A stretch of 48,126 nucleotides of DNA, from contig JACPEW010000010.1 of assembly GCA_016183305.1 (NCBI GenBank), positions 1 to 48,126 on the forward strand, read 5' to 3'. The stretch's first letter is position 1, and the number at the start of each line of letters is the position of its first letter. This document shows positions 1 to 48,126 of this stretch, in pieces. The position numbers and the translations under genes are program-made. Source of the stretch: Candidatus Daviesbacteria bacterium. Lineage in GTDB: Bacteria > Patescibacteriota > Microgenomatia > Daviesbacterales > UBA10151. The notes beneath the pieces were generated by a model, which was not told the origin of the DNA, did not search any database, and was given only the letters and a program-made list of their open reading frames with translations.

Positions 1-139
1 ATGGGAGGGGTAAGAGTGAAATTTAGGATGGAAGTAGATCCATATCTGGTGGGTGTGGATGTTCTGAAAGCTGAAAGAACTAAAAAGCTTTTATAGGAAT
101 CTGGCCAAAAAATTAGGAATGGATGCAGTTAAGAAATAG
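1..139 (+). pseudogene. unidentified 3' gene fragment with a frame break
   Basis: An open frame from base 1 runs to a TAG at 94-96. A second frame, open from about 67, reads on to a TAG at 137-139 and ends in a plausible protein tail (NLAKKLGMDAVKK). The two frames together look like the broken end of a single gene whose start lies outside the window. No family was recognised. The stretch could equally be non-coding DNA. Confidence 0.25.
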
Positions 140-159
140 CCACAGGATGATCAGACTAA

Positions 160-189
160 TTGTAAATTAAGGTATGTTAGTTATAGAAT
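160..189 (+). promoter_or_regulatory. promoter of the nucleotidyltransferase gene, leaderless type
   Basis: A -35 like TTGTAA (160-165) and a -10 TAGAAT (184-189) are separated by 18 nt. The -10 ends only 6 nt before the ATG at 196, so transcription should start at or next to the A of the start codon. No Shine-Dalgarno sequence is present. Confidence 0.5.
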
Positions 190-195
190 CAGAAT

Positions 196-1479
196 ATGAA
201 AGTTATAGTACTGGCTGGGGGTGAAGGTAAAAGGATGTGGCCTATTCAGACCGATAAATGCCTGATTCCTTTTTTAGGAAAACCCCTTTTATACCATAAC
301 TTAAAATCCCTAAAAGACAATATTGAAGCAAAAGAATTTATCATTATTGTTTCTCCTCAAGTTAAAGAACAGGCAGGTAAGATTGCCGAAGATTTAGATC
401 TAAACTTCCAAATAGCAGTTCAAAGTAATCCTACAGGCATGGCTGATGCTATTTTGTCTGCCAAAGACTTAATTGAAGGAGAAATATTAGTGGTGAATGC
501 AGAAGATATATTAGAGCCAAAAGCTTACCAGCTAAGTGGGGAAGGAGATGTTAGAGTGGTTGGGTTTAAAGTTGATAAATATTTCCCTGGAGGATACTTG
601 AAGGTTACAGGTGACAGGGTACAGGCAGTAGTAGAAAAACCAGGAGAGGGGAATGAACCATCAGATATGATAAAACTGGTGGTAGATTACTTTAAAAATG
701 GAAAGCAGTTAATAGAATACTTGCAAAAAGCCTCAACAGACAAGGATGATTCTTATGAAGTGGCTTTGGATTTGATGATTAAAGATAGGGTAGAAGTTAC
801 ATTTACCAAATATGAGGGAGTTTGGTTACCGTTAAAATACCCATGGCATATTTTAGATATCACAGCTTACTTTTTATCAAAATTGAAACAACAAATCCCG
901 CCACAGGCAAAAGTCTCTGAGAAAGCAACTATAGAGGGTAATGTGGTAATTGAAGAAGGGGTAAAAGTGTTTGAGGGAGCTGTAATTAAAGGCCCTTGCT
1001 ATATTGGCAAAAACTGTATTGTAGGAAATAACTCTATGATTAGGCAATCTAACTTAGAGGAAGGCTGTGTAACTGGTTTTAACTGTGATATTACCAGAAG
1101 TTATATAGGGGCAAATTCCTGGTTTCATACAAATTATATAGGAGACTCTGTTTTAGAAGGGGATTTTGGTATGGGATCAGGAACAGTTTTAGCTAATTTA
1201 AGGCTAGATAATCATACAATTAGAGTAGGGGATGAAAAAATTGATACTGGAAGAGATAAGTTAGGCGCAGTAGCTGGAAAAGGCTCAAGGGTAGGGGTTA
1301 ATGTTTCGACCATGCCAGGAGTAAGAATAGGGTCTGGATCACTGGTTGGTCCAGGAGTAGTTTTGCATGAAGATGTAAAAGATAATATTAAAATTACTGT
1401 AAAACAAGAGTATAAAGTAAGCGAGTATACCACCTCTTTAACCAGCTATAATCAGTTCAAGGTAAAAATTAACCATTGA
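196..1479 (+). CDS. sugar-phosphate nucleotidyltransferase with left-handed beta-helix domain
   Basis: This 427-residue protein starts with the nucleotidyltransferase signature LAGGEGKRMWP (residues 6-16), followed by a Lys-containing loop and FLGKPLL. This is the NTP-binding region of the RmlA/GlmU/ManC superfamily. From about residue 235 onward hexapeptide-like repeats (I-E-G-N-V-V, I-G-K-N-C-I, I-G-A-N-S) indicate a left-handed parallel beta helix, as in GlmU and related bifunctional enzymes. It probably makes a nucleotide sugar for surface glycans; substrate cannot be read from sequence. Acetyltransferase activity of the C-terminal domain is possible but unproven. The stop codon overlaps the promoter of the following toxin-antitoxin pair. 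Confidence 0.85.
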   Translation: MKVIVLAGGEGKRMWPIQTDKCLIPFLGKPLLYHNLKSLKDNIEAKEFIIIVSPQVKEQAGKIAEDLDLNFQIAVQSNPTGMADAILSAKDLIEGEILVVNAEDILEPKAYQLSGEGDVRVVGFKVDKYFPGGYLKVTGDRVQAVVEKPGEGNEPSDMIKLVVDYFKNGKQLIEYLQKASTDKDDSYEVALDLMIKDRVEVTFTKYEGVWLPLKYPWHILDITAYFLSKLKQQIPPQAKVSEKATIEGNVVIEEGVKVFEGAVIKGPCYIGKNCIVGNNSMIRQSNLEEGCVTGFNCDITRSYIGANSWFHTNYIGDSVLEGDFGMGSGTVLANLRLDNHTIRVGDEKIDTGRDKLGAVAGKGSRVGVNVSTMPGVRIGSGSLVGPGVVLHEDVKDNIKITVKQEYKVSEYTTSLTSYNQFKVKINH

Positions 1480-1515
1480 CAAGTATATACAAAACATATA
1501 CAATATCTGTATATG
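1476..1515 (+). promoter_or_regulatory. promoter and operator of the RHH-PIN module
   Basis: A consensus promoter TTGACA (1476-1481), 17-nt spacer, TACAAT (1499-1504) precedes the ATG at 1513 by 8 nt. It overlaps three copies of a GTATATA-type word: the palindrome GTATATAC (1483-1490) and the perfect inverted repeat CATATAC (1495-1501) / GTATATG (1509-1515), the latter covering the start codon. This is the expected layout for autorepression by a ribbon-helix-helix antitoxin. Confidence 0.7.
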
Positions 1516-1764
1516 CAAACACAAACATTCAATATTTCCCTACCAAAAGAATTAGTGAAAAAAGTAGATAGGGCAGCTAAAAAAGAATACCGTAACCGGT
1601 CAGAACTAATCCGTGAGGCTTTAAGGATATACATGGATAGAATGGATTCATGGAACCGCATTTTCAAAGCAGGAAACAAAGCAATGAAAGAAATGGGTAT
1701 CACAAGTGAAAAACAGGTTAATGATATCGTTTATGAATTTAGGCATGGCAGGAAACCGCGTTAG
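1513..1764 (+). CDS. ribbon-helix-helix (CopG-type) antitoxin
   Basis: This 83-residue protein begins with a beta strand (QTFNISLPKELVKKVD) and continues with helices rich in Arg/Lys (NRSELIREALRIYMDRM). This is the typical ribbon-helix-helix DNA-binding fold of CopG/ParD-like antitoxins. The C-terminal 35 residues are probably the toxin-binding tail. Its stop overlaps the start of the PIN gene by 20 nt, indicating a translationally coupled pair. Autoregulation is suggested by the inverted repeats over its promoter and start codon. The family call is strong; the antitoxin role follows from the neighbouring PIN gene. Confidence 0.85.
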   Translation: MQTQTFNISLPKELVKKVDRAAKKEYRNRSELIREALRIYMDRMDSWNRIFKAGNKAMKEMGITSEKQVNDIVYEFRHGRKPR

Positions 1765-2149
1765 GGTTATCCTTGATACTAATATTTTAATTTCAGCAAT
1801 TGGTTTTGGTGGCGTCCCCAGAGAAATTTTCCTGCTTACCGTAGAAGAGAAAATTAAAGGTATTATCTCACAAATACTTTTAGCAGAATTGATAGAGGTC
1901 GTAAACAAAAAGTTTCCCAAGCTAATTACTAACTTACCTAATATTGAAGCCAGTATTAATGAATCTTTTGTAATAGTGCAACCAAAAAAAACAATTAATA
2001 TTGTTAGGGATAAAGACGATAATAGAGTTTTAGAAGCAGCAGTTGAAGGAGAGTGTAACTTTATTATTACAGGTGGTCAGGATTTGCTGGATTTAGGTAA
2101 GTTTGAAAATATTAAAATTGTTACACCAAGCCAATTTCTGGAAGAGTGA
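1745..2149 (+). CDS. PIN-domain toxin (COG1569-like putative ribonuclease)
   Basis: The ATG at 1745 gives a 134-residue protein starting MAGNRVRVILDTNIL; an in-frame ATG at 1706 would add 13 residues inside the antitoxin gene and is less likely. PIN features are visible: the first catalytic Asp in LDTN (residue 11), a conserved Glu in LLAELIEV, and a late acidic region (DKDDNRVLEAA, TGGQDLLDLG). PIN toxins are Mg-dependent ribonucleases that usually cut tRNA or mRNA. It is paired with the upstream RHH antitoxin, in the manner of PIN/RHH modules of the COG1569 group. Confidence 0.85.
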   Translation: MAGNRVRVILDTNILISAIGFGGVPREIFLLTVEEKIKGIISQILLAELIEVVNKKFPKLITNLPNIEASINESFVIVQPKKTINIVRDKDDNRVLEAAVEGECNFIITGGQDLLDLGKFENIKIVTPSQFLEE

Positions 2150-2169
2150 AAAGCTTCCTAATCAGATAT

Positions 2170-2245
2170 TTGACAAAATTGTACATTTTGGCTAAAATGG
2201 TCATATTATAGACGTAGACTATAATTCTCGTCTGACTCGAATTAT
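2170..2245 (+). promoter_or_regulatory. promoter and operator of the Phd-VapC module
   Basis: TTGACA (2170-2175), 17 nt, TAAAAT (2193-2198) forms a near-consensus promoter. A second -10-like TATAAT lies at 2220-2225. The perfect inverted repeat ATAATTC (2221-2227) / GAATTAT (2239-2245) overlaps the ATG at 2244 and is a candidate antitoxin operator. Confidence 0.6.
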
Positions 2246-2498
2246 GATTACTATTTCTGCCACTGAGCTTAAGAATAAACTCTCTGAGGTATTAAATTCT
2301 GTTTATTATAGTGAAAATGTGGCTGTAATAGAAAAGCATGGTAAGCCTATCGCCAGGATTGTGCCTGTAGAAGGATCTAAAAAAATGATGAGAAAGGATA
2401 TTAAGAGAGTGTTAGATGAAACTTTTGGGATTTTGCCTGATTTCCCTGATGTGAGCAGCTATCGAAGGTTCCGCAGCAGAAAAATCTCCTTAGACTGA
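2244..2498 (+). CDS. Phd/YefM-family antitoxin
   Basis: The 84-residue protein carries the Phd/YefM N-terminal pattern (ISATELKNKLSEVLN, then VAVIEKHGKPIARIVP at residues 26-41), which forms the dimeric DNA-binding domain. The C-terminal tail (about residues 45-84) would wrap the toxin. Stop and next start overlap by one base (TGATG at 2496-2500), so the pair is translationally coupled. It would neutralise the downstream VapC and repress its own promoter. Confidence 0.87.
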   Translation: MITISATELKNKLSEVLNSVYYSENVAVIEKHGKPIARIVPVEGSKKMMRKDIKRVLDETFGILPDFPDVSSYRRFRSRKISLD

Positions 2499-2881
2499 TG
2501 AAATATTTAATAGATAGTGATATTTTGGTAGATCATATTAGAGGCAGGAAATATCTTGATGTTGGCATTGTTGAGGCTGGTTTGAGTATGAGTATTATTA
2601 ATTTAGCAGAGTTGTTTTATGGTGCATACAGGTCTGAGGATATAAGCAAATCTTTGCAGAAAATTGATGCATTATTTAGCTTAGGTATAAAAGTGGCAAA
2701 CTTAAACAGCCAAGTTATAGAAAAATATGCCCAATTAAAGGTTAGTCTAGAAATAAAAGGGCAAAAGCTGGATGAATTTGATTTGTTGATAGCTGCCACA
2801 GCTTTAGTCAATAATCTAATAATTGTAACCAGAAATTTAGGTCATTTTAAAAGGATTAAAGGCTTAAAAATAGCAGAGTAG
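2498..2881 (+). CDS. VapC-type PIN-domain toxin
   Basis: This 127-residue protein shows the full PIN signature: MKYLIDSDILVD with catalytic Asp6, the conserved Glu in NLAELFYGA (about residue 35), LDEFDLLIAATAL with a third acidic cluster (about residues 89-101), and the final TRNLGHFKRIKGLKI segment. VapC toxins are metal-dependent endoribonucleases. It overlaps the Phd antitoxin by one base. It is the second PIN toxin within 1.4 kb, belonging to a different PIN subfamily from the one at 1745. Confidence 0.9.
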   Translation: MKYLIDSDILVDHIRGRKYLDVGIVEAGLSMSIINLAELFYGAYRSEDISKSLQKIDALFSLGIKVANLNSQVIEKYAQLKVSLEIKGQKLDEFDLLIAATALVNNLIIVTRNLGHFKRIKGLKIAE

Positions 2882-2902
2882 CTCTTCAAAATTAATCATA
2901 AT

Positions 2903-4204
2903 CTATGCCCCTTCAATATTTGCTCTTATTTGTTCTACGTTTTGTTTTCTAGCTTGCTCTTTATCATAGTGTGGGAAATACTTTGGAGGAAAAATTAATT
3001 CTGGTACACCGGAATCAATTAGGCGGTTAAGCCTATATTCAGGATGAGAAACACCCTTCATATATAAGCTTTCAGCATAAGTCTCTGGAGTATGTATAAT
3101 GCATTCAACCCTCATTTCGTTGGCAAGTTTAATAAAAAACTTCATCATCCTGAGTTTTGGTGAACTGCCATGATTGCCCGTATATTCGCCTCCATTAAGG
3201 GTGTATGAAATATCTTCAATGATAATCGGATAATTTGACTGATAACCTTGTCGTATTAAATGACTTACGAATCTTCTGGCATCACGTACGTCATCAACTA
3301 CTGCTAAAAGTCCTGTATCGTCATCAACAGCAATTGCCGGATCTTCTGCCCGTTTTCTTAACATTTTTTCGGTTTTAATCGGCATTGGTTTGTCTCTAAT
3401 AGTTACATATATATCTATAGCTCTTCCACGATCAGTTCGGAAACTGCGCTGGGGAAGGTGGATTTTCTTTTGAAAAGGCTGTAGTTTTGTTTTAACTCCC
3501 TCCTCTTCATCTACCCAGCGGGTGGCAATACAAGCCCATGTTTGGGGATCATGAGTGCTGATAAGAAAAGCATTGTGAGTTTCGCCCAATAATGATTCCG
3601 GGTTCCAAATTCGTTCATGCATCCAATTGACAAAGCGCTGGAATTGGTCTTCAATACCAATTTTCCTTTGTCTATTATCAATATTAGCAACCAGTCCCAT
3701 AAGTTGTAATTTCACCTTGGCATCCCATCTGGCTTTTGGCGTCCATCTGCCATCTAAAGCCAAAAGCAGTAGATCCGTAGGGTCATTTGCTGTTCTTACT
3801 TCATTAATCATTTCTAAATTAGCGCTTCCTGGATAGGATAAAGCTGCTTGTAAGTGATCCCTTGTAGCATCAGCATAACCAGCATACTCTTCACATTTAT
3901 GTCTCATCCATACAGGATCTTTAATACCATTCATGAGACCTAATTGTTCCATAAACCTCTTTGAAGCAGCTGGCCGTAATTCAGGATGTTCAATAATGTC
4001 TTGTATTTGAAAGTAAGAATCTACTCCAAGCAAGCCAAAAATTTGTCCTCTAAGCATGATATGTAAGATTCTTTGCTCCGAGTCTAAGTTTCGATACCAC
4101 TCAATTGCTTCTATCCTGATATCTTTTTCAGCCACACCTGGTCTGCACACCGGTGGATGCACATCTTCTCTTAAATATAAATATGGTCCTATTTCTTTGC
4201 TCAT
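2903..4204 (-). CDS. uncharacterised protein with a weak RelA/SpoT-like segment
   Basis: The start at 4204 (MSKEIGPYLYLREDV, 433 residues) is preferred to the longer frame because an extended -10 (TGCTATAAT, box at 4253-4258) lies downstream of the longer start. No signal peptide or membrane segment is seen. Residues roughly 270-330 contain IKTEKMLRKRAEDPAIAVDD followed by TGLLAVVDDVRDARRF. This resembles the beta-strand region of RelA/SpoT synthetase-like nucleotidyltransferases (D-x-x-G-L..V.D..D), but the similarity is only by eye and the (p)ppGpp catalytic residues cannot be confirmed. The function is unknown. It is transcribed divergently from the leader and gene at 4518. Confidence 0.6.
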   Translation of the reverse strand: MSKEIGPYLYLREDVHPPVCRPGVAEKDIRIEAIEWYRNLDSEQRILHIMLRGQIFGLLGVDSYFQIQDIIEHPELRPAASKRFMEQLGLMNGIKDPVWMRHKCEEYAGYADATRDHLQAALSYPGSANLEMINEVRTANDPTDLLLLALDGRWTPKARWDAKVKLQLMGLVANIDNRQRKIGIEDQFQRFVNWMHERIWNPESLLGETHNAFLISTHDPQTWACIATRWVDEEEGVKTKLQPFQKKIHLPQRSFRTDRGRAIDIYVTIRDKPMPIKTEKMLRKRAEDPAIAVDDDTGLLAVVDDVRDARRFVSHLIRQGYQSNYPIIIEDISYTLNGGEYTGNHGSSPKLRMMKFFIKLANEMRVECIIHTPETYAESLYMKGVSHPEYRLNRLIDSGVPELIFPPKYFPHYDKEQARKQNVEQIRANIEGA

Positions 4205-4252
4205 AAAATAAAATAATAATCCCCATAGCGAAAAGGAGATTATAGGCTTAGT

Positions 4253-4258
4253 ATTATA
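4253..4258 (-). promoter_or_regulatory. extended -10 promoter of the reverse-strand gene
   Basis: Read on the minus strand, TGCTATAAT is a perfect extended -10. The predicted transcript starts near 4246, about 40 nt before the ATG at 4204. A GGGGA run lies about 14 nt before that ATG and may act as a weak ribosome site. Confidence 0.5.
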
Positions 4259-4302
4259 GCACAGCAAGCTGATTTTTCTTCAGTCCTATAGTAGAATAAG
4301 CG

Positions 4303-4333
4303 TTGACAAGATTGTAAGAAATATGTTTACAAT
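4303..4333 (+). promoter_or_regulatory. promoter of the attenuator-type leader
   Basis: TTGACA at 4303-4308 and TACAAT at 4328-4333 are separated by 19 nt, slightly longer than optimal. The transcript would begin near 4340, directly at the hairpin AATATCCC (4342-4349) / GGGATATT (4355-4362), which could cap the 5' end of the RNA. Confidence 0.45.
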
Positions 4334-4376
4334 TGTTTTGTAATATCCCTTTGAGGGATATTTGTTTTTAAAATAT

Positions 4377-4445
4377 ATGTACAGACAAATTAACAATTTT
4401 ATTGAATTAAAATATCTCTTTGTTACCGAAGAGTGGTTTGAGTGA
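4377..4445 (+). CDS. putative 22-residue leader peptide
   Basis: A short open frame with ATG at 4377 and TGA at 4443-4445 lies in the leader upstream of the gene at 4518. It is rich in aromatic codons (Tyr2, Phe8, Tyr13, Phe15, Trp20, Phe21). Its last codons (Trp-Phe-Glu-stop) are the same bases as the 5' arm of the antiterminator helix, so ribosome position would decide which RNA fold forms. There is no obvious Shine-Dalgarno sequence. Translation is inferred from this arrangement only. Confidence 0.4.
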   Translation: MYRQINNFIELKYLFVTEEWFE

Positions 4446-4505
4446 TTTAATAATCCCAAAAAGGATAATTTCACTCAAACCGCTTCTTAAAAGGGGCGGT
4501 TTTTT
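4433..4505 (+). promoter_or_regulatory. antiterminator/terminator attenuator before the gene at 4518
   Basis: Two mutually exclusive helices are visible. Bases 4433-4445 pair with 4471-4483 over 13 bp with one G-U pair (core GGTTTGAGTGA/TCACTCAAACC). The 3' arm of that helix overlaps AAACCGC (4477-4483), which instead can pair with GCGGTTT (4496-4502) followed by a T run, giving an intrinsic terminator 13 nt before the ATG at 4518. This is the classic layout of a transcription attenuator or a riboswitch expression platform. Confidence 0.65.
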
Positions 4506-4517
4506 AAAGGAAAAAAT

Positions 4518-4949
4518 ATGGCAGTTGTAATTGAAAGATCAGAATTAGGTATTCTTGCCCAGTTAAGAAACCAGCTAAGAAATGGGGATGAATACATCAT
4601 CGAAAGATGCTATCCTACTATGGTTGGTGGCCAAGAGAGGCAAGAGGATGGGGTTCATATTTGTTTCAGTGGTCGATATGAACGAGGAGAGAGTACCGAG
4701 GCGCTGGTCTTTAATGGAGGCGTAACAAGAATAATAGTTGCTTCAGGAGATATCGGCAAAAATGCCTGGATTACTAATAAAGAAATATTTCAAAGAGCAG
4801 TTATTGGAATTGCGGGTATGTCATATGAGGCTAGGAAAAAAATAACTACTGCTTTAAATGCTGGAGAAAGCTTAGCAGATCCAGTTCTGGCTGCTGTAGC
4901 TCATATGCCTTGTTTAAAGGATATTCTAAATCGTTTTAACGGACAATAG
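4518..4949 (+). CDS. uncharacterised 143-residue protein under attenuator control
   Basis: The ATG at 4518 has an AAAGGA ribosome site 7 nt upstream, one of the few clear Shine-Dalgarno sequences in the window. The protein is soluble, with no signal peptide or membrane helix, and no family was recognised. The N-terminal third is helical and charged (AQLRNQLRNGDEYIIERCY), the middle looks like beta strands (VHICFSGRY, ALVFNGGVTRIIVASG), and the C-terminus is helical. It is followed by an unrelated Phd-RelE module with its own promoter. The aromatic-rich leader upstream hints that expression responds to amino acid supply or translation rate, but nothing in the protein reveals the reason. Confidence 0.65.
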   Translation: MAVVIERSELGILAQLRNQLRNGDEYIIERCYPTMVGGQERQEDGVHICFSGRYERGESTEALVFNGGVTRIIVASGDIGKNAWITNKEIFQRAVIGIAGMSYEARKKITTALNAGESLADPVLAAVAHMPCLKDILNRFNGQ

Positions 4950-5014
4950 CTTTTAACGCGAACCTATGTTGCGAATTTACCCCAGAGAAAATATTGTAGT
5001 CCTACAAAAGCTTC

Positions 5015-5043
5015 TTGACAGATCCTAAGAAATATATTAGGAT
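5015..5043 (+). promoter_or_regulatory. promoter and operator of the Phd-RelE module
   Basis: TTGACA (5015-5020) is followed 17 nt later by TAGGAT (5038-5043). A perfect inverted repeat ATCCTAA (5022-5028) / TTAGGAT (5037-5043) spans the spacer and -10, a good candidate operator for antitoxin autorepression. The ATG follows at 5050. Confidence 0.55.
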
Positions 5044-5049
5044 AATCTT

Positions 5050-5319
5050 ATGTTAATACCAACTGCTAAAAACACCAAGACTATTACAGACCTTAGGGAA
5101 AAAGCCGTGGAGCTTTTAGATCAGATTCAAAAGTCCGGGCCGGCATTTATCTTTCAACATAGCAAACCTAGGGCAGTAATGCTGTCTATTGAAGAATATG
5201 CTAATATGCTTGAAATGCTGGAGGATTATTTTGACAGCTTAAAAGCCAAAGAATTAGAAGAAGATCCCCAAAAAGGCGGAATAAGTTTGGCACAACTTGC
5301 AAGGAAATATCATCTCTAA
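5050..5319 (+). CDS. Phd/YefM-like antitoxin of a RelE pair
   Basis: This 89-residue protein fits the type II antitoxin pattern: an N-terminal region (ITDLREKAVELLDQIQKSGPAFIFQHSKPRAVMLSIEEYANM) like Phd/YefM DNA-binding domains, then an acidic helix and a basic tail. It lies 6 nt upstream of a RelE/ParE-fold toxin, with no terminator between them. The promoter carries an inverted repeat consistent with autoregulation. Confidence 0.8.
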   Translation: MLIPTAKNTKTITDLREKAVELLDQIQKSGPAFIFQHSKPRAVMLSIEEYANMLEMLEDYFDSLKAKELEEDPQKGGISLAQLARKYHL

Positions 5320-5325
5320 GTTCAA

Positions 5326-5586
5326 ATGTACAAATTGATCATACGTTCCCGGGCAGAGAAACATTTTGCTAAATTACCCCAAAAGTTACAGGAAAAAGTT
5401 TTAAAAAGCCTTAGAAAATTAGAAAATGATCCATTTCAAGTAGGCTTGGATATTAAAAAATTAACAGGCACTCAAAGAAGTTACAGATTAAGGGTAGGGG
5501 AGATTAGGGTGATTTATCAATTAGACACAAATCTGCATAAAATCTTTGCAGAAGACATTGATTTTAGAAGAACTACAACTTACTAA
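5326..5586 (+). CDS. RelE/ParE-family toxin
   Basis: This 86-residue protein has the RelE/ParE layout: MYKLIIRSRAEKHFAKLP at the start, the helical hairpin LQEKVLKSLRKLENDPF, then strands RSYRLRVGEIRVIYQLD with conserved basic residues in YRLRVGEIRVIY. RelE proteins usually cleave mRNA in the ribosome, ParE proteins poison gyrase; the arginine-rich strand favours a RelE-like mRNA interferase, without certainty. It is co-transcribed with the antitoxin at 5050. Confidence 0.87.
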   Translation: MYKLIIRSRAEKHFAKLPQKLQEKVLKSLRKLENDPFQVGLDIKKLTGTQRSYRLRVGEIRVIYQLDTNLHKIFAEDIDFRRTTTY

Positions 5587-5609
5587 AAAAATATTATATG
5601 ATTTAAGTT

Positions 5610-6623
5610 ATGAAAAGAATCTTAACAGGGGATAGGCCAACCTTAAACAGTTTCCATTTAGGAAATTATATTGGCTCATTAAAAAATAGGGTAAAGCTGC
5701 AGGAAGAGTATGAAACCTATATTTTGATAGCAGATTTGCATGCTCTAACCACTCATTTTGATAAAGCAGAAGCTTTAAAGGAAAATATTAAAGGCTTGAT
5801 GTTGGGGTATTTATCTGTGGGTTTAGATCCAAAAAAAGTTACCTTTGTTTTACAGTCAAAGTTGCCTGAGACAGAAGAGCTAGCTTATATTATCAGTTTA
5901 CTTACCCAGAGGGCTGTTTTAGAACGCCAGCCAGCCTTAAAAGAGAAGTTAGACCAGGGCAGCGAAGATACTTTAGGCCTTTATTATTACCCGGTGCTAA
6001 TGGCAGCAGATATTTTGTTGCCAAAAGCTAATTTAGTGCCTGTTGGTAAAGACCAAAAAGCCCATGTTGAGTTTACCAGGGATATTGCTATCAAATTTAA
6101 TAATTTATACCCTTCGGCAAGCTCAGGGCAAGTAGTTTTTCCTATACCAGAGCCTTTAATAGGGGAGGTGCCAACCCTGCCTGGGACTGATGGGCAATCA
6201 AAAATGGGCAAAAGCTTAAATAATGCTATTTTTTTAACTGATTCTAAAGAAGAAGTAGAGAAAAAAGTAATGGGAATGTATACAGATCCAACTAGGATTA
6301 GGGCTACTGATCCTGGACATGTGGAAGGAAACCCGGTATTTATCTATTTAGATGCATTTGGTACAGAGGGTGACAAGGCACAGGTAACAAGTTATAAAGA
6401 GCAATACACAAAAGGCCAGGTAGGTGATATTGAGGTTAAAAAGTATCTGGCCCAAGTTTTAAATAATTTCTTAGAGCCTATTAGAAAAAAAAGAGCGGAA
6501 TATGAGGGACAGCCAGAACTAGTGGAGAAAATACTAAAAGAAGGTACTCAAAAAGCCAGATTTGAGGCTCAAAAAACTTTAGCAGAAGTAAAAAAAGCAA
6601 TGAAGTTAGATTACTTTATGTAA
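5610..6623 (+). CDS. trpS: tryptophan-tRNA ligase
   Basis: This 337-residue class I aminoacyl-tRNA synthetase charges tRNA-Trp. It begins LTGDRPTLNSFHLGNYIGSL, where FHLGNY is the HIGH-type ATP site, and has KMGKS (about residues 197-201) as the KMSKS loop. Length is normal for bacterial TrpRS. A short palindromic repeat (CCTTCGGCAAGCTCAGG type, 6110-6128) is embedded in frame and adds about six residues (PSASSGQ) before the VVFPIPEPLIGEVP segment. A -10 TATGAT (5597-5602) ends 7 nt before the ATG, so the mRNA is probably leaderless. The stop codon is also the left boundary of the four-helix-bundle element. Confidence 0.97.
   Translation: MKRILTGDRPTLNSFHLGNYIGSLKNRVKLQEEYETYILIADLHALTTHFDKAEALKENIKGLMLGYLSVGLDPKKVTFVLQSKLPETEELAYIISLLTQRAVLERQPALKEKLDQGSEDTLGLYYYPVLMAADILLPKANLVPVGKDQKAHVEFTRDIAIKFNNLYPSASSGQVVFPIPEPLIGEVPTLPGTDGQSKMGKSLNNAIFLTDSKEEVEKKVMGMYTDPTRIRATDPGHVEGNPVFIYLDAFGTEGDKAQVTSYKEQYTKGQVGDIEVKKYLAQVLNNFLEPIRKKRAEYEGQPELVEKILKEGTQKARFEAQKTLAEVKKAMKLDYFM
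6110..6128. repeat. short palindromic repeat inside trpS
   Basis: The 19-nt sequence CCCTTCGGCAAGCTCAGGG is a near-palindrome (CCCTTCGGC against GCTCAGGG) of a type found interspersed in many genomes. Here it lies within the trpS reading frame without breaking it. Confidence 0.55.
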
Positions 6624-7083
6624 GTACCAAGTGTCCAAATAACAAGAACCAAAGCAAAAACCAAATAATAAATACAAATGGCTAGTAAGAAGTTTGACTT
6701 GGAGGACAGAACATTAAATTTTTCAAAAAAGGTTATAGACCTGGTTAAAAAACTTTCCAAAAACTCAGTAAATTTCGAATTAATAAGTCAAGTTGTTAGG
6801 TCTGCAGGCTCAGTTGGTGCAAACTATAGGGAAGCAAATGAGGCTTTAGGAAAGAAGGATTTCTATATGAGAGTGAGAATATGCAGAAAAGAAGCAAAAG
6901 AAACTAAATACTGGTTAGAGCTTATATTACACAATAATCCAGAATTTAAAGGGATAATAGATCCTTTGATCAATGAATCAACTGAATTTATCAGAATGTT
7001 TTCTGCCATGATCAAAAATTCAATTTAGAATTTGGTAATTGATTATTTCTTGGAATACTTGTAATTTGGTACTTGGAAAACTT
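6620..7083 (+). mobile_element. palindrome-bounded element carrying a four-helix-bundle (S23) gene
   Basis: The left arm (6620-6672) and right arm (7023-7083) are imperfect inverted repeats built from roughly 7-nt words of AAGTACC/CCAAATA type and enclose one gene (6678-7028). The same two ends recur at 44358-44426 with no gene between them: left end identical over 27 nt, right end 33 of 34 nt. The element starts within the trpS stop codon. The arms could fold into one long stem with the gene in the loop, as in the intervening sequences of spirochaete 23S rRNA that encode the homologous protein. Mobility is inferred. Confidence 0.65.
6678..7028 (+). CDS. four-helix-bundle protein (S23/23S rRNA IVS family)
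   Basis: This 116-residue all-helical protein has the S23 family hallmarks: FDLEDRTLNFSKKVIDLVKKL at the start, QVVRSAGSVGANYREAN in the centre and RICRKEAKETKYWLELI near the end. The family was first seen as ORFs in intervening sequences of Leptospira 23S rRNA and is structurally related to Avd of diversity-generating retroelements, which binds nucleic acid and reverse transcriptase. Its molecular role here is unknown. It lies wholly inside a palindromic element, suggesting it acts on, or moves with, those repeats. Start ATG at 6678 gives the usual family length. Confidence 0.9.
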   Translation: MASKKFDLEDRTLNFSKKVIDLVKKLSKNSVNFELISQVVRSAGSVGANYREANEALGKKDFYMRVRICRKEAKETKYWLELILHNNPEFKGIIDPLINESTEFIRMFSAMIKNSI

Positions 7084-7089
7084 AATTTT

Positions 7090-7410
7090 GTGATAACTAT
7101 TGAAGATTTTGCCAAAGTTGAACTTAAAGTAGGAACTATTCTGGAAGCAGAAGAGATTGCCGGGTCTTTAAAGCTGCTCAGATTAAAAGTAGATTTGGGA
7201 GAAGAAACTCCCAGACAAATCTTATCAGGAATCAAAGAGTGGTATAAATCCAGCCAACTAGTTGGTAAACAAGCTGTTTTTATTACTAATTTAGAACCAA
7301 GGATGATAATGGGATTTGAGTCACAGGGAATGATTTTAGCCACGGATGACGAGAAGCCAATTTTATTAAAACCCTCTAAAAAGGTTCCCGCAGGAACAAA
7401 AATTAGATAG
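7090..7410 (+). CDS. tRNA-binding-domain (EMAP/CsaA-type) protein
   Basis: The GTG at 7090 (VITIEDFAKVELKVGTI) is chosen because the longer frame reads through the right arm of the mobile element. The 106-residue product matches the OB-fold tRNA-binding domain found at the C-terminus of MetRS and in CsaA/Trbp111: DFAKVELKVGTILEAEEI, LLRLKVDLGEE, RQILSGIKEWY, VFITNLEPRMIMGFESQGM. The late part, ILATDDEKPILLKPSKKVPAGTKIR, is also typical of MetRS C-terminal domains. It may act in trans with methionyl-tRNA synthetase or as a stand-alone tRNA chaperone. Confidence 0.88.
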   Translation: MITIEDFAKVELKVGTILEAEEIAGSLKLLRLKVDLGEETPRQILSGIKEWYKSSQLVGKQAVFITNLEPRMIMGFESQGMILATDDEKPILLKPSKKVPAGTKIR

Positions 7411-7412
7411 TT

Positions 7413-7452
7413 ATCCTATAGGATTGACTTTTTCTCAGAATATTGATATAAT
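7413..7452 (+). promoter_or_regulatory. strong promoter with overlapping palindrome
   Basis: TTGACT (7424-7429), 17 nt, TATAAT (7447-7452) is close to consensus. The 12-nt perfect palindrome ATCCTATAGGAT (7413-7424) abuts the -35 box and may be an operator. It drives the frameshifted gene beginning at 7474. Confidence 0.65.
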
Positions 7453-7473
7453 TTGCAAGTTAATTTTACTTTT

Positions 7474-8799
7474 ATGCCCGAACACAGACATGCATCAATC
7501 TCCCTTGAGGAATTAATAGGTAAACTGCAAAAAAGAATTGATGAATTTACTCCAGGGCAGATCCACGGGAATTTAATGAAGCAGTAATAGAGGCAATAAA
7601 GAGGGTATACAGAGGTCCTATTATTTTTCCTGAAAGTCATCAGCCCATTCAAGCAGAGCAACCAGAAGCAAAACCAATAATACAATCACCATTACAGCCA
7701 CAGCCGGCAGTACAACCAGAACCAGTAGTAGTTGAGCCAATAAAGCCAGGGTCGGTTAGCAGATTCCGCACCCAAGTCTTGCAAAGTTTAGATAGATTTA
7801 GGATAGGCGGTGGACCCCATCAATTACTAGATGCAATCTCGCGGGCAGGGGAGGGCTTAACAAGAGATCAGCTCTTAATATTGGCGTTTTCTGGTGATCC
7901 TGGGAAAACTAATCAATTATTTGCTGCTATTTCTCGTATAAACGAGAAACTGCGGGAAGATGGAATACAAATTGCGTTGGTGCGGAAAGATGATGGTATC
8001 TTGAGGTATATGATTGTACCAACAGACCAAGTTGCAAGTACTGTTAAACGTAAAAAAAAGACTAAATCCGGCAAAATTCCCATTAGTCAACAGAGCTGAG
8101 GTTGGTGCTGCTGCAGTAGTTCCTGCTCAAGACATACAGACAGCTCCAGAAAAGAAAGAGCCAGAAGTTGTTGATTTATCTGCAAATTTACCTAAACCAG
8201 TCGAGTATTACCGTGCAAAAAGGGCAAAATGGTTAGCAGGCAAACCAATTAAACGAGAGATTGTCCCCAACCCAAAGCATCACCCGCTTCCGGATGGTTT
8301 TAGGAAAGTGGTGCCGGATATGGTTAAATTACCTTTGACTATAGGCAAGATCCCTTGGCTTAAAGAAGGAAACGGGGGAACGGGTAATGGCGACACTACA
8401 ATTAGTTTGGCTTTAGTAACGCTCTCCGATACAGGGAATAGACAGTTTTACCTTGGTAGTTATATCCGCCATCGTGTATTACTGGAAGCAACTGAAAATC
8501 TAACCGGCGAACAGTCGGACAGTGTGAACCAGTTGTTCTATTCTTGTTTGCCGGACATAGTCCGGAATAACTATAACCCGAAAGTAAAGACGGTTGAAAA
8601 TCCGCATGGAGGTGTAAGTATATTCTATAGGGGTAATAGGGCTGGTCAACGGGCGTATTTTATGAGGTTTGACTCAATTAATGGACTACCTGTAATCGTT
8701 AAAGTTGCTGTTTGTGATAAGGAAAGACAGGGTTTGGTATTGAGCGTCCTGACTACACAAGAGCATAAAAATATTAAAAAACTTGGTGGACTAAACTAA
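7474..8799 (+). pseudogene. uncharacterised gene broken by two frameshifts
   Basis: Three segments in different frames read as one protein. Segment 1 (7474 to about 7557; MPEHRHASISLEELIGKLQK...) shifts near a GGG run at 7555-7557. Segment 2 (about 7560-8059) holds a Pro/Gln-rich linker (7630-7750) and a winged-helix-like region (PHQLLDAISRAGEGLTRDQL... LRYMIVPTDQ). It shifts again at an A8 run (8052-8059) into segment 3, which runs to 8799 with a compact C-terminal domain (TTISLALVTLSDTGNRQFYLGSY...). The two shifts restore the original frame. No family was recognised. Homopolymer sequencing errors or true decay are both possible; a programmed shift at the A8 run is less likely. Confidence 0.6.
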
Positions 8800-8875
8800 T
8801 AACAAAGCTGATTTTCCAATGAAGGATATAAAGATAATTGCTCCCATATAGCTACCTCGCAATTTCAGCCTCAGT

Positions 8876-8885
8876 ATGCTAGAAT
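8876..8885 (+). promoter_or_regulatory. extended -10 promoter of ftsH
   Basis: TGCTAGAAT is an extended -10 with its box TAGAAT at 8880-8885. It ends 8 nt before the ATG at 8894 and overlaps an alternative ATG at 8876, which argues for the downstream start and a leaderless or nearly leaderless message. Confidence 0.5.
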
Positions 8886-8893
8886 TCAGCCAA

Positions 8894-10282
8894 ATGGCTA
8901 ATGGTAGAAGAAAAATCAATCTTAACAAAAAGATTTTCCCCATTATAAAAGGATTAATTGTTTATATCTTAATTGCTTTAGCAGCCTTGATTTTCTTCTA
9001 TCAAATTTCCGGGGAGCCTCCAACTGCTGGAAGCGATGTTCCAATCTCGCAAATTATCACAGATGTCAAAAATGGCAGGGTGGAAAAGATTATCCTAGAA
9101 GGTGATAAAGTGACAGCCCAGCTTAAAGGTTCTGAGCAAAAACTAACCTCCCGTAAAGAAGAAGGGGAATCAATTTATCAAATATTAAAATCTTCAGATG
9201 TAGATCCTAAAACTGTCACCATTGAAATAAAAGACTTATCTATCCAACAAGCCTGGTTAGGTATATTATCAGCGGTTTTACCAATCATAATTTTAGTGGG
9301 TTTGATGTTTTTACTGTTTAGGAATGCCAGGGAAGCTGGCCAGGGTATTTTTTCTTTTGGCCAATCCAGGGCCAGGCTTTTCACCAAAGATCAGCCCCAG
9401 ATAAAATTTACTGATGTGGCAGGGGCAGAAGAGGCTAAAAGAGAGCTGGCTGAGGTAGTAGATTTTCTGAAAAACCCCAAAAAGTATCAGGATATCGGCG
9501 CCAGGACTCCAAAAGGCGTCCTGTTGGTAGGGCCTCCGGGAACCGGTAAAACCCTTTTGTCGCGTTCTGTGGCAGGTGAGGCTAATGTGCCTTTTTACTC
9601 CATTGCCGGTTCTGAGTTTATGGAAATGCTCGTAGGTGTGGGTGCCTCAGTCACTGGCGATACCCCGATTCTTATAAAAGATGATCAAACTACCAAGCTG
9701 GTACCAATTCAGGACTTTATTGATCAATTTTATCGACCTAACGAGGCAGGGGTAGTCAAAAAAATTAGAGGATTTCAAACGCTGGGGTTTGACAAGGATA
9801 CCAATGGTTTCTGGGGAACTAAAAAAGGACAATTAGTCTTTAAACACAGCGTCTTTAAAAATATAGCAGCAGTTTACAGGCATAGGGCTGATGAAATTTA
9901 TGAAATAGAATATCTTGGAGGTAAACTTCGGACTACGGGCGATCATTCGGTTTTTGTAAGAGACCAGGGTAGAATCATTCCTAAAGAAGTTAGAAATCTG
10001 AAAAAGGGTGATCTTCTGGTAGAGTTGCCTTCACCAGAAAATGAATTCTGGACTTTGATTATTGGTAAAACCTCTAATCCGTTCTTGCCTAAAGCCAAAT
10101 ATCCTAATCAATTCAAAAGAGCCATTGTTAAGAAGGTAACAAAGAAAAAATATGATGGTTTTGTCTATGATCTTTGTGGGAAGCAGCTCCGGCAATTATT
10201 TTTATTGATGAAATTGAATCAATCGGCAGGCAAAGGGGAATGGGGTTTTCCGGCGGGCATGATGAAAGGGAACAAACTTTAA
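8894..10282 (+). CDS. ftsH: FtsH N-terminal part fused to a damaged intein
   Basis: FtsH is a membrane-anchored, hexameric AAA+ zinc protease that degrades membrane and regulatory proteins. Residues about 18-40 and 120-142 are the two membrane helices; Walker A GPPGTGKT lies near residue 212. After [13 protein letters not shown] the FtsH sequence stops and a splicing domain begins at 9647 ([13 protein letters not shown], intein block A with Ser1). It continues with block B (TTGDHSVFV) and block F ([11 protein letters not shown], ending about 10173). The usual block G (His-Asn followed by the +1 residue) and the FtsH segment corresponding to SRVRDLF are absent. The frame then runs out of phase with FtsH and stops at 10282. 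The Walker B and protease parts are in the next entry. Confidence 0.9.
9647..10173 (+). other. mini-intein in ftsH lacking its C-terminal splice junction
   Basis: About 175 codons show the Hint-fold blocks A, B and F and no homing endonuclease domain. The insertion point is between Gly-Ala and Ser of the conserved GVGAS motif, between Walker A and Walker B, where a Ser would serve as +1 residue. The intein C-terminus (block G, His-Asn) and the first residues of the C-extein are missing. The junction carries GATCTTT, which could encode both the intein DL of block F and the DLF of FtsH, so a microhomology deletion or an assembly collapse is plausible. Confidence 0.8.
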
Positions 10283-11235
10283 ACCAGATTTTGGTGGAAA
10301 TGGATGGATTTACCCCTAATGAAAGGGTAATTATTCTGGCTGCGACGAATCGTCCTGATCTTTTAGACGCAGCTTTAATCAGGCCAGGCAGGTTTGACAG
10401 AAGAGTGGTTTTGTCTTTGCCAGACCTGGTGGAAAGGGAAGCTATTATCAAGCTGCATATGAAAGGCAAACCTTTTACCAAAGATGTATCAACAGAGAAG
10501 CTAGCCAGACGCACAGTTGGTTTTTCCGGGGCAGATCTGGCTAATATGCTAAACGAGGCAGCTATTTTGGCAGCCAGGGAGGGAAAAACAGCCATAGACA
10601 ATAAAGATTTGGAAGAAGCAGCTACCAAAGAAAAACTAGGGCCTCAAAGAAAAAGAATGCAGTCAGAAAGAGACAGAAAACTGGCAGCTTATCATGAGGC
10701 AGGTCATGCTATAGTTGGACACAACCTCAAAAATGTTGATCCGGTTCACAGGATTTCTATTGTCTCAAGGGGGATGTCTGGTGGTCATACCTTATTTCCA
10801 CCAACAGAAGACAGGTCAAATGAAAGTAAATCCAGGCTGATTGAACAAGTAACAGCTGCCTTGGGAGGGCAGGCCGCGGAGCAGCTGGTTTTTAAAGATA
10901 TCTCCACAGGCGCTGCGTCAGATATTGATGTGGCCACCAGTATTGCCAGGGCAATGGTAACTCAATATGGGATGTCTTCCTTAGGCCCAATCAGTGTTTC
11001 ACCCAGACCGATGTTTGGAATGTGGAGAGGAGAAGAGAGTGCAGAAATGTCACCAAAAATGCATGATGCAGTGGATGCAGAAATTAAAAAGATAACGGAT
11101 GCCTGCTATAAGAGCGCAGAAGAGTTACTTAAAAAGCACAAAGTTAAATTGGATAAAGTAGCTAAAGCCCTTTTAGAAAAAGAAACTTTAGAATCTGATG
11201 AATTTGAGAGCATTGTTGGCAAAAAGAAAAGTTAA
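10174..11235 (+). CDS. ftsH: FtsH C-terminal part (AAA+ end and zinc protease)
   Basis: A TTG at 10174 opens this frame, but it is more likely the continuation of ftsH than an independent gene: a TGA at 10168-10170 blocks it upstream. It encodes Walker B and flanks ([18 protein letters not shown]), the second region of homology ([18 protein letters not shown]), and the protease domain with HEAGH (about residues 174-178). The third zinc ligand is expected in the downstream [15 protein letters not shown] region. Missing between the two halves are roughly ten FtsH residues (RVRDLF and following). As an essential protease, an intact copy should exist elsewhere in the genome, or the junction is an assembly error. 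Confidence 0.9.
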
Positions 11236-11237
11236 AG

Positions 11238-11471
11238 TTACTTTTTGACCTTAATGGTATGCGCAATAGCAGAGGGGTAACGGGATGGCTTGAATCCTAG
11301 TTTGGCTCCCAAAACTTTGGAGGCATCAAGAATTTCAATTCCCACTAATTCCTCCCCTGCATAATCAGCAATCCAGCCATCATCCAGCTCTTTAGTTTCA
11401 GTAATCTGTTTTCTTTTAGAGGTCAGATAGATATACATGGCGTCTATCTTTTTATCATAAGAGATTTTCAT
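11238..11471 (-). CDS. DUF2283 family protein
   Basis: This 77-residue protein matches the DUF2283 pattern: MKISYDKKIDAMYIYL, then a turn with DGWIADYAGEELVGIEILDASKVL. Members are small, of unknown biochemical role, and are often encoded beside DUF4258 proteins in a toxin-antitoxin-like pair. Here the DUF4258 gene lies 12 nt upstream on the same strand, so the two form an operon. The gene converges on ftsH with only 2 nt between the stop codons. Confidence 0.85.
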   Translation of the reverse strand: MKISYDKKIDAMYIYLTSKRKQITETKELDDGWIADYAGEELVGIEILDASKVLGAKLGFKPSRYPSAIAHTIKVKK

Positions 11472-11483
11472 AGTAATTGTATT

Positions 11484-11717
11484 TTACTTTTTTACTCTTT
11501 TTTTATCAAGCCAATGTACTGTAATTATTACAATATTCTTTCCTTCTTCTGAAACAACGAGCTTTAAATAATTTACACCAAAATCTGTAAGGTATATTTT
11601 TCTCTCATAATCACCAGGTAAGACATGATCTGGATTAACAGCACATTTGTCTACTAACTTCTTATCAATGCTTCTTACTAGCAACATTTCCTTGGCATGT
11701 TTAGTATAGATAATCAT
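11484..11717 (-). CDS. DUF4258-like protein, putative toxin partner
   Basis: This 77-residue protein (IIYTKHAKEMLLVRSIDKKLVDKC..., then RKIYLTDFGVNYLKLVVSE, ending VIITVHWLDKKRVKK) has the strand-helix-strand pattern and conserved His-Ala near the N-terminus of DUF4258 proteins, which look RelE-like. With the downstream DUF2283 gene it forms a probable two-gene toxin-antitoxin-type unit; which partner is toxic cannot be read here. An extended -10 on the minus strand (box 11724-11729) lies 6 nt before the ATG, indicating a leaderless transcript. Confidence 0.8.
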   Translation of the reverse strand: MIIYTKHAKEMLLVRSIDKKLVDKCAVNPDHVLPGDYERKIYLTDFGVNYLKLVVSEEGKNIVIITVHWLDKKRVKK

Positions 11718-11723
11718 AATTTG

Positions 11724-11729
11724 ATTGTA
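11724..11729 (-). promoter_or_regulatory. -10 box of the DUF4258/DUF2283 operon
   Basis: On the minus strand the sequence TGATACAAT is an extended -10 with TACAAT. It ends 6 nt before the start codon (11715-11717), the same spacing as at polA and several other genes here. Confidence 0.5.
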
Positions 11730-11736
11730 TCAAAAA

Positions 11737-11766
11737 TTGACAATCCGCATTTAAAAGGATTAAACT
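11737..11766 (+). promoter_or_regulatory. candidate promoter of the ABC transporter leader
   Basis: TTGACA (11737-11742), 18 nt, TAAACT (11761-11766). The same -10 variant is used before the pyrB leader. Transcription would start near 11773, giving a leader of about 210 nt. The -10 is only a partial match. Confidence 0.4.
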
Positions 11767-11816
11767 TACTATTGGCCAGATCTGCTGAACATCAAAACAA
11801 CAGAAGTAACCTGTAT

Positions 11817-11915
11817 ATGGCAATACAAGTACCTAGTATAAATATTTTAGCTGGGATTTCCTCAGTAATGAGGGGGATTTCCATAACTTTGATACATAAG
11901 ATGAAGAAAATTTAA
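11817..11915 (+). CDS. possible 32-residue leader ORF
   Basis: The ATG at 11817 opens a 32-codon frame ending at 11915 in the leader of the ABC transporter gene. It covers a direct repeat GGGATTTCC (11853-11861 in part, and 11874-11882) and the 5' arm of a possible antiterminator (11849-11861). No Shine-Dalgarno sequence is obvious. It may be a leader peptide or simply an open frame in structured leader RNA. Confidence 0.3.
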   Translation: MAIQVPSINILAGISSVMRGISITLIHKMKKI

Positions 11916-11968
11916 AATTCAAATTTAAAATTCAAAATTATGGAAACCAGCTGGTAGGCTGGTTTTTT
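11849..11968 (+). promoter_or_regulatory. terminator and possible antiterminator before the ABC transporter gene
   Basis: AAACCAGC (11944-11951) pairs with GCTGGTTT (11958-11965) and is followed by Ts, forming an intrinsic terminator 18 nt before the ATG at 11987. The bases GGAAACCAGCT (11942-11952) can instead pair with AGCTGGGATTTCC (11849-11861) with a 2-nt bulge, which would prevent terminator formation. The overall design matches the leader of the gene at 4518. Confidence 0.5.
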
Positions 11969-11986
11969 AATGCCAAAGGAGAAACT

Positions 11987-13756
11987 ATGTTACGATCAAA
12001 AAAGAGGATGAATTTTATACAAAAAATATGGCTTTTGATGAAGCCCTTTCACCGGGACTTCTATTCTATTGTGGCCATTACTGTGGTTTTCCAAGTAGTT
12101 AGGATGATTGCCCCATACCTGTTTGGGAAAATCTTGGATTTACTAATTTCTACTAAGGGCTTACTAACTTTTAAAGCAGCAGCCTTGGTAGTAGGGGGTT
12201 TAATCGGCATTAGGGTTTTGTCTTTGGTGATTGATTACCTGATAGATATTGTATTAGTGAGGCTGCTATGGAAGTCTGAACAATATGTATCCAGGCAAAC
12301 TTTTAATAAATTGTTGCAGCTTTCTTTGGATTACCATGAGAGGGAAAATACCGGCAATAAAATCAATATTGTCAATAAAGGCAGGGATAAGTTAATTGAC
12401 CTTTTGGCCACCTATGGTTGGAGTTTTCAGCCAGTGGTAATTCAGCTGGTGGTTAGCGCTATCCTCATGATTTTTGTTAACTGGATTTTTGGGTTAGTCT
12501 TTGCTGTATCCCTGATTCCGTTTATTATTAATATGTTTAAAACTTATCAAAATACCCAAAAGTTTAGGACCCAGCGTCATAATGCTTATGAAGCTTCATC
12601 TGGGGAGATTGGTGACACCTTAACCAATATCACAGTAGTGAAAGCTTTTGCCCAAGAAGAGCGTGAAGCTAAAGCTTTTTCCTCAATTTGGGATAGTATC
12701 AAAGCCTTTTCTATTAAAGAGTTTAAGCTACATATGATTAATGGGTTCTTGCGCAGTTTAAGCATTGAATTTATGTATGCTGTGCTGTTAATCATTGGTA
12801 TTTATGAAATCAGGTTAGGATTACTGACAGTGGGAAGCCTGGTCTTTTTAATCTCTTTAACTGAAAGAGCTTATTCTAATATTTTTCAGTTGGGCTGGAT
12901 CTATGAGCGGGCTATAGATGCTTCTGAACCAGTCGACCGGGTAATTTCTTTGCTTTCGCAAAAGCCCACCATTATTAACAATCCAAATGCCATAGTCACA
13001 AACATTATTGGCCAGATCAGTTTTAAACACGTGACTTTTGCCTACAATAGAAAAAAAGTCTTAAAAAATATTGGTTTTACTGTTCCAGCAGGTTCTTTTA
13101 CAGCTTTGGTGGGTAAGTCTGGTTCTGGCAAAACTACCATTGCTAAACTGTTAAGCCGCTACTATGATCCACAAAGTGGCAGTATCATTATTGATGGGAA
13201 ATATGACTTAAAAGATTTGGACTTAGATACTTACCGGAGCCAAACTTCAGTGGTATTCCAAGATTCTCCAGTCCAAAATAGGAAAGTTTGGGAAATTATT
13301 TCCTATGGAGCAGGTAAAGCTGATTTTGCAGAGGTGAAAGAATGGGTGGTTCAAGCAGCTAGACTAGCCAATGCTGAGGAATTTATTGCTGAATTGCCTG
13401 ATGGATACCAAACCCAAATTGGCGAACGGGGGGTAAAATTATCTGGAGGACAAAGGCAAAGGCTGGCCATTGCCCGGTCTTTATTTACCCAGCCAAAAAT
13501 CCTGATTATGGATGAACCAACTTCCCATTTGGATATTCATTCAGAGAGTTTAATTCAACAAGCCTTAAAAAGCTTATCTAATGAACGTTCTTTTACTAAG
13601 GTAATTATTGCTCATAGGTTATCAACAGTTAAAAATGCTGATCAGATTTTAGTGATGGAAAAAGGTAGAATCGTGGAAAGAGGTACGCATCCTCAGTTAT
13701 TGTCTAAAAATGGAGTCTATGCCAAAATTGTTGCCCAAAATGAGTTAAAAGGATAG
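11987..13756 (+). CDS. ABC exporter, fused permease and ATPase (MsbA/lipid-type)
   Basis: This 589-residue half-transporter has an N-terminal six-helix membrane domain (about residues 20-310) and a C-terminal nucleotide-binding domain. Walker A is GKSGSGKTT (about residue 375), the signature LSGGQRQRL (about 484), Walker B ILIMDEPTSHLD (about 504) and the His switch IIAHRLS. Such proteins act as homodimers exporting lipids, peptides or drugs; the substrate is not evident. It has a clear AAAGGAG ribosome site (11975-11981), unusual in this window, and is preceded by a terminator-type leader. Confidence 0.95.
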   Translation: MLRSKKRMNFIQKIWLLMKPFHRDFYSIVAITVVFQVVRMIAPYLFGKILDLLISTKGLLTFKAAALVVGGLIGIRVLSLVIDYLIDIVLVRLLWKSEQYVSRQTFNKLLQLSLDYHERENTGNKINIVNKGRDKLIDLLATYGWSFQPVVIQLVVSAILMIFVNWIFGLVFAVSLIPFIINMFKTYQNTQKFRTQRHNAYEASSGEIGDTLTNITVVKAFAQEEREAKAFSSIWDSIKAFSIKEFKLHMINGFLRSLSIEFMYAVLLIIGIYEIRLGLLTVGSLVFLISLTERAYSNIFQLGWIYERAIDASEPVDRVISLLSQKPTIINNPNAIVTNIIGQISFKHVTFAYNRKKVLKNIGFTVPAGSFTALVGKSGSGKTTIAKLLSRYYDPQSGSIIIDGKYDLKDLDLDTYRSQTSVVFQDSPVQNRKVWEIISYGAGKADFAEVKEWVVQAARLANAEEFIAELPDGYQTQIGERGVKLSGGQRQRLAIARSLFTQPKILIMDEPTSHLDIHSESLIQQALKSLSNERSFTKVIIAHRLSTVKNADQILVMEKGRIVERGTHPQLLSKNGVYAKIVAQNELKG

Positions 13757-13765
13757 AATAGGGAA

Positions 13766-14416
13766 GTGAAGAAATTTTCAATTTTTACTTTTGCCTTTTT
13801 ACTTTTGACCTTTCCTGCTCCTGTTTTTGCTCAAGCAAATACTTTAGAAAAGGCCAAAATAGATCCTGCCTCTCCTTTATATTTTTTAAAATCAGTCAGG
13901 GAAATTTTAGAATTAAAACTGGCAGGCACCACCCATATTCAGGTTTACCGTCAAATAGAATTTGCTACCCGCAGGGTTAGAGAAGTTAATAGTTTGGTAA
14001 ATACCCCTAATGAAGATTTGATTGAGCCAACTCTGGCTAGATATTTGTCACACTTGCAGGAGCTAAATAAATTGGCAAGTGCTAAAGACCAAATTGTGGC
14101 AGTTCAAATCGTTGAGTCAGTAACTCAGCATATGAGTGTTTTGCAAAAAATATACAGCCAAGTCTCAAATCCTTCAGCTATAAGATCAATAAGGACCACT
14201 ATTTATAGGTTATCTGAATGGAATTATCAGCTGGCCAGTAATCTGTCTGCTCTTAATAAGTATCCTCTTGCTCAAAGAGTGGTAGATTCAAACATATTAG
14301 GGTGTAATTTATTAGCCAGGGAAGCATCTTCTTCAGCTTTAAATGGGGTGGAAAAAGCTGTTTTTGAAAAAAGGGCAAAAGATTGTTTAACAAAGTTAAG
14401 TTTGATCCGTCTCTAG
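13766..14416 (+). CDS. secreted DUF5667-like protein
   Basis: The GTG at 13766 lies 9 nt after the ABC gene stop, suggesting co-transcription. The 216-residue product has a signal peptide (KKFSIFTFAFLLLTFPAPVFAQA, cleavage near residue 22), then the DUF5667-like motif DPASPLYFLKSVREILELKL, where Pro-x-Ser-Pro-x-Tyr-x-Leu-Lys is typical. The rest is helical, with two cysteines (about residues 182 and 206) that could form a disulfide outside the membrane. The function is unknown. It overlaps the convergent glycosyltransferase gene by 21 nt. Confidence 0.8.
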   Translation: MKKFSIFTFAFLLLTFPAPVFAQANTLEKAKIDPASPLYFLKSVREILELKLAGTTHIQVYRQIEFATRRVREVNSLVNTPNEDLIEPTLARYLSHLQELNKLASAKDQIVAVQIVESVTQHMSVLQKIYSQVSNPSAIRSIRTTIYRLSEWNYQLASNLSALNKYPLAQRVVDSNILGCNLLAREASSSALNGVEKAVFEKRAKDCLTKLSLIRL

Positions 14417-15580
14417 TTTTAATTTGTGGTAAAAGCCTAAAAGCGTATCTGCAACTTTATCAATAGCATAGGGTTTTATTGCCTCAAGGGATTTTTTCTG
14501 CATAGAATCAGCCAGTGTTTGGTTATATAATATTTTTTCCATCTTTTCAGCCATTTCTTTAATATCCCCTGCCTCAGCTAAAAAGCCATTCGAAGAGATA
14601 AGTTCTACCAGTCCTGCTTGTTTTACTCCAACAATAGGTAAGCCATGCATTTCAGCTTCAAGTACTGCCATGGGGTTATTTTCCATAGTGCTGGCTGTAG
14701 CAAAAAGATTGCCTAAGGTCAAAATTCCAGAAGAGATTAGTTTTTGATGATCTATAAAACCAGTAAATACTACTTGGTTATCTAGCTTTAATCTTTTAGT
14801 GAGTTTAACAAGGCTTTTCTTAGCTGGTCCGTCACCGATTATAAGCAAGCTGACATCTGGATGTTTTTTTGCCAAAAGAGAGAAAGATTTTATCAGCAAA
14901 TCAACATTTTTTTCCGGTGATAATCTGCCAAAATGCAATACAATCTTGTCTTTTAGGCCATATTTTTTCTTAATACTTTTTTGATCCTGCAAAGATAAAC
15001 TTTTATATTGACTTAAGATTACTCCGTTTGGTAAGTAATGGACTGTTTTTTTAAAACCTGTTTGGGTAAGTTCTTTTACCAGCATTTTTGAAGGAGCAAG
15101 TACCAGGTCGCATTGGCTAAAGAGAAAATTTAAGTAACGTTCCACAACTTTGTCTACTACCTTTACAGCAAGCCTGTATTTGAGCCAGCGCAGGTAAGAA
15201 GAATCAGTTAAATACACATGAATAGTACCAACTAAGGGTTTTTTAAAAATCTTTGCAGCTGTAACAGCATCCATACCTACTGTTAAAGGCGAGTGAAGAT
15301 GAATTATATCCGGGTCAAATTTTGCTAAATACTTTATTACCTTAGGCAGGCCAAATACCCCTAATTTAAATTCAGGGTATAGCAGCGCAGGCACTGTAGG
15401 AAGATGTATTACCTGGACATTTTCAGCTTTAAACTTTTCCCTTGGGATACCGTCTAATTTAGGGGTAAAGATTAAAACGCTGTGGCCTTGCTTGCCTAGC
15501 TGAGCAGCTTGGTTTGCTAAGGCTGTGGCAATCCCATTTACCTGGGGCAGGAATGTATCTGTAAAATATGCAATTTTCAT
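14396..15580 (-). CDS. GT4-family glycosyltransferase
   Basis: The ATG at 15580 gives a 394-residue protein (MKIAYFTDTFLPQVNGIATAL). This GT-B enzyme has the acceptor-side N-terminal domain with DIIHLHSPLTVGMDA and the donor-binding C-terminal domain with HFGRLSPEKNVDLLIKSF, IIGDGPAKKSL, and the E-x7-E region (NNPMAVLEAEMHGLPIVG). It resembles diacylglycerol glucosyltransferases and phosphatidylinositol mannosyltransferase-like enzymes, so glycolipid synthesis is likely, but the exact sugar is unknown. On the minus strand TGAGATAAT lies 9 nt before the start. Confidence 0.92.
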   Translation of the reverse strand: MKIAYFTDTFLPQVNGIATALANQAAQLGKQGHSVLIFTPKLDGIPREKFKAENVQVIHLPTVPALLYPEFKLGVFGLPKVIKYLAKFDPDIIHLHSPLTVGMDAVTAAKIFKKPLVGTIHVYLTDSSYLRWLKYRLAVKVVDKVVERYLNFLFSQCDLVLAPSKMLVKELTQTGFKKTVHYLPNGVILSQYKSLSLQDQKSIKKKYGLKDKIVLHFGRLSPEKNVDLLIKSFSLLAKKHPDVSLLIIGDGPAKKSLVKLTKRLKLDNQVVFTGFIDHQKLISSGILTLGNLFATASTMENNPMAVLEAEMHGLPIVGVKQAGLVELISSNGFLAEAGDIKEMAEKMEKILYNQTLADSMQKKSLEAIKPYAIDKVADTLLGFYHKLKLETDQT

Positions 15581-15638
15581 CAACAGTTTATTATCTCATG
15601 AAAAGTCCAGTTTGATCCATTTCTGTTATATTGGTTAT

Positions 15639-16631
15639 ATGGGGAAGTTTCTAAAAGGCTTTGGAGTTTTGCTGCTGGTTATTGTTTTAGCTAGTATTAT
15701 TTTTGAAAATACTTACCCTTATCCTGCTGTCAAATATGGAGTGACTTTTTCCCCCCGGTATGCAAAATATCTAAACTTAGACTGGCAAAAAACCTACTTG
15801 CAGATACTGGATGATCTTAAAGTAAAAAACTTGAGGATTCCTGCTTACTGGGATTTTGTGGAATCAAAATCTGGAGAATTTGATTTTTCTGAAAGTGATT
15901 TTATGTTAGATCAGGCAGATAAAAGAGGAGTGAAAGTAATTTTAACTTTAGGTATAAGGCAGCCACGATGGCCAGAATGCCATATTCCAGCCTGGGCAAA
16001 ATCTTTAACGGTCAAAAAAAGACAGCAAAAGGTCTTAGGGTTTGTCAAAAAAACTGTAGAAAGGTATAAAAATCACTCTTCCATTGCTTCCTGGCAGGTA
16101 GAAAATGAGCCACTGTTTTCTTTTTTTGGAGAAGCTTGTGATAAACCAGATAAAAATTTCTTAAAGTCGGAGGTAGAATTGGTTAAAAAATTAGATCAAA
16201 GGCCAATTATTATTACTGATTCTGGAGAATTTGGTTCCTGGGCTACCCCAATGAGGCTGTCAGAGATTTTTGGCATCAGTGTTTACCGCAAGGCTTATGA
16301 TCCGCTGCTGGGCTATAAATCCTATCCAATCCTACCCTATTTTTATAATGTCAGGTCATTTTTAACCAGGAATATCTTTGCCCAAAATAATGAAAAAACT
16401 ATTATTGCAGAGCTTCAGGCAGAGCCCTGGGCGCAGAAAGCAGTTATAGATACTCCTTTAACAGAGCAGTTGAAATTATTTTCACTACAAAATTTTAAGG
16501 ATGATATTGAGTTTGCTAAAAAAACCGGTTTTGATGAAATTTACCTTTGGGGAGTAGAGTGGTGGTATTATATGGCCCAAAATGGTTATTCCCAGTATCT
16601 GGAATACGCCAAGACTCTTTTTAATAATTGA
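15639..16631 (+). CDS. membrane-anchored glycoside hydrolase of clan GH-A
   Basis: The ATG at 15639 (MGKFLKGFGVLLLVIVLASI) is chosen because an extended -10 (TGTTATATT, box 15627-15632) ends 6 nt before it. The 330-residue protein has an N-terminal membrane anchor (about residues 5-22) and a TIM-barrel domain. NLRIPAYWDFVE resembles GH42/GH5-type barrels; the proton donor is probably Glu in WQVENEP (about residue 157) and the nucleophile Glu in IIAELQAEP (about 256). It probably acts on surface glycans outside the membrane. Its last 80 nt are a hybrid: a 66-bp segment of its 3' end (16523-16588) is repeated exactly at 17418-17483. Confidence 0.82.
   Translation: MGKFLKGFGVLLLVIVLASIIFENTYPYPAVKYGVTFSPRYAKYLNLDWQKTYLQILDDLKVKNLRIPAYWDFVESKSGEFDFSESDFMLDQADKRGVKVILTLGIRQPRWPECHIPAWAKSLTVKKRQQKVLGFVKKTVERYKNHSSIASWQVENEPLFSFFGEACDKPDKNFLKSEVELVKKLDQRPIIITDSGEFGSWATPMRLSEIFGISVYRKAYDPLLGYKSYPILPYFYNVRSFLTRNIFAQNNEKTIIAELQAEPWAQKAVIDTPLTEQLKLFSLQNFKDDIEFAKKTGFDEIYLWGVEWWYYMAQNGYSQYLEYAKTLFNN
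16523..16588 (+). repeat. 66-bp direct repeat, copy 1 (in glycoside hydrolase 3' end)
   Basis: This segment encodes TGFDEIYLWGVEWWYYMAQNG and is identical, base for base, to 17418-17483. The two copies are 895 nt apart and flank the AbrB-PIN module. Downstream of the repeat the two copies diverge (SQYLEYAK here, PEYLNFAK in copy 2). Confidence 0.95.
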
Positions 16632-16664
16632 CAGGTATGACGGAATTTAGTAAAATCGTCATAC
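16628..16664 (+). promoter_or_regulatory. promoter and operator of the AbrB-PIN module
   Basis: TTGACA (16628-16633), 17 nt, TAAAAT (16651-16656), with the ATG 9 nt further. A perfect 8-bp inverted repeat GTATGACG (16635-16642) / CGTCATAC (16657-16664) brackets the -10, suiting autorepression by the AbrB-type antitoxin. Confidence 0.7.
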
Positions 16665-16665
16665 T

Positions 16666-16980
16666 ATGCAACAAGCTATATTTTCCACGGACATTGAGAC
16701 GAAGTACTCAGCAATAAAATCTAGAAGGAAAACTAAAAAGGCACATTACGCTACAATTGGCAGTAAATATCAAATAGTTATACCAAAGCAAGTACGGCAG
16801 GAGTTGGAAATTAAACCAGGGGATAAGTTATATGTAGATACAGATCAGGAAGGTGTAATTATACTGGTTGCTGCTCCTAAGAATTGGGCAGAGCGGAATT
16901 TTGGGGCGCTGAAAAAATATTGGCAAGGAATTAACATGATTGAAGAGGTTGAGAAAATTAGAGATGAACCGGAAACGTAA
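16666..16980 (+). CDS. AbrB/MazE-type (SpoVT_AbrB) antitoxin
   Basis: This 104-residue protein contains a swapped-hairpin AbrB domain at residues 28-66 (ATIGSKYQIVIPKQVRQEL followed by EIKPGDKLYVDTDQEG). An unusual N-terminal extension of about 27 basic residues precedes it. The C-terminal part (AERNFGALKKYWQGINMIEEVEKIRDEPE) resembles tails that bind PIN toxins. It overlaps the PIN gene by 17 nt. Confidence 0.87.
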   Translation: MQQAIFSTDIETKYSAIKSRRKTKKAHYATIGSKYQIVIPKQVRQELEIKPGDKLYVDTDQEGVIILVAAPKNWAERNFGALKKYWQGINMIEEVEKIRDEPET

Positions 16981-17392
16981 AATTAAGCAATTTGCTCTAG
17001 ATACTAATGTCTTCATATATTTTTTTGAAAACAATGTTGAATTGGGGCAAAAAGCGAAAGCAATATTTGAAGGCCTTTCTCAAAATCAACTCAAGGCCGT
17101 TACAAATATCACATCCCTGGCGGAGTTATTGTCGTCTCCTAAATTAACCGGTCAGGCAGTTAGAGAGACAAAGAAACTGTTTTTATCCGTACCAAATCTC
17201 GAAATTTATGGACTTGATGAAAGTATTGCCATAAAGAGCGCGGAAATCAGAAGGGAATATGGTTTTAGACTATTGGATGCAATTCAGCTCGCTACAGCCT
17301 TAATTGCCAAAACTCAGGCTTTTATTACTAACGATCATAGATTAAAGTCGTTTAAACAGTTAAAAATTATCTCCCTGTCAGATTTGGCCTAA
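16964..17392 (+). CDS. PIN-domain toxin
   Basis: The ATG at 16964 gives a 142-residue protein; it overlaps the antitoxin end. PIN residues are clear: LDTNVFIYFFE with Asp13, SLAELL with Glu, LLDAIQLATAL with Asp, and FITNDHRLKSF. It is a probable metal-dependent ribonuclease neutralised by the AbrB-type partner. Its 3' end (17360-17383, encoding LKIISLSD) is repeated exactly at 19020-19043 downstream of the Fic gene, where it ends in a different last residue. Confidence 0.9.
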   Translation: MNRKRKIKQFALDTNVFIYFFENNVELGQKAKAIFEGLSQNQLKAVTNITSLAELLSSPKLTGQAVRETKKLFLSVPNLEIYGLDESIAIKSAEIRREYGFRLLDAIQLATALIAKTQAFITNDHRLKSFKQLKIISLSDLA

Positions 17393-17417
17393 TCTGCTAC
17401 AATTCCTTTGTATATAC

Positions 17418-17529
17418 AACCGGTTTTGATGAAATTTACCTTTGGGGAGTAGAGTGGTGGTATTATATGGCCCAAAATGGTTACCCGGAGTACTTAAATT
17501 TTGCCAAGATCCTTTTTAAGTATTTGTAA
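17418..17529 (+). pseudogene. displaced 3' end of the glycoside hydrolase gene
   Basis: The 66-bp exact repeat of the hydrolase gene is followed by an in-frame continuation (PEYLNFAKILFKYL and TAA) equivalent to, but different from, the current end of that gene (SQYLEYAKTLFNN). This is a stranded gene tail without start codon. It is most simply the original or a second allele's 3' end left behind when the AbrB-PIN module was inserted. Confidence 0.9.
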
Positions 17530-17552
17530 CTATTCAAAGTTCCCCAGTAAAC

Positions 17553-17684
17553 TGTCATCCTGAGCAGTTCTGCACGAAGTGCGAACGGGAGTCTAAATGA
17601 CTCCCAGAGCGAAGGATCTTCTATGATATGGGAAGATTCCTCACGGAGTTTACACTGAGTGTAACGAATGTGTTCGGAATGACA
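17553..17684. repeat. long palindromic repeat of the TGTCATyCTGA family, full copy
   Basis: This 132-nt intergenic repeat starts TGTCATCCTGAG and ends TTCGGAATGACA, so its ends are inverted repeats. It contains internal hairpins such as GGGAGTC/GACTCCC (about 17588-17606) and a core GAAGGATCTTC...GGGAAGATTCC. Related copies lie inside polA (21734-21834), recF (40513-40596) and carB (46335-46377), with a half copy after carB (47697-47727). With the hydrolase tail it fills most of the 400-nt gap before the Fic gene. Confidence 0.75.
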
Positions 17685-17723
17685 TTTCCTTTGGCAACTC
17701 CTGAACTAGTACGTGTCTACTAT

Positions 17724-17786
17724 TTGACTTGCTTAAGACTTTTTATTACAATCTATCTAGACTAATTACTAGACTGGTTTTAGACT
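17724..17786 (+). promoter_or_regulatory. Fic gene promoter with three TAGACT repeats
   Basis: TTGACT (17724-17729), 17 nt, TACAAT (17747-17752). Downstream, TAGACT occurs three times at 17758-17763, 17770-17775 and 17781-17786, spaced 12 and 11 nt, close to one helix turn, between the probable transcription start and the ATG at 17793. They may be binding sites for an autoregulator. Confidence 0.55.
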
Positions 17787-17792
17787 GATCCT

Positions 17793-19010
17793 ATGAATAA
17801 CTTAACAACATTAAAACCGTTTACTCATACATTCCTGTCTCAATTTATCTTTAAACAGGAATTATTGCCTTTTACTGATGAGGAGCTCAGTAGGATTGAT
17901 GTTCAGCTGTCAGAATATGAGCAGGTATTTTTAAATCCTGACATAGAGAAGAATCTGATCAGCAAAAATGAGCTGCTTGCTTCTTTTGCCATCTCAAAAG
18001 CAGAAAATTCTTCTCTAACATTGCAGGAAGCGCAGGATGTCTATAGTGTAATTGTAGCTGATAAAGGATACACTTTTATCACTGCTAAATTAAAAACAAA
18101 GCAGAAGTTGACCAGGAAAGACTATGAAAAACTGGAGTTTTTTAATATTGCCAGGACTTTCCGGAGTTTAAATAAATCACCAATAAAAATTAATGACTTA
18201 ACCCCTATTTTGCTGCGGGAACTTCACAAAAATTTAACAGCAGGGCTCGATATATTTGCTAAATTCCTGCCGGATTTTACTGTGTATAAAGCAGGAAACT
18301 TTCGGGATAATGATACTGTCAAAGTAGGAACATATACACCAGCTCCATATAAAGATATTGAAAAAGGAATCATAGAGCTGGTTAGTTGGATCAAGCAAAA
18401 TCAAACTATGACTGGAGTCGCGCTTTTTCATACTGCTTTGTATGCGCTGCACCCATTCCATAACGGCAATAAAAGAGTCTGTAGGATCTTAGAGCACTTA
18501 TTTTTCCGCAATCTTGGTTTGAATCAGAAGAATTTGTACAGCACTTCGTATTATTACCATAAGCAAAAAGTGCGTTATTACAAGTATCTTCTATACTCGC
18601 TGGAAAGAAGGAATTTAAATCATTTTGTTGCTTTTGTCCAAGAGGCATTAGTTCTGTCTATGGTCTCAGTTATTAAAACAAGCCTGGAAGCAAAGCGCCA
18701 TGAATTTTTGTTAAAACAGGATATAGACAGTCAAATAAAATCAATTTTAAGACCGCTGGTAAAACGGTCCCAAATACAGTTTAAAAATCTCTTTAAATAC
18801 AGCAGGGGCAAAACTGCCAGACAAACGTTTGTTAATTACTTGCAAAAAGCTGTTGAAGAAGATATTGTTATCAGGCGTGAGAAGGGACGCGCTACTTACT
18901 ATCGTTTCAATATTAAGGGTCCTTTCCCTGAGGAAGAAACGCTAAAAAAATGGTTTGCCTTCATAAGCCAAAGGCTCTCTTTTATACCGGATGACTTAAA
19001 ATTAGTATAA
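17793..19010 (+). CDS. Fic-domain protein with C-terminal winged helix
   Basis: Fic proteins usually transfer AMP or other nucleotide parts to target proteins. This 405-residue protein has the Fic core motif HPFHNGNKRVCR (about residues 220-231). Compared with HxFx(D/E)GNGRxxR it has Asn for the acidic residue and Lys for the Gly, as in Doc-like variants, so its activity may differ (Doc phosphorylates EF-Tu). An inhibitory-helix-like AISKAENSSLTLQEA lies near residue 66. The last 100 residues (SRGKTARQTFVNYLQKAVEEDIVIRRE) look like a winged helix. The gene lies between a displaced hydrolase tail and a displaced PIN-toxin tail. Confidence 0.9.
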   Translation: MNNLTTLKPFTHTFLSQFIFKQELLPFTDEELSRIDVQLSEYEQVFLNPDIEKNLISKNELLASFAISKAENSSLTLQEAQDVYSVIVADKGYTFITAKLKTKQKLTRKDYEKLEFFNIARTFRSLNKSPIKINDLTPILLRELHKNLTAGLDIFAKFLPDFTVYKAGNFRDNDTVKVGTYTPAPYKDIEKGIIELVSWIKQNQTMTGVALFHTALYALHPFHNGNKRVCRILEHLFFRNLGLNQKNLYSTSYYYHKQKVRYYKYLLYSLERRNLNHFVAFVQEALVLSMVSVIKTSLEAKRHEFLLKQDIDSQIKSILRPLVKRSQIQFKNLFKYSRGKTARQTFVNYLQKAVEEDIVIRREKGRATYYRFNIKGPFPEEETLKKWFAFISQRLSFIPDDLKLV

Positions 19011-19016
19011 TTACTA

Positions 19017-19049
19017 AAATTAAAAATTATCTCCCTGTCAGATGTATAA
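19017..19049 (+). pseudogene. displaced 3' end of the PIN toxin gene
   Basis: Directly after the Fic gene, 11 codons read KLKIISLSDV and TAA. Bases 19020-19043 are identical to the 3' end of the PIN gene at 17360-17383 (LKIISLSD). The fragment has no start and looks like a tail left behind by insertion of, or replacement with, the Fic gene. Confidence 0.85.
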
Positions 19050-19061
19050 AAACTGGTAGAG

Positions 19062-19067
19062 TATAAT
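19062..19067 (+). promoter_or_regulatory. -10 box of the GH36-like gene
   Basis: A consensus TATAAT ends 7 nt before the ATG at 19075, again pointing to a leaderless transcript. No -35 match at the right distance was found. Confidence 0.45.
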
Positions 19068-19074
19068 TATTACT

Positions 19075-20817
19075 ATGGTGGAACAAAATAACCCATCAGA
19101 TGCATATGAAACACAGAGTAATCCTGAAAGATGGGTTATGCCTGTTGGAGCTTTTATAATAGACTCTGCTGCAGGTATAAGAGTAACTAATATTAATCCC
19201 ACCCTCAGATCAGTTTTAACCAAAGAAGGCCAGCAAATAGGTCAAGTTTTTGAGGCTACAATAGAAGCAAACTCAGGGGAGGAGCAAGCATTATTAGAAT
19301 TTAGGATTAGCAATCCTGGTAAATGTGATGTTTTAACCAGCGGTTGGCAATCATGGTCAACTTCTGTAGCAGCAGCTCCAGCTATACTACCGGCAGAAAA
19401 ATTAATTGGCAGGAAGCTTTATAAAAAATCCTTGGGTGGCAAGACAGTTCCATATTTTGAACCAGGCCCAGGAGGAGAAAAAATTCCTCCGGATGAAGGA
19501 AGGAGTTATGGCTGGGTAGGGTTTAGAGATCTTAAAGGTGGAGATAATACTGTTTTAGGAGTTATTCCCAGTTTTGATAGCTTGGAAGATATCAGATATA
19601 GACAAGAAGGTGATCAAATTATTGTGTCAGTTAGAAAAAATCTGGAAGGGGTTAACTCTCAAAGGCCGGTAACATTTAAGGTTTTTCTAGGGCATGTTGA
19701 CCGTTATGCAGATTTAATGATGGTTTTTTCTGGAGAATTATCAAGACTAAGAGGGAATGTTCCTCTTATGAAGGATAGAGTGATTGGTTTTTCTTGGGCA
19801 GCTTATGGTCCCGCAGTTACTCAAAAAGATATACAACAAGAAATTAAAGCAGGTGGGGGAATATATGATACTTATGTTATTGATGATGGGTGGGAAACAG
19901 TTAGTGGTAGTTTAACAGTTGATCAAGATAAATTTCCTGATCTGGGGGGTTTAGCGCAACAAATGAAACAAGCAGGAATAAAACCTGGCATTTGGGTAGC
20001 GCCTTTTAAGAGAAAAGGAGGTACAGGCAATTTACCCAGAGAATGGTTTATGCAAGATGAACATGGTAAACCAATGAAGACACCGTTGCCACAACCTTTA
20101 AAATTACTTGAGAATTCTTTTCAATTTGATGTTTCAGTTCCTGAGTTTAGGGCATATTCAATCGATAAACTGTTAGATCTTGCCAAAATGGGTTTTGAAG
20201 TTTTTAAAGCAGACTTTTTAGCAGCCCCATTTACTGGTGAGTTGCGGAATAAAGATAAAACCTCTGTTCAATATTACAGGCAATATTTTGAAGAATTTAG
20301 ACAACGTGTCCGTGATGAGTTGGGTAAAGAAATTGAAATAATTGGTTGTGGCGCTTCAGTAATGGAGAGTGTAGGCTTATTTGAGGGTATGAGAATATCA
20401 CCTGATAGTGCTTTACAAAACTTGGGCAATTTTATTAACCAGATGCCATTGTCTCGGTTATGGGCAAGCCGGACTAATACAGATATGTATAAAGGCGCTA
20501 CTTCAGTGTCTGCTCATAGAGTGTTACCTTGCCAAGGCGCATATGGACTGATTCTTGATGGTATCCATATTGTAGATAATGAAATACCCTTAGATTCTAA
20601 TAAAAAGAGGCGATTAAACCAATCAATGCAAGCTTTCAATAGGTTAGGAATTGGGAATATATTTGTTGGTGATAGCCTTGCCCGAGCAGGAGAACAGGGT
20701 AAACAGGTATGGAGAGATTTTATTAGTATTATTAAGAGAGGAAATGAAGAGTTAGTAGTTGATGGTGATAGGTTGCCTGAAATCCCTGAAAGATTTGCCC
20801 CGCCAAAAGCAGCTTAA
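19075..20817 (+). CDS. alpha-galactosidase-like glycoside hydrolase (GH36)
   Basis: This 580-residue protein matches GH36 alpha-galactosidases: an N-terminal beta domain with SGWQSWS (about residue 88), then a TIM barrel with YVIDDGWE (about 266-273) and GIWVAPF. The nucleophile is the Asp in FKADFLAAP (about 380), and the acid/base Asp is in GMRISPDSA (about 442). It hydrolyses or transfers alpha-galactosyl-type sugars, probably in the cytoplasm since no signal peptide is present. Its length is shorter than the roughly 700-residue enzymes. It precedes polA by only 24 nt, but polA has its own -10. Confidence 0.88.
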   Translation: MVEQNNPSDAYETQSNPERWVMPVGAFIIDSAAGIRVTNINPTLRSVLTKEGQQIGQVFEATIEANSGEEQALLEFRISNPGKCDVLTSGWQSWSTSVAAAPAILPAEKLIGRKLYKKSLGGKTVPYFEPGPGGEKIPPDEGRSYGWVGFRDLKGGDNTVLGVIPSFDSLEDIRYRQEGDQIIVSVRKNLEGVNSQRPVTFKVFLGHVDRYADLMMVFSGELSRLRGNVPLMKDRVIGFSWAAYGPAVTQKDIQQEIKAGGGIYDTYVIDDGWETVSGSLTVDQDKFPDLGGLAQQMKQAGIKPGIWVAPFKRKGGTGNLPREWFMQDEHGKPMKTPLPQPLKLLENSFQFDVSVPEFRAYSIDKLLDLAKMGFEVFKADFLAAPFTGELRNKDKTSVQYYRQYFEEFRQRVRDELGKEIEIIGCGASVMESVGLFEGMRISPDSALQNLGNFINQMPLSRLWASRTNTDMYKGATSVSAHRVLPCQGAYGLILDGIHIVDNEIPLDSNKKRRLNQSMQAFNRLGIGNIFVGDSLARAGEQGKQVWRDFISIIKRGNEELVVDGDRLPEIPERFAPPKAA

Positions 20818-20826
20818 TACTTTTAT

Positions 20827-20834
20827 GCTACAAT
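20827..20834 (+). promoter_or_regulatory. extended -10 of polA, leaderless type
   Basis: TGCTACAAT gives TACAAT at 20829-20834, followed by 6 nt and the ATG at 20841. The start of transcription should coincide with the start codon. Confidence 0.55.
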
Positions 20835-20840
20835 TTCACC

Positions 20841-23087
20841 ATGAAAAGATTAGTGCTTGTAGATGGAAATGCTTTGCTTCATAGGGCTTATCATGCCACC
20901 CCTCCTTTTACCACCTCACAAGGGGAGTTAGTTAATGCTGTGTATGGATTTTCCTCAATGATTTTAAAGGTGATTTCTGAGCTTCATCCTGAGTATTTGG
21001 CTATGACCTGGGATGAGAAAGGCCCTACTTTTAGGCATCAAGCCTATACTCAATATAAAGCAACCCGGGGCCCTGCTGATGATGGTTTGTCCAATCAATA
21101 TAAAAGGGTACATGAAATAGTCCATGCTTTTAATATTCCTGAATTTAGCTTAGCAGGTTATGAGGCAGATGATTTAATTGGCACCTTGGCCATACAAGCA
21201 AAAAAAGAACCGGATTTAGAGGTAATAGTGGTCACAGGAGACAGGGACATCATGCAGCTTATTGATAAAAAAACTAAAGTTTTTATGCCTAAAAAAACCC
21301 TCTCAGATGTAGGACTTTATGGGGAAGAGGAGTTTGTGGCCAAGTATGGATTTTTCCCCAAGCAACTGGTGGATTATAAAGGTCTGGCAGGAGATGCTTC
21401 AGATAATATTCCTGGAGTAGCTGGGATAGGGGAGGTAACAGCCACCAAATTAATCCATCAGTTTAATACTATTGAGGAAATCTACAAACCTGAGAATCTA
21501 AAGACTTTGCCAGACAGGACACAGATGTTACTATCTGAAGGAGCAGAGGGGGCTGTGATGAGTAAGAAGCTTGCTACTTTGGATTTGGATGCTCCTATTA
21601 AGTTAGATTTGGAAAAATGTGTAGTCCATGATTTTGACAGGGAGAAGGTGGTTAAGCTTTTTGAAGAGCTGGAGTTTAAGAGCTTAATATCTAGAGTGCC
21701 TGGTGGTTCTGCTCTTGCAAGCCACTCTTCCTCTGTCATCCTGAACCCTTCCTTTTTTGTCATCCCGAACCCGAAGGGTGAGGGATCTTCCCATATCATG
21801 GAAGATTCTTCGTCGAAGATTTCTCAGAATGACAAGACGTCTGATTTGGATAAAGAAGTAGAAGTGGTTTTGCAGAAAATGTCAGCAGCTGGAGTAATGA
21901 TAGATTTACGCTTTTTAAATAAGTTTGGCAAGCAGCTTAAGGATAGATTGGTTGATATTGAGAAAGATATTTACTCTAAAGTAGGGCATGAGTTTAACCT
22001 GAACAGTCCAAAGCAGCTTCAAGTAGTGCTGTTTGATGAGCTAAAATTACCTGTTATCAGGAAAACAAAAACAGGACGTTCTACTGATGAGGATACTTTG
22101 CGTGAACTATCTCCTGCTCATCCGGCAATACAGTTATTATTAGAATACAGGCAGCTTTTTAAACTGGTTTCCACTTATGTTGATGCTTTACCAAGGTATG
22201 CAGATAAAGATAATAGAATTCACTCCACCTTTAATGTAGAAGGAGCTGCCACAGGCAGGCTTTCCTCTAGAGACCCGAACGTACAAAACATACCTATAAA
22301 AGGAGAAATGGGAGGGGAGATCAGAAAAGCCTTTATTGCTCCTAAGGGTAAAATCTTGCTGGGAGCAGATTATTCACAAATAGAACTTAGAATTATGGCT
22401 CATCTGGCAGAGGATCCTGGTTTAATCAAGGCTTTTGAGCAAGGGTTGGATATCCATGCAGCCACTGCCAGTAAAGTTTTCCAAGTACCAATTGATACAG
22501 TGTCCAAACAACAAAGGATGGTAGGCAAGACCATGAATTTTGCCACTCTTTATGGCCAAGGCCCTCGTGCCTTATCAAGGCAATTAGGAGTGGAGTATGA
22601 GGTAGCCCGTCAGTATATTGCTGAATACTTTGGACAATTTCCAAAAGTCAGGGAATGGATGGAAAAAACCTTGGCCTTTGGGTATGAAAATGGCTATGTA
22701 GAAAGTCTTTGGGGCAGAAAAAGATATATTCCAGAGCTTAAAGCTGCCAATCATGCTATTAAAGCAGCAGGAGAGCGGGCAGCCATCAATCATCCTGTCC
22801 AGGGCAGCGCAGCAGATATGATTAAAAAAGCCATGGTAGAAATTGACTTGTCATTGCGAGGGATGCACCAGCATGGTGCGTTCCGTGGCAATCTTTCACC
22901 TTCATGTCAGATGATCCTCCAAGTTCATGATGAGCTTTTATTTGAATGTGATCCAAGATCTGTAAAAGAAACAGCTAAAATGGTTAAAGAAAAAATGGAA
23001 AATGCCTTAAAACTATCTGTGCCTGTGGCAGTAGATCTAAAAACAGGTCCTAATTGGGGAGAAATGCAGCCTTTAAAGTATGAATAG
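20841..23087 (+). CDS. polA: DNA polymerase I without a 3'-5' exonuclease domain
   Basis: PolA fills gaps and removes RNA primers. Residues 1-285 form the 5' nuclease (NALLHRAYHA, VTGDRDIMQLI, GDASDNIPGVAGIG). The polymerase domain begins near 333 (VEVVLQKMSAAGVMID), with motif A LLGADYSQIELRIMAH (about 505), the O-helix RMVGKTMNFATLYGQG (about 558) and motif C LQVHDELLFE (about 692). At 748 residues it lacks the intervening exonuclease domain. Two repeats are inserted in frame: a TGTCATyCTGA element (21734-21834, residues 298-331) at the domain junction, and a TGTCATTGCGAG-type element (22848-22894, about residues 669-685) just before motif C. Confidence 0.97.
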   Translation: MKRLVLVDGNALLHRAYHATPPFTTSQGELVNAVYGFSSMILKVISELHPEYLAMTWDEKGPTFRHQAYTQYKATRGPADDGLSNQYKRVHEIVHAFNIPEFSLAGYEADDLIGTLAIQAKKEPDLEVIVVTGDRDIMQLIDKKTKVFMPKKTLSDVGLYGEEEFVAKYGFFPKQLVDYKGLAGDASDNIPGVAGIGEVTATKLIHQFNTIEEIYKPENLKTLPDRTQMLLSEGAEGAVMSKKLATLDLDAPIKLDLEKCVVHDFDREKVVKLFEELEFKSLISRVPGGSALASHSSSVILNPSFFVIPNPKGEGSSHIMEDSSSKISQNDKTSDLDKEVEVVLQKMSAAGVMIDLRFLNKFGKQLKDRLVDIEKDIYSKVGHEFNLNSPKQLQVVLFDELKLPVIRKTKTGRSTDEDTLRELSPAHPAIQLLLEYRQLFKLVSTYVDALPRYADKDNRIHSTFNVEGAATGRLSSRDPNVQNIPIKGEMGGEIRKAFIAPKGKILLGADYSQIELRIMAHLAEDPGLIKAFEQGLDIHAATASKVFQVPIDTVSKQQRMVGKTMNFATLYGQGPRALSRQLGVEYEVARQYIAEYFGQFPKVREWMEKTLAFGYENGYVESLWGRKRYIPELKAANHAIKAAGERAAINHPVQGSAADMIKKAMVEIDLSLRGMHQHGAFRGNLSPSCQMILQVHDELLFECDPRSVKETAKMVKEKMENALKLSVPVAVDLKTGPNWGEMQPLKYE
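21734..21834. repeat. TGTCATyCTGA palindromic repeat inside polA
   Basis: The insert begins TGTCATCCTGAA and ends CTCAGAATGACA, with GGATCTTCCCATATCATGG and GGAAGATTCTTCG in its core as in the full copy at 17553-17684. It is translated in frame as VILNPSFFVIPNPKGEG onward, a sequence foreign to PolA, located at the boundary between nuclease and polymerase domains. Confidence 0.8.
22848..22894. repeat. TGTCATTGCGAG-type repeat inside polA
   Basis: TTGTCATTGCGAGG at the left and GTGGCAATCTT at the right bracket a GCACCA/TGGTGC hairpin. The segment encodes LSLRGMHQHGAFRGNLS between the conserved SAADMIKKAMVEID and MILQVHDELLFE of PolA, where other PolA proteins have a much shorter link. Confidence 0.65.
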
Positions 23088-23139
23088 GTATTGTCAAGAA
23101 ATTTTAAAAGAAGACTTTCAGGGATGGTTCTGAAAAAAA

Positions 23140-23352
23140 ATGGCTGATTTAGCTTTTGAGAATATTGATAAATTAAAAGCAGAAAAAGATGTTTTAATTA
23201 CCAAAGCTATCTCCTGGGTTTTAAGAAGCTTAATTAAGAATCACTAGAGTAGAGTATCAGAGTATCTAAAGAGGAATGAAAGTAGCTTGCCTAAAATAGC
23301 TATCAGGGAAACCAGCAGAAAACTTTTAACATGTAAGAAACAAGGGTGCTAA
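23140..23352 (+). pseudogene. remnant of a DNA alkylation repair (AlkD-type) gene
   Basis: Two fragments lie in the 308-nt gap after polA. Bases 23140-23247 read MADLAFENIDKLKAEKDVLI followed by TKAISWVLRSLIKNH and stop; 23260-23352 read EYLKRNESSLPKIAIRETSR followed by KLLTCKK and stop in another frame. ITKAISWVLRS and LPKIAIRE are characteristic of the last HEAT repeats of AlkD-family DNA glycosylases. The N-terminal two thirds are missing and the frame is broken, so this is a decayed 3' end. Confidence 0.75.
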
Positions 23353-23354
23353 AA

Positions 23355-23389
23355 AGTTGACTTTAGAAATTAATTATGGTATCCTATAG
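23355..23389 (+). promoter_or_regulatory. candidate promoter of the 788-residue protein gene
   Basis: TTGACT at about 23356-23361 is followed 17 nt later by TGGTATCCT, an extended but weak -10 (TATCCT). The ATG at 23396 follows within about 12 nt, so the leader would be very short. Confidence 0.35.
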
Positions 23390-23395
23390 CATCTT

Positions 23396-25762
23396 ATGCC
23401 AGAGAAATTACCCTTCGGTGATGATGCCGGTCAATCAATCTTAGCTTTACGGGAAATGTGTTCACCGTCGGTTGACAGGAGAACCTACAAGGAGCAGATA
23501 ACGAGATGGAAACAAGACTTAGTAACGTTGTCTTTGCCATCACAAATCAATTTGGGTATAAAACTATTAGGTTGTTTGAATATTTCTGATGCTGTAAAAA
23601 ACGCCCAAGATATAAGAGATACGGCGCTTGAGATGCTTTCTGGATTGAATTATCTAAGAATCACCAAGCAGTTATTATCTGCTTACATAATTATTCTCGG
23701 TCAGCCAGAAACCAAAAAGGCCGACGTTTATGGTGGCCTGGCCGCACTTCTGGAAGTAGGAAGATTTATGGCTCCATATGTAACATCACCTATTGAGCAA
23801 AGCGCTATTACAAAAGGATGGAATGCTATTTATCTTTCTTGTGGTCCTGTTGATGATAGACAATATATTAATCAACAGCTTGATGCCCTGAAGGCAAAGT
23901 ACCCGCCATCGGAACAGCAAGCTGTTAATCAACCGCAAAGGGATCGCGAACAACCAACTTTGTCAGAGGGTCAGCAAAGGATGTTAGATTTCTATTTAGG
24001 AACTGTTGGGGAAAATGGCAGCTTTAAACTAACTTTATGGGAACGCAGCCAGCAATTCAGACAACTTTGCATAGATTGCGGTGTGGAACTCGAGCGCTAT
24101 TGGAACTTGAGGGATCCAGATAAATTGCAGGGAAAATTTACCAGGCTTCAGCAATTGCTGACAGAAGGTGCAAATATTCCCTCTCTGGCCCTCATAAAAT
24201 CCCTTTTCCAATCCCGCTTGGGTGTTTCAATATTAGATATTACTCCTCAACAGGCGCGGGTAATAGCAGACGAAGTAACTGCTATTTTATTTGAGGTTAA
24301 ATCAGAATTATCCTCAGGCAGGGTAACTAGTGTTCAGGAGGTAATGCAAAGGCTTGATCTGCTTATCAAAGATGCCACCGGATTATCTTCCAAAGCCCAA
24401 AGATATACTATAAGGTCTGTTAAAAGCCTTTTAATAGAGGCAGGGATTAAGTGGGATATAAATACCATACAAGAAGCAGAGAAAGCTTTATCAGATCAAG
24501 GCATCATTCAATCTCTGGAATCTTTCTATAACCAAAAAGCATTAGCCAAAGACAGACTTGCCCGATTTTTAGAATCAGAGTTTGATCAAGATAAAATTGA
24601 TTCTCGTTTTTGCTTAATAAGCAGGACCCGCGATGACCTTTATTTAGGTGATAGAGCAGCTGATTGCACTGCATTTTATTTAGATATCGGATTTAATGGC
24701 TGGACGCTTCCTGCCTGGCTGGGACACCCTGGATTTAACACTTTAGTCAGCAGCGCTGCAAAAACAAGTTTTTTCTTAAGTCTTGCAGACGGACAGCCAG
24801 TATTGGTAGTAGACTCTTTTGAGACTTTTAAGGGCATAAAGGATGAAGAGCTGGCAAAAGAAGAAATCAGAGCAGGTTTTGAATTTTTATGCAGCTGGGC
24901 AAAAAGGATCGGCCTTAAAGGTGTTTATATAAATACCATCGCCAACAGCAGCGGGGCGCAGGAGTTGTTGGAACAGTTGCCTTCTAATAATCAATCTGCA
25001 GTACGCCAAATTATCTTATTAGGAGGGCTGTCTGTCTTAGAATCAGTTTACCCGGGCGGTGATTTTAGTATTTATTTACAATCTTCCCTTGATTTTGAAG
25101 ATCAAATCAGAAAGGAAACAGAGTTAACAGATGTGGAGCTGAAACGGAGAAATGAATTGGTTAGTTTTGTGGAAGACTGGTGTAAAACTGCATTAAGAGC
25201 AAGCGCCGAATTTAACGAGAGACATCTGGTGGAGGAAGCAATCAGAAGGGCAGATTGGTCTGTTATTTTTAAATATTTTATCCGCGCAAGATACCCGGAG
25301 GTGGTAACCCATTTAAGCGCTGATTGGACAATTTATAAACCATTATTAGAAAGCACTGTTACAGAAGATAAAGGCGATATCTGGCTGATGGATGACCGTC
25401 CAAGTAGTGAGAATATGATGGTAACCCAGGCGTTATCTTCAAACAGGTTAGGTTGGAATTTAAATGAGCATAGAAGGAACTTGGAATTATATTCCTATGG
25501 AGGAAATCAAGGTGAAGGTATAATTACTGATGAGGAATTTGAACCGAAGGATGATGATTTAGGTATAACTGAGCTTGATTTGCAAGCAGAGAAGTTAGAT
25601 AATGATCTTGCAGTTTTAGCAGATTTGGCAGGATTAGGATTTACTATTGAGGATGCTTTAAGGCAGCTGGGAGGGGCGGTATCCGCAGATGACAATCAGC
25701 TACTCGTTAAAAGTCCGAAAATAATTTACTTAAATCCAAGGCTGCCAAAGCTTTTATTATAA
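23396..25762 (+). CDS. large uncharacterised protein (788 residues)
   Basis: No family was recognised. The protein has no signal peptide or membrane helix. Residues 1-160 are helical and repeat-like; a Gln/Pro-rich linker (about 175-200) separates them from a second helical region (about 200-395). A more compact part (about 400-540) contains SRTRDDLYLGDRAADCTAFY and VLVVDSFETF, then GLKGVYINTIANSSGAQELL, which reads like an alpha/beta domain. The C-terminus is acidic (EFEPKDDDLGITELD). It is flanked by an alkD remnant and reverse-strand membrane genes, so context gives no role. Confidence 0.75.
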   Translation: MPEKLPFGDDAGQSILALREMCSPSVDRRTYKEQITRWKQDLVTLSLPSQINLGIKLLGCLNISDAVKNAQDIRDTALEMLSGLNYLRITKQLLSAYIIILGQPETKKADVYGGLAALLEVGRFMAPYVTSPIEQSAITKGWNAIYLSCGPVDDRQYINQQLDALKAKYPPSEQQAVNQPQRDREQPTLSEGQQRMLDFYLGTVGENGSFKLTLWERSQQFRQLCIDCGVELERYWNLRDPDKLQGKFTRLQQLLTEGANIPSLALIKSLFQSRLGVSILDITPQQARVIADEVTAILFEVKSELSSGRVTSVQEVMQRLDLLIKDATGLSSKAQRYTIRSVKSLLIEAGIKWDINTIQEAEKALSDQGIIQSLESFYNQKALAKDRLARFLESEFDQDKIDSRFCLISRTRDDLYLGDRAADCTAFYLDIGFNGWTLPAWLGHPGFNTLVSSAAKTSFFLSLADGQPVLVVDSFETFKGIKDEELAKEEIRAGFEFLCSWAKRIGLKGVYINTIANSSGAQELLEQLPSNNQSAVRQIILLGGLSVLESVYPGGDFSIYLQSSLDFEDQIRKETELTDVELKRRNELVSFVEDWCKTALRASAEFNERHLVEEAIRRADWSVIFKYFIRARYPEVVTHLSADWTIYKPLLESTVTEDKGDIWLMDDRPSSENMMVTQALSSNRLGWNLNEHRRNLELYSYGGNQGEGIITDEEFEPKDDDLGITELDLQAEKLDNDLAVLADLAGLGFTIEDALRQLGGAVSADDNQLLVKSPKIIYLNPRLPKLLL

Positions 25763-25827
25763 ATTTAGGGACTTATACCATCTGGATACGTAGAATAAAT
25801 TTAGGAAAGGGTGAATTAGTTTAAACT

Positions 25828-26103
25828 TTAAAAATTACTAAAAATTTGCGAGCAAGCTGATTTAGAGCAAGATACACAAGAATATTTCCAGTTAGCTTGG
25901 AGCTGCTTTTTATGAGAAGGGGAATCTATCCATAATAATAATAATAATAATAATGCCTTTTCATTATCGTCGGCTGCTGTTCTTAGAGCAGCTGCATTTT
26001 CGGCTAAAGCATAGACTGAATCAGAATATTTTTCATAGAAACCTTTGTGTGGTACTTTTTTAACAAATTCCCACCAGATTTCAGGTGCTCGTTCCTCAGT
26101 CAT
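25828..26103 (-). CDS. small protein with a poly-leucine microsatellite
   Basis: This 91-residue frame starts at 26103 in an ATGA overlap with the upstream membrane-protein gene, which supports a real, coupled start. It reads MTEERAPEIWWEFVKKVPHK, then a helical part, then a run of seven Leu encoded by a (TAT/ATA)n tract on 25932-25954, followed by a tail of doubtful quality with three Cys. The tract may change length, so the C-terminal frame may be phase-variable or wrong. No family recognised. Confidence 0.45.
   Translation of the reverse strand: MTEERAPEIWWEFVKKVPHKGFYEKYSDSVYALAENAAALRTAADDNEKALLLLLLLWIDSPSHKKQLQANWKYSCVSCSKSACSQIFSNF
25932..25954. repeat. ATA trinucleotide microsatellite
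   Basis: Seven consecutive ATA units plus AT, read as a Leu run on the minus strand within the small gene at 25828-26103. Such tracts expand and contract by slippage; changes by whole units keep frame. Confidence 0.8.
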
Positions 26104-26447
26104 TTTGCAAAGTGTCTCATTTTTAATAAAGATGGGGAGTTTTTGATTACTTCTCCATTAGCGAAAACTAAACCCAAAGCAGGCTCTATAAACAACATAG
26201 GGATTAGAGCACTGATTGTTCCTATAGGTAAAATAATCCTCCAATCGTCAGCTAAAGTGGCAAATAGCACAAATAGTAAACTGAACAGAGAAACGAGGCT
26301 AGAAACAATAACTAAGTTTATTAAAGTATTAAAGGATACAGAGAAGATGAAGTCATAGGATTTGGTGATAGGGATTAACTGAGAGATTGCCAAGGTAAAG
26401 ATTAGTAAGAAAATTGGGGCAAAAGCCAGTTTTTTGAGCATCAGCAT
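26100..26447 (-). CDS. small integral membrane protein
   Basis: The 115-residue product starts MLMLKKLAFAPIFLLIFTLAIS and has three hydrophobic segments (about residues 6-22, 34-62 and 68-95). The second start (MLKKLAF, 26441) is equally possible. No family recognised. Its TGA overlaps the ATG of the next gene (ATGA), so both are likely translated from one mRNA. The N-terminal segment could be a signal anchor. Confidence 0.55.
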   Translation of the reverse strand: MLMLKKLAFAPIFLLIFTLAISQLIPITKSYDFIFSVSFNTLINLVIVSSLVSLFSLLFVLFATLADDWRIILPIGTISALIPMLFIEPALGLVFANGEVIKNSPSLLKMRHFAK

Positions 26448-26463
26448 GGTAGAATAGTAATTA

Positions 26464-26525
26464 GTACAGTAAAGGTAACAAGCAACCAGTTAATATAATA
26501 ACTTGTTACTCCTGTACTTGTCACT
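26464..26525. repeat. heptad-word palindrome upstream of the MYG1-like gene
   Basis: GTACAG...GTAACAAG on the left and CTTGTTAC...CTGTAC on the right are inverted repeats around an AT-rich centre. The arms consist of about 7-nt words of GTAACAA/GCAACCA type, like the other heptad elements in this window. Confidence 0.6.
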
Positions 26526-26535
26526 TTTATAAACG

Positions 26536-27342
26536 ATGAAAACTCTCATTACTCATATCAACCCTCACTTGGATGATATAGCAGCTATTTGGCTGTTTAA
26601 AAAATACCATCCGGATTTTAAAGATGCTGGGGTAGAGTTTATCTCTGCTTCCCGCGAAGCTGCTTCAGAAGCCAGCCCGGATCAAGTTTTTGTAGGCACT
26701 GGTGGAGGCCAGTTTGACGAGCATAAAGAAGGATTAAAAACCTCTGCAGGTTCTTTGGTTTTTGAATATTTAAAAGAACAGGGCTTAATCCCTGTTGATC
26801 CTTTAACAAAAAAGGCTTTAGAAAAGCTAATGGAGTGGAATAACCTGGTAGATACAGGCCAGGCTCCAAATAGTGAGTTTGATGCTTTTTCTGTTCAATC
26901 TTTTATCAGGAGTAAAGATAATTCTTCAGAAAGTTCTACTAAATCAGTAGAATTAGGCAGTGAGATTTTAGATAGAATCCTAAAAGTGCTGATTAAAAAA
27001 GAACAATCTATTTTAGATTGGAGCAAGAGAGTAGAGTTTGAATCCAAGTTTGGTAAATCATTTGCTGTTAGTTCTGAAACAGTAGACAGGGAGTTTTGCA
27101 GGGAACAGGAAGGTAAATTATTTTTAATGTATGATCCAAAATATCCTTCAGTCCAATATTTTGGGCCAGAGGTAGATTTAGAACCAATTTATCAAAAGGT
27201 AAAGGAACTGGACTCAGAAGCTTCTTGGTTTTTACATCAATCCCATCATATGGTAATTTGTGGTTCTTCCTCCGCCCCAGATTCCAAACCAACGAAGTTA
27301 TCATTTGAAGAGTTGATAGATGTAGTAACAAGTGTCTGGTGA
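26536..27342 (+). CDS. MYG1/DHH-like putative phosphoesterase
   Basis: This 268-residue protein starts KTLITHINPHLDDIAAIWLF, where His-x-x-x-His-x-Asp-Asp resembles the metal-binding start of MYG1 (UPF0160) and DHH-type phosphoesterases (HNGTFHADD). GGGQFDEHKEG (about residue 56-66) corresponds to their second metal site, and HQSHHMVICG near residue 234 may be a further His cluster. A nuclease or phosphatase role is inferred; identification is by motif only. The last codons and stop lie inside a heptad-word repeat. Confidence 0.6.
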   Translation: MKTLITHINPHLDDIAAIWLFKKYHPDFKDAGVEFISASREAASEASPDQVFVGTGGGQFDEHKEGLKTSAGSLVFEYLKEQGLIPVDPLTKKALEKLMEWNNLVDTGQAPNSEFDAFSVQSFIRSKDNSSESSTKSVELGSEILDRILKVLIKKEQSILDWSKRVEFESKFGKSFAVSSETVDREFCREQEGKLFLMYDPKYPSVQYFGPEVDLEPIYQKVKELDSEASWFLHQSHHMVICGSSSAPDSKPTKLSFEELIDVVTSVW

Positions 27343-27387
27343 CAAGTGACAAGAGTCAAGGAACATTAGTCTCTTGCGACTAATCAC
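27325..27387. repeat. heptad-word palindrome overlapping a gene 3' end
   Basis: Left words GTAACAA, GTGTCTG, GTGACAA, GTGACAA, GAGTCAA follow each other in exact 7-nt steps (27325-27359). The right arm, read in reverse complement, is GTGATTA, GTCGCAA, GAGACTA. The element supplies the last codons of the upstream gene and ends just before the glycosyltransferase start. Confidence 0.7.
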
Positions 27388-27392
27388 TATTT

Positions 27393-28547
27393 ATGAAAGT
27401 TGCTTTAGTACATGATTATTTAAGGGAATATGGGGGGGCAGAAAGGGTTTTGGAGGCTTTGCATGAGATTTTTCCTGATGCCCCTGTTTATACTGCCTAC
27501 TATAATTCTGAGAGTTTGGGAGAAAATAGAAAAAGGTTTGCTGGTTGGGATATCAAACCCTCCTGGTTCCAAAAATTCCCTTTTGCCAACAAATTATTAT
27601 CTCCTTTTAGGCTGTTTGGTCCGGTGATGTTTGAAAGTTTTGATTTATCTGAATATGATCTGGTAATTTCCTCCTCATCTGCCACACATTTAGCCAAATC
27701 AGTTATTACTAAACCAGGAACTTTGCACATAAGTTATATCCATACTCCTCCCAGGTTTTTATATGGTTATGTGACCTCTTTTAACTATAAAAAACATTGG
27801 TGGACCAGGCTTGGAGGAGAGCTGATTAATCATATTATGAGAATTTATGACTTTGAAGTTAGTCAGCGGCCGGATATTTTAATAGCAAATTCTAAAAATG
27901 TCCAAAACAGGATTAAAAAGTTCTATAGAAGAGACTGTGTGGTAATTTATCCACCTGTTGATATTCCAGCATTCAGACTACCGGCTACCGACTACCGCAT
28001 AAAAGCGGTAGACAGAAGACAGAAGACAGAAGACTATTACCTTGTTTTAAGTAGGCTTGTAAGAGGAAAGGGGGTAGAGGTGGTAGTAGAGGTTTATGGT
28101 AAATTAGGATTACCCCTGAAGATAGCTGGCACTGGTCCTGAATTAGAAAATCTTAAAAAGCTTGCTACAACCTACAACCTACAATCTACAACCTTTCTCG
28201 GTTGGGTATCTGATGAAGAAAGGATGAAGTTATTAGCTAATGCTAAGGCTTTAATAGTAGCCTCAGAAGATGAGGATTTTGGGATTACCTCTATAGAAGC
28301 CCAGGCTGTGGGTATTCCGGTGATTGCCCCTGCCTCAGGAGGGTTTTTAGAAACAGTAGTAAACAATAAAACGGGGCTATTATATGGTGGCCCGGGCCAA
28401 GTTACAGTTGAAGCTTTAACAGAAGCTTTGCAAAAGTTTGATCCCTTAAAGTTTAATCCCCAGGATTGTCAGAAAAATGCAGAAAAGTTTTCTAAAGAAA
28501 GATTTAAAAAGGAAATTTTAGAGTTAGTAAACAAAAACTTAAAGTAA
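27393..28547 (+). CDS. GT4-family glycosyltransferase with two repeat insertions
   Basis: This 384-residue GT-B enzyme begins MKVALVHDYLREYGGAERVLEAL, typical of GT4 mannosyltransferase-like proteins. Acceptor-domain features include SYIHTPPRFLYGYV; the donor domain includes YYLVLSRLVRGKGVEV, KIAGTGPELENL and the E-x7-E region EDFGITSIEAQAVGIPVIA. It probably builds exopolysaccharide or glycolipid. Two heptad repeats are embedded in frame: 27976-28034 (residues about 195-214, between the Rossmann domains) and 28165-28192 (about 258-267). Both fall where loops are expected. Confidence 0.93.
   Translation: MKVALVHDYLREYGGAERVLEALHEIFPDAPVYTAYYNSESLGENRKRFAGWDIKPSWFQKFPFANKLLSPFRLFGPVMFESFDLSEYDLVISSSSATHLAKSVITKPGTLHISYIHTPPRFLYGYVTSFNYKKHWWTRLGGELINHIMRIYDFEVSQRPDILIANSKNVQNRIKKFYRRDCVVIYPPVDIPAFRLPATDYRIKAVDRRQKTEDYYLVLSRLVRGKGVEVVVEVYGKLGLPLKIAGTGPELENLKKLATTYNLQSTTFLGWVSDEERMKLLANAKALIVASEDEDFGITSIEAQAVGIPVIAPASGGFLETVVNNKTGLLYGGPGQVTVEALTEALQKFDPLKFNPQDCQKNAEKFSKERFKKEILELVNKNLK
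27976..28034. repeat. 59-bp heptad palindrome in glycosyltransferase gene
   Basis: The structure is three 7-nt words (GACTACC, GGCTACC, GACTACC), then GC-ATAAAA-GC, then four words (GGTAGAC, AGAAGAC, AGAAGAC, AGAAGAC). CTACCGC and GCGGTAG pair around the AT loop. An element of exactly the same architecture and length is in carB at 46053-46111. Confidence 0.85.
28165..28192. repeat. heptad tandem repeat in glycosyltransferase gene
   Basis: Four 7-nt words: CTACAAC, CTACAAC, CTACAAT, CTACAAC. They add about nine residues (TTYNLQSTT) before FLGWVSDEE in the donor-binding domain. Confidence 0.8.
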
Positions 28548-28570
28548 TTATACAGATAAGAGCTGTAATT

Positions 28571-28599
28571 TGATAAACTGTGATAAACTGTTTTATAAA
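28571..28599 (+). promoter_or_regulatory. tandem 10-nt repeat and -10 box before glpX
   Basis: TGATAAACTG occurs twice in direct succession (28571-28590) immediately before TATAAA (28594-28599). It may be an operator. The -10 lies 8 nt before a TTG at 28608 and 23 nt before the ATG at 28623. Confidence 0.4.
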
Positions 28600-28622
28600 G
28601 AGTAATTTTGAATAGCCTCTTT

Positions 28623-29585
28623 ATGTTTAAGGTGAAAGACTACATTACCCGGGCCACTGAGCTTACTGCTATTTCTGTTTGGAGGTTAATTGAAGAAAAA
28701 GGTTTTACCCCTCAGGATTTATTAACAGAAGAAGAATCAAAGATAAGGGAAAAACTGATTGATCAGACAGGGGTAGATGCTATGTTTACAGCTCTAACTG
28801 ATATCCCTTTTGTTTTGGAAGTAGTAGGTTCTGAGGGCAGAAAGCATATCCATCAATACGGAGAAGCCTTGCCTACCCTTGAAGGCACTTTTGGCTCTGG
28901 AAAGAAGAAACTAGATATGGTTAATGATGTGGTGGAAGGTTCTAAAGCCGCTAAATTAAATATTCCAGGAGCTGTATCTGTAATAGCAGTAGGATCTTAT
29001 AAAGGCTTATTAGGGACACCCAAAGATATTGATTATATGGATAAATTATTTGCCCCCCCAGAACTTGCAGGTAAGATCTCTATAGATAACCCAGCAGAAG
29101 AAAACTTAGCAGAAGTAGCAGAAACTTTTAAAGTTAAGCCCTTTGAGATAAATGTGGTGATGATGGATAGGGATAGGAATGCTCATTTAATTAATGCTTG
29201 TCAAAAATTTGGGGTGAATTTAATTTTAATTAAAGCTGGAGATTTTCTACCTTCTATTTTATCCTGCATGTCTCCTAAAAAACATAAAAAAGGTACTCAT
29301 CTGGTAATGGGGATTGGTGGGTTTGAAGAAGGAGTGCTGGCAGCTGTGGCAGCTAAGGCCTTGGGGGCAGTAGGGGAAGGCAAGGGTTGGTCTGCTGATG
29401 TGGCAATAACAAAACAATATCAAAAAGCTTGGAAAATAGATGATTTAGTAGCAGGTAAAAAAGAAGATTGTTTAGTCTCAATTTCTGCTATCACCGGAAA
29501 TGACAGATGGTTTGATCTCCCCCGGTTTTCTACCTTGACAGTAGATAAGGATGGTGTGAAGATAGAGAAGCGGTTGCACCATTGA
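28623..29585 (+). CDS. glpX: class II fructose-1,6-bisphosphatase (GlpX-like)
   Basis: The enzyme removes phosphate 1 of fructose-1,6-bisphosphate in gluconeogenesis. Recognisable GlpX features are TRATELTAISVWRLI at the start, LDMVNDVVEGSKAAK (equivalent to the DxVEGT metal-binding region, about residues 99-113), AVGSYKGLL, KDIDYMDKL, and MGIGGFEEGVLAAVAAKALG. The EGEIDEAP-type loop is altered here (GSEGRKHIHQYGE), so the protein is divergent. The ATG at 28623 is preferred; a TTG at 28608 would suit a leaderless transcript and add five residues. It is followed by aldolase, a natural functional neighbour. Confidence 0.8.
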   Translation: MFKVKDYITRATELTAISVWRLIEEKGFTPQDLLTEEESKIREKLIDQTGVDAMFTALTDIPFVLEVVGSEGRKHIHQYGEALPTLEGTFGSGKKKLDMVNDVVEGSKAAKLNIPGAVSVIAVGSYKGLLGTPKDIDYMDKLFAPPELAGKISIDNPAEENLAEVAETFKVKPFEINVVMMDRDRNAHLINACQKFGVNLILIKAGDFLPSILSCMSPKKHKKGTHLVMGIGGFEEGVLAAVAAKALGAVGEGKGWSADVAITKQYQKAWKIDDLVAGKKEDCLVSISAITGNDRWFDLPRFSTLTVDKDGVKIEKRLHH

Positions 29586-29591
29586 TAATTT

Positions 29592-29658
29592 GAATTATGA
29601 AGCATGAATCATGAATCAAGGTTTTAAACCATAATTCATAATTCTTAATTCATGATTC
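29592..29658. repeat. heptad palindrome between glpX and aldolase genes
   Basis: Four 7-nt words (GAATTAT, GAAGCAT, GAATCAT, GAATCAA), an 11-nt centre GGTTTTAAACC, and four words (ATAATTC, ATAATTC, TTAATTC, ATGATTC) form a 67-bp imperfect palindrome. It fills nearly the whole intergenic region and is the clearest example of the heptad family. Confidence 0.9.
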
Positions 29659-29667
29659 TAGCCAAAA

Positions 29668-30687
29668 ATGAATCAGACTATATTAATAGATACTGCAAAA
29701 AAATTAGTAGCGCCCGGCAAGGGTATACTGGCTGCTGATGAGTCTTCTAAAACGATTCAAAAAAGGTTTGACAAGATTGGTTTAACCTCTACTCCTGAAA
29801 CTAATTTAGCTTACAGGTCCATGCTTTTTACTACTTCAGGCATAGAACAATATATTTCTGGGGTGATTTTATATGAGGAAACCATCAGGCAATCTATAGA
29901 AGGGAAATCTGTGCCACAATATTTGGAAAGTAAGGGAATACTTCCTGGTATTAAAGTAGATAAAGGGGCATGGAGGCTGCCTAATTTTGAGAGAGAAAAA
30001 GTTACAGAAGGATTAGATGAACTCCGGGATAGATTAACTGAATATAAAAATTTAGGAGCTAAGTTTGCCAAATGGAGAGCAGTGATAGCTATTGGAGAGG
30101 GGATCCCAACTGAGGCTGCTATTTTAGCCAATGCCCATGCTCTTGCCAGATATGCTGCTTTATGTCAAGAACAGGATATTGTTCCAATTGTAGAACCAGA
30201 AGTATTAATGGATGGAGGGCATGATCCAGCAAGGTGTCAAGAGGTTACAGAGCAAACTTTAAAAATAGTTTTTGAACAATTAAAGTTATATAAAGTATTA
30301 CTGGAAGGTATGTTGCTTAAGCCAAATATGGTAATTTCAGGCAAGGAAGCAGCAACCCAAGCTTTAGCAGAAGAAATAGCTCAAGCCACTGTTGAAACTT
30401 TTAAGAAAGTAGTGCCTTTTGAGGTTCCTGGTATAGTTTTCCTGTCTGGAGGCCAAACTCCAGATCAGGCAACAGAAAACCTGGCTGCTATAAACAAAAT
30501 TGGAGGTCCCTGGCAATTATCTTATTCTTATGGCAGAGCCCTGCAGGAGGAAGCTCTGAATACCTGGGCCTGTTTCACCGACTCAGCCAGGCGGGTTGGT
30601 AAAGAGGAAAATATCAAAACAGCCCAACAAGCCTTCCTAGACCGGGCTCAAAAAGTTTCAGCAGCCAGATCAATCAATCCTTCCTAA
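29668..30687 (+). CDS. class I fructose-bisphosphate aldolase
   Basis: This 339-residue enzyme splits fructose-1,6-bisphosphate to two triose phosphates using a Schiff-base Lys. Class I signatures are LVAPGKGILAADESSKTIQKRF (about residues 13-34), KFAKWRAVI with the conserved Lys/Trp/Arg, VEPEVLMDGGHD, and LLEGMLLKPNMV where the Lys (about residue 226) should form the Schiff base. FLSGGQTPDQAT and YSYGRALQ complete the family pattern. Class I aldolases of this animal-like type occur in few bacteria, including some Patescibacteria. It lies downstream of the FBPase gene. Confidence 0.95.
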   Translation: MNQTILIDTAKKLVAPGKGILAADESSKTIQKRFDKIGLTSTPETNLAYRSMLFTTSGIEQYISGVILYEETIRQSIEGKSVPQYLESKGILPGIKVDKGAWRLPNFEREKVTEGLDELRDRLTEYKNLGAKFAKWRAVIAIGEGIPTEAAILANAHALARYAALCQEQDIVPIVEPEVLMDGGHDPARCQEVTEQTLKIVFEQLKLYKVLLEGMLLKPNMVISGKEAATQALAEEIAQATVETFKKVVPFEVPGIVFLSGGQTPDQATENLAAINKIGGPWQLSYSYGRALQEEALNTWACFTDSARRVGKEENIKTAQQAFLDRAQKVSAARSINPS

Positions 30688-30714
30688 ACTCTAGTATTCA
30701 GCTTCAATCTCAAC

Positions 30715-30720
30715 TATAAT
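30715..30720 (+). promoter_or_regulatory. -10 box of the ABC-2 fragment gene
   Basis: A TATAAT at about 30715-30720 lies 11 nt before the ATG at 30732, giving a transcript with a leader of only a few bases. Confidence 0.4.
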
Positions 30721-30731
30721 AGACACATCAT

Positions 30732-31094
30732 ATGTCATTAACTTTTGTAGAATATATTGGAGCTTTACTGATTATTAGTTTAATTAAAATTATTATTGCT
30801 TTAACTTCAATTGGGCCATTAATCTGGATCCTGCCATTTTTTATCCAGCCTTTTGCTGCTGTCTTTTATCCTTTAAGCATTTTACCCCCGCTTTTTCAAA
30901 AAATAGCTTGGTTTATCCCTATTTCCCATGTGTTTGAAGGCATGAGGTATACTTTAAAAACTGGTCAATTTGATAACAGTTCTTTTTGGACGGCCTTGTT
31001 TTTGAATGCAGTATACCTTGCTGCTTCTTTTATCTTCTTTGCCTTTATCCTAAAAATTGCCTTAAGAAGCGGAAGACTAGTCAAGTTAATCTAA
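30732..31094 (+). CDS. truncated ABC-2 type transporter permease
   Basis: The 120-residue product corresponds to the C-terminal part of ABC-2 permeases: IQPFAAVFYPLSILPPLFQK and the motif ISHVFEGMRYTLKTG are typical, followed by the last membrane helix and a basic tail. Full permeases are about 250 residues with six helices; the first three to four helices are missing, though a hydrophobic start (IGALLIISLIKIIIAL) remains. No partner ATPase gene is adjacent. It is either a decayed gene with an internal deletion or a short membrane protein. Confidence 0.7.
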   Translation: MSLTFVEYIGALLIISLIKIIIALTSIGPLIWILPFFIQPFAAVFYPLSILPPLFQKIAWFIPISHVFEGMRYTLKTGQFDNSSFWTALFLNAVYLAASFIFFAFILKIALRSGRLVKLI

Positions 31095-31096
31095 TA

Positions 31097-32026
31097 ATGT
31101 TAGGTATAGACCGGAGAGCAGAAGTTTTTACTGGCCAAGGGTCACAAAGAGTAGGAATGTGGTCAGACTTACACCAATCAGCGGAGGCCAGGAAGATTTT
31201 CCAAATGGCTGATGAAATTGTAGGCTTCACATTATCTAAGCTATGCAGGGAAGGACCAATAGAAAAGTTGACAAAGACTGAAAATGCTCAACCAGCTATT
31301 GTGGCCCACAGTATAGCAGCTTGGGTAACTGCCCGAAGCCTTCAACCAGAACTTCAAGCTATTAAACCTAGATTTGTTTTAGGCCATAGCGTTGGGGAAT
31401 ATAGCGCTTTGGTGGTTGCCGGAGTGATTGATTTGGAAACTGCCATTTATTTAGTGAGGAAAAGAGGTTTGTTGATTCAGGAGTTAAGCAGTGAAGGTAG
31501 GATGGCAGCATTTCACCGGTTTGACAATCAGGAGCAAGTGTTGAGTATTTGCCAAGAGACAGAAACAGAGGCTGCTAATTTTAATGGGCCTGGCCAAATA
31601 GTGGTTAGTGGTGGAGTAAGAGAAATTGAAGATGCTATTAGGTTAGCTAAGGAAATGGGGATGCTGGTTATATTACTGAAAACCTCACGGGCTTTTCATT
31701 CATCAGCAATGAGGCCTGCCACTGAGGAGTTTAAGAAGGTATTGTTACCAATCGGGTTTAAAGATCCTGTTATCCCGGTTATACCTAATGTAACAGCTAA
31801 GCCTTCCCGGTCTGGAGATGAAATTAAAAAAGCTATAGCTGAACAAATTGTTATGCCGGTATTCTGGTATGAGTCTGTTAGGTTGGTGTTAGCAAGCGGT
31901 GTAACTACTTTTCTGGAGTTTGGCCCGGAACCTGTTTTAACAGGACTTTTAAGAAGAATTGATCCAGCAGCCAGAGGAGCCTGTATTAAAGACCTTGAAT
32001 CTGCTGTAAAATGTCTATATGCCTGA
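31097..32026 (+). CDS. fabD: malonyl-CoA:ACP transacylase-like protein (FabD)
   Basis: The ATG at 31097 follows the permease stop by 2 nt. The 309-residue protein has the acyltransferase pattern VFTGQGSQRVGMW at the start, LGHSVGEYSAL with the catalytic Ser (about residue 98), KRGLLIQEL with the conserved Arg, FNGPGQIVVSG, and TSRAFHSSAM with the catalytic His (about residue 201). FabD loads malonyl groups onto acyl carrier protein. No other fatty-acid gene is present. It overlaps fpg by 8 nt, so the two are probably translationally coupled. Confidence 0.92.
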   Translation: MLGIDRRAEVFTGQGSQRVGMWSDLHQSAEARKIFQMADEIVGFTLSKLCREGPIEKLTKTENAQPAIVAHSIAAWVTARSLQPELQAIKPRFVLGHSVGEYSALVVAGVIDLETAIYLVRKRGLLIQELSSEGRMAAFHRFDNQEQVLSICQETETEAANFNGPGQIVVSGGVREIEDAIRLAKEMGMLVILLKTSRAFHSSAMRPATEEFKKVLLPIGFKDPVIPVIPNVTAKPSRSGDEIKKAIAEQIVMPVFWYESVRLVLASGVTTFLEFGPEPVLTGLLRRIDPAARGACIKDLESAVKCLYA

Positions 32027-32876
32027 GTTACCTGAGGTAGAAACAATTAAGTTGGGGCTGCAAAAAAGAATTACTGGATTAAAGATTCAAAAGATCCAAA
32101 TTCTTTCTCCTAAATCTTTCATAGGAAATCCTAATGAGGTGGAGGGACGGAAAGTACTCAATATTTGGAGAAGGGCTAAGATTTTAGGTATAGATCTAAC
32201 TGGTGATAAAGCCTTGCTTTTTCATCTTAAAATGTCTGGGCAGCTAGTTTTTGAAGGGAAAGAGAAATTTATTGGCGGACATCCTACAGAAGATATGTTG
32301 GGTAAGATGCCAAATACTCATACTAGGGTAATCTTGTCTTTTGTTGACGGGTCACACCTGTATTTTAATGATTTAAGAAGGTTTGGATGGATAAAAATAG
32401 TTCAAAGTTCAAAGTTAAAAGTTAAAAATGATGAGATTTTAGGGAAGTTAGGGCCAGAGCCTTTTGATAAAGATTTTACTTGGCAAGTATTAAAACAAAA
32501 TTTATTAAAGCATCCAAATTTTCCTACTAAAGCAGCAATTATGGATCAATCAGTAGTGGCTGGGGTAGGGAATATTTATGCTAATGAAGCTTGTTTTGAT
32601 GCTAAGCTTGACCCCAGAATTAAAGTTAAAGATTTAACTGATAAACAGTTTCAGGCTCTGCATAAAGGAATAATTAAGGCTTTGCAGACAGGTATAAAAT
32701 ATGGCGGTTCAACCAGGGCTAACTTTGTGGATCCGGAAGGGCATAAAGGCTATTTTTTGGATTATGCCTTTGTGTATTGGAAAGATAAACACCCCTGTAA
32801 GGTTTGTGGAACAGAGATAAAAAAGATCTCCCTCGGTGGCAGGGGAACATACTTTTGTGAACGCTGCCAAGTATAA
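32019..32876 (+). CDS. mutM: formamidopyrimidine-DNA glycosylase (Fpg/MutM)
   Basis: Fpg removes 8-oxoguanine and related lesions. The sequence starts MPELPEVETIKLGL with catalytic Pro2 and Glu3, contains the helix-two-turn-helix part (AAIMDQSVVAGVGNIYANEACF), and ends with the zinc finger CKVCGTEIKKISLGGRGTYF followed by CERC. A heptad repeat (TTCAAAG, TTCAAAG, TTAAAAG, TTAAAAA at 32401-32428) is embedded in frame (about residues 128-137). The last codons (32841-32876) recur downstream as fragments at 36928-36954 and 38289-38330. A TAAAAT box 6 nt before the start may give an additional leaderless transcript. Confidence 0.96.
   Translation: MPELPEVETIKLGLQKRITGLKIQKIQILSPKSFIGNPNEVEGRKVLNIWRRAKILGIDLTGDKALLFHLKMSGQLVFEGKEKFIGGHPTEDMLGKMPNTHTRVILSFVDGSHLYFNDLRRFGWIKIVQSSKLKVKNDEILGKLGPEPFDKDFTWQVLKQNLLKHPNFPTKAAIMDQSVVAGVGNIYANEACFDAKLDPRIKVKDLTDKQFQALHKGIIKALQTGIKYGGSTRANFVDPEGHKGYFLDYAFVYWKDKHPCKVCGTEIKKISLGGRGTYFCERCQV
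32401..32428. repeat. heptad tandem repeat inside fpg
   Basis: Four exact 7-nt steps: TTCAAAG, TTCAAAG, TTAAAAG, TTAAAAA. Encodes VQSSKLKVKN-type residues between two conserved Fpg segments (LRRFGWIK and LGPEPF). Confidence 0.75.
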
Positions 32877-32953
32877 ACTCCCTTATTAGCCTCAAGGGTG
32901 ACCTTAATAGCTTCATTTCCGTTATCATACTGTCGGAAATAGCCTTTCTACAG

Positions 32954-32982
32954 TTGACAATGTCGGTGATATGTGCTAATAT
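32954..32982 (+). promoter_or_regulatory. promoter of the first DUF4143 ATPase gene
   Basis: TTGACA (32954-32959), 17 nt, TAATAT (32977-32982); the ATG at 32991 is 8 nt further, so the message is leaderless or nearly so. This decides for the start at 32991 over an in-frame GTG at 32973. Confidence 0.65.
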
Positions 32983-32990
32983 GGGGCTAT

Positions 32991-34127
32991 ATGAAAATAA
33001 AACGTAATTTACTCTCTATTCTTAAAAATGAGTTAACAGAGACAAATAAAGGATTGGTAATTTATGGTCCCAGACAGGTTGGGAAAACTACACTTGTTAA
33101 TGATTTACTTTCCGAATTTAAGTTAAAAACTTTGATTCTAAATGGAGACCAAAGAGGAGCATGGTGGGAACTGTTGACCAGTAGGGAATTATCAAAGCTT
33201 TCTTTGTTGGTCTCTGGTTATGAAGTCATCTTTATAGACGAGGCGCAGCGTATACCGGAAATTGGGTTAAGTTTAAAAATTCTTCTGGATAATTTTCCTA
33301 AATTAAAAGTTATTGTCACCGGATCATCGTCCCTTGATTTAGCAAGTAAAATCAGTGAGCCTCTTACGGGAAGAATTTACAGTTACAAACTGTTTCCTAT
33401 CTCTTGCAGAGAACTGCGGGTTATAAATACTCCTTATGAAATGGAAGCGCAAATAGAAGAGAGGCTGATTTATGGATCATATCCGGAAATTTTTTTCTTA
33501 GATGGTGTGCTGGCTAAACATAAATATTTACAAAATTTAGTTGATACCTATCTTTACAAAGACTTATTGGAGTTTGGCGACATAAGAAATTCTTCAAAAA
33601 TTCATGACCTTTTAAAATTGTTAGCTTTTCAAGTCGGAAATCAAGTTTCTTTAAGCGAGTTAGGCACTTCTTTAGAATTAAACAAAGCAACGGTGGATAG
33701 GTATATTGATTTATTGGAAAAATCATTTGTCATTTTCAGGTTATCAGGATTCAGCAGGAATTTACGAAAAGAAGTAACTAAAATGGACAGAATCTACTTT
33801 TATGATACCGGAGTAAGAAATACGGTTATTGGAAATTTGAATTTACTTAACAACCGTGATGATGTGGGGAAGTTGTGGGAGAATTTTTTGATTGTTGAGC
33901 GGATGAAAAAATTGCAGTATGAACAAAAAATCTTTTCTCTTTATTTTTGGCGTTTATCAAGCGGAGCGGAAATGGATTTGATAGAGGAAACAGAAGGTAA
34001 ATTGCATGGTTTTGAATTTAAATATGGTAAAAAAACCGTTAAGTTCCCAAGTTCGTGGACGATTGGTTATCCAAATGCAACCGCAACACTAATTAATCAG
34101 AATAATTGGCAGGAATTTGTGGTTTAA
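32991..34127 (+). CDS. AAA_14/DUF4143 ATPase (first copy)
   Basis: This 378-residue protein has Walker A YGPRQVGKTT (about residues 24-33), Walker B VIFIDEAQRIPEIG (about 79-92), a sensor-like VIVTGSSSLDL, and a C-terminal DUF4143 domain with a final nuclease-like fold (GAEMDLIEETEGKLHGFEFKYG; Glu-x-Lys pattern of PD-(D/E)XK-type domains). The family is abundant in Patescibacteria and archaea, often in multiple copies, and its role is not established. It sits directly after fpg and begins an island bounded by fpg tail fragments. A paralogue is at 37000. Confidence 0.9.
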   Translation: MKIKRNLLSILKNELTETNKGLVIYGPRQVGKTTLVNDLLSEFKLKTLILNGDQRGAWWELLTSRELSKLSLLVSGYEVIFIDEAQRIPEIGLSLKILLDNFPKLKVIVTGSSSLDLASKISEPLTGRIYSYKLFPISCRELRVINTPYEMEAQIEERLIYGSYPEIFFLDGVLAKHKYLQNLVDTYLYKDLLEFGDIRNSSKIHDLLKLLAFQVGNQVSLSELGTSLELNKATVDRYIDLLEKSFVIFRLSGFSRNLRKEVTKMDRIYFYDTGVRNTVIGNLNLLNNRDDVGKLWENFLIVERMKKLQYEQKIFSLYFWRLSSGAEMDLIEETEGKLHGFEFKYGKKTVKFPSSWTIGYPNATATLINQNNWQEFVV

Positions 34128-34182
34128 AATTGGATACTTCTCTAAGTAATTTTCTATTAAGAAGTTGTTCTTTTGTGTATTG

Positions 34183-35154
34183 TTAACTATCTGGTATTTC
34201 AACTTCTGGAAATTGCTGGCCGTACCTTTTTAAAAGCTGGACTAAGGTCTGTTTGTATTTTTCAGGAATGCCAGGAATGTAAAATGGATTGTGTTTATTT
34301 CCCCCTGACAGGAAATTATCTTGGGCCTCCTGTACAGCGCTTCTGAATTGTGCTTCTTTTTCTTCAGGTTCACTATTTTCCCGAAAAATCCCTTCTAGAT
34401 ATCGAGAAAAGGATTCTATTCCTTTAGACCAGTGTCCCCGATGACCTGTCCCCATGGTTAATCCGTATCTCCTGCAAAATTCAGCATGGATATTCCGATA
34501 ACCATTCCAGCCCCCGCTATACCAACCAGTATAAATATTTGATAACTGTGGAAAATATCCTATCTTAATGATTTGTTCATAGACAGCCCGGTGAAAACCA
34601 TTCAGTTGTTCTCCTGCTTGAGAATAGTCTGTCTGTACAACTTGGGCTTGTCCCGCAGGGGGCAAAGCTTCAGGGCTACCTGTATCCTTTAAAATAATAG
34701 TTCCTTCTGGTAATTCTAAGTCATCCATTACAATTGTATCTCCGGGGTTATACACATCTATTCTGGGCATAATTTTGCCAAAAGGGATCAAGACAGCATA
34801 TCTCCGGTCTTTCCAGCTCCATTTAGCGCCATGAAATTCAACATCTTCTGCTACAGAATTAATAGTCAGATGTATAGAAAAACGTAAAACTGCCGGATTA
34901 TAGTAGACAGTAGGGTGGATAATCCCGTCTGCTGGGAAAGCATCAGTCAGGTGAACAGCTACTAAATCAGTAGGCTGTAATTGTTCAGTGTGTCTGGCAA
35001 ATATTTCAGGGTTTGACAGGTCTTTGTAGGGAGGCAGGACAAGTTGTGTTGCAAAAGGCACCAGCACAGGGTCTATGCTTGCTAAATGTTGGGAAATTCT
35101 TTGCAGTTTTTCTTTGCTAATATAGCTTTCTCTCCTGTCAATGCCTGTATCCAT
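34183..35154 (-). CDS. uncharacterised 323-residue protein
   Basis: No family was recognised. The N-terminal half has a beta-rich pattern (AVHLTDAFPADGIIHPTVYY, then SIHLTINSVAEDVEFHGAKW, RRYAVLIPFGKIM, GTIILKDTG), and the C-terminal half is helical with many aromatic residues (NIYTGWYSGGWNGYRNIHAE, TGHRGHWSKGIESF). No signal peptide or membrane segment. A TATAAT on the minus strand (35161-35166) lies 6 nt before the ATG, so the transcript is leaderless. It is transcribed divergently from the methyltransferase-like gene with an AGGATT/AATCCT inverted repeat between them. Confidence 0.7.
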   Translation of the reverse strand: MDTGIDRRESYISKEKLQRISQHLASIDPVLVPFATQLVLPPYKDLSNPEIFARHTEQLQPTDLVAVHLTDAFPADGIIHPTVYYNPAVLRFSIHLTINSVAEDVEFHGAKWSWKDRRYAVLIPFGKIMPRIDVYNPGDTIVMDDLELPEGTIILKDTGSPEALPPAGQAQVVQTDYSQAGEQLNGFHRAVYEQIIKIGYFPQLSNIYTGWYSGGWNGYRNIHAEFCRRYGLTMGTGHRGHWSKGIESFSRYLEGIFRENSEPEEKEAQFRSAVQEAQDNFLSGGNKHNPFYIPGIPEKYKQTLVQLLKRYGQQFPEVEIPDS

Positions 35155-35160
35155 GATTTA

Positions 35161-35241
35161 ATTATATAGCTTTTAATATGAGCAGAATAGGATTGAATTT
35201 AAATCCTATAGTTTGATTATTTGTGGTTTTTTTGATATAAT
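35161..35241. promoter_or_regulatory. divergent promoters, both leaderless type
   Basis: Minus strand: TATAAT at 35161-35166, 6 nt from the ATG at 35154. Plus strand: TTGATT (35213-35218), 17 nt, TATAAT (35236-35241, preceded by TGA as extended -10), 6 nt from the ATG at 35248. The inverted repeat AGGATT (35189-35194) / AATCCT (35202-35207) lies between and could be a shared operator. Confidence 0.65.
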
Positions 35242-35247
35242 AAGCCC

Positions 35248-36762
35248 ATGTCTTCAAGACAAGAAACAGAACAATCAGTTAATCCTAATACCGCTCCTGT
35301 TGTTCCTAGGAGGAGATTCTTAAGTTCATTTATTATGCTTGGTTTAGGCTTGGGTCTTACCTCAGCTGGGATTGCAGATAGTATCCATCAGAGCCAGATT
35401 ATCCGCAGCATCAACAATTTAGCTGAAGCTGCTTATCCGGTAATCCTGCCTAAAGCAGAAGATGACAGGATTAGCCGTTGGAATGAAGCAGTGGTGGGAG
35501 CTTGTAGATGTTTTTATACTGATTCCCCAGAATACAAAAATAACCCTCAGTTTGGAAAAGATATGCGTAAATTATTTCAAAATTTAGATAATAGTTATGC
35601 AAAGTCGAAGATGGTTAGTAAATTGAAAGAAGATGCCGGAATTGATGATGCTGCTTTACTACCTCATTCTTCAATAGGTACCTTTGGAATTTTAATTGGT
35701 ATATATCTAAGTATATCTGGATTAATGAGATTAATTAGAAAGCCGGTTGTTTTGTCAGATCAAAATAAGAAAACACCAGATAGAAAAAGAGTAGATGTAC
35801 CTTTATCTACAGGTCAATCAATGGGGCAACCAGCTTCATTAGAATCAACAGCGGCAGCGTCAGATAAGCTTGTAGACTTCATAAAAAGAAATGGATCAGC
35901 TATATGTCCTGTGGGAACAAGCGATGGATCAGGCGGAGAATTAGTAAATGAACCATATCAATTTACAGATAGGGAAATTGAGATTATTAAATCAGCTTTA
36001 CAGATTGAGAAAGAGGAATTACTAGTAAAGCAGTTAGAAAAATTATCAGCGCTTTGCCAGATGTTTGAAAGGTATTTACTTAAGGATTTAGTAGTTCCTG
36101 CGGGTTGTAAGATCCGGTTTTATTCCTTAGGCTGCGGAGAGGATGGAGCTTTGGATGCTTATGCAATGCAACTGGTAGCCAAAAGGTACAATGTCCAAAT
36201 TGAGGCTATCTGCGTGGACGACAACTCAGCTAATATTAGGCACCGTTTGGACCAATCAGTTGTGGATGAATCTGCAAGGCAGTGGCAAAGGATGGCTGAA
36301 GGTGGATTAGTGGATGCGCGAGCAGCGGAATTTATTCAAGCTCCAGCACAATCCATAGATTTTTCAAAAGGAGCAGAGAGCCAAAACCCTCTTTTGGTTG
36401 TGGTAAGAAATGTCAGTCCTGGTGCTTGGTATAGAATACTTTACCGTGGTGGTTTACGACTTTTTCCGGTTATGGAAGAACTACGGAATTCAGGTTCAGA
36501 TAGTCGTTTGATGGTAACTTTTGATAGTTATTTAGGTTGGAAAGGTTTTATTCTTGAGCGTAGCGAAAGAGAATATCTTGAAAGAAGAGCAGCAAGAATT
36601 CCAGAGAGGGGACCGTTGGATGAGGCTGCCCAGATATTAAAGTTTAATGGTAAAACTATTCATCTGCAGTATCTTGGAGATGAGTTTCAAGAAAACCCCA
36701 TCCCAACTGCAGATGATGGTTGGAATGATAAATATGTTACTGTAGTTGGTTATAATCACTAG
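35248..36762 (+). CDS. membrane-anchored protein with a methyltransferase-like domain
   Basis: The 504-residue protein has a first membrane helix near residues 26-45 (after a basic RRRF, giving a cytoplasmic N-terminus), an external part (about 46-140), and a second helix near 148-165 (TFGILIGIYLSISGLM). A linker follows. The cytoplasmic C-terminal domain contains IRFYSLGCGEDGALDAYAMQ (about residues 287-306) and IEAICVDDNSANI, which resemble motifs I and II of SAM-dependent methyltransferases, then PLLVVVRNVSPG. Catalysis and substrate are unknown; the Rossmann assignment is by motif only. It lies inside the fpg-bounded island. Confidence 0.65.
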   Translation: MSSRQETEQSVNPNTAPVVPRRRFLSSFIMLGLGLGLTSAGIADSIHQSQIIRSINNLAEAAYPVILPKAEDDRISRWNEAVVGACRCFYTDSPEYKNNPQFGKDMRKLFQNLDNSYAKSKMVSKLKEDAGIDDAALLPHSSIGTFGILIGIYLSISGLMRLIRKPVVLSDQNKKTPDRKRVDVPLSTGQSMGQPASLESTAAASDKLVDFIKRNGSAICPVGTSDGSGGELVNEPYQFTDREIEIIKSALQIEKEELLVKQLEKLSALCQMFERYLLKDLVVPAGCKIRFYSLGCGEDGALDAYAMQLVAKRYNVQIEAICVDDNSANIRHRLDQSVVDESARQWQRMAEGGLVDARAAEFIQAPAQSIDFSKGAESQNPLLVVVRNVSPGAWYRILYRGGLRLFPVMEELRNSGSDSRLMVTFDSYLGWKGFILERSEREYLERRAARIPERGPLDEAAQILKFNGKTIHLQYLGDEFQENPIPTADDGWNDKYVTVVGYNH

Positions 36763-36769
36763 CAGAAAA

Positions 36770-36898
36770 CCCCGCACTTTTAGTGCGGGGATGAATGCTG
36801 AGATTACAGTCTTCCGCGGGATAGGTGGTAGATCTGGATAGGGTTTTCTGCAGTCTCTTGTAAACTTTCAAAGAAAACCGCGGACTCTCAGTCCGCGG
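36770..36898. repeat. two perfect 9-bp hairpins in a 240-nt gap
   Basis: CCCCGCACT-TTT-AGTGCGGGG (36770-36790) and CCGCGGACT-CTC-AGTCCGCGG (36878-36898) share the same design: a 9-bp GC stem ending ACT/AGT around a 3-nt loop. Neither has a proper T run, so they are weak terminators at best. CTTCCGCGGG (about 36813) can pair alternatively with the second stem. They may be palindromic repeats or a small structured RNA. Confidence 0.55.
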
Positions 36899-36927
36899 AA
36901 GTTTATAAATAATCTGTATTTAAACTA

Positions 36928-36954
36928 GACTTTTGCCACCATTGCCAAGTATAA
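36928..36954 (+). pseudogene. fpg 3'-end fragment (middle copy)
   Basis: Nine codons read DFCHHCQV and stop, matching the last zinc-finger residues of Fpg (YFCERCQV). Shared bases with the intact gene are ACTTTTG and GCCAAGTATAAA; it shares 19 of 20 bases (ACTTTTGCC onward) with the third copy at 38299. It lies directly before the promoter of the second DUF4143 ATPase gene. Confidence 0.7.
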
Positions 36955-36993
36955 AAAAGTTTCCTTGACAGAAGGAAACTTTTGTGTCATACT
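36955..36993 (+). promoter_or_regulatory. promoter of the second DUF4143 ATPase within a 12-bp hairpin
   Basis: TTGACA (36965-36970), 17 nt, CATACT (36988-36993), then 6 nt to a GTG at 37000. The -35 is inside a perfect inverted repeat AAAAGTTTCCTT (36955-36966) / AAGGAAACTTTT (36972-36983), which could be an operator or a terminator for upstream transcription. Confidence 0.6.
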
Positions 36994-36999
36994 TTCCTT

Positions 37000-38283
37000 G
37001 TGACAGGGAAAGATTTACTTAAAACCATTATTACCGATAGTCAATCTAGGGCTACTCCAAAGATATGGGAAAGAACGCTCAAAATCCCTTCAGACAGTGG
37101 GAAGATACTTACTCTATCAGGGGTACGCCGAAGTGGGAAAACATACCACCTTTTTAATCTGATAAGTCAACTTAAAACTAAGGGGATTTCCAATGAAAGA
37201 ATCCTTTATATTAACTTTGAAGACGAGCGTTTACAGCTATCAAGTAAAGAGTTAGATTTAATCCTGCAAGCATATCAGGAGTTATACCCTCAGTTAGATT
37301 TAGCAAACTGTTATTTTTTCTTTGATGAAATCCAGGAGGCGGAAGGATGGCAGAAATTTGTGGCCAGAATTTATTCCTCAATCAGCCAGCATGTATTTAT
37401 CACAGGTTCCAATGCCAAGCTGCTTTCCAAAGAGATTGCCACTGCCTTGCGGGGCAGAAACTTAACATTTGAGGTTTATCCATTGTCTTTTGGCGAATTT
37501 ATAGATGTTGTTTCTCCTAAGTTAAATCCTTACAGCAGTGCGGATAAGGCGAAACTGGTAAACCTCTTTGGTCGTTTTATGCGCCAAGGTGGTTTCCCGG
37601 AGCTTGTAAAACAGGAGGAGGGGTTAAGAGACAAGATCTTGCAGGAATATTTTAATGTTATGGTGTTTAGAGATTTGATAGAACGGTATCAAATCTCTCA
37701 GACAACAATCCTTAAATACTTCTGCAAGCGGATTATTGGTACAAGCGCTGGTGAGTTTAGTGTAAATAAAATCTACAATGAGTTAAAATCCCAAGGTTAT
37801 CAGGTAAGTAAAGATACACTCTATTCCTATCAGGGGTATGCTGAAGCTATTTACTTAAACCGTTTTATATCCAAATATTCTTATTCAGTGGTCAAGACAG
37901 AAAGCTCACAGAAGAAAACTTATGTTATAGACCAGGGATTAGGAGCAGCGCTTGATTACAAGTTTAGCCAGGATAAAGGGCGACTACTTGAAACAACAGT
38001 TGCACTTGAATTGTTAAAACAGGGTCAACAGATTAACTATCAACAAAACGGCGGTGAGTGTGATTTTGTGGTAATTGGAAAAGACAAAGTAGTAAAAGCA
38101 ATTCAGGTAAGCTTAGACTTTACTGATACTCAAACAAAAGAAAGAGAGATCAAAGGGCTGGTTATAGCTTGTCAAAAATTTAACCTGAAAAAAGGAGTTA
38201 TTATCAGTCTTAACCATGAAGAGGAGTTTAAAGTTGATGGTATCCAGGTGGCTGTTATACCTGCCTGGCAGTACTTCTCTTAA
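37000..38283 (+). CDS. AAA_14/DUF4143 ATPase (second copy)
   Basis: The GTG at 37000 is preferred because the -10 ends 6 nt upstream; an in-frame TTG at 36982 lies within the promoter. The 427-residue protein has Walker A SGVRRSGKTY (about residues 39-48), Walker B YFFFDEIQEAEGW (about 107-119), FITGSNAKLL, and DUF4143 with a terminal nuclease-like domain (GGECDFVVIGKDKVVKAIQVS). It is only a distant paralogue of the gene at 32991. Both copies follow an fpg tail and its flanking promoter, which suggests similar insertion events. Confidence 0.9.
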   Translation: MTGKDLLKTIITDSQSRATPKIWERTLKIPSDSGKILTLSGVRRSGKTYHLFNLISQLKTKGISNERILYINFEDERLQLSSKELDLILQAYQELYPQLDLANCYFFFDEIQEAEGWQKFVARIYSSISQHVFITGSNAKLLSKEIATALRGRNLTFEVYPLSFGEFIDVVSPKLNPYSSADKAKLVNLFGRFMRQGGFPELVKQEEGLRDKILQEYFNVMVFRDLIERYQISQTTILKYFCKRIIGTSAGEFSVNKIYNELKSQGYQVSKDTLYSYQGYAEAIYLNRFISKYSYSVVKTESSQKKTYVIDQGLGAALDYKFSQDKGRLLETTVALELLKQGQQINYQQNGGECDFVVIGKDKVVKAIQVSLDFTDTQTKEREIKGLVIACQKFNLKKGVIISLNHEEEFKVDGIQVAVIPAWQYFS

Positions 38284-38288
38284 TTGGG

Positions 38289-38330
38289 AGGGGAACATAC
38301 TTTTGCCCCCATTGCCAAAAGAGCATATAA
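38289..38330 (+). pseudogene. fpg 3'-end fragment (third copy)
   Basis: Fourteen codons read RGTYFCPHCQKSI and stop, equivalent to the Fpg C-terminus RGTYFCERCQV. The first 17 bases (38289-38305) are identical to 32841-32857 in the intact gene. It is directly followed by the MFS transporter gene, whose -10 box overlaps the fragment's stop. It probably represents the original fpg end displaced by the island. Confidence 0.85.
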
Positions 38331-38331
38331 T
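38326..38331 (+). promoter_or_regulatory. -10 box of the MFS transporter gene
   Basis: TATAAT at the end of the fpg fragment, 16 nt before the ATG at 38348, implies a leader of about 10 nt. No clear -35 is seen. Confidence 0.45.
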
Positions 38332-38347
38332 AGCTGTTGGCCTACTT

Positions 38348-39718
38348 ATGACTGAAAAACCAACATTTGCCTCTGTTATTCAAAATAGAGGCTTTTTAAA
38401 TCTTTGGATTAATCAAATTTTAGTTCAATTATCTTTTAATTCCTTAAACTTTGCCTTGATTATCTGGGTTTTTAAATTAACAGATTCTAACACTGCTGTT
38501 TCTGCCCTGCTTTTTTCTATCTTCCTGCCAGCCACCTTATTAGGTTTATTTACAGGGGTTTTTGTAGATGTAATAGACAGGCGCAAGATTATTATGGTTA
38601 TTAATCTTGCCTTAAGTATTCTATTTTTCAGCTTAATTTTTTTGAAAGGAAATTATCCAGCTATTTTAACAATTACTTTTTTAGTAAATGCCCTGGGCCA
38701 GCTTTATGCTTCTGCTGAAGCCTCAGCAATACCCATTATTGTTAAAAAACAGCAATTGCTTATTGCTAACTCCTTATTTTCAGCCACGTTATATTCCGCT
38801 TTTTTAGTAGGTTTTGGTTTAGCTGGGCCACTTATTAATCACGCAGGAATTAATTTTGTTTTTATTCTGGGTGGAATTGCTTTAATATTGGCTTTTTTCT
38901 TATCAATGCTTTTTCCTTCTATTCAGTCTACTCCTGATAAAGAAGGTAAAATACTAACCCTAGCTCTTGCTAAAAGAGATTACTCTAAAATAAAAGAAGT
39001 TGGCAGTTTTGAGATTCAACAAACTTTAAGATTGATCAGAGGAAAGCTGCCAGTATTAACCTCAATAGTTATCCTGGCAGGAGTTCAAATGGTAACAGGA
39101 ATATTAGCAGTTTTAGTGCCTGGGTTTTTGGAAAAAGCTTTGCAAATTAAAGCTACAGATGCCTCATATGTTTTAATTATTCCTTTAGGGTTAGGTATTA
39201 TAACAGGAGGGATAGTTTTAGGCAGGTTAGGAAATAGTTTTATCAGAAGAAAATTGGTAGCAAGGGCAATACTGTTTGCAGGACTATTATTTTTTCTAGT
39301 AGGAGCAGCTCCGCTTATTTCTCCAGCTATTAAATACTTTAAAAATCCTAGACCAGTATCATTTATTTATCAATTGCCTCTTTCTAAAGTTTTGATAGTA
39401 GGATCATTTTTACTAGGTATAGCTATGGTTTCAATCCTGGTTCCTTCACAAACAGTTTTACAGGAAAATACTCCAGAAGAGGATAGAGGTAAAGTATTTG
39501 CTGCCTTAGGAGCAGCGATGGCAGGGCTTTCTTTAGTTCCTATCTTTATCTCTGGTTTGTTGGCTGATGCTTTTGGTACCACCCCTATCTTTATTGGGTT
39601 GGGATTGTTTATTATGATGATAGGGTTATTTGGTCTTAAACCAAGCATATTTTTTCATAAAGACAGCTTGCCTGATAGACATAAGCAGTTTTTAGGTATG
39701 GGACACTGGGAAAAGTAA
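38348..39718 (+). CDS. major facilitator superfamily transporter
   Basis: The ATG at 38348 (MTEKPTFASVIQNRGFLNLW) is typical for this group; an upstream extension would run through the ATPase gene end. The 456-residue protein has about twelve hydrophobic segments and the MFS motif A-like loop DVIDRRKIIM after helix 2, with a second half starting after the cytoplasmic loop (about residues 195-240). It resembles MFS efflux proteins of the Bcr/enterobactin-exporter type (QNRGFLNLWINQ start). Substrate unknown. Confidence 0.9.
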   Translation: MTEKPTFASVIQNRGFLNLWINQILVQLSFNSLNFALIIWVFKLTDSNTAVSALLFSIFLPATLLGLFTGVFVDVIDRRKIIMVINLALSILFFSLIFLKGNYPAILTITFLVNALGQLYASAEASAIPIIVKKQQLLIANSLFSATLYSAFLVGFGLAGPLINHAGINFVFILGGIALILAFFLSMLFPSIQSTPDKEGKILTLALAKRDYSKIKEVGSFEIQQTLRLIRGKLPVLTSIVILAGVQMVTGILAVLVPGFLEKALQIKATDASYVLIIPLGLGIITGGIVLGRLGNSFIRRKLVARAILFAGLLFFLVGAAPLISPAIKYFKNPRPVSFIYQLPLSKVLIVGSFLLGIAMVSILVPSQTVLQENTPEEDRGKVFAALGAAMAGLSLVPIFISGLLADAFGTTPIFIGLGLFIMMIGLFGLKPSIFFHKDSLPDRHKQFLGMGHWEK

Positions 39719-39750
39719 GTTAAAAGTCAAAAGTATTGAATTAGTAATAT
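39717..39750 (+). promoter_or_regulatory. heptad repeat joined to the recF -10 box
   Basis: Four 7-nt words AAGTTAA, AAGTCAA, AAGTATT, GAATTAG (39717-39744) run directly into TAATAT (39745-39750), which ends 6 nt before the recF ATG. The repeat therefore occupies the spacer and -35 region of the promoter. Confidence 0.55.
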
Positions 39751-39756
39751 TCCTTC

Positions 39757-40884
39757 ATGTTTCTCAAAAGTTTACATTTAACCAACTATCGTAATTATTC
39801 CAGCTTAGAGCTAAATTTTGATAACCGCCCTACCGTTTTAGTTGGCAACAATGCTGCTGGCAAATCTAATATTTTAGAGGCAATCTATTTGTTGTCTACC
39901 ACTAAATCTTTAAGGGCTGAGGCAGAAATGGAGCTAATTAAACAAGAGCAAGAGGCCGCTTTAGTTAATGGGTTAATAGAGACTCAGAATAATGAAACTA
40001 AATTAGAAATCATCTTGCAAAAAATAGAGGATAAAGCTTCTAAAAGAGTAAAAGTTAATGGGATCCCCAGAAGAGTAGTGGATTTTATCGGGCATTTACC
40101 GGCAGTAATTTTTTACCCATCTGATATCAATATGGTAACTGGCCCCCCAAGTTTAAGAAGATGGCATCTTGATTTAGGACTTGCTCAAATTGATCCTACT
40201 TACAAAAAGGCCTTGACTGTATATGAACAATTCTTAACAGCACGGAACAGGGTTTTAAAACGAATTAGAGAAGGTCAAGGTAAAAAAGATGAGTTGGATT
40301 ATTGGACTGAAGGATTGTTAGATCAGGGAAAAGTGATAAGTGAGAAAAGAAAAGAATTTTTTGAATTTATAAATACTTTAGATAAGCCATTAGGCCAGTT
40401 CCGGTTTGAATATATCCCAAGCGAGGTAACTATAGAAAAGCTAGCGCAAACCAACGGCAGGGAAGTGGCAGCTGCAGCTACTTTAATTGGTCCTCACCGT
40501 GATGATTTTAGGGTCATTCTGGCGAACGGAGTGAGTACAGAATCTAGCATGGAAGATTCTGGAGCCGTCCGCCAAAGGCGGACTCCCCAGAATAACAAAG
40601 ACCGGGATCTGGCAAAATTTGGTTCCCGGGGAGAACAAAGAACAGGCACTTTAGCTTTTAAATTAGCCCAACTTGAGTATATGGCCTTTAAATTAGGCCA
40701 AAGACCAATATTATTACTGGATGATGTATTTTCTGAACTTGATGCAAATCACCGGGCTTATGTAGTAGAAATAGTTGGTAAGCAGCAAACTATCATTGCC
40801 ACAGTAGAGCTGGAAAACATCCCTCAAACATTCTTAGATTCAGCAAGGATTTTAACAGTAGAGAACGGGAGGATTACTTTTTAA
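39757..40884 (+). CDS. recF: DNA repair/recombination protein RecF
   Basis: RecF is an SMC-like ATPase that helps load RecA at single-strand gaps. The 375-residue protein shows LHLTNYRNYSSLELNF at the start, Walker A VGNNAAGKSNILEAI (about residues 28-42), the RecF segment VIFYPSDINMVTGPPSLRRWHLD, the signature region LAKFGSRGEQRTGTLAFKLAQ, and Walker B PILLLDDVFSELD. An in-frame palindromic insertion (40513-40596, residues about 253-280) lies between GPHRDDFRVIL and the signature. It converges with the DUF5654 gene, overlapping by 11 nt. Confidence 0.96.
   Translation: MFLKSLHLTNYRNYSSLELNFDNRPTVLVGNNAAGKSNILEAIYLLSTTKSLRAEAEMELIKQEQEAALVNGLIETQNNETKLEIILQKIEDKASKRVKVNGIPRRVVDFIGHLPAVIFYPSDINMVTGPPSLRRWHLDLGLAQIDPTYKKALTVYEQFLTARNRVLKRIREGQGKKDELDYWTEGLLDQGKVISEKRKEFFEFINTLDKPLGQFRFEYIPSEVTIEKLAQTNGREVAAAATLIGPHRDDFRVILANGVSTESSMEDSGAVRQRRTPQNNKDRDLAKFGSRGEQRTGTLAFKLAQLEYMAFKLGQRPILLLDDVFSELDANHRAYVVEIVGKQQTIIATVELENIPQTFLDSARILTVENGRITF
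40513..40596. repeat. TGTCATyCTGA-family repeat inside recF
   Basis: The 84-nt (28-codon) insert begins GTCATTCTGG, contains AGCATGGAAGATTCTGG like the polA copy and a perfect hairpin GTCCGCC-AAA-GGCGGAC, and ends CCAGAATAAC. It is translated as VSTESSMEDSGAVRQRRTP with no frame change. Confidence 0.75.
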
Positions 40885-41140
40885 TGCCCCATTTTTGGGC
40901 TAAGCGGGTTAGCTGGAAAGTAATTAAAACTGCCAGAAGTGTTACTAAAACAGCATAAATAAATCTGGATAAGATGCCTGAACCCGGAAGAGATGGTTCA
41001 ATAAAATCTTTGACTGCCTGCTGGATAGTTTCATTCCAAGCCAGTGCTGCTGCTAAACCAAAAGCAGAAGTTGATAAAGTAACTAATTGCTGAAAAAGCT
41101 CCCGGTGAAATGATACAGTGTTATTCTTCTTTTTTGCCAT
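40874..41140 (-). CDS. DUF5654 family membrane protein
   Basis: This 88-residue protein matches DUF5654: ELFQQLVTLSTSAFGLAAAL followed by AWNETIQQAVKDF, then a second membrane helix (FIYAVLVTLLAVLITFQLTRL). Function unknown; the family is common in Patescibacteria. On the minus strand TGTTAGAAT (box 41148-41153) ends 7 nt before the ATG, again leaderless. Confidence 0.85.
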   Translation of the reverse strand: MAKKKNNTVSFHRELFQQLVTLSTSAFGLAAALAWNETIQQAVKDFIEPSLPGSGILSRFIYAVLVTLLAVLITFQLTRLAQKWGIKK

Positions 41141-41178
41141 ATTTTCAATTCTAACACATAGGTATATTATCTAACCAA

Positions 41179-42237
41179 ATGCCGAAATTAATTAAGCTAC
41201 CAGGACTGATTGATCCTCATGTGCATTTAAGAGAACCAGGTGCTACCCAGAAAGAAGATTTTGTAACAGGAACCAAGGCAGCAATTGCTGGTGGTTATAC
41301 CTTAGTTTTAGATATGCCAAATAATCCCATACCTACCATTTCTCCGGAAACTTTGCAGGGAAAAAAGGATTTGGCAAACAGCAGAGTTTATGCCGATGTT
41401 GGTTTTCATTTTGGAGCCAGCAGTAAAAGTATTCAGTATTTTGAGGTAATAAAAGATCAGGTCTTTGGTTTAAAAGTTTATATGAACCCCACTACTGGGG
41501 ATTTATTGATGCAGGATGATCAAGTGTTAGAGAAAGTGTTTTCCGCTTGGCCAAAAGACAAGCCTTTAATGGTGCATGCAGAAGGGGATACTCTGCAAAA
41601 AGCTCTTGGTTTGGCTAAAAAATTTAGTAATAAATTACATGTATGTCATATTTCTTTAAAACAAGAAGTAGAACTAATAAAACAGGCAAAAGAAGCTGGT
41701 TTAAATATAAGCTGTGAGGTAACCTGCCATCATTTATTTTTAACTGACCAGGATAAGGAAAAGCTTGGGTCATTTGGCATGATGAAACCACCCTTGGAAA
41801 GCTCAGATGATCAACAAACCCTTTGGCAAGGTATAACTGATGGAACTATTGATATGATTGGTTCTGATCATGCTCCGCATACCAAAGAGGAAAAACTAGG
41901 AAAAAAACCGGCCTTTGGCGTGCCGGGTCTTGAAACCTCTTTACCTTTGCTTTTAACAGCAGTGGGCGATAGTAAATTAACTATAGACAGGGTAATTGAG
42001 TTAACTTACACTAATCCTCAAAAGATTTTTAATACTCCAGTTCAAGAAAATACTTTTGTGGAAGTAGATTTAGAAGAAAGTTACACTATTACTAATGAAA
42101 GTTTACAAACTAAATGTGGTTGGACTCCTTTTGTTGGTAGGGAAATTACCGGCAAGGTTAAAAAAGTGGTTTTAAGAGACCAACTGGTTTATGATGGCCA
42201 AAATATTTTTGGTCCATATGGCCAGGTTCTAAGCTAA
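41179..42237 (+). CDS. pyrC: dihydroorotase
   Basis: The enzyme closes carbamoyl-aspartate to dihydroorotate. The 352-residue amidohydrolase has the metal motif DPHVHLREPG (about residues 12-21), the Lys-containing GLKVYMNPTTG (about 97), His ligands in MVHAEGD and HVCHIS, and the final metal Asp in IGSDHAPHTKEEK (about 233). PGLETSLPLLLTAV is also typical. It is of the short PyrC/class I-like type. It is the first gene of the pyrimidine cluster, followed by the pyrB leader. A TATATT/TATTAT box lies 8-10 nt before the start. Confidence 0.95.
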   Translation: MPKLIKLPGLIDPHVHLREPGATQKEDFVTGTKAAIAGGYTLVLDMPNNPIPTISPETLQGKKDLANSRVYADVGFHFGASSKSIQYFEVIKDQVFGLKVYMNPTTGDLLMQDDQVLEKVFSAWPKDKPLMVHAEGDTLQKALGLAKKFSNKLHVCHISLKQEVELIKQAKEAGLNISCEVTCHHLFLTDQDKEKLGSFGMMKPPLESSDDQQTLWQGITDGTIDMIGSDHAPHTKEEKLGKKPAFGVPGLETSLPLLLTAVGDSKLTIDRVIELTYTNPQKIFNTPVQENTFVEVDLEESYTITNESLQTKCGWTPFVGREITGKVKKVVLRDQLVYDGQNIFGPYGQVLS

Positions 42238-42248
42238 CATTATGGGAC

Positions 42249-42277
42249 TTGACAAAATGTTTGGTTATGATTAAACT
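42249..42277 (+). promoter_or_regulatory. promoter of the pyrB leader
   Basis: TTGACA (42249-42254), 17 nt, TAAACT (42272-42277). Transcription would start near 42284, just before the leader-peptide ATG at 42289. Confidence 0.6.
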
Positions 42278-42288
42278 ACCCGAAGATT

Positions 42289-42345
42289 ATGGTTAAATGT
42301 ATTCTTACAAAAGTTACAGATAAGAGATTAATTGACCGCCTATAG
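42289..42345 (+). CDS. putative pyrB leader peptide
   Basis: An 18-codon frame (MVKCILTKVTDKRLIDRL) ends with a TAG located in the loop of the terminator hairpin. A ribosome finishing this frame would cover the hairpin. The arrangement is analogous to the pyrL leader peptide of the E. coli pyrBI operon. Translation is inferred from position only. Confidence 0.5.
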   Translation: MVKCILTKVTDKRLIDRL

Positions 42346-42359
42346 GGGCGGTTTTTTTT
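42335..42359 (+). terminator. attenuator terminator before pyrB
   Basis: ACCGCC (42335-42340) and GGCGGT (42347-42352) form a 6-bp GC-rich stem around TATAGG, followed by eight Ts (42352-42359). The pyrB ATG is only 4 nt beyond the T run, so the structure must be read through for pyrB expression. Confidence 0.75.
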
Positions 42360-42363
42360 GGTT

Positions 42364-43287
42364 ATGAAATTCAAAGGCAGAGATGTAATAGATATAAATG
42401 ACTTTTCCAAAGAAGAGCTGCTATACATATTAAAAACTGCTAAGAAATTTGACCCTGCTTTTGTCAAAAGCAAAAAATCCAACTACACTATAGCCCAAGG
42501 CAAAATTGCTGCTCTGCTATTTTTTGAACCCTCTACTAGAACTGAACAGTCCTTTAAATCAGCAGCACAAAAAATTGGTATGGGTATTATTGGTTTTGAT
42601 GATCCTGAGGCAACCTCTATGCATAAAGGGGAAACTTTTGAAGACACTATCAGGATTATGGATGCTTATGCTGACGTGCTAATTATTAGGCACCCTGAGC
42701 CTTTTTCTGCCAAAAGAGCAGCAGATGTTGCTCAAATCCCGGTTTTAAATGCTGGGGATGGTCCTAACCAACATCCAACCCAAACCATGCTAGACCTTTA
42801 TACTATTCTAAAAACTTTTGGAAAATTAGATAAATTAAAAATAGCTATGGTAGGCAACCAAAAACACTACAGAACCATGCATGCTTTATCTGCGGCCATG
42901 TTTAAATTTTCAGGCAATAAAATCTATGGTATTTCACCAAAAGGTTTGGAGATGCCAGCAGAATTTAAAACCAAAAACTATGAAGATGTAACTATTGATA
43001 TGAGGAAATTAAATCAAACCTTAGCAGAAATTAAACCCGATGTAGTTTATGCAGGCAGGATCCCTAAAGAATATATGAAAGGTGATATCTCAAAATATAC
43101 TTACCAGATGAGTATTAAGACAATGGAGTTTTTACCAAAACATTGTATTATTATGCATCCTTTACCCAGAATTGATGAAATTGACCCTAATCTAGATACT
43201 CATCCTAATGCTATTTATTTTGCTCAAGCCAGGAATGGTTTATATATTAGAGAAGCTTTATTATCTTTAGTTTTGGGCAGGATATGA
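42364..43287 (+). CDS. pyrB: aspartate carbamoyltransferase catalytic chain
   Basis: ATCase joins carbamoyl phosphate to aspartate, the first committed pyrimidine step. The 307-residue protein has FFEPSTRTEQSF (carbamoyl-phosphate binding, about residues 50-61), the Lys/His region TSMHKGET, DVLIIRHPE, and HPTQTMLDLYTI (about 139-150), with MHPLPRIDEI near the end; these are catalytic-chain signatures. No PyrI regulatory gene follows. It sits behind a leader-peptide attenuator and is followed 10 nt later by carA. No Shine-Dalgarno is visible. Confidence 0.96.
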   Translation: MKFKGRDVIDINDFSKEELLYILKTAKKFDPAFVKSKKSNYTIAQGKIAALLFFEPSTRTEQSFKSAAQKIGMGIIGFDDPEATSMHKGETFEDTIRIMDAYADVLIIRHPEPFSAKRAADVAQIPVLNAGDGPNQHPTQTMLDLYTILKTFGKLDKLKIAMVGNQKHYRTMHALSAAMFKFSGNKIYGISPKGLEMPAEFKTKNYEDVTIDMRKLNQTLAEIKPDVVYAGRIPKEYMKGDISKYTYQMSIKTMEFLPKHCIIMHPLPRIDEIDPNLDTHPNAIYFAQARNGLYIREALLSLVLGRI

Positions 43288-43297
43288 CAAGGAAAAC

Positions 43298-44353
43298 ATG
43301 CAGGGTAAGTTAATTCTGTCCGACGGGACAGTTTTTTTAGGGCAAAGTTTTGGAGCAGAAAATCCCACCTCAGGTGAAGTGGTATTTAATACCAGCATGG
43401 TAGGTTACCCTGAATCCTTAACAGATCCTTCCTATTTCGGCCAAATCCTGGTTTTGACTTACCCTTTACAAGGCAGCTATGGTATTCCTCAAGTTAAGTA
43501 TTGGGAATCAGCTAAAATTCAAGTTAAAGGATTGATTGTCTCAAATTATATTAACCAACCATCCCATTTTGAAAGCCAACAATCTTTAGGAGATTGGTTA
43601 AAAGAGCAGGGAGTACCTGCTCTTTTTGGAACTGATACCAGGATGCTGACTAGAAAATTAAGAGAACATGGGGTAATGCTGGGTAGGATAGAGCTAAAGG
43701 CTAAAAGCGGAAAGCTAAAAGCTAACGAGATCTATGATCCTAATAAGGAGAATATTCTGCCTTATGTGAGTCGCGGTAAGGCAGAAACTTATGGTGAGGG
43801 AAAAAAGAATATAGTTTTAATAGATTGTGGCACCAAAGAGAATATTGTAAGGAGTTTAGTCAAAAGAGGAGCTAGGGTAACTAGAGTGCCTTGGAATCTT
43901 GATCCTTTAGTGGAAAAGTTAGATTTTGATGGAGTGTTGGTGTCTAATGGACCTGGAGATCCCAGCCAGGCAAAGCAGACCATAGCTAATGTTAAGGCTA
44001 TGCTGGATAAAAACATTCCTATTTTTGGAATTTGTTTAGGCAGCCAGATTATGGCTTTAGCAGCAGGTGGAAAAACCTATAAATTAAAATTTGGCCACCG
44101 GGGGCAAAACCAACCTGTTCAAGATATTAAAACAGGTAAGGCAATTATTACCTCGCAAAATCATGGTTTTGCAGTGGATACTAAATCCCTGCCCGGAGAT
44201 TGGCAGGAGTGGTTTATTAACCTCAATGACAGAACTAATGAGGGGGTAAGGCATAAAACTAAACCCTTTATGGCGGTTCAATTTCACCCCGAAGCAAATC
44301 CTGGTCCGGTTGATGGAGGATATTTATTTGATGAATTTTTGACTTACCTATAG
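43298..44353 (+). CDS. carA: carbamoyl phosphate synthase small chain
   Basis: CarA hydrolyses glutamine and feeds ammonia to CarB. The 351-residue protein has the N-terminal CPSase_sm domain (GKLILSDGTVFLGQSFGAEN, VVFNTSMVGYPESLTDPSYF) and a class I amidotransferase domain with FGICLGSQIMAL (catalytic Cys about residue 246) and FHPEANPGPVDGG (catalytic His and Glu). A His common after GICLG is Ser here. A heptad repeat (43692-43726, about residues 132-143) is embedded in frame between the domains. An AAGGAAAAC ribosome-site-like sequence precedes the ATG. Confidence 0.96.
   Translation: MQGKLILSDGTVFLGQSFGAENPTSGEVVFNTSMVGYPESLTDPSYFGQILVLTYPLQGSYGIPQVKYWESAKIQVKGLIVSNYINQPSHFESQQSLGDWLKEQGVPALFGTDTRMLTRKLREHGVMLGRIELKAKSGKLKANEIYDPNKENILPYVSRGKAETYGEGKKNIVLIDCGTKENIVRSLVKRGARVTRVPWNLDPLVEKLDFDGVLVSNGPGDPSQAKQTIANVKAMLDKNIPIFGICLGSQIMALAAGGKTYKLKFGHRGQNQPVQDIKTGKAIITSQNHGFAVDTKSLPGDWQEWFINLNDRTNEGVRHKTKPFMAVQFHPEANPGPVDGGYLFDEFLTYL
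43692..43726. repeat. heptad tandem repeat inside carA
   Basis: Five exact 7-nt words: AGCTAAA, GGCTAAA, AGCGGAA, AGCTAAA, AGCTAAC. Translated as LKAKSGKLKAN in the linker between the two CarA domains. Confidence 0.8.
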
Positions 44354-44357
44354 ATAA

Positions 44358-44426
44358 GTAAGTACCAAGTGTCCAAATAACAAGTACCAATTTTGGAATA
44401 CTTGTAATTTGGTTCTTGGAAAACTT
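44358..44426. mobile_element. gene-less 69-bp derivative of the four-helix-bundle element
   Basis: The left 27 nt (44358-44384) are identical to 6620-6646 and the right 34 nt (44393-44426) match 7050-7083 with one difference. The two ends are inverted repeats of each other, joined here by a few bases instead of the S23 gene. It fills the carA-carB spacer, starting 4 nt after the carA stop, and would form a long hairpin in the operon mRNA. Confidence 0.85.
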
Positions 44427-44441
44427 ATAACACAAGTGATT

Positions 44442-47400
44442 ATGAATAAGCTTAGAAAAGTACTAGTACTTGGATCTGGAGCATTAAAAATTGGTGAGGC
44501 TGGTGAATTTGATTATTCAGGTTCGCAAGCCTTAAAAGCCCTAAAAGAAGAAGGAGTGGAGGCTGTTTTAATAAACCCTAATATCGCCACTATTCAAACT
44601 TCTAAAGATTTGGCAAAAAAGATTTACTTTTTGCCTGTAACACCATACTTTGTTAAACAAGTGATTGCCAAAGAAAAACCTGATGGGATTTTCCTAAGCT
44701 TTGGCGGACAAACTGCTTTAAATTGTGGCTTGGCCTTGGAAAAGGAAGGAATCTTCAAGAAAGAAGGGGTTAAAGTTTTAGGTTCTCCTGTTAAGAGTAT
44801 TGAAGTTACTGAGGATAGAGAGCTATTTGCCAAAGAGTTGGACAAAATCGGTGTAAAAGTTCCCAAGGGAGGATTTGCCAAGACTTTGAAAGAAGCTTTA
44901 AAGATTGGCGGAAAGTTAGGATATCCGCTTTTAATAAGATCTGGTTTTTCTTTAGGTGGTTTAGGTTCTGGTGTAATTAATAATAAAGAGGAATTTGTAA
45001 AAATGGTAACAGTAGCTTTGAAGCAAGCTCCGCAGATTGCTATTGAAGAATACTTAAAGCACTGGAAAGAAGTGGAATATGAGGTAGTTAGGGATAAGGC
45101 TGGCAATAAAATCACAGTTTGTAATATGGAAAACCTGGATCCTCTAGGGATTCATACCGGTGAAAGCATTGTGGTAGCTCCATCGCAGACTCTGAATAAT
45201 TATCAATATCATTATCTTAGGAAACTATCGTTAAAAGCTATAGAACATTTAGGGATTGTAGGGGAATGTAATATTCAATTTGCTTTAAATCCGGATAATA
45301 ATGACTACCGGGTAATTGAAGTAAATGCCAGGCTATCCCGCTCATCAGCTTTAGCTTCAAAAGCCACGGGTTATCCTTTAGCATATATTGCAGCTAAACT
45401 TGCCTTAGGCTATAAACTGCCAGAATTGAAAAATAGCGTTACCTTATCAACTTCTGCTTTTTTTGAGCCTGCTTTGGATTATCTGGTGGTAAAAATTCCC
45501 AGATGGGATCTGCAAAAATTTGTTGGCGCCAAACAACAAATTGGCTCAGAGATGAAAAGCGTAGGAGAGGTGATGGCAATAGGCAGGAGTTTTCCGGAAG
45601 TTTTACAAAAAGCTATCAGGATGCTGGAAACTGGCCAGGATGGGTTATTGCAAAATGGCGCAGACGATACACAGCTTTTGCCTACAACCGAAAGATTGTT
45701 TTCTATAGCTCAAAACTTGTCCAGAGGGGAGACAGTTGAAGCAATTTACAAAGCTACTGGGATTGACCCCTGGTTTTTACATCAAATTGAAGAAATAGTA
45801 GAGTTTGAGAAAAGTCTTCAGTTCTCAGTCATCAGCTATCAGACTATTAGTCAGGCAAAGAAATTAGGGTTTTCAGACAGAGTAATAGCCAGGTATTTAA
45901 AAGCTACTGAAGGAAAAATCAGGGAATTTAGGAAAAAGCATGGAATTGTACCCAAAGTCAAACATATTGATACTTTGGCAGCAGAATATCCAGCAAAGAC
46001 CAACTACTTATACTTGACATATCATGGGGAAGAATCAGAGGTAGTGACCACCGGCTACAGTCTACCGTCCACCGCAAATAAGCGGAAGCCGGAAGCCGGA
46101 AGCCGGAAAGCAGTTGTACTGGGATCAGGTCCTTATAGAATCGGATCCTCGGTTGAGTTTGATTGGTGTTCTGTGACTTGCGCTCAAACGTTGCGCAGTA
46201 AAGGCCTGGAAACAATTATTATCAATTGTAACCCGGAAACAGTGTCTACAGATTATGACAGCGCTGATAAACTATATTTTGAGCAGTTAACCTTTGAGCG
46301 GGTCAGTGATATCTATGAGATAGAAAACTCTTCCTGTCATCCTGAGGGAGCGGAGCGACCGGAGGAAGGAAATGTCGCTCTGGTCCTAAGTTTTGGAGGA
46401 CAAGTGCCTAATAATTTGGCTTTAGCTTGTTTTAAGGCAGGTTATAAAATTTTAGGTACCAGCCCGGAAAGCATTGATAATGCTGAAGACCGGAATAAAT
46501 TTTCTAAGCTTTTGGATAAGCTGGGTATTAAACAACCAGCTTGGCAAAGCTTAAAAACTTTAGATGAGGCTTTAAAGTTTGCTAAAACAATAGGTTACCC
46601 GGTATTAATAAGGCCTTCTTATGTTCTCTCAGGGTCTGCTATGAATGTAGCTTACTCAGGCCAAGACCTAAAAGTATTTTTGGAAAATGCTACTAGTGTA
46701 TCTGCGGAATACCCGGTGGTAATTTCCAAGTTTGTAGAAGGAGCTAAGGAAATTGAAATTGATGGAGTAGGGCAGGATGGGAGTTTATTAATCTATGCTA
46801 TTGCTGAACATGTAGAAAATGCTGGAGTGCACTCAGGAGATGCTACCATTGTCCTGCCTCCTCAGAAGCTATATTTAGAAACTGTCAGAAAGATAAAATA
46901 TGCTACCAGGCAAATTATTAAAAGTTTAAAAATCAATGGCCCGTTTAATATCCAATTTTTAGCCAAAGGTAATGAAATACAGGTTATTGAATTAAACTTA
47001 AGGGCCTCCAGGTCATTCCCGTTTGTATCTAAAGTAACTGGCTTTAATTTTGTAGAAATTGCTACCAAGGTCATGCTAGGCGGGCAGTTGTCTGGTTATT
47101 TTAGAACTATTGATTTGGATTATGTAGCTGTTAAAGCTCCTCAATTTTCTTTTAGCAGGATTAAAGGAGCAGACCCAAGGCTTAGAGTAGAGATGTCTTC
47201 TACTGGTGAGGTAGCTTGTTTTGGTGATGATCTGCAGGAGGCTTACCTTAAATCCTTACTGGCTGTAGGCTTTAAGCTGCCTAAAAAAGGTGTTTTGCTG
47301 GCTATTGGTGGAGATAAAAACAAGTTGGATATGTTACTGTCAGCAAAATTTTTAACTGGCTTAGGCTTAAAATTATTTACTACAGACAATACTCATAAAT

Positions 47401-47693
47401 TCTTAAAACAAAATGGTATAAAAAGCAGCAGAGTTTATAAAATCTCAGAAAGAAAACACGCTTCTGTTTTGGATTTATTACAAAAAGGCCAGGTTGATTT
47501 GGTAATTAATATTTCTGATGGGGGAGGTCAAAGAAAAGAAACTGACGGGTTTATTATTAGAAGGAATTGCGTGGATTTAGGCATACCTTTGGTTACTAAC
47601 CTCCAGGCAGCAGAATTACTGGTTTCCTCCTTATCTTCTAAAAAGCTGGAGGATTTGGAAATTAAGAGTTGGGATGAGTATGTGTCTTCTTAA
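44442..47693 (+). CDS. carB: carbamoyl phosphate synthase large chain
   Basis: The ATG at 44442 (MNKLRKVLVLGSGALKIGEA) excludes a 5' extension that reads through the repeat. The 1083-residue protein has two homologous ATP-grasp halves: the first from residue 5 (LVLGSGALKIGEAGEFDYSG, SFGGQTALNCG, NARLSRSSALASKATGYPLA), the second from about 557 (VVLGSGPYRIGSSVEFDWCS, SFGGQVPNNLA, NLRASRSFPFVSKVTG), and a C-terminal MGS-like regulatory domain (VLLAIGGDKNKL). Three repeats are embedded: 45816-45850, 46053-46111 (at the junction of the halves) and 46335-46377. Confidence 0.97.
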   Translation: MNKLRKVLVLGSGALKIGEAGEFDYSGSQALKALKEEGVEAVLINPNIATIQTSKDLAKKIYFLPVTPYFVKQVIAKEKPDGIFLSFGGQTALNCGLALEKEGIFKKEGVKVLGSPVKSIEVTEDRELFAKELDKIGVKVPKGGFAKTLKEALKIGGKLGYPLLIRSGFSLGGLGSGVINNKEEFVKMVTVALKQAPQIAIEEYLKHWKEVEYEVVRDKAGNKITVCNMENLDPLGIHTGESIVVAPSQTLNNYQYHYLRKLSLKAIEHLGIVGECNIQFALNPDNNDYRVIEVNARLSRSSALASKATGYPLAYIAAKLALGYKLPELKNSVTLSTSAFFEPALDYLVVKIPRWDLQKFVGAKQQIGSEMKSVGEVMAIGRSFPEVLQKAIRMLETGQDGLLQNGADDTQLLPTTERLFSIAQNLSRGETVEAIYKATGIDPWFLHQIEEIVEFEKSLQFSVISYQTISQAKKLGFSDRVIARYLKATEGKIREFRKKHGIVPKVKHIDTLAAEYPAKTNYLYLTYHGEESEVVTTGYSLPSTANKRKPEAGSRKAVVLGSGPYRIGSSVEFDWCSVTCAQTLRSKGLETIIINCNPETVSTDYDSADKLYFEQLTFERVSDIYEIENSSCHPEGAERPEEGNVALVLSFGGQVPNNLALACFKAGYKILGTSPESIDNAEDRNKFSKLLDKLGIKQPAWQSLKTLDEALKFAKTIGYPVLIRPSYVLSGSAMNVAYSGQDLKVFLENATSVSAEYPVVISKFVEGAKEIEIDGVGQDGSLLIYAIAEHVENAGVHSGDATIVLPPQKLYLETVRKIKYATRQIIKSLKINGPFNIQFLAKGNEIQVIELNLRASRSFPFVSKVTGFNFVEIATKVMLGGQLSGYFRTIDLDYVAVKAPQFSFSRIKGADPRLRVEMSSTGEVACFGDDLQEAYLKSLLAVGFKLPKKGVLLAIGGDKNKLDMLLSAKFLTGLGLKLFTTDNTHKFLKQNGIKSSRVYKISERKHASVLDLLQKGQVDLVINISDGGGQRKETDGFIIRRNCVDLGIPLVTNLQAAELLVSSLSSKKLEDLEIKSWDEYVSS
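45816..45850. repeat. heptad tandem repeat inside carB
   Basis: Five 7-nt words: CTTCAGT, TCTCAGT, CATCAGC, TATCAGA, CTATTAG. Encodes LQFSVISYQTIS in the helical oligomerisation region. Confidence 0.7.
46053..46111. repeat. 59-bp heptad palindrome inside carB
   Basis: Three words (GGCTACA, GTCTACC, GTCCACC), then GC-AAATAA-GC, then four words (GGAAGCC three times and GGAAAGC). Same architecture and length as 27976-28034. It encodes the linker YSLPSTANKRKPEAGSRK between the two halves of CarB. Confidence 0.85.
46335..46377. repeat. short TGTCATyCTGA-family copy inside carB
   Basis: TGTCATCCTGAGGGAGCGGA and the following ACCGGAGGAAGG form a half-length copy of the family, flanked by TTCC/GGAA. 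It is translated as CHPEGAERPEEGN before VALVLSFGGQVPNNLA. Confidence 0.65.
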
Positions 47694-47696
47694 TCC

Positions 47697-47727
47697 TGTC
47701 ATTCTGAGTGACTAGCGAAGAATCTAA
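47697..47727. repeat. half copy of TGTCATyCTGA repeat after carB
   Basis: CTGTCATTCTGAGTGA followed by CTAGCGAAGAATCTAA, directly after the carB stop. It can form an imperfect hairpin and may act as a 3' processing or termination structure. Confidence 0.5.
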
Positions 47728-47985
47728 TTTATGAATTTAAAAGTGGAAAGGATTTGTTTAAATATCCGATGAGCATCATCTTGATTTGGATAAAGCGAGG
47801 GTGATTCCTCAGAGTATGGACTGAACGAGACAGATATATATTGATTATCTTTTATTTTAAAGACAAAAATTTCACTTAGATAATTTGGTATAGGTCCAAG
47901 TCTTATCGCTCTATAGTGATTTACCATTTCTATTGTGGATTTCCTGACTCTTTCTTCTCCGTATACTTCTAAACTTTGGTCTAAG
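47724..47985 (-). pseudogene. 3' remnant of a PsbP-like lipoprotein gene truncated by an insertion sequence
   Basis: The minus-strand frame reads LEVYGEERVRKSTIEMVNHY and on to NYLSEIFVFKIKDNQYISVS, then NQDDAHRIFKQILSTFKFIN and stop. The ending (DQILSTFKF-like) is common in small Patescibacteria lipoproteins related to PsbP. Coding sense begins abruptly near 47985, where the presumed end of an insertion sequence starts. An internal ATG at 47927 gives only 67 residues, so this is probably a truncated gene. Confidence 0.55.
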
Positions 47986-47986
47986 T

Positions 47987-48126
47987 GACAGGTACCCCTT
48001 AAACTAAGACAAGATTCTCTGACTTTTGTTAAAATCCGGGAGAGTTTAGAAAGGAGTATCCATGCAAAGAAAAATTATTCCAGCTGAGATTAAAGCTGAA
48101 ATTTTAGCCAAGGCAAAATCAGGTGA
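47987..48126 (+). mobile_element. left end of a probable insertion sequence, cut by the window edge
   Basis: TGACAGGTACCCC at 47987 looks like a transposon terminus and truncates the reverse-strand gene. A TGTTAAAAT extended -10 (about 48027-48035) and a strong AAAGGAGT ribosome site (48049-48056) precede the ORF at 48062. The inverted partner end lies outside the window. Confidence 0.45.
48062..48126 (+). CDS. start of a probable transposase (helix-turn-helix N-terminus)
   Basis: Only 21 codons are present: MQRKIIPAEIKAEILAKAKS then Gly. The pattern (basic start, then P-E-x-K-x-x-I-L-x-x-A-K-x-G) resembles the N-terminal helix-turn-helix of IS3-type and related transposases. The ribosome site GAAAGGAG 5-6 nt upstream is strong and unlike the leaderless host genes, which fits foreign origin. 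Confidence 0.5.
   Translation, partial: MQRKIIPAEIKAEILAKAKSG

Follow-up and report, generated by a model that had tools for sequence, protein, structure and literature searches.

Displaced fpg 3′ ends in a Candidatus Daviesbacteria genome point to successive insertion of gene cassettes, probably by homologous recombination

We analysed a 48,126-nt stretch of a Candidatus Daviesbacteria genome (contig JACPEW010000010.1; hereafter the window) in which fpg (mutM; 32019..32876, + strand), coding for formamidopyrimidine-DNA glycosylase (NCBIfam TIGR00577, E = 2.6e-72; also Pfam), is separated by an island of genes from an MFS transporter gene (38348..39718, +), its native right neighbour according to the order fpg-MFS-recF in relatives. 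The island codes for two AAA_14/DUF4143 ATPases, identified by Pfam and by PADLOC models of the candidate phage-defence family PDC-S01: ATPase 1 (32991..34127, +; PDLC04789, E = 7.1e-143) and ATPase 2 (37000..38283, +; PDLC04787, E = 5.7e-104). Between them lie cargo genes A (34183..35154, −; 323 aa) and B (35248..36762, +; 504 aa), which had no match in Pfam, NCBIfam or PADLOC. An earlier sequence-only reading of this DNA had placed a promoter and a DUF4143 ATPase behind the first two of three copies of the fpg 3′ end. Both ATPases were recovered, each preceded by a promoter-like site that matches the consensus only (TTGACA-17-TAATAT at 32954..32982, +, and TTGACA-17-CATACT at 36965..36993, +); such sites were no more numerous in the island region than in shuffled sequences. 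No integrase was found among the island proteins with Pfam and NCBIfam, also as proposed, and the genome encodes two Xer-like tyrosine recombinases elsewhere, outside the island.

All three fpg tails lie where that reading had located them (32841-32876, 36928-36954 and 38289-38330). Tail 1, TTTTGTGAACGCTGCCAAGTATAA, is the 3′ end of the intact, functional fpg gene (~32834-32876, +; peptide RGTYFCERCQV and stop). Tail 2 (36929-36954, +; DFCHHCQV and stop) and tail 3 (38285-38330, +; RGTYFCPHCQKSI and stop) are displaced. Tail 3 looks like a native fpg end; the stop codon of ATPase 2 abuts it, and it contains a promoter-like site for the MFS gene, not noted in the earlier reading (TTGCCC-17-TATAAT, 38303..38331, +; a consensus match), a layout that can also be read in the empty sites of relatives. 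The reported identities were correct, with 17 bases shared by tails 1 and 3 (AGGGGAACATACTTTTG) and 19 of 20 by tails 2 and 3 (ACTTTTGCCnCCATTGCCAA). Scored on a matrix derived from 30 fpg ends, among them the intact end of the window and neither of the two fragments, tail 2 reached 20.9 and tail 3 30.0. In the same genome with the fpg locus set aside, 858,994 background positions were scored and none attained 20.9. Nowhere else in 0.43 Mb of genome is the fpg 3′ end matched as well as by the three tails. The right half of tail 1 is atypical, with an identity of 0.51 to the tails of relatives, whose own minimum is 0.646, and the right half of tail 3, which adjoins the MFS gene, is typical (0.755). 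Judged by sequence resemblance, the functional fpg end of the window thus looks foreign and the displaced end looks native, supporting the earlier proposal that a new gene end was supplied and the old one displaced.

Relatives provide both states of the site. By hand count, fewer than 100 bp separate fpg from the MFS gene in 20 Candidatus Daviesbacteria loci, and the site is filled in ~18 loci, seven of which carry displaced fpg tails; in ~10 filled sites the old tail was not detectable. The fpg-MFS adjacency without an island that had been sought in relatives therefore exists, and the displaced tails did not prove to be parts of separate complete fpg paralogues. Two congeneric species, G020 and G067, have a common junction of an old fpg tail with VapBC and differing newer cassettes in between; insertion was therefore sequential. 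Along with the empty sites, this order supports the earlier suggestion that insertions followed one another at the 3′ end of fpg. Tail-bearing DNA also crosses genera, as an 86-bp stretch is 94% identical in G020 and G023.

Two full fpg-like genes lie close together in some families of the class, and the tails could be conceived as remnants of tandem fpg duplicates that decayed while other genes were caught between them. We consider this very improbable: the tail loci keep 3′ ends only, of 20 to ~90 bp, such ends also occur behind unrelated genes, no intermediate paralogue was found in 45 family genomes, and the right halves of the tails resemble different lineages. We likewise give little credence to the idea that faulty assembly of genomes from metagenomes, or a mixture of strains in them, produced the tails. 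Two contigs of G008 do share the same fpg 5′ part and have different continuations, the pattern of a mixed population, but tails were seen in many independent assemblies, including that of G023 (one contig, 99% complete), the cargo reading frames are open and sister species match.

A further island of this type, not noted in the earlier reading, lies at 15525-19043 of the window. There, a gene that resembles those of glycosyl hydrolases and whose 3′ end is divergent (15525..16631, +) is followed by toxin-antitoxin cargo (16666..17392, +), made up of a MazE/AbrB-type antitoxin (16666-16980) and a PIN-domain toxin (16964-17392), and then by the displaced glycosyl hydrolase 3′ end, a copy of 109 bp (17418..17526, +), of which the initial 66 bp are identical and the rest has diverged (0 of 20,000 in the longest-run test). 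Next comes a cargo gene coding for a Fic-domain protein (17793..19010, +; Pfam Fic, E = 1.7e-12; PADLOC SoFic, E = 8e-29), after which an exact 24-bp copy of the PIN-toxin 3′ end is found (19020..19043, +). Displaced 3′ ends also lie behind recF, a SAHase gene and others, amounting to 5 of 366 genes in the same genome and 14 of 803 genes in the fpg loci, two of which had been picked for their tails; there were none among 290 genes of E. coli, and no opposite-strand copies of 3′ ends. Within the present data set, the footprint is general and biased to gene 3′ ends.

Further candidates were examined and discarded. Nine matches that looked like the mirror image, copies of 5′ ends, appear to comprise paralogues of type IV pilins, repeats, and a frame misread across an fpg tail. 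We dropped the idea that the fpg tail acts as an att site throughout the genome: matches to its core outside fpg loci looked scattered and single. As for a phage or plasmid with an attP resembling the fpg tail, the sole match in viral contigs was a polA-fpg host region, and a search of these contigs yielded no relative of fpg.

We applied to six gene/tail pairs a longest-identical-run test that assumes even mutation along the copies. The change from identity to divergence was sharp in the glycosyl hydrolase pair (66 identical bp), the G020 fpg/tail pair (43 bp), the G020 recF pair (50 bp) and the G008 fpg/tail pair (96 bp; p ~5e-5 or less for each), and was also found between window tails 1 and 3 (17 bp, p = 0.006) and in a G008 glycosyltransferase pair (26 bp, p = 0.012). 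In these six pairs, the run tests indicate that one side was joined by homologous recombination, giving a hybrid gene. Several older pairs (L080, L035, L117 and the L081 fragment) showed no sharp breakpoint, and L116 was not significant. A mosaic test on whole-family fpg alignments, comparing the last 66 aligned bp with the body, revealed outliers that alone are not decisive.

The position of the breakpoint, 19 to ~240 bp before the stop codon depending on the event, bears on the idea that a recombinase acting in trans, such as either of the Xer-like proteins, inserts cassettes in circular form into a core within the fpg 3′ end. This would parallel the action of integrases at tRNA genes, of SCC elements at orfX/rlmH and of integrons at attI. 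Such an enzyme would account for reduplicated tails and for cassettes added beside fpg, many tails keep the core TTTTGYCCnnnnTGYCAA, and the genome does encode two tyrosine recombinases; a site preference could also produce the loose clustering of tail left ends near two fpg positions. However, breakpoints vary, one L081 fpg fragment (7284-7349) is devoid of the core, the same footprint occurs at other genes with unrelated ends, and no cassette that we read contains a recombinase. We regard this explanation as unlikely. The comparison with integrases drawn in the sequence-only reading did not hold for fpg: because the point of divergence varies and the same footprint lies behind other genes, there is no fpg-specific att site. 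The DUF4143 ATPase, its other proposed agent, is unlikely too, because the majority of these insertions bear different cargo and because PDC-S01 is matched by both ATPases, which are probably cargo rather than recombinases. The genome has a third DUF4143 gene, on contig 14; nothing adjoining it is convincing as a displaced tail.

Illegitimate insertion with long target duplication has been proposed for restriction-modification genes of Helicobacter pylori (Nobusato et al. 2000, as related in PMC1643837 and PMC3031569). As far as described there, that system resembles ours in its selfish or defence-type genes, long direct target copies of variable length, lack of a transposase and empty site in a relative. 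Here too, direct copies of variable lengths flank toxin-antitoxin-like cargo, the duplication is absent from the empty sites of relatives, and the SAHase pair is identical at 38 of 40 positions. Target duplication nevertheless predicts equal copies that diverge evenly, whereas several of our pairs are unequal beyond even drift, being identical on the left and abruptly diverged on the right, with both right parts still encoding a plausible C-terminus. The abruptly diverged functional end, foreign-looking in the window, the strong bias to gene 3′ ends and the toxin-antitoxin and DUF4143 cargo further set our loci apart from the Helicobacter case as described in those sources, and we find a target duplication quite improbable.

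The explanation that we favour, and hold to be likely, is that two or more horizontally acquired cassettes were inserted successively at the fpg 3′ end via homologous recombination, without a site-specific integrase; of the agents named in the earlier reading, this last one fits best. It is supported by the tails, the empty sites, the order in the sister pair, the 3′-end bias in this data set and, in several cases, the hybrid pattern with variable breakpoints. The incoming DNA would stem from a related species, perhaps through natural transformation, and would bring the 3′ portion of that species' fpg together with the genes that follow; recombination would take place within the 3′ region of the resident fpg. 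The product would be a hybrid intact fpg with resident body and donor end, the donor cargo and the old 3′ end of the resident, which may stay beside the MFS gene because the MFS promoter lies in it. The second junction could arise by illegitimate joining, by recombination with a tail already flanking the cargo in the donor, or through a circular intermediate. In G020 recF, where divergence borders the identical stretch on both sides, a flanking-tail donor or a circle is a better fit than one-sided homology. In the window, L081 and L116, the stop codons of cargo genes touch or overlap tails, as a joint at no or micro homology might give; recombination with a tail already present in the donor would account for this equally well. 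The same process has probably operated behind other genes of the genome and of the class. Our searches found no donor genome for the cassettes of the window. ComEC was found in 37 of 43 family genomes and not in this draft genome, which is 85% complete.

Homology-facilitated illegitimate recombination has been invoked for orphan Rhs 3′ modules. Sequential displacement of Vibrio cholerae T6SS effector genes is ascribed to the same process (PMC5361080). In these systems, as in ours, a conserved incoming stretch anchors by homology, a new 3′ part is added, the old one is left downstream and arrays grow stepwise without an integrase. The displaced part there is a variable effector domain with its immunity gene, under selection, whereas in our loci a constant part, the final 20-110 bp of housekeeping genes, is displaced, the cargo is unrelated and several genes of one genome are affected. 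Integron cassettes similarly pile up in order beside one anchor and commonly carry toxin-antitoxin genes, but our arrays have no adjoining integrase and their repeats are host gene ends; no attC-like GTTRRRY/RYYYAAC boxes were seen in the primary sequence of the tail core, and intI is absent among the island proteins. Accretion at tRNA genes, rlmH/orfX SCC arrays and trmE islands also supplies a new gene end and displaces the old one, but here the inserts lack a recombinase, there is no fixed crossover core and several unrelated genes are targeted.

We found no report, within the literature searched, of fpg/mutM as an insertion site or of displaced 3′ ends in Patescibacteria. Among the routes by which these streamlined, mostly uncultured bacteria gain genes, a recent survey names conjugation, competence and transduction and, in the part consulted, gives no junction-level mechanism (PMC12455944). 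Displaced 3′ ends are a readable record of gene collection without an integrase, marking insertion points, their order, the foreign end and where recombination stopped, and the footprint can be searched for across thousands of genomes. We tentatively raise the possibility, itself doubtful, that in Microgenomates (Patescibacteria) host gene 3′ ends serve as an integrase-free cassette platform: cargo would bring portable homology in flanking copies of housekeeping-gene ends, so that ordinary recombination would carry toxin-antitoxin and defence cassettes from one species to another and stack them behind the same genes like integron cassettes, the 3′ preference being built into the process and not due to selection alone. 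Competence has been demonstrated in Saccharibacteria, and the mechanism is open to test in those members that take up linear DNA (PMC10633639).

Cargo at these insertions consists mostly of toxin-antitoxin or candidate defence genes, suggesting a route by which such genes could spread without mobile-element machinery. Immediately behind housekeeping genes of this uncultured, ultra-small bacterium lie toxin-antitoxin pairs and ATPases suspected of phage defence. Both island ATPases strongly match the candidate phage-defence models of PDC-S01, the DUF4143 AAA ATPases of PADLOC, whereas other cargo at the fpg site is of toxin-antitoxin type or has no assigned function. The PDC-S01 models matched by ATPases 1 and 2 differ (PDLC04789 versus PDLC04787).

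The contig is number 17 of a 0.94-Mb draft genome whose close relatives in GTDB are Candidatus Daviesbacteria. Inspection of the sequence confirmed the positions of the three fpg 3′ ends reported in the sequence-only reading: the end of the intact gene (copy 1, 32841-32876), DFCHHCQV plus stop after two unknown genes (copy 2, 36928-36954), and RGTYFCPHCQKSI plus stop directly behind the second DUF4143 gene, 17 bp upstream of the MFS start (copy 3, 38289-38330). A scoring matrix was derived from 30 fpg ends; it gave copy 2 a score of 20.9 and copy 3 one of 30.0, and a score of 20.9 was reached at none of 858,994 positions tested elsewhere in the same genome. Each of the DUF4143 ATPases matches PADLOC PDC-S01, but the best model is not the same for the two, so neither is a recent copy of the other. 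The two unknown island genes (34183-36762; 323 and 504 aa) gave no Pfam, NCBIfam or PADLOC match; the 504-aa product carries a signal-like stretch at its N terminus and a motif that, by eye, is methyltransferase-like.

The order fpg-MFS-recF is kept in the family. The island-free fpg-MFS adjacency for which the sequence-only reading had looked to relatives was found in 20 loci (gap <100 bp), and about 18 others have gaps of about 170-5,500 bp (hand count from tables). Seven of these filled loci (the window, L035, L037, L040, L043, L052 and L081, that of L037 being weak) contain at least one further fpg tail inside the gap. The locus of genome G020 (L043) has five tail-like sites, between which open frames read by eye correspond to HicAB-, HigBA- and VapBC-like pairs. 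Outside the family, one tail in G134 (L116) stands between a DUF433/DUF5615 pair behind fpg and two further genes, and a second tail separates those genes from recF; G207 (L117) carries a single displaced tail. In none of these loci, inside or outside the family, were the fragments found to be parts of a complete second fpg. The remaining cargo close to displaced tails comprises VapBC, HicAB, HigBA-like, DUF433/DUF5615, Fic, alpha/beta hydrolases and unknowns, several of them named by sequence alone. Just behind fpg lie six of the family's eight closest VapC relatives. Separately, two full fpg-like genes occur within a few kb of each other in some families of the class (L118, L119, L120).

We compared the 18 bases starting at the first Cys codon with those of relatives. 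Copy 1 was 0.51 identical, less than the minimum of 0.646 found within the set of relatives, and copy 3 was 0.755 identical; the odd end therefore sits on the intact fpg and the ordinary end on the displaced tail, in agreement with the proposal that insertion resupplied a new gene end and displaced the old one. That such insertions were successive also fits G020 and G067, two genomes of a single genus. Behind the last tail, both have a similar spacer, a VapBC pair of the same type and then MFS; from fpg to that tail, their cassettes differ. An old junction in common, combined with newer inserts that differ, is expected if cassettes are added stepwise at the fpg end. Copy 3 also contains a promoter-like TTGCCC-17-TATAAT for MFS (38303-38331), with the −35 and −10 in and just behind the fpg 3′ end, and empty sites, L034 and L060 among them, can be read as having this arrangement too; this putative promoter may be the reason why the old end was retained and protected from loss.

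Displacement was not confined to fpg. Among simple open-frame calls, every frame of 110 aa or more had its last 150 bp compared with the following 5 kb, and low complexity and paralogues were then removed. A displaced 3′-end copy followed 5 of 366 genes in the genome itself and 14 of 803 in fpg loci (a set including L116 and L117, fetched for their tails), a few matches being weak or paralogue-looking, and none of 290 genes in the single control genome (350 kb of E. coli K-12). The same scan gave no displaced copy on the opposite strand. Copies of 5′ ends numbered nine in all; on inspection they proved to be paralogues of type IV pilins, repeats, one possible tandem glycosyltransferase and an open frame wrongly read across an fpg tail. 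A second island of the same kind occupies 15525-19043 of the window. Behind a glycosyl hydrolase gene (15525-16631) come a MazE/AbrB-PIN toxin-antitoxin pair and, at 17418-17526, 109 bp that copy the hydrolase 3′ end; next are a Fic gene and 24 bp that copy the end of the PIN-toxin gene. In relatives, the hydrolase gene adjoins polA, at a distance of 34 bp in G002 and of 362 bp in G015. On contig 28, a SAHase-like gene, named by reading, precedes an AbrB/PIN-like pair and a displaced SAHase 3′ end (L160, 12491-13744).

Alignment of gene ends with their own displaced copies, with p obtained by permutation of matches, revealed several pairs in which an identical left part switches suddenly to divergence on the right. 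The identical stretch was 66 bp (then 28/44) for the glycosyl hydrolase, 43 bp for G020 fpg, 50 bp for G020 recF, which diverges at both sides, and 96 bp for the G008 fpg contigs (p about 5×10−5 or less for each), 26 bp for a G008 glycosyltransferase (p = 0.012) and 17 bp for window tails 1 and 3 (p = 0.006). Divergence was even in older pairs (L080, L035, L117 and the L081 fragment). Such sudden switches are predicted if the resident copy recombines with a donor copy, but not by simple target duplication. Nor does site-specific recombination at a fixed att core predict the spread of breakpoints, from 19 to about 240 bp upstream of the stop. Since the defining features of site-specific and integron families were tested for and not found, we did not class the loci with either.

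An empty site, tails, their order, hybrid ends and several target genes are all present in these loci. The inserted DNA probably came from relatives, would have entered by transformation and would have recombined inside the gene. ComEC is encoded by 37 of 43 family genomes and was not found in the draft genome itself; competence and linear-DNA recombination have been demonstrated in Saccharibacteria (PMC10633639). The second junction may have arisen by illegitimate joining, as proposed for T6SS arrays (PMC5361080). Alternatively, a tail may already have flanked the cargo in the donor, in which case cassettes could spread by ordinary recombination. Neither a donor nor an insertion event as such was observed among the genomes examined. 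An 86-bp stretch bearing an fpg tail at the same site is 94% identical between G020 (L043, 6592-6677) and G023 (L052, 4195-4280), which shows that tail-bearing pieces cross genera and is a sign of recent transfer between these two. The fpg island shares stepwise displacement with T6SS immunity arrays, and the loci resemble insertions with long target duplication; unlike in either, housekeeping genes have their constant ends displaced, the copies are unequal, and within one genome several genes are affected. In the metagenome-assembled genome G008, one fpg has two continuations, one with a hydrolase and vapB and the other running straight into MFS (L044, 17138-18801, versus L068, 1-420); these are possibly filled and empty alleles of one population, and strain mixing may be the source of the pattern.
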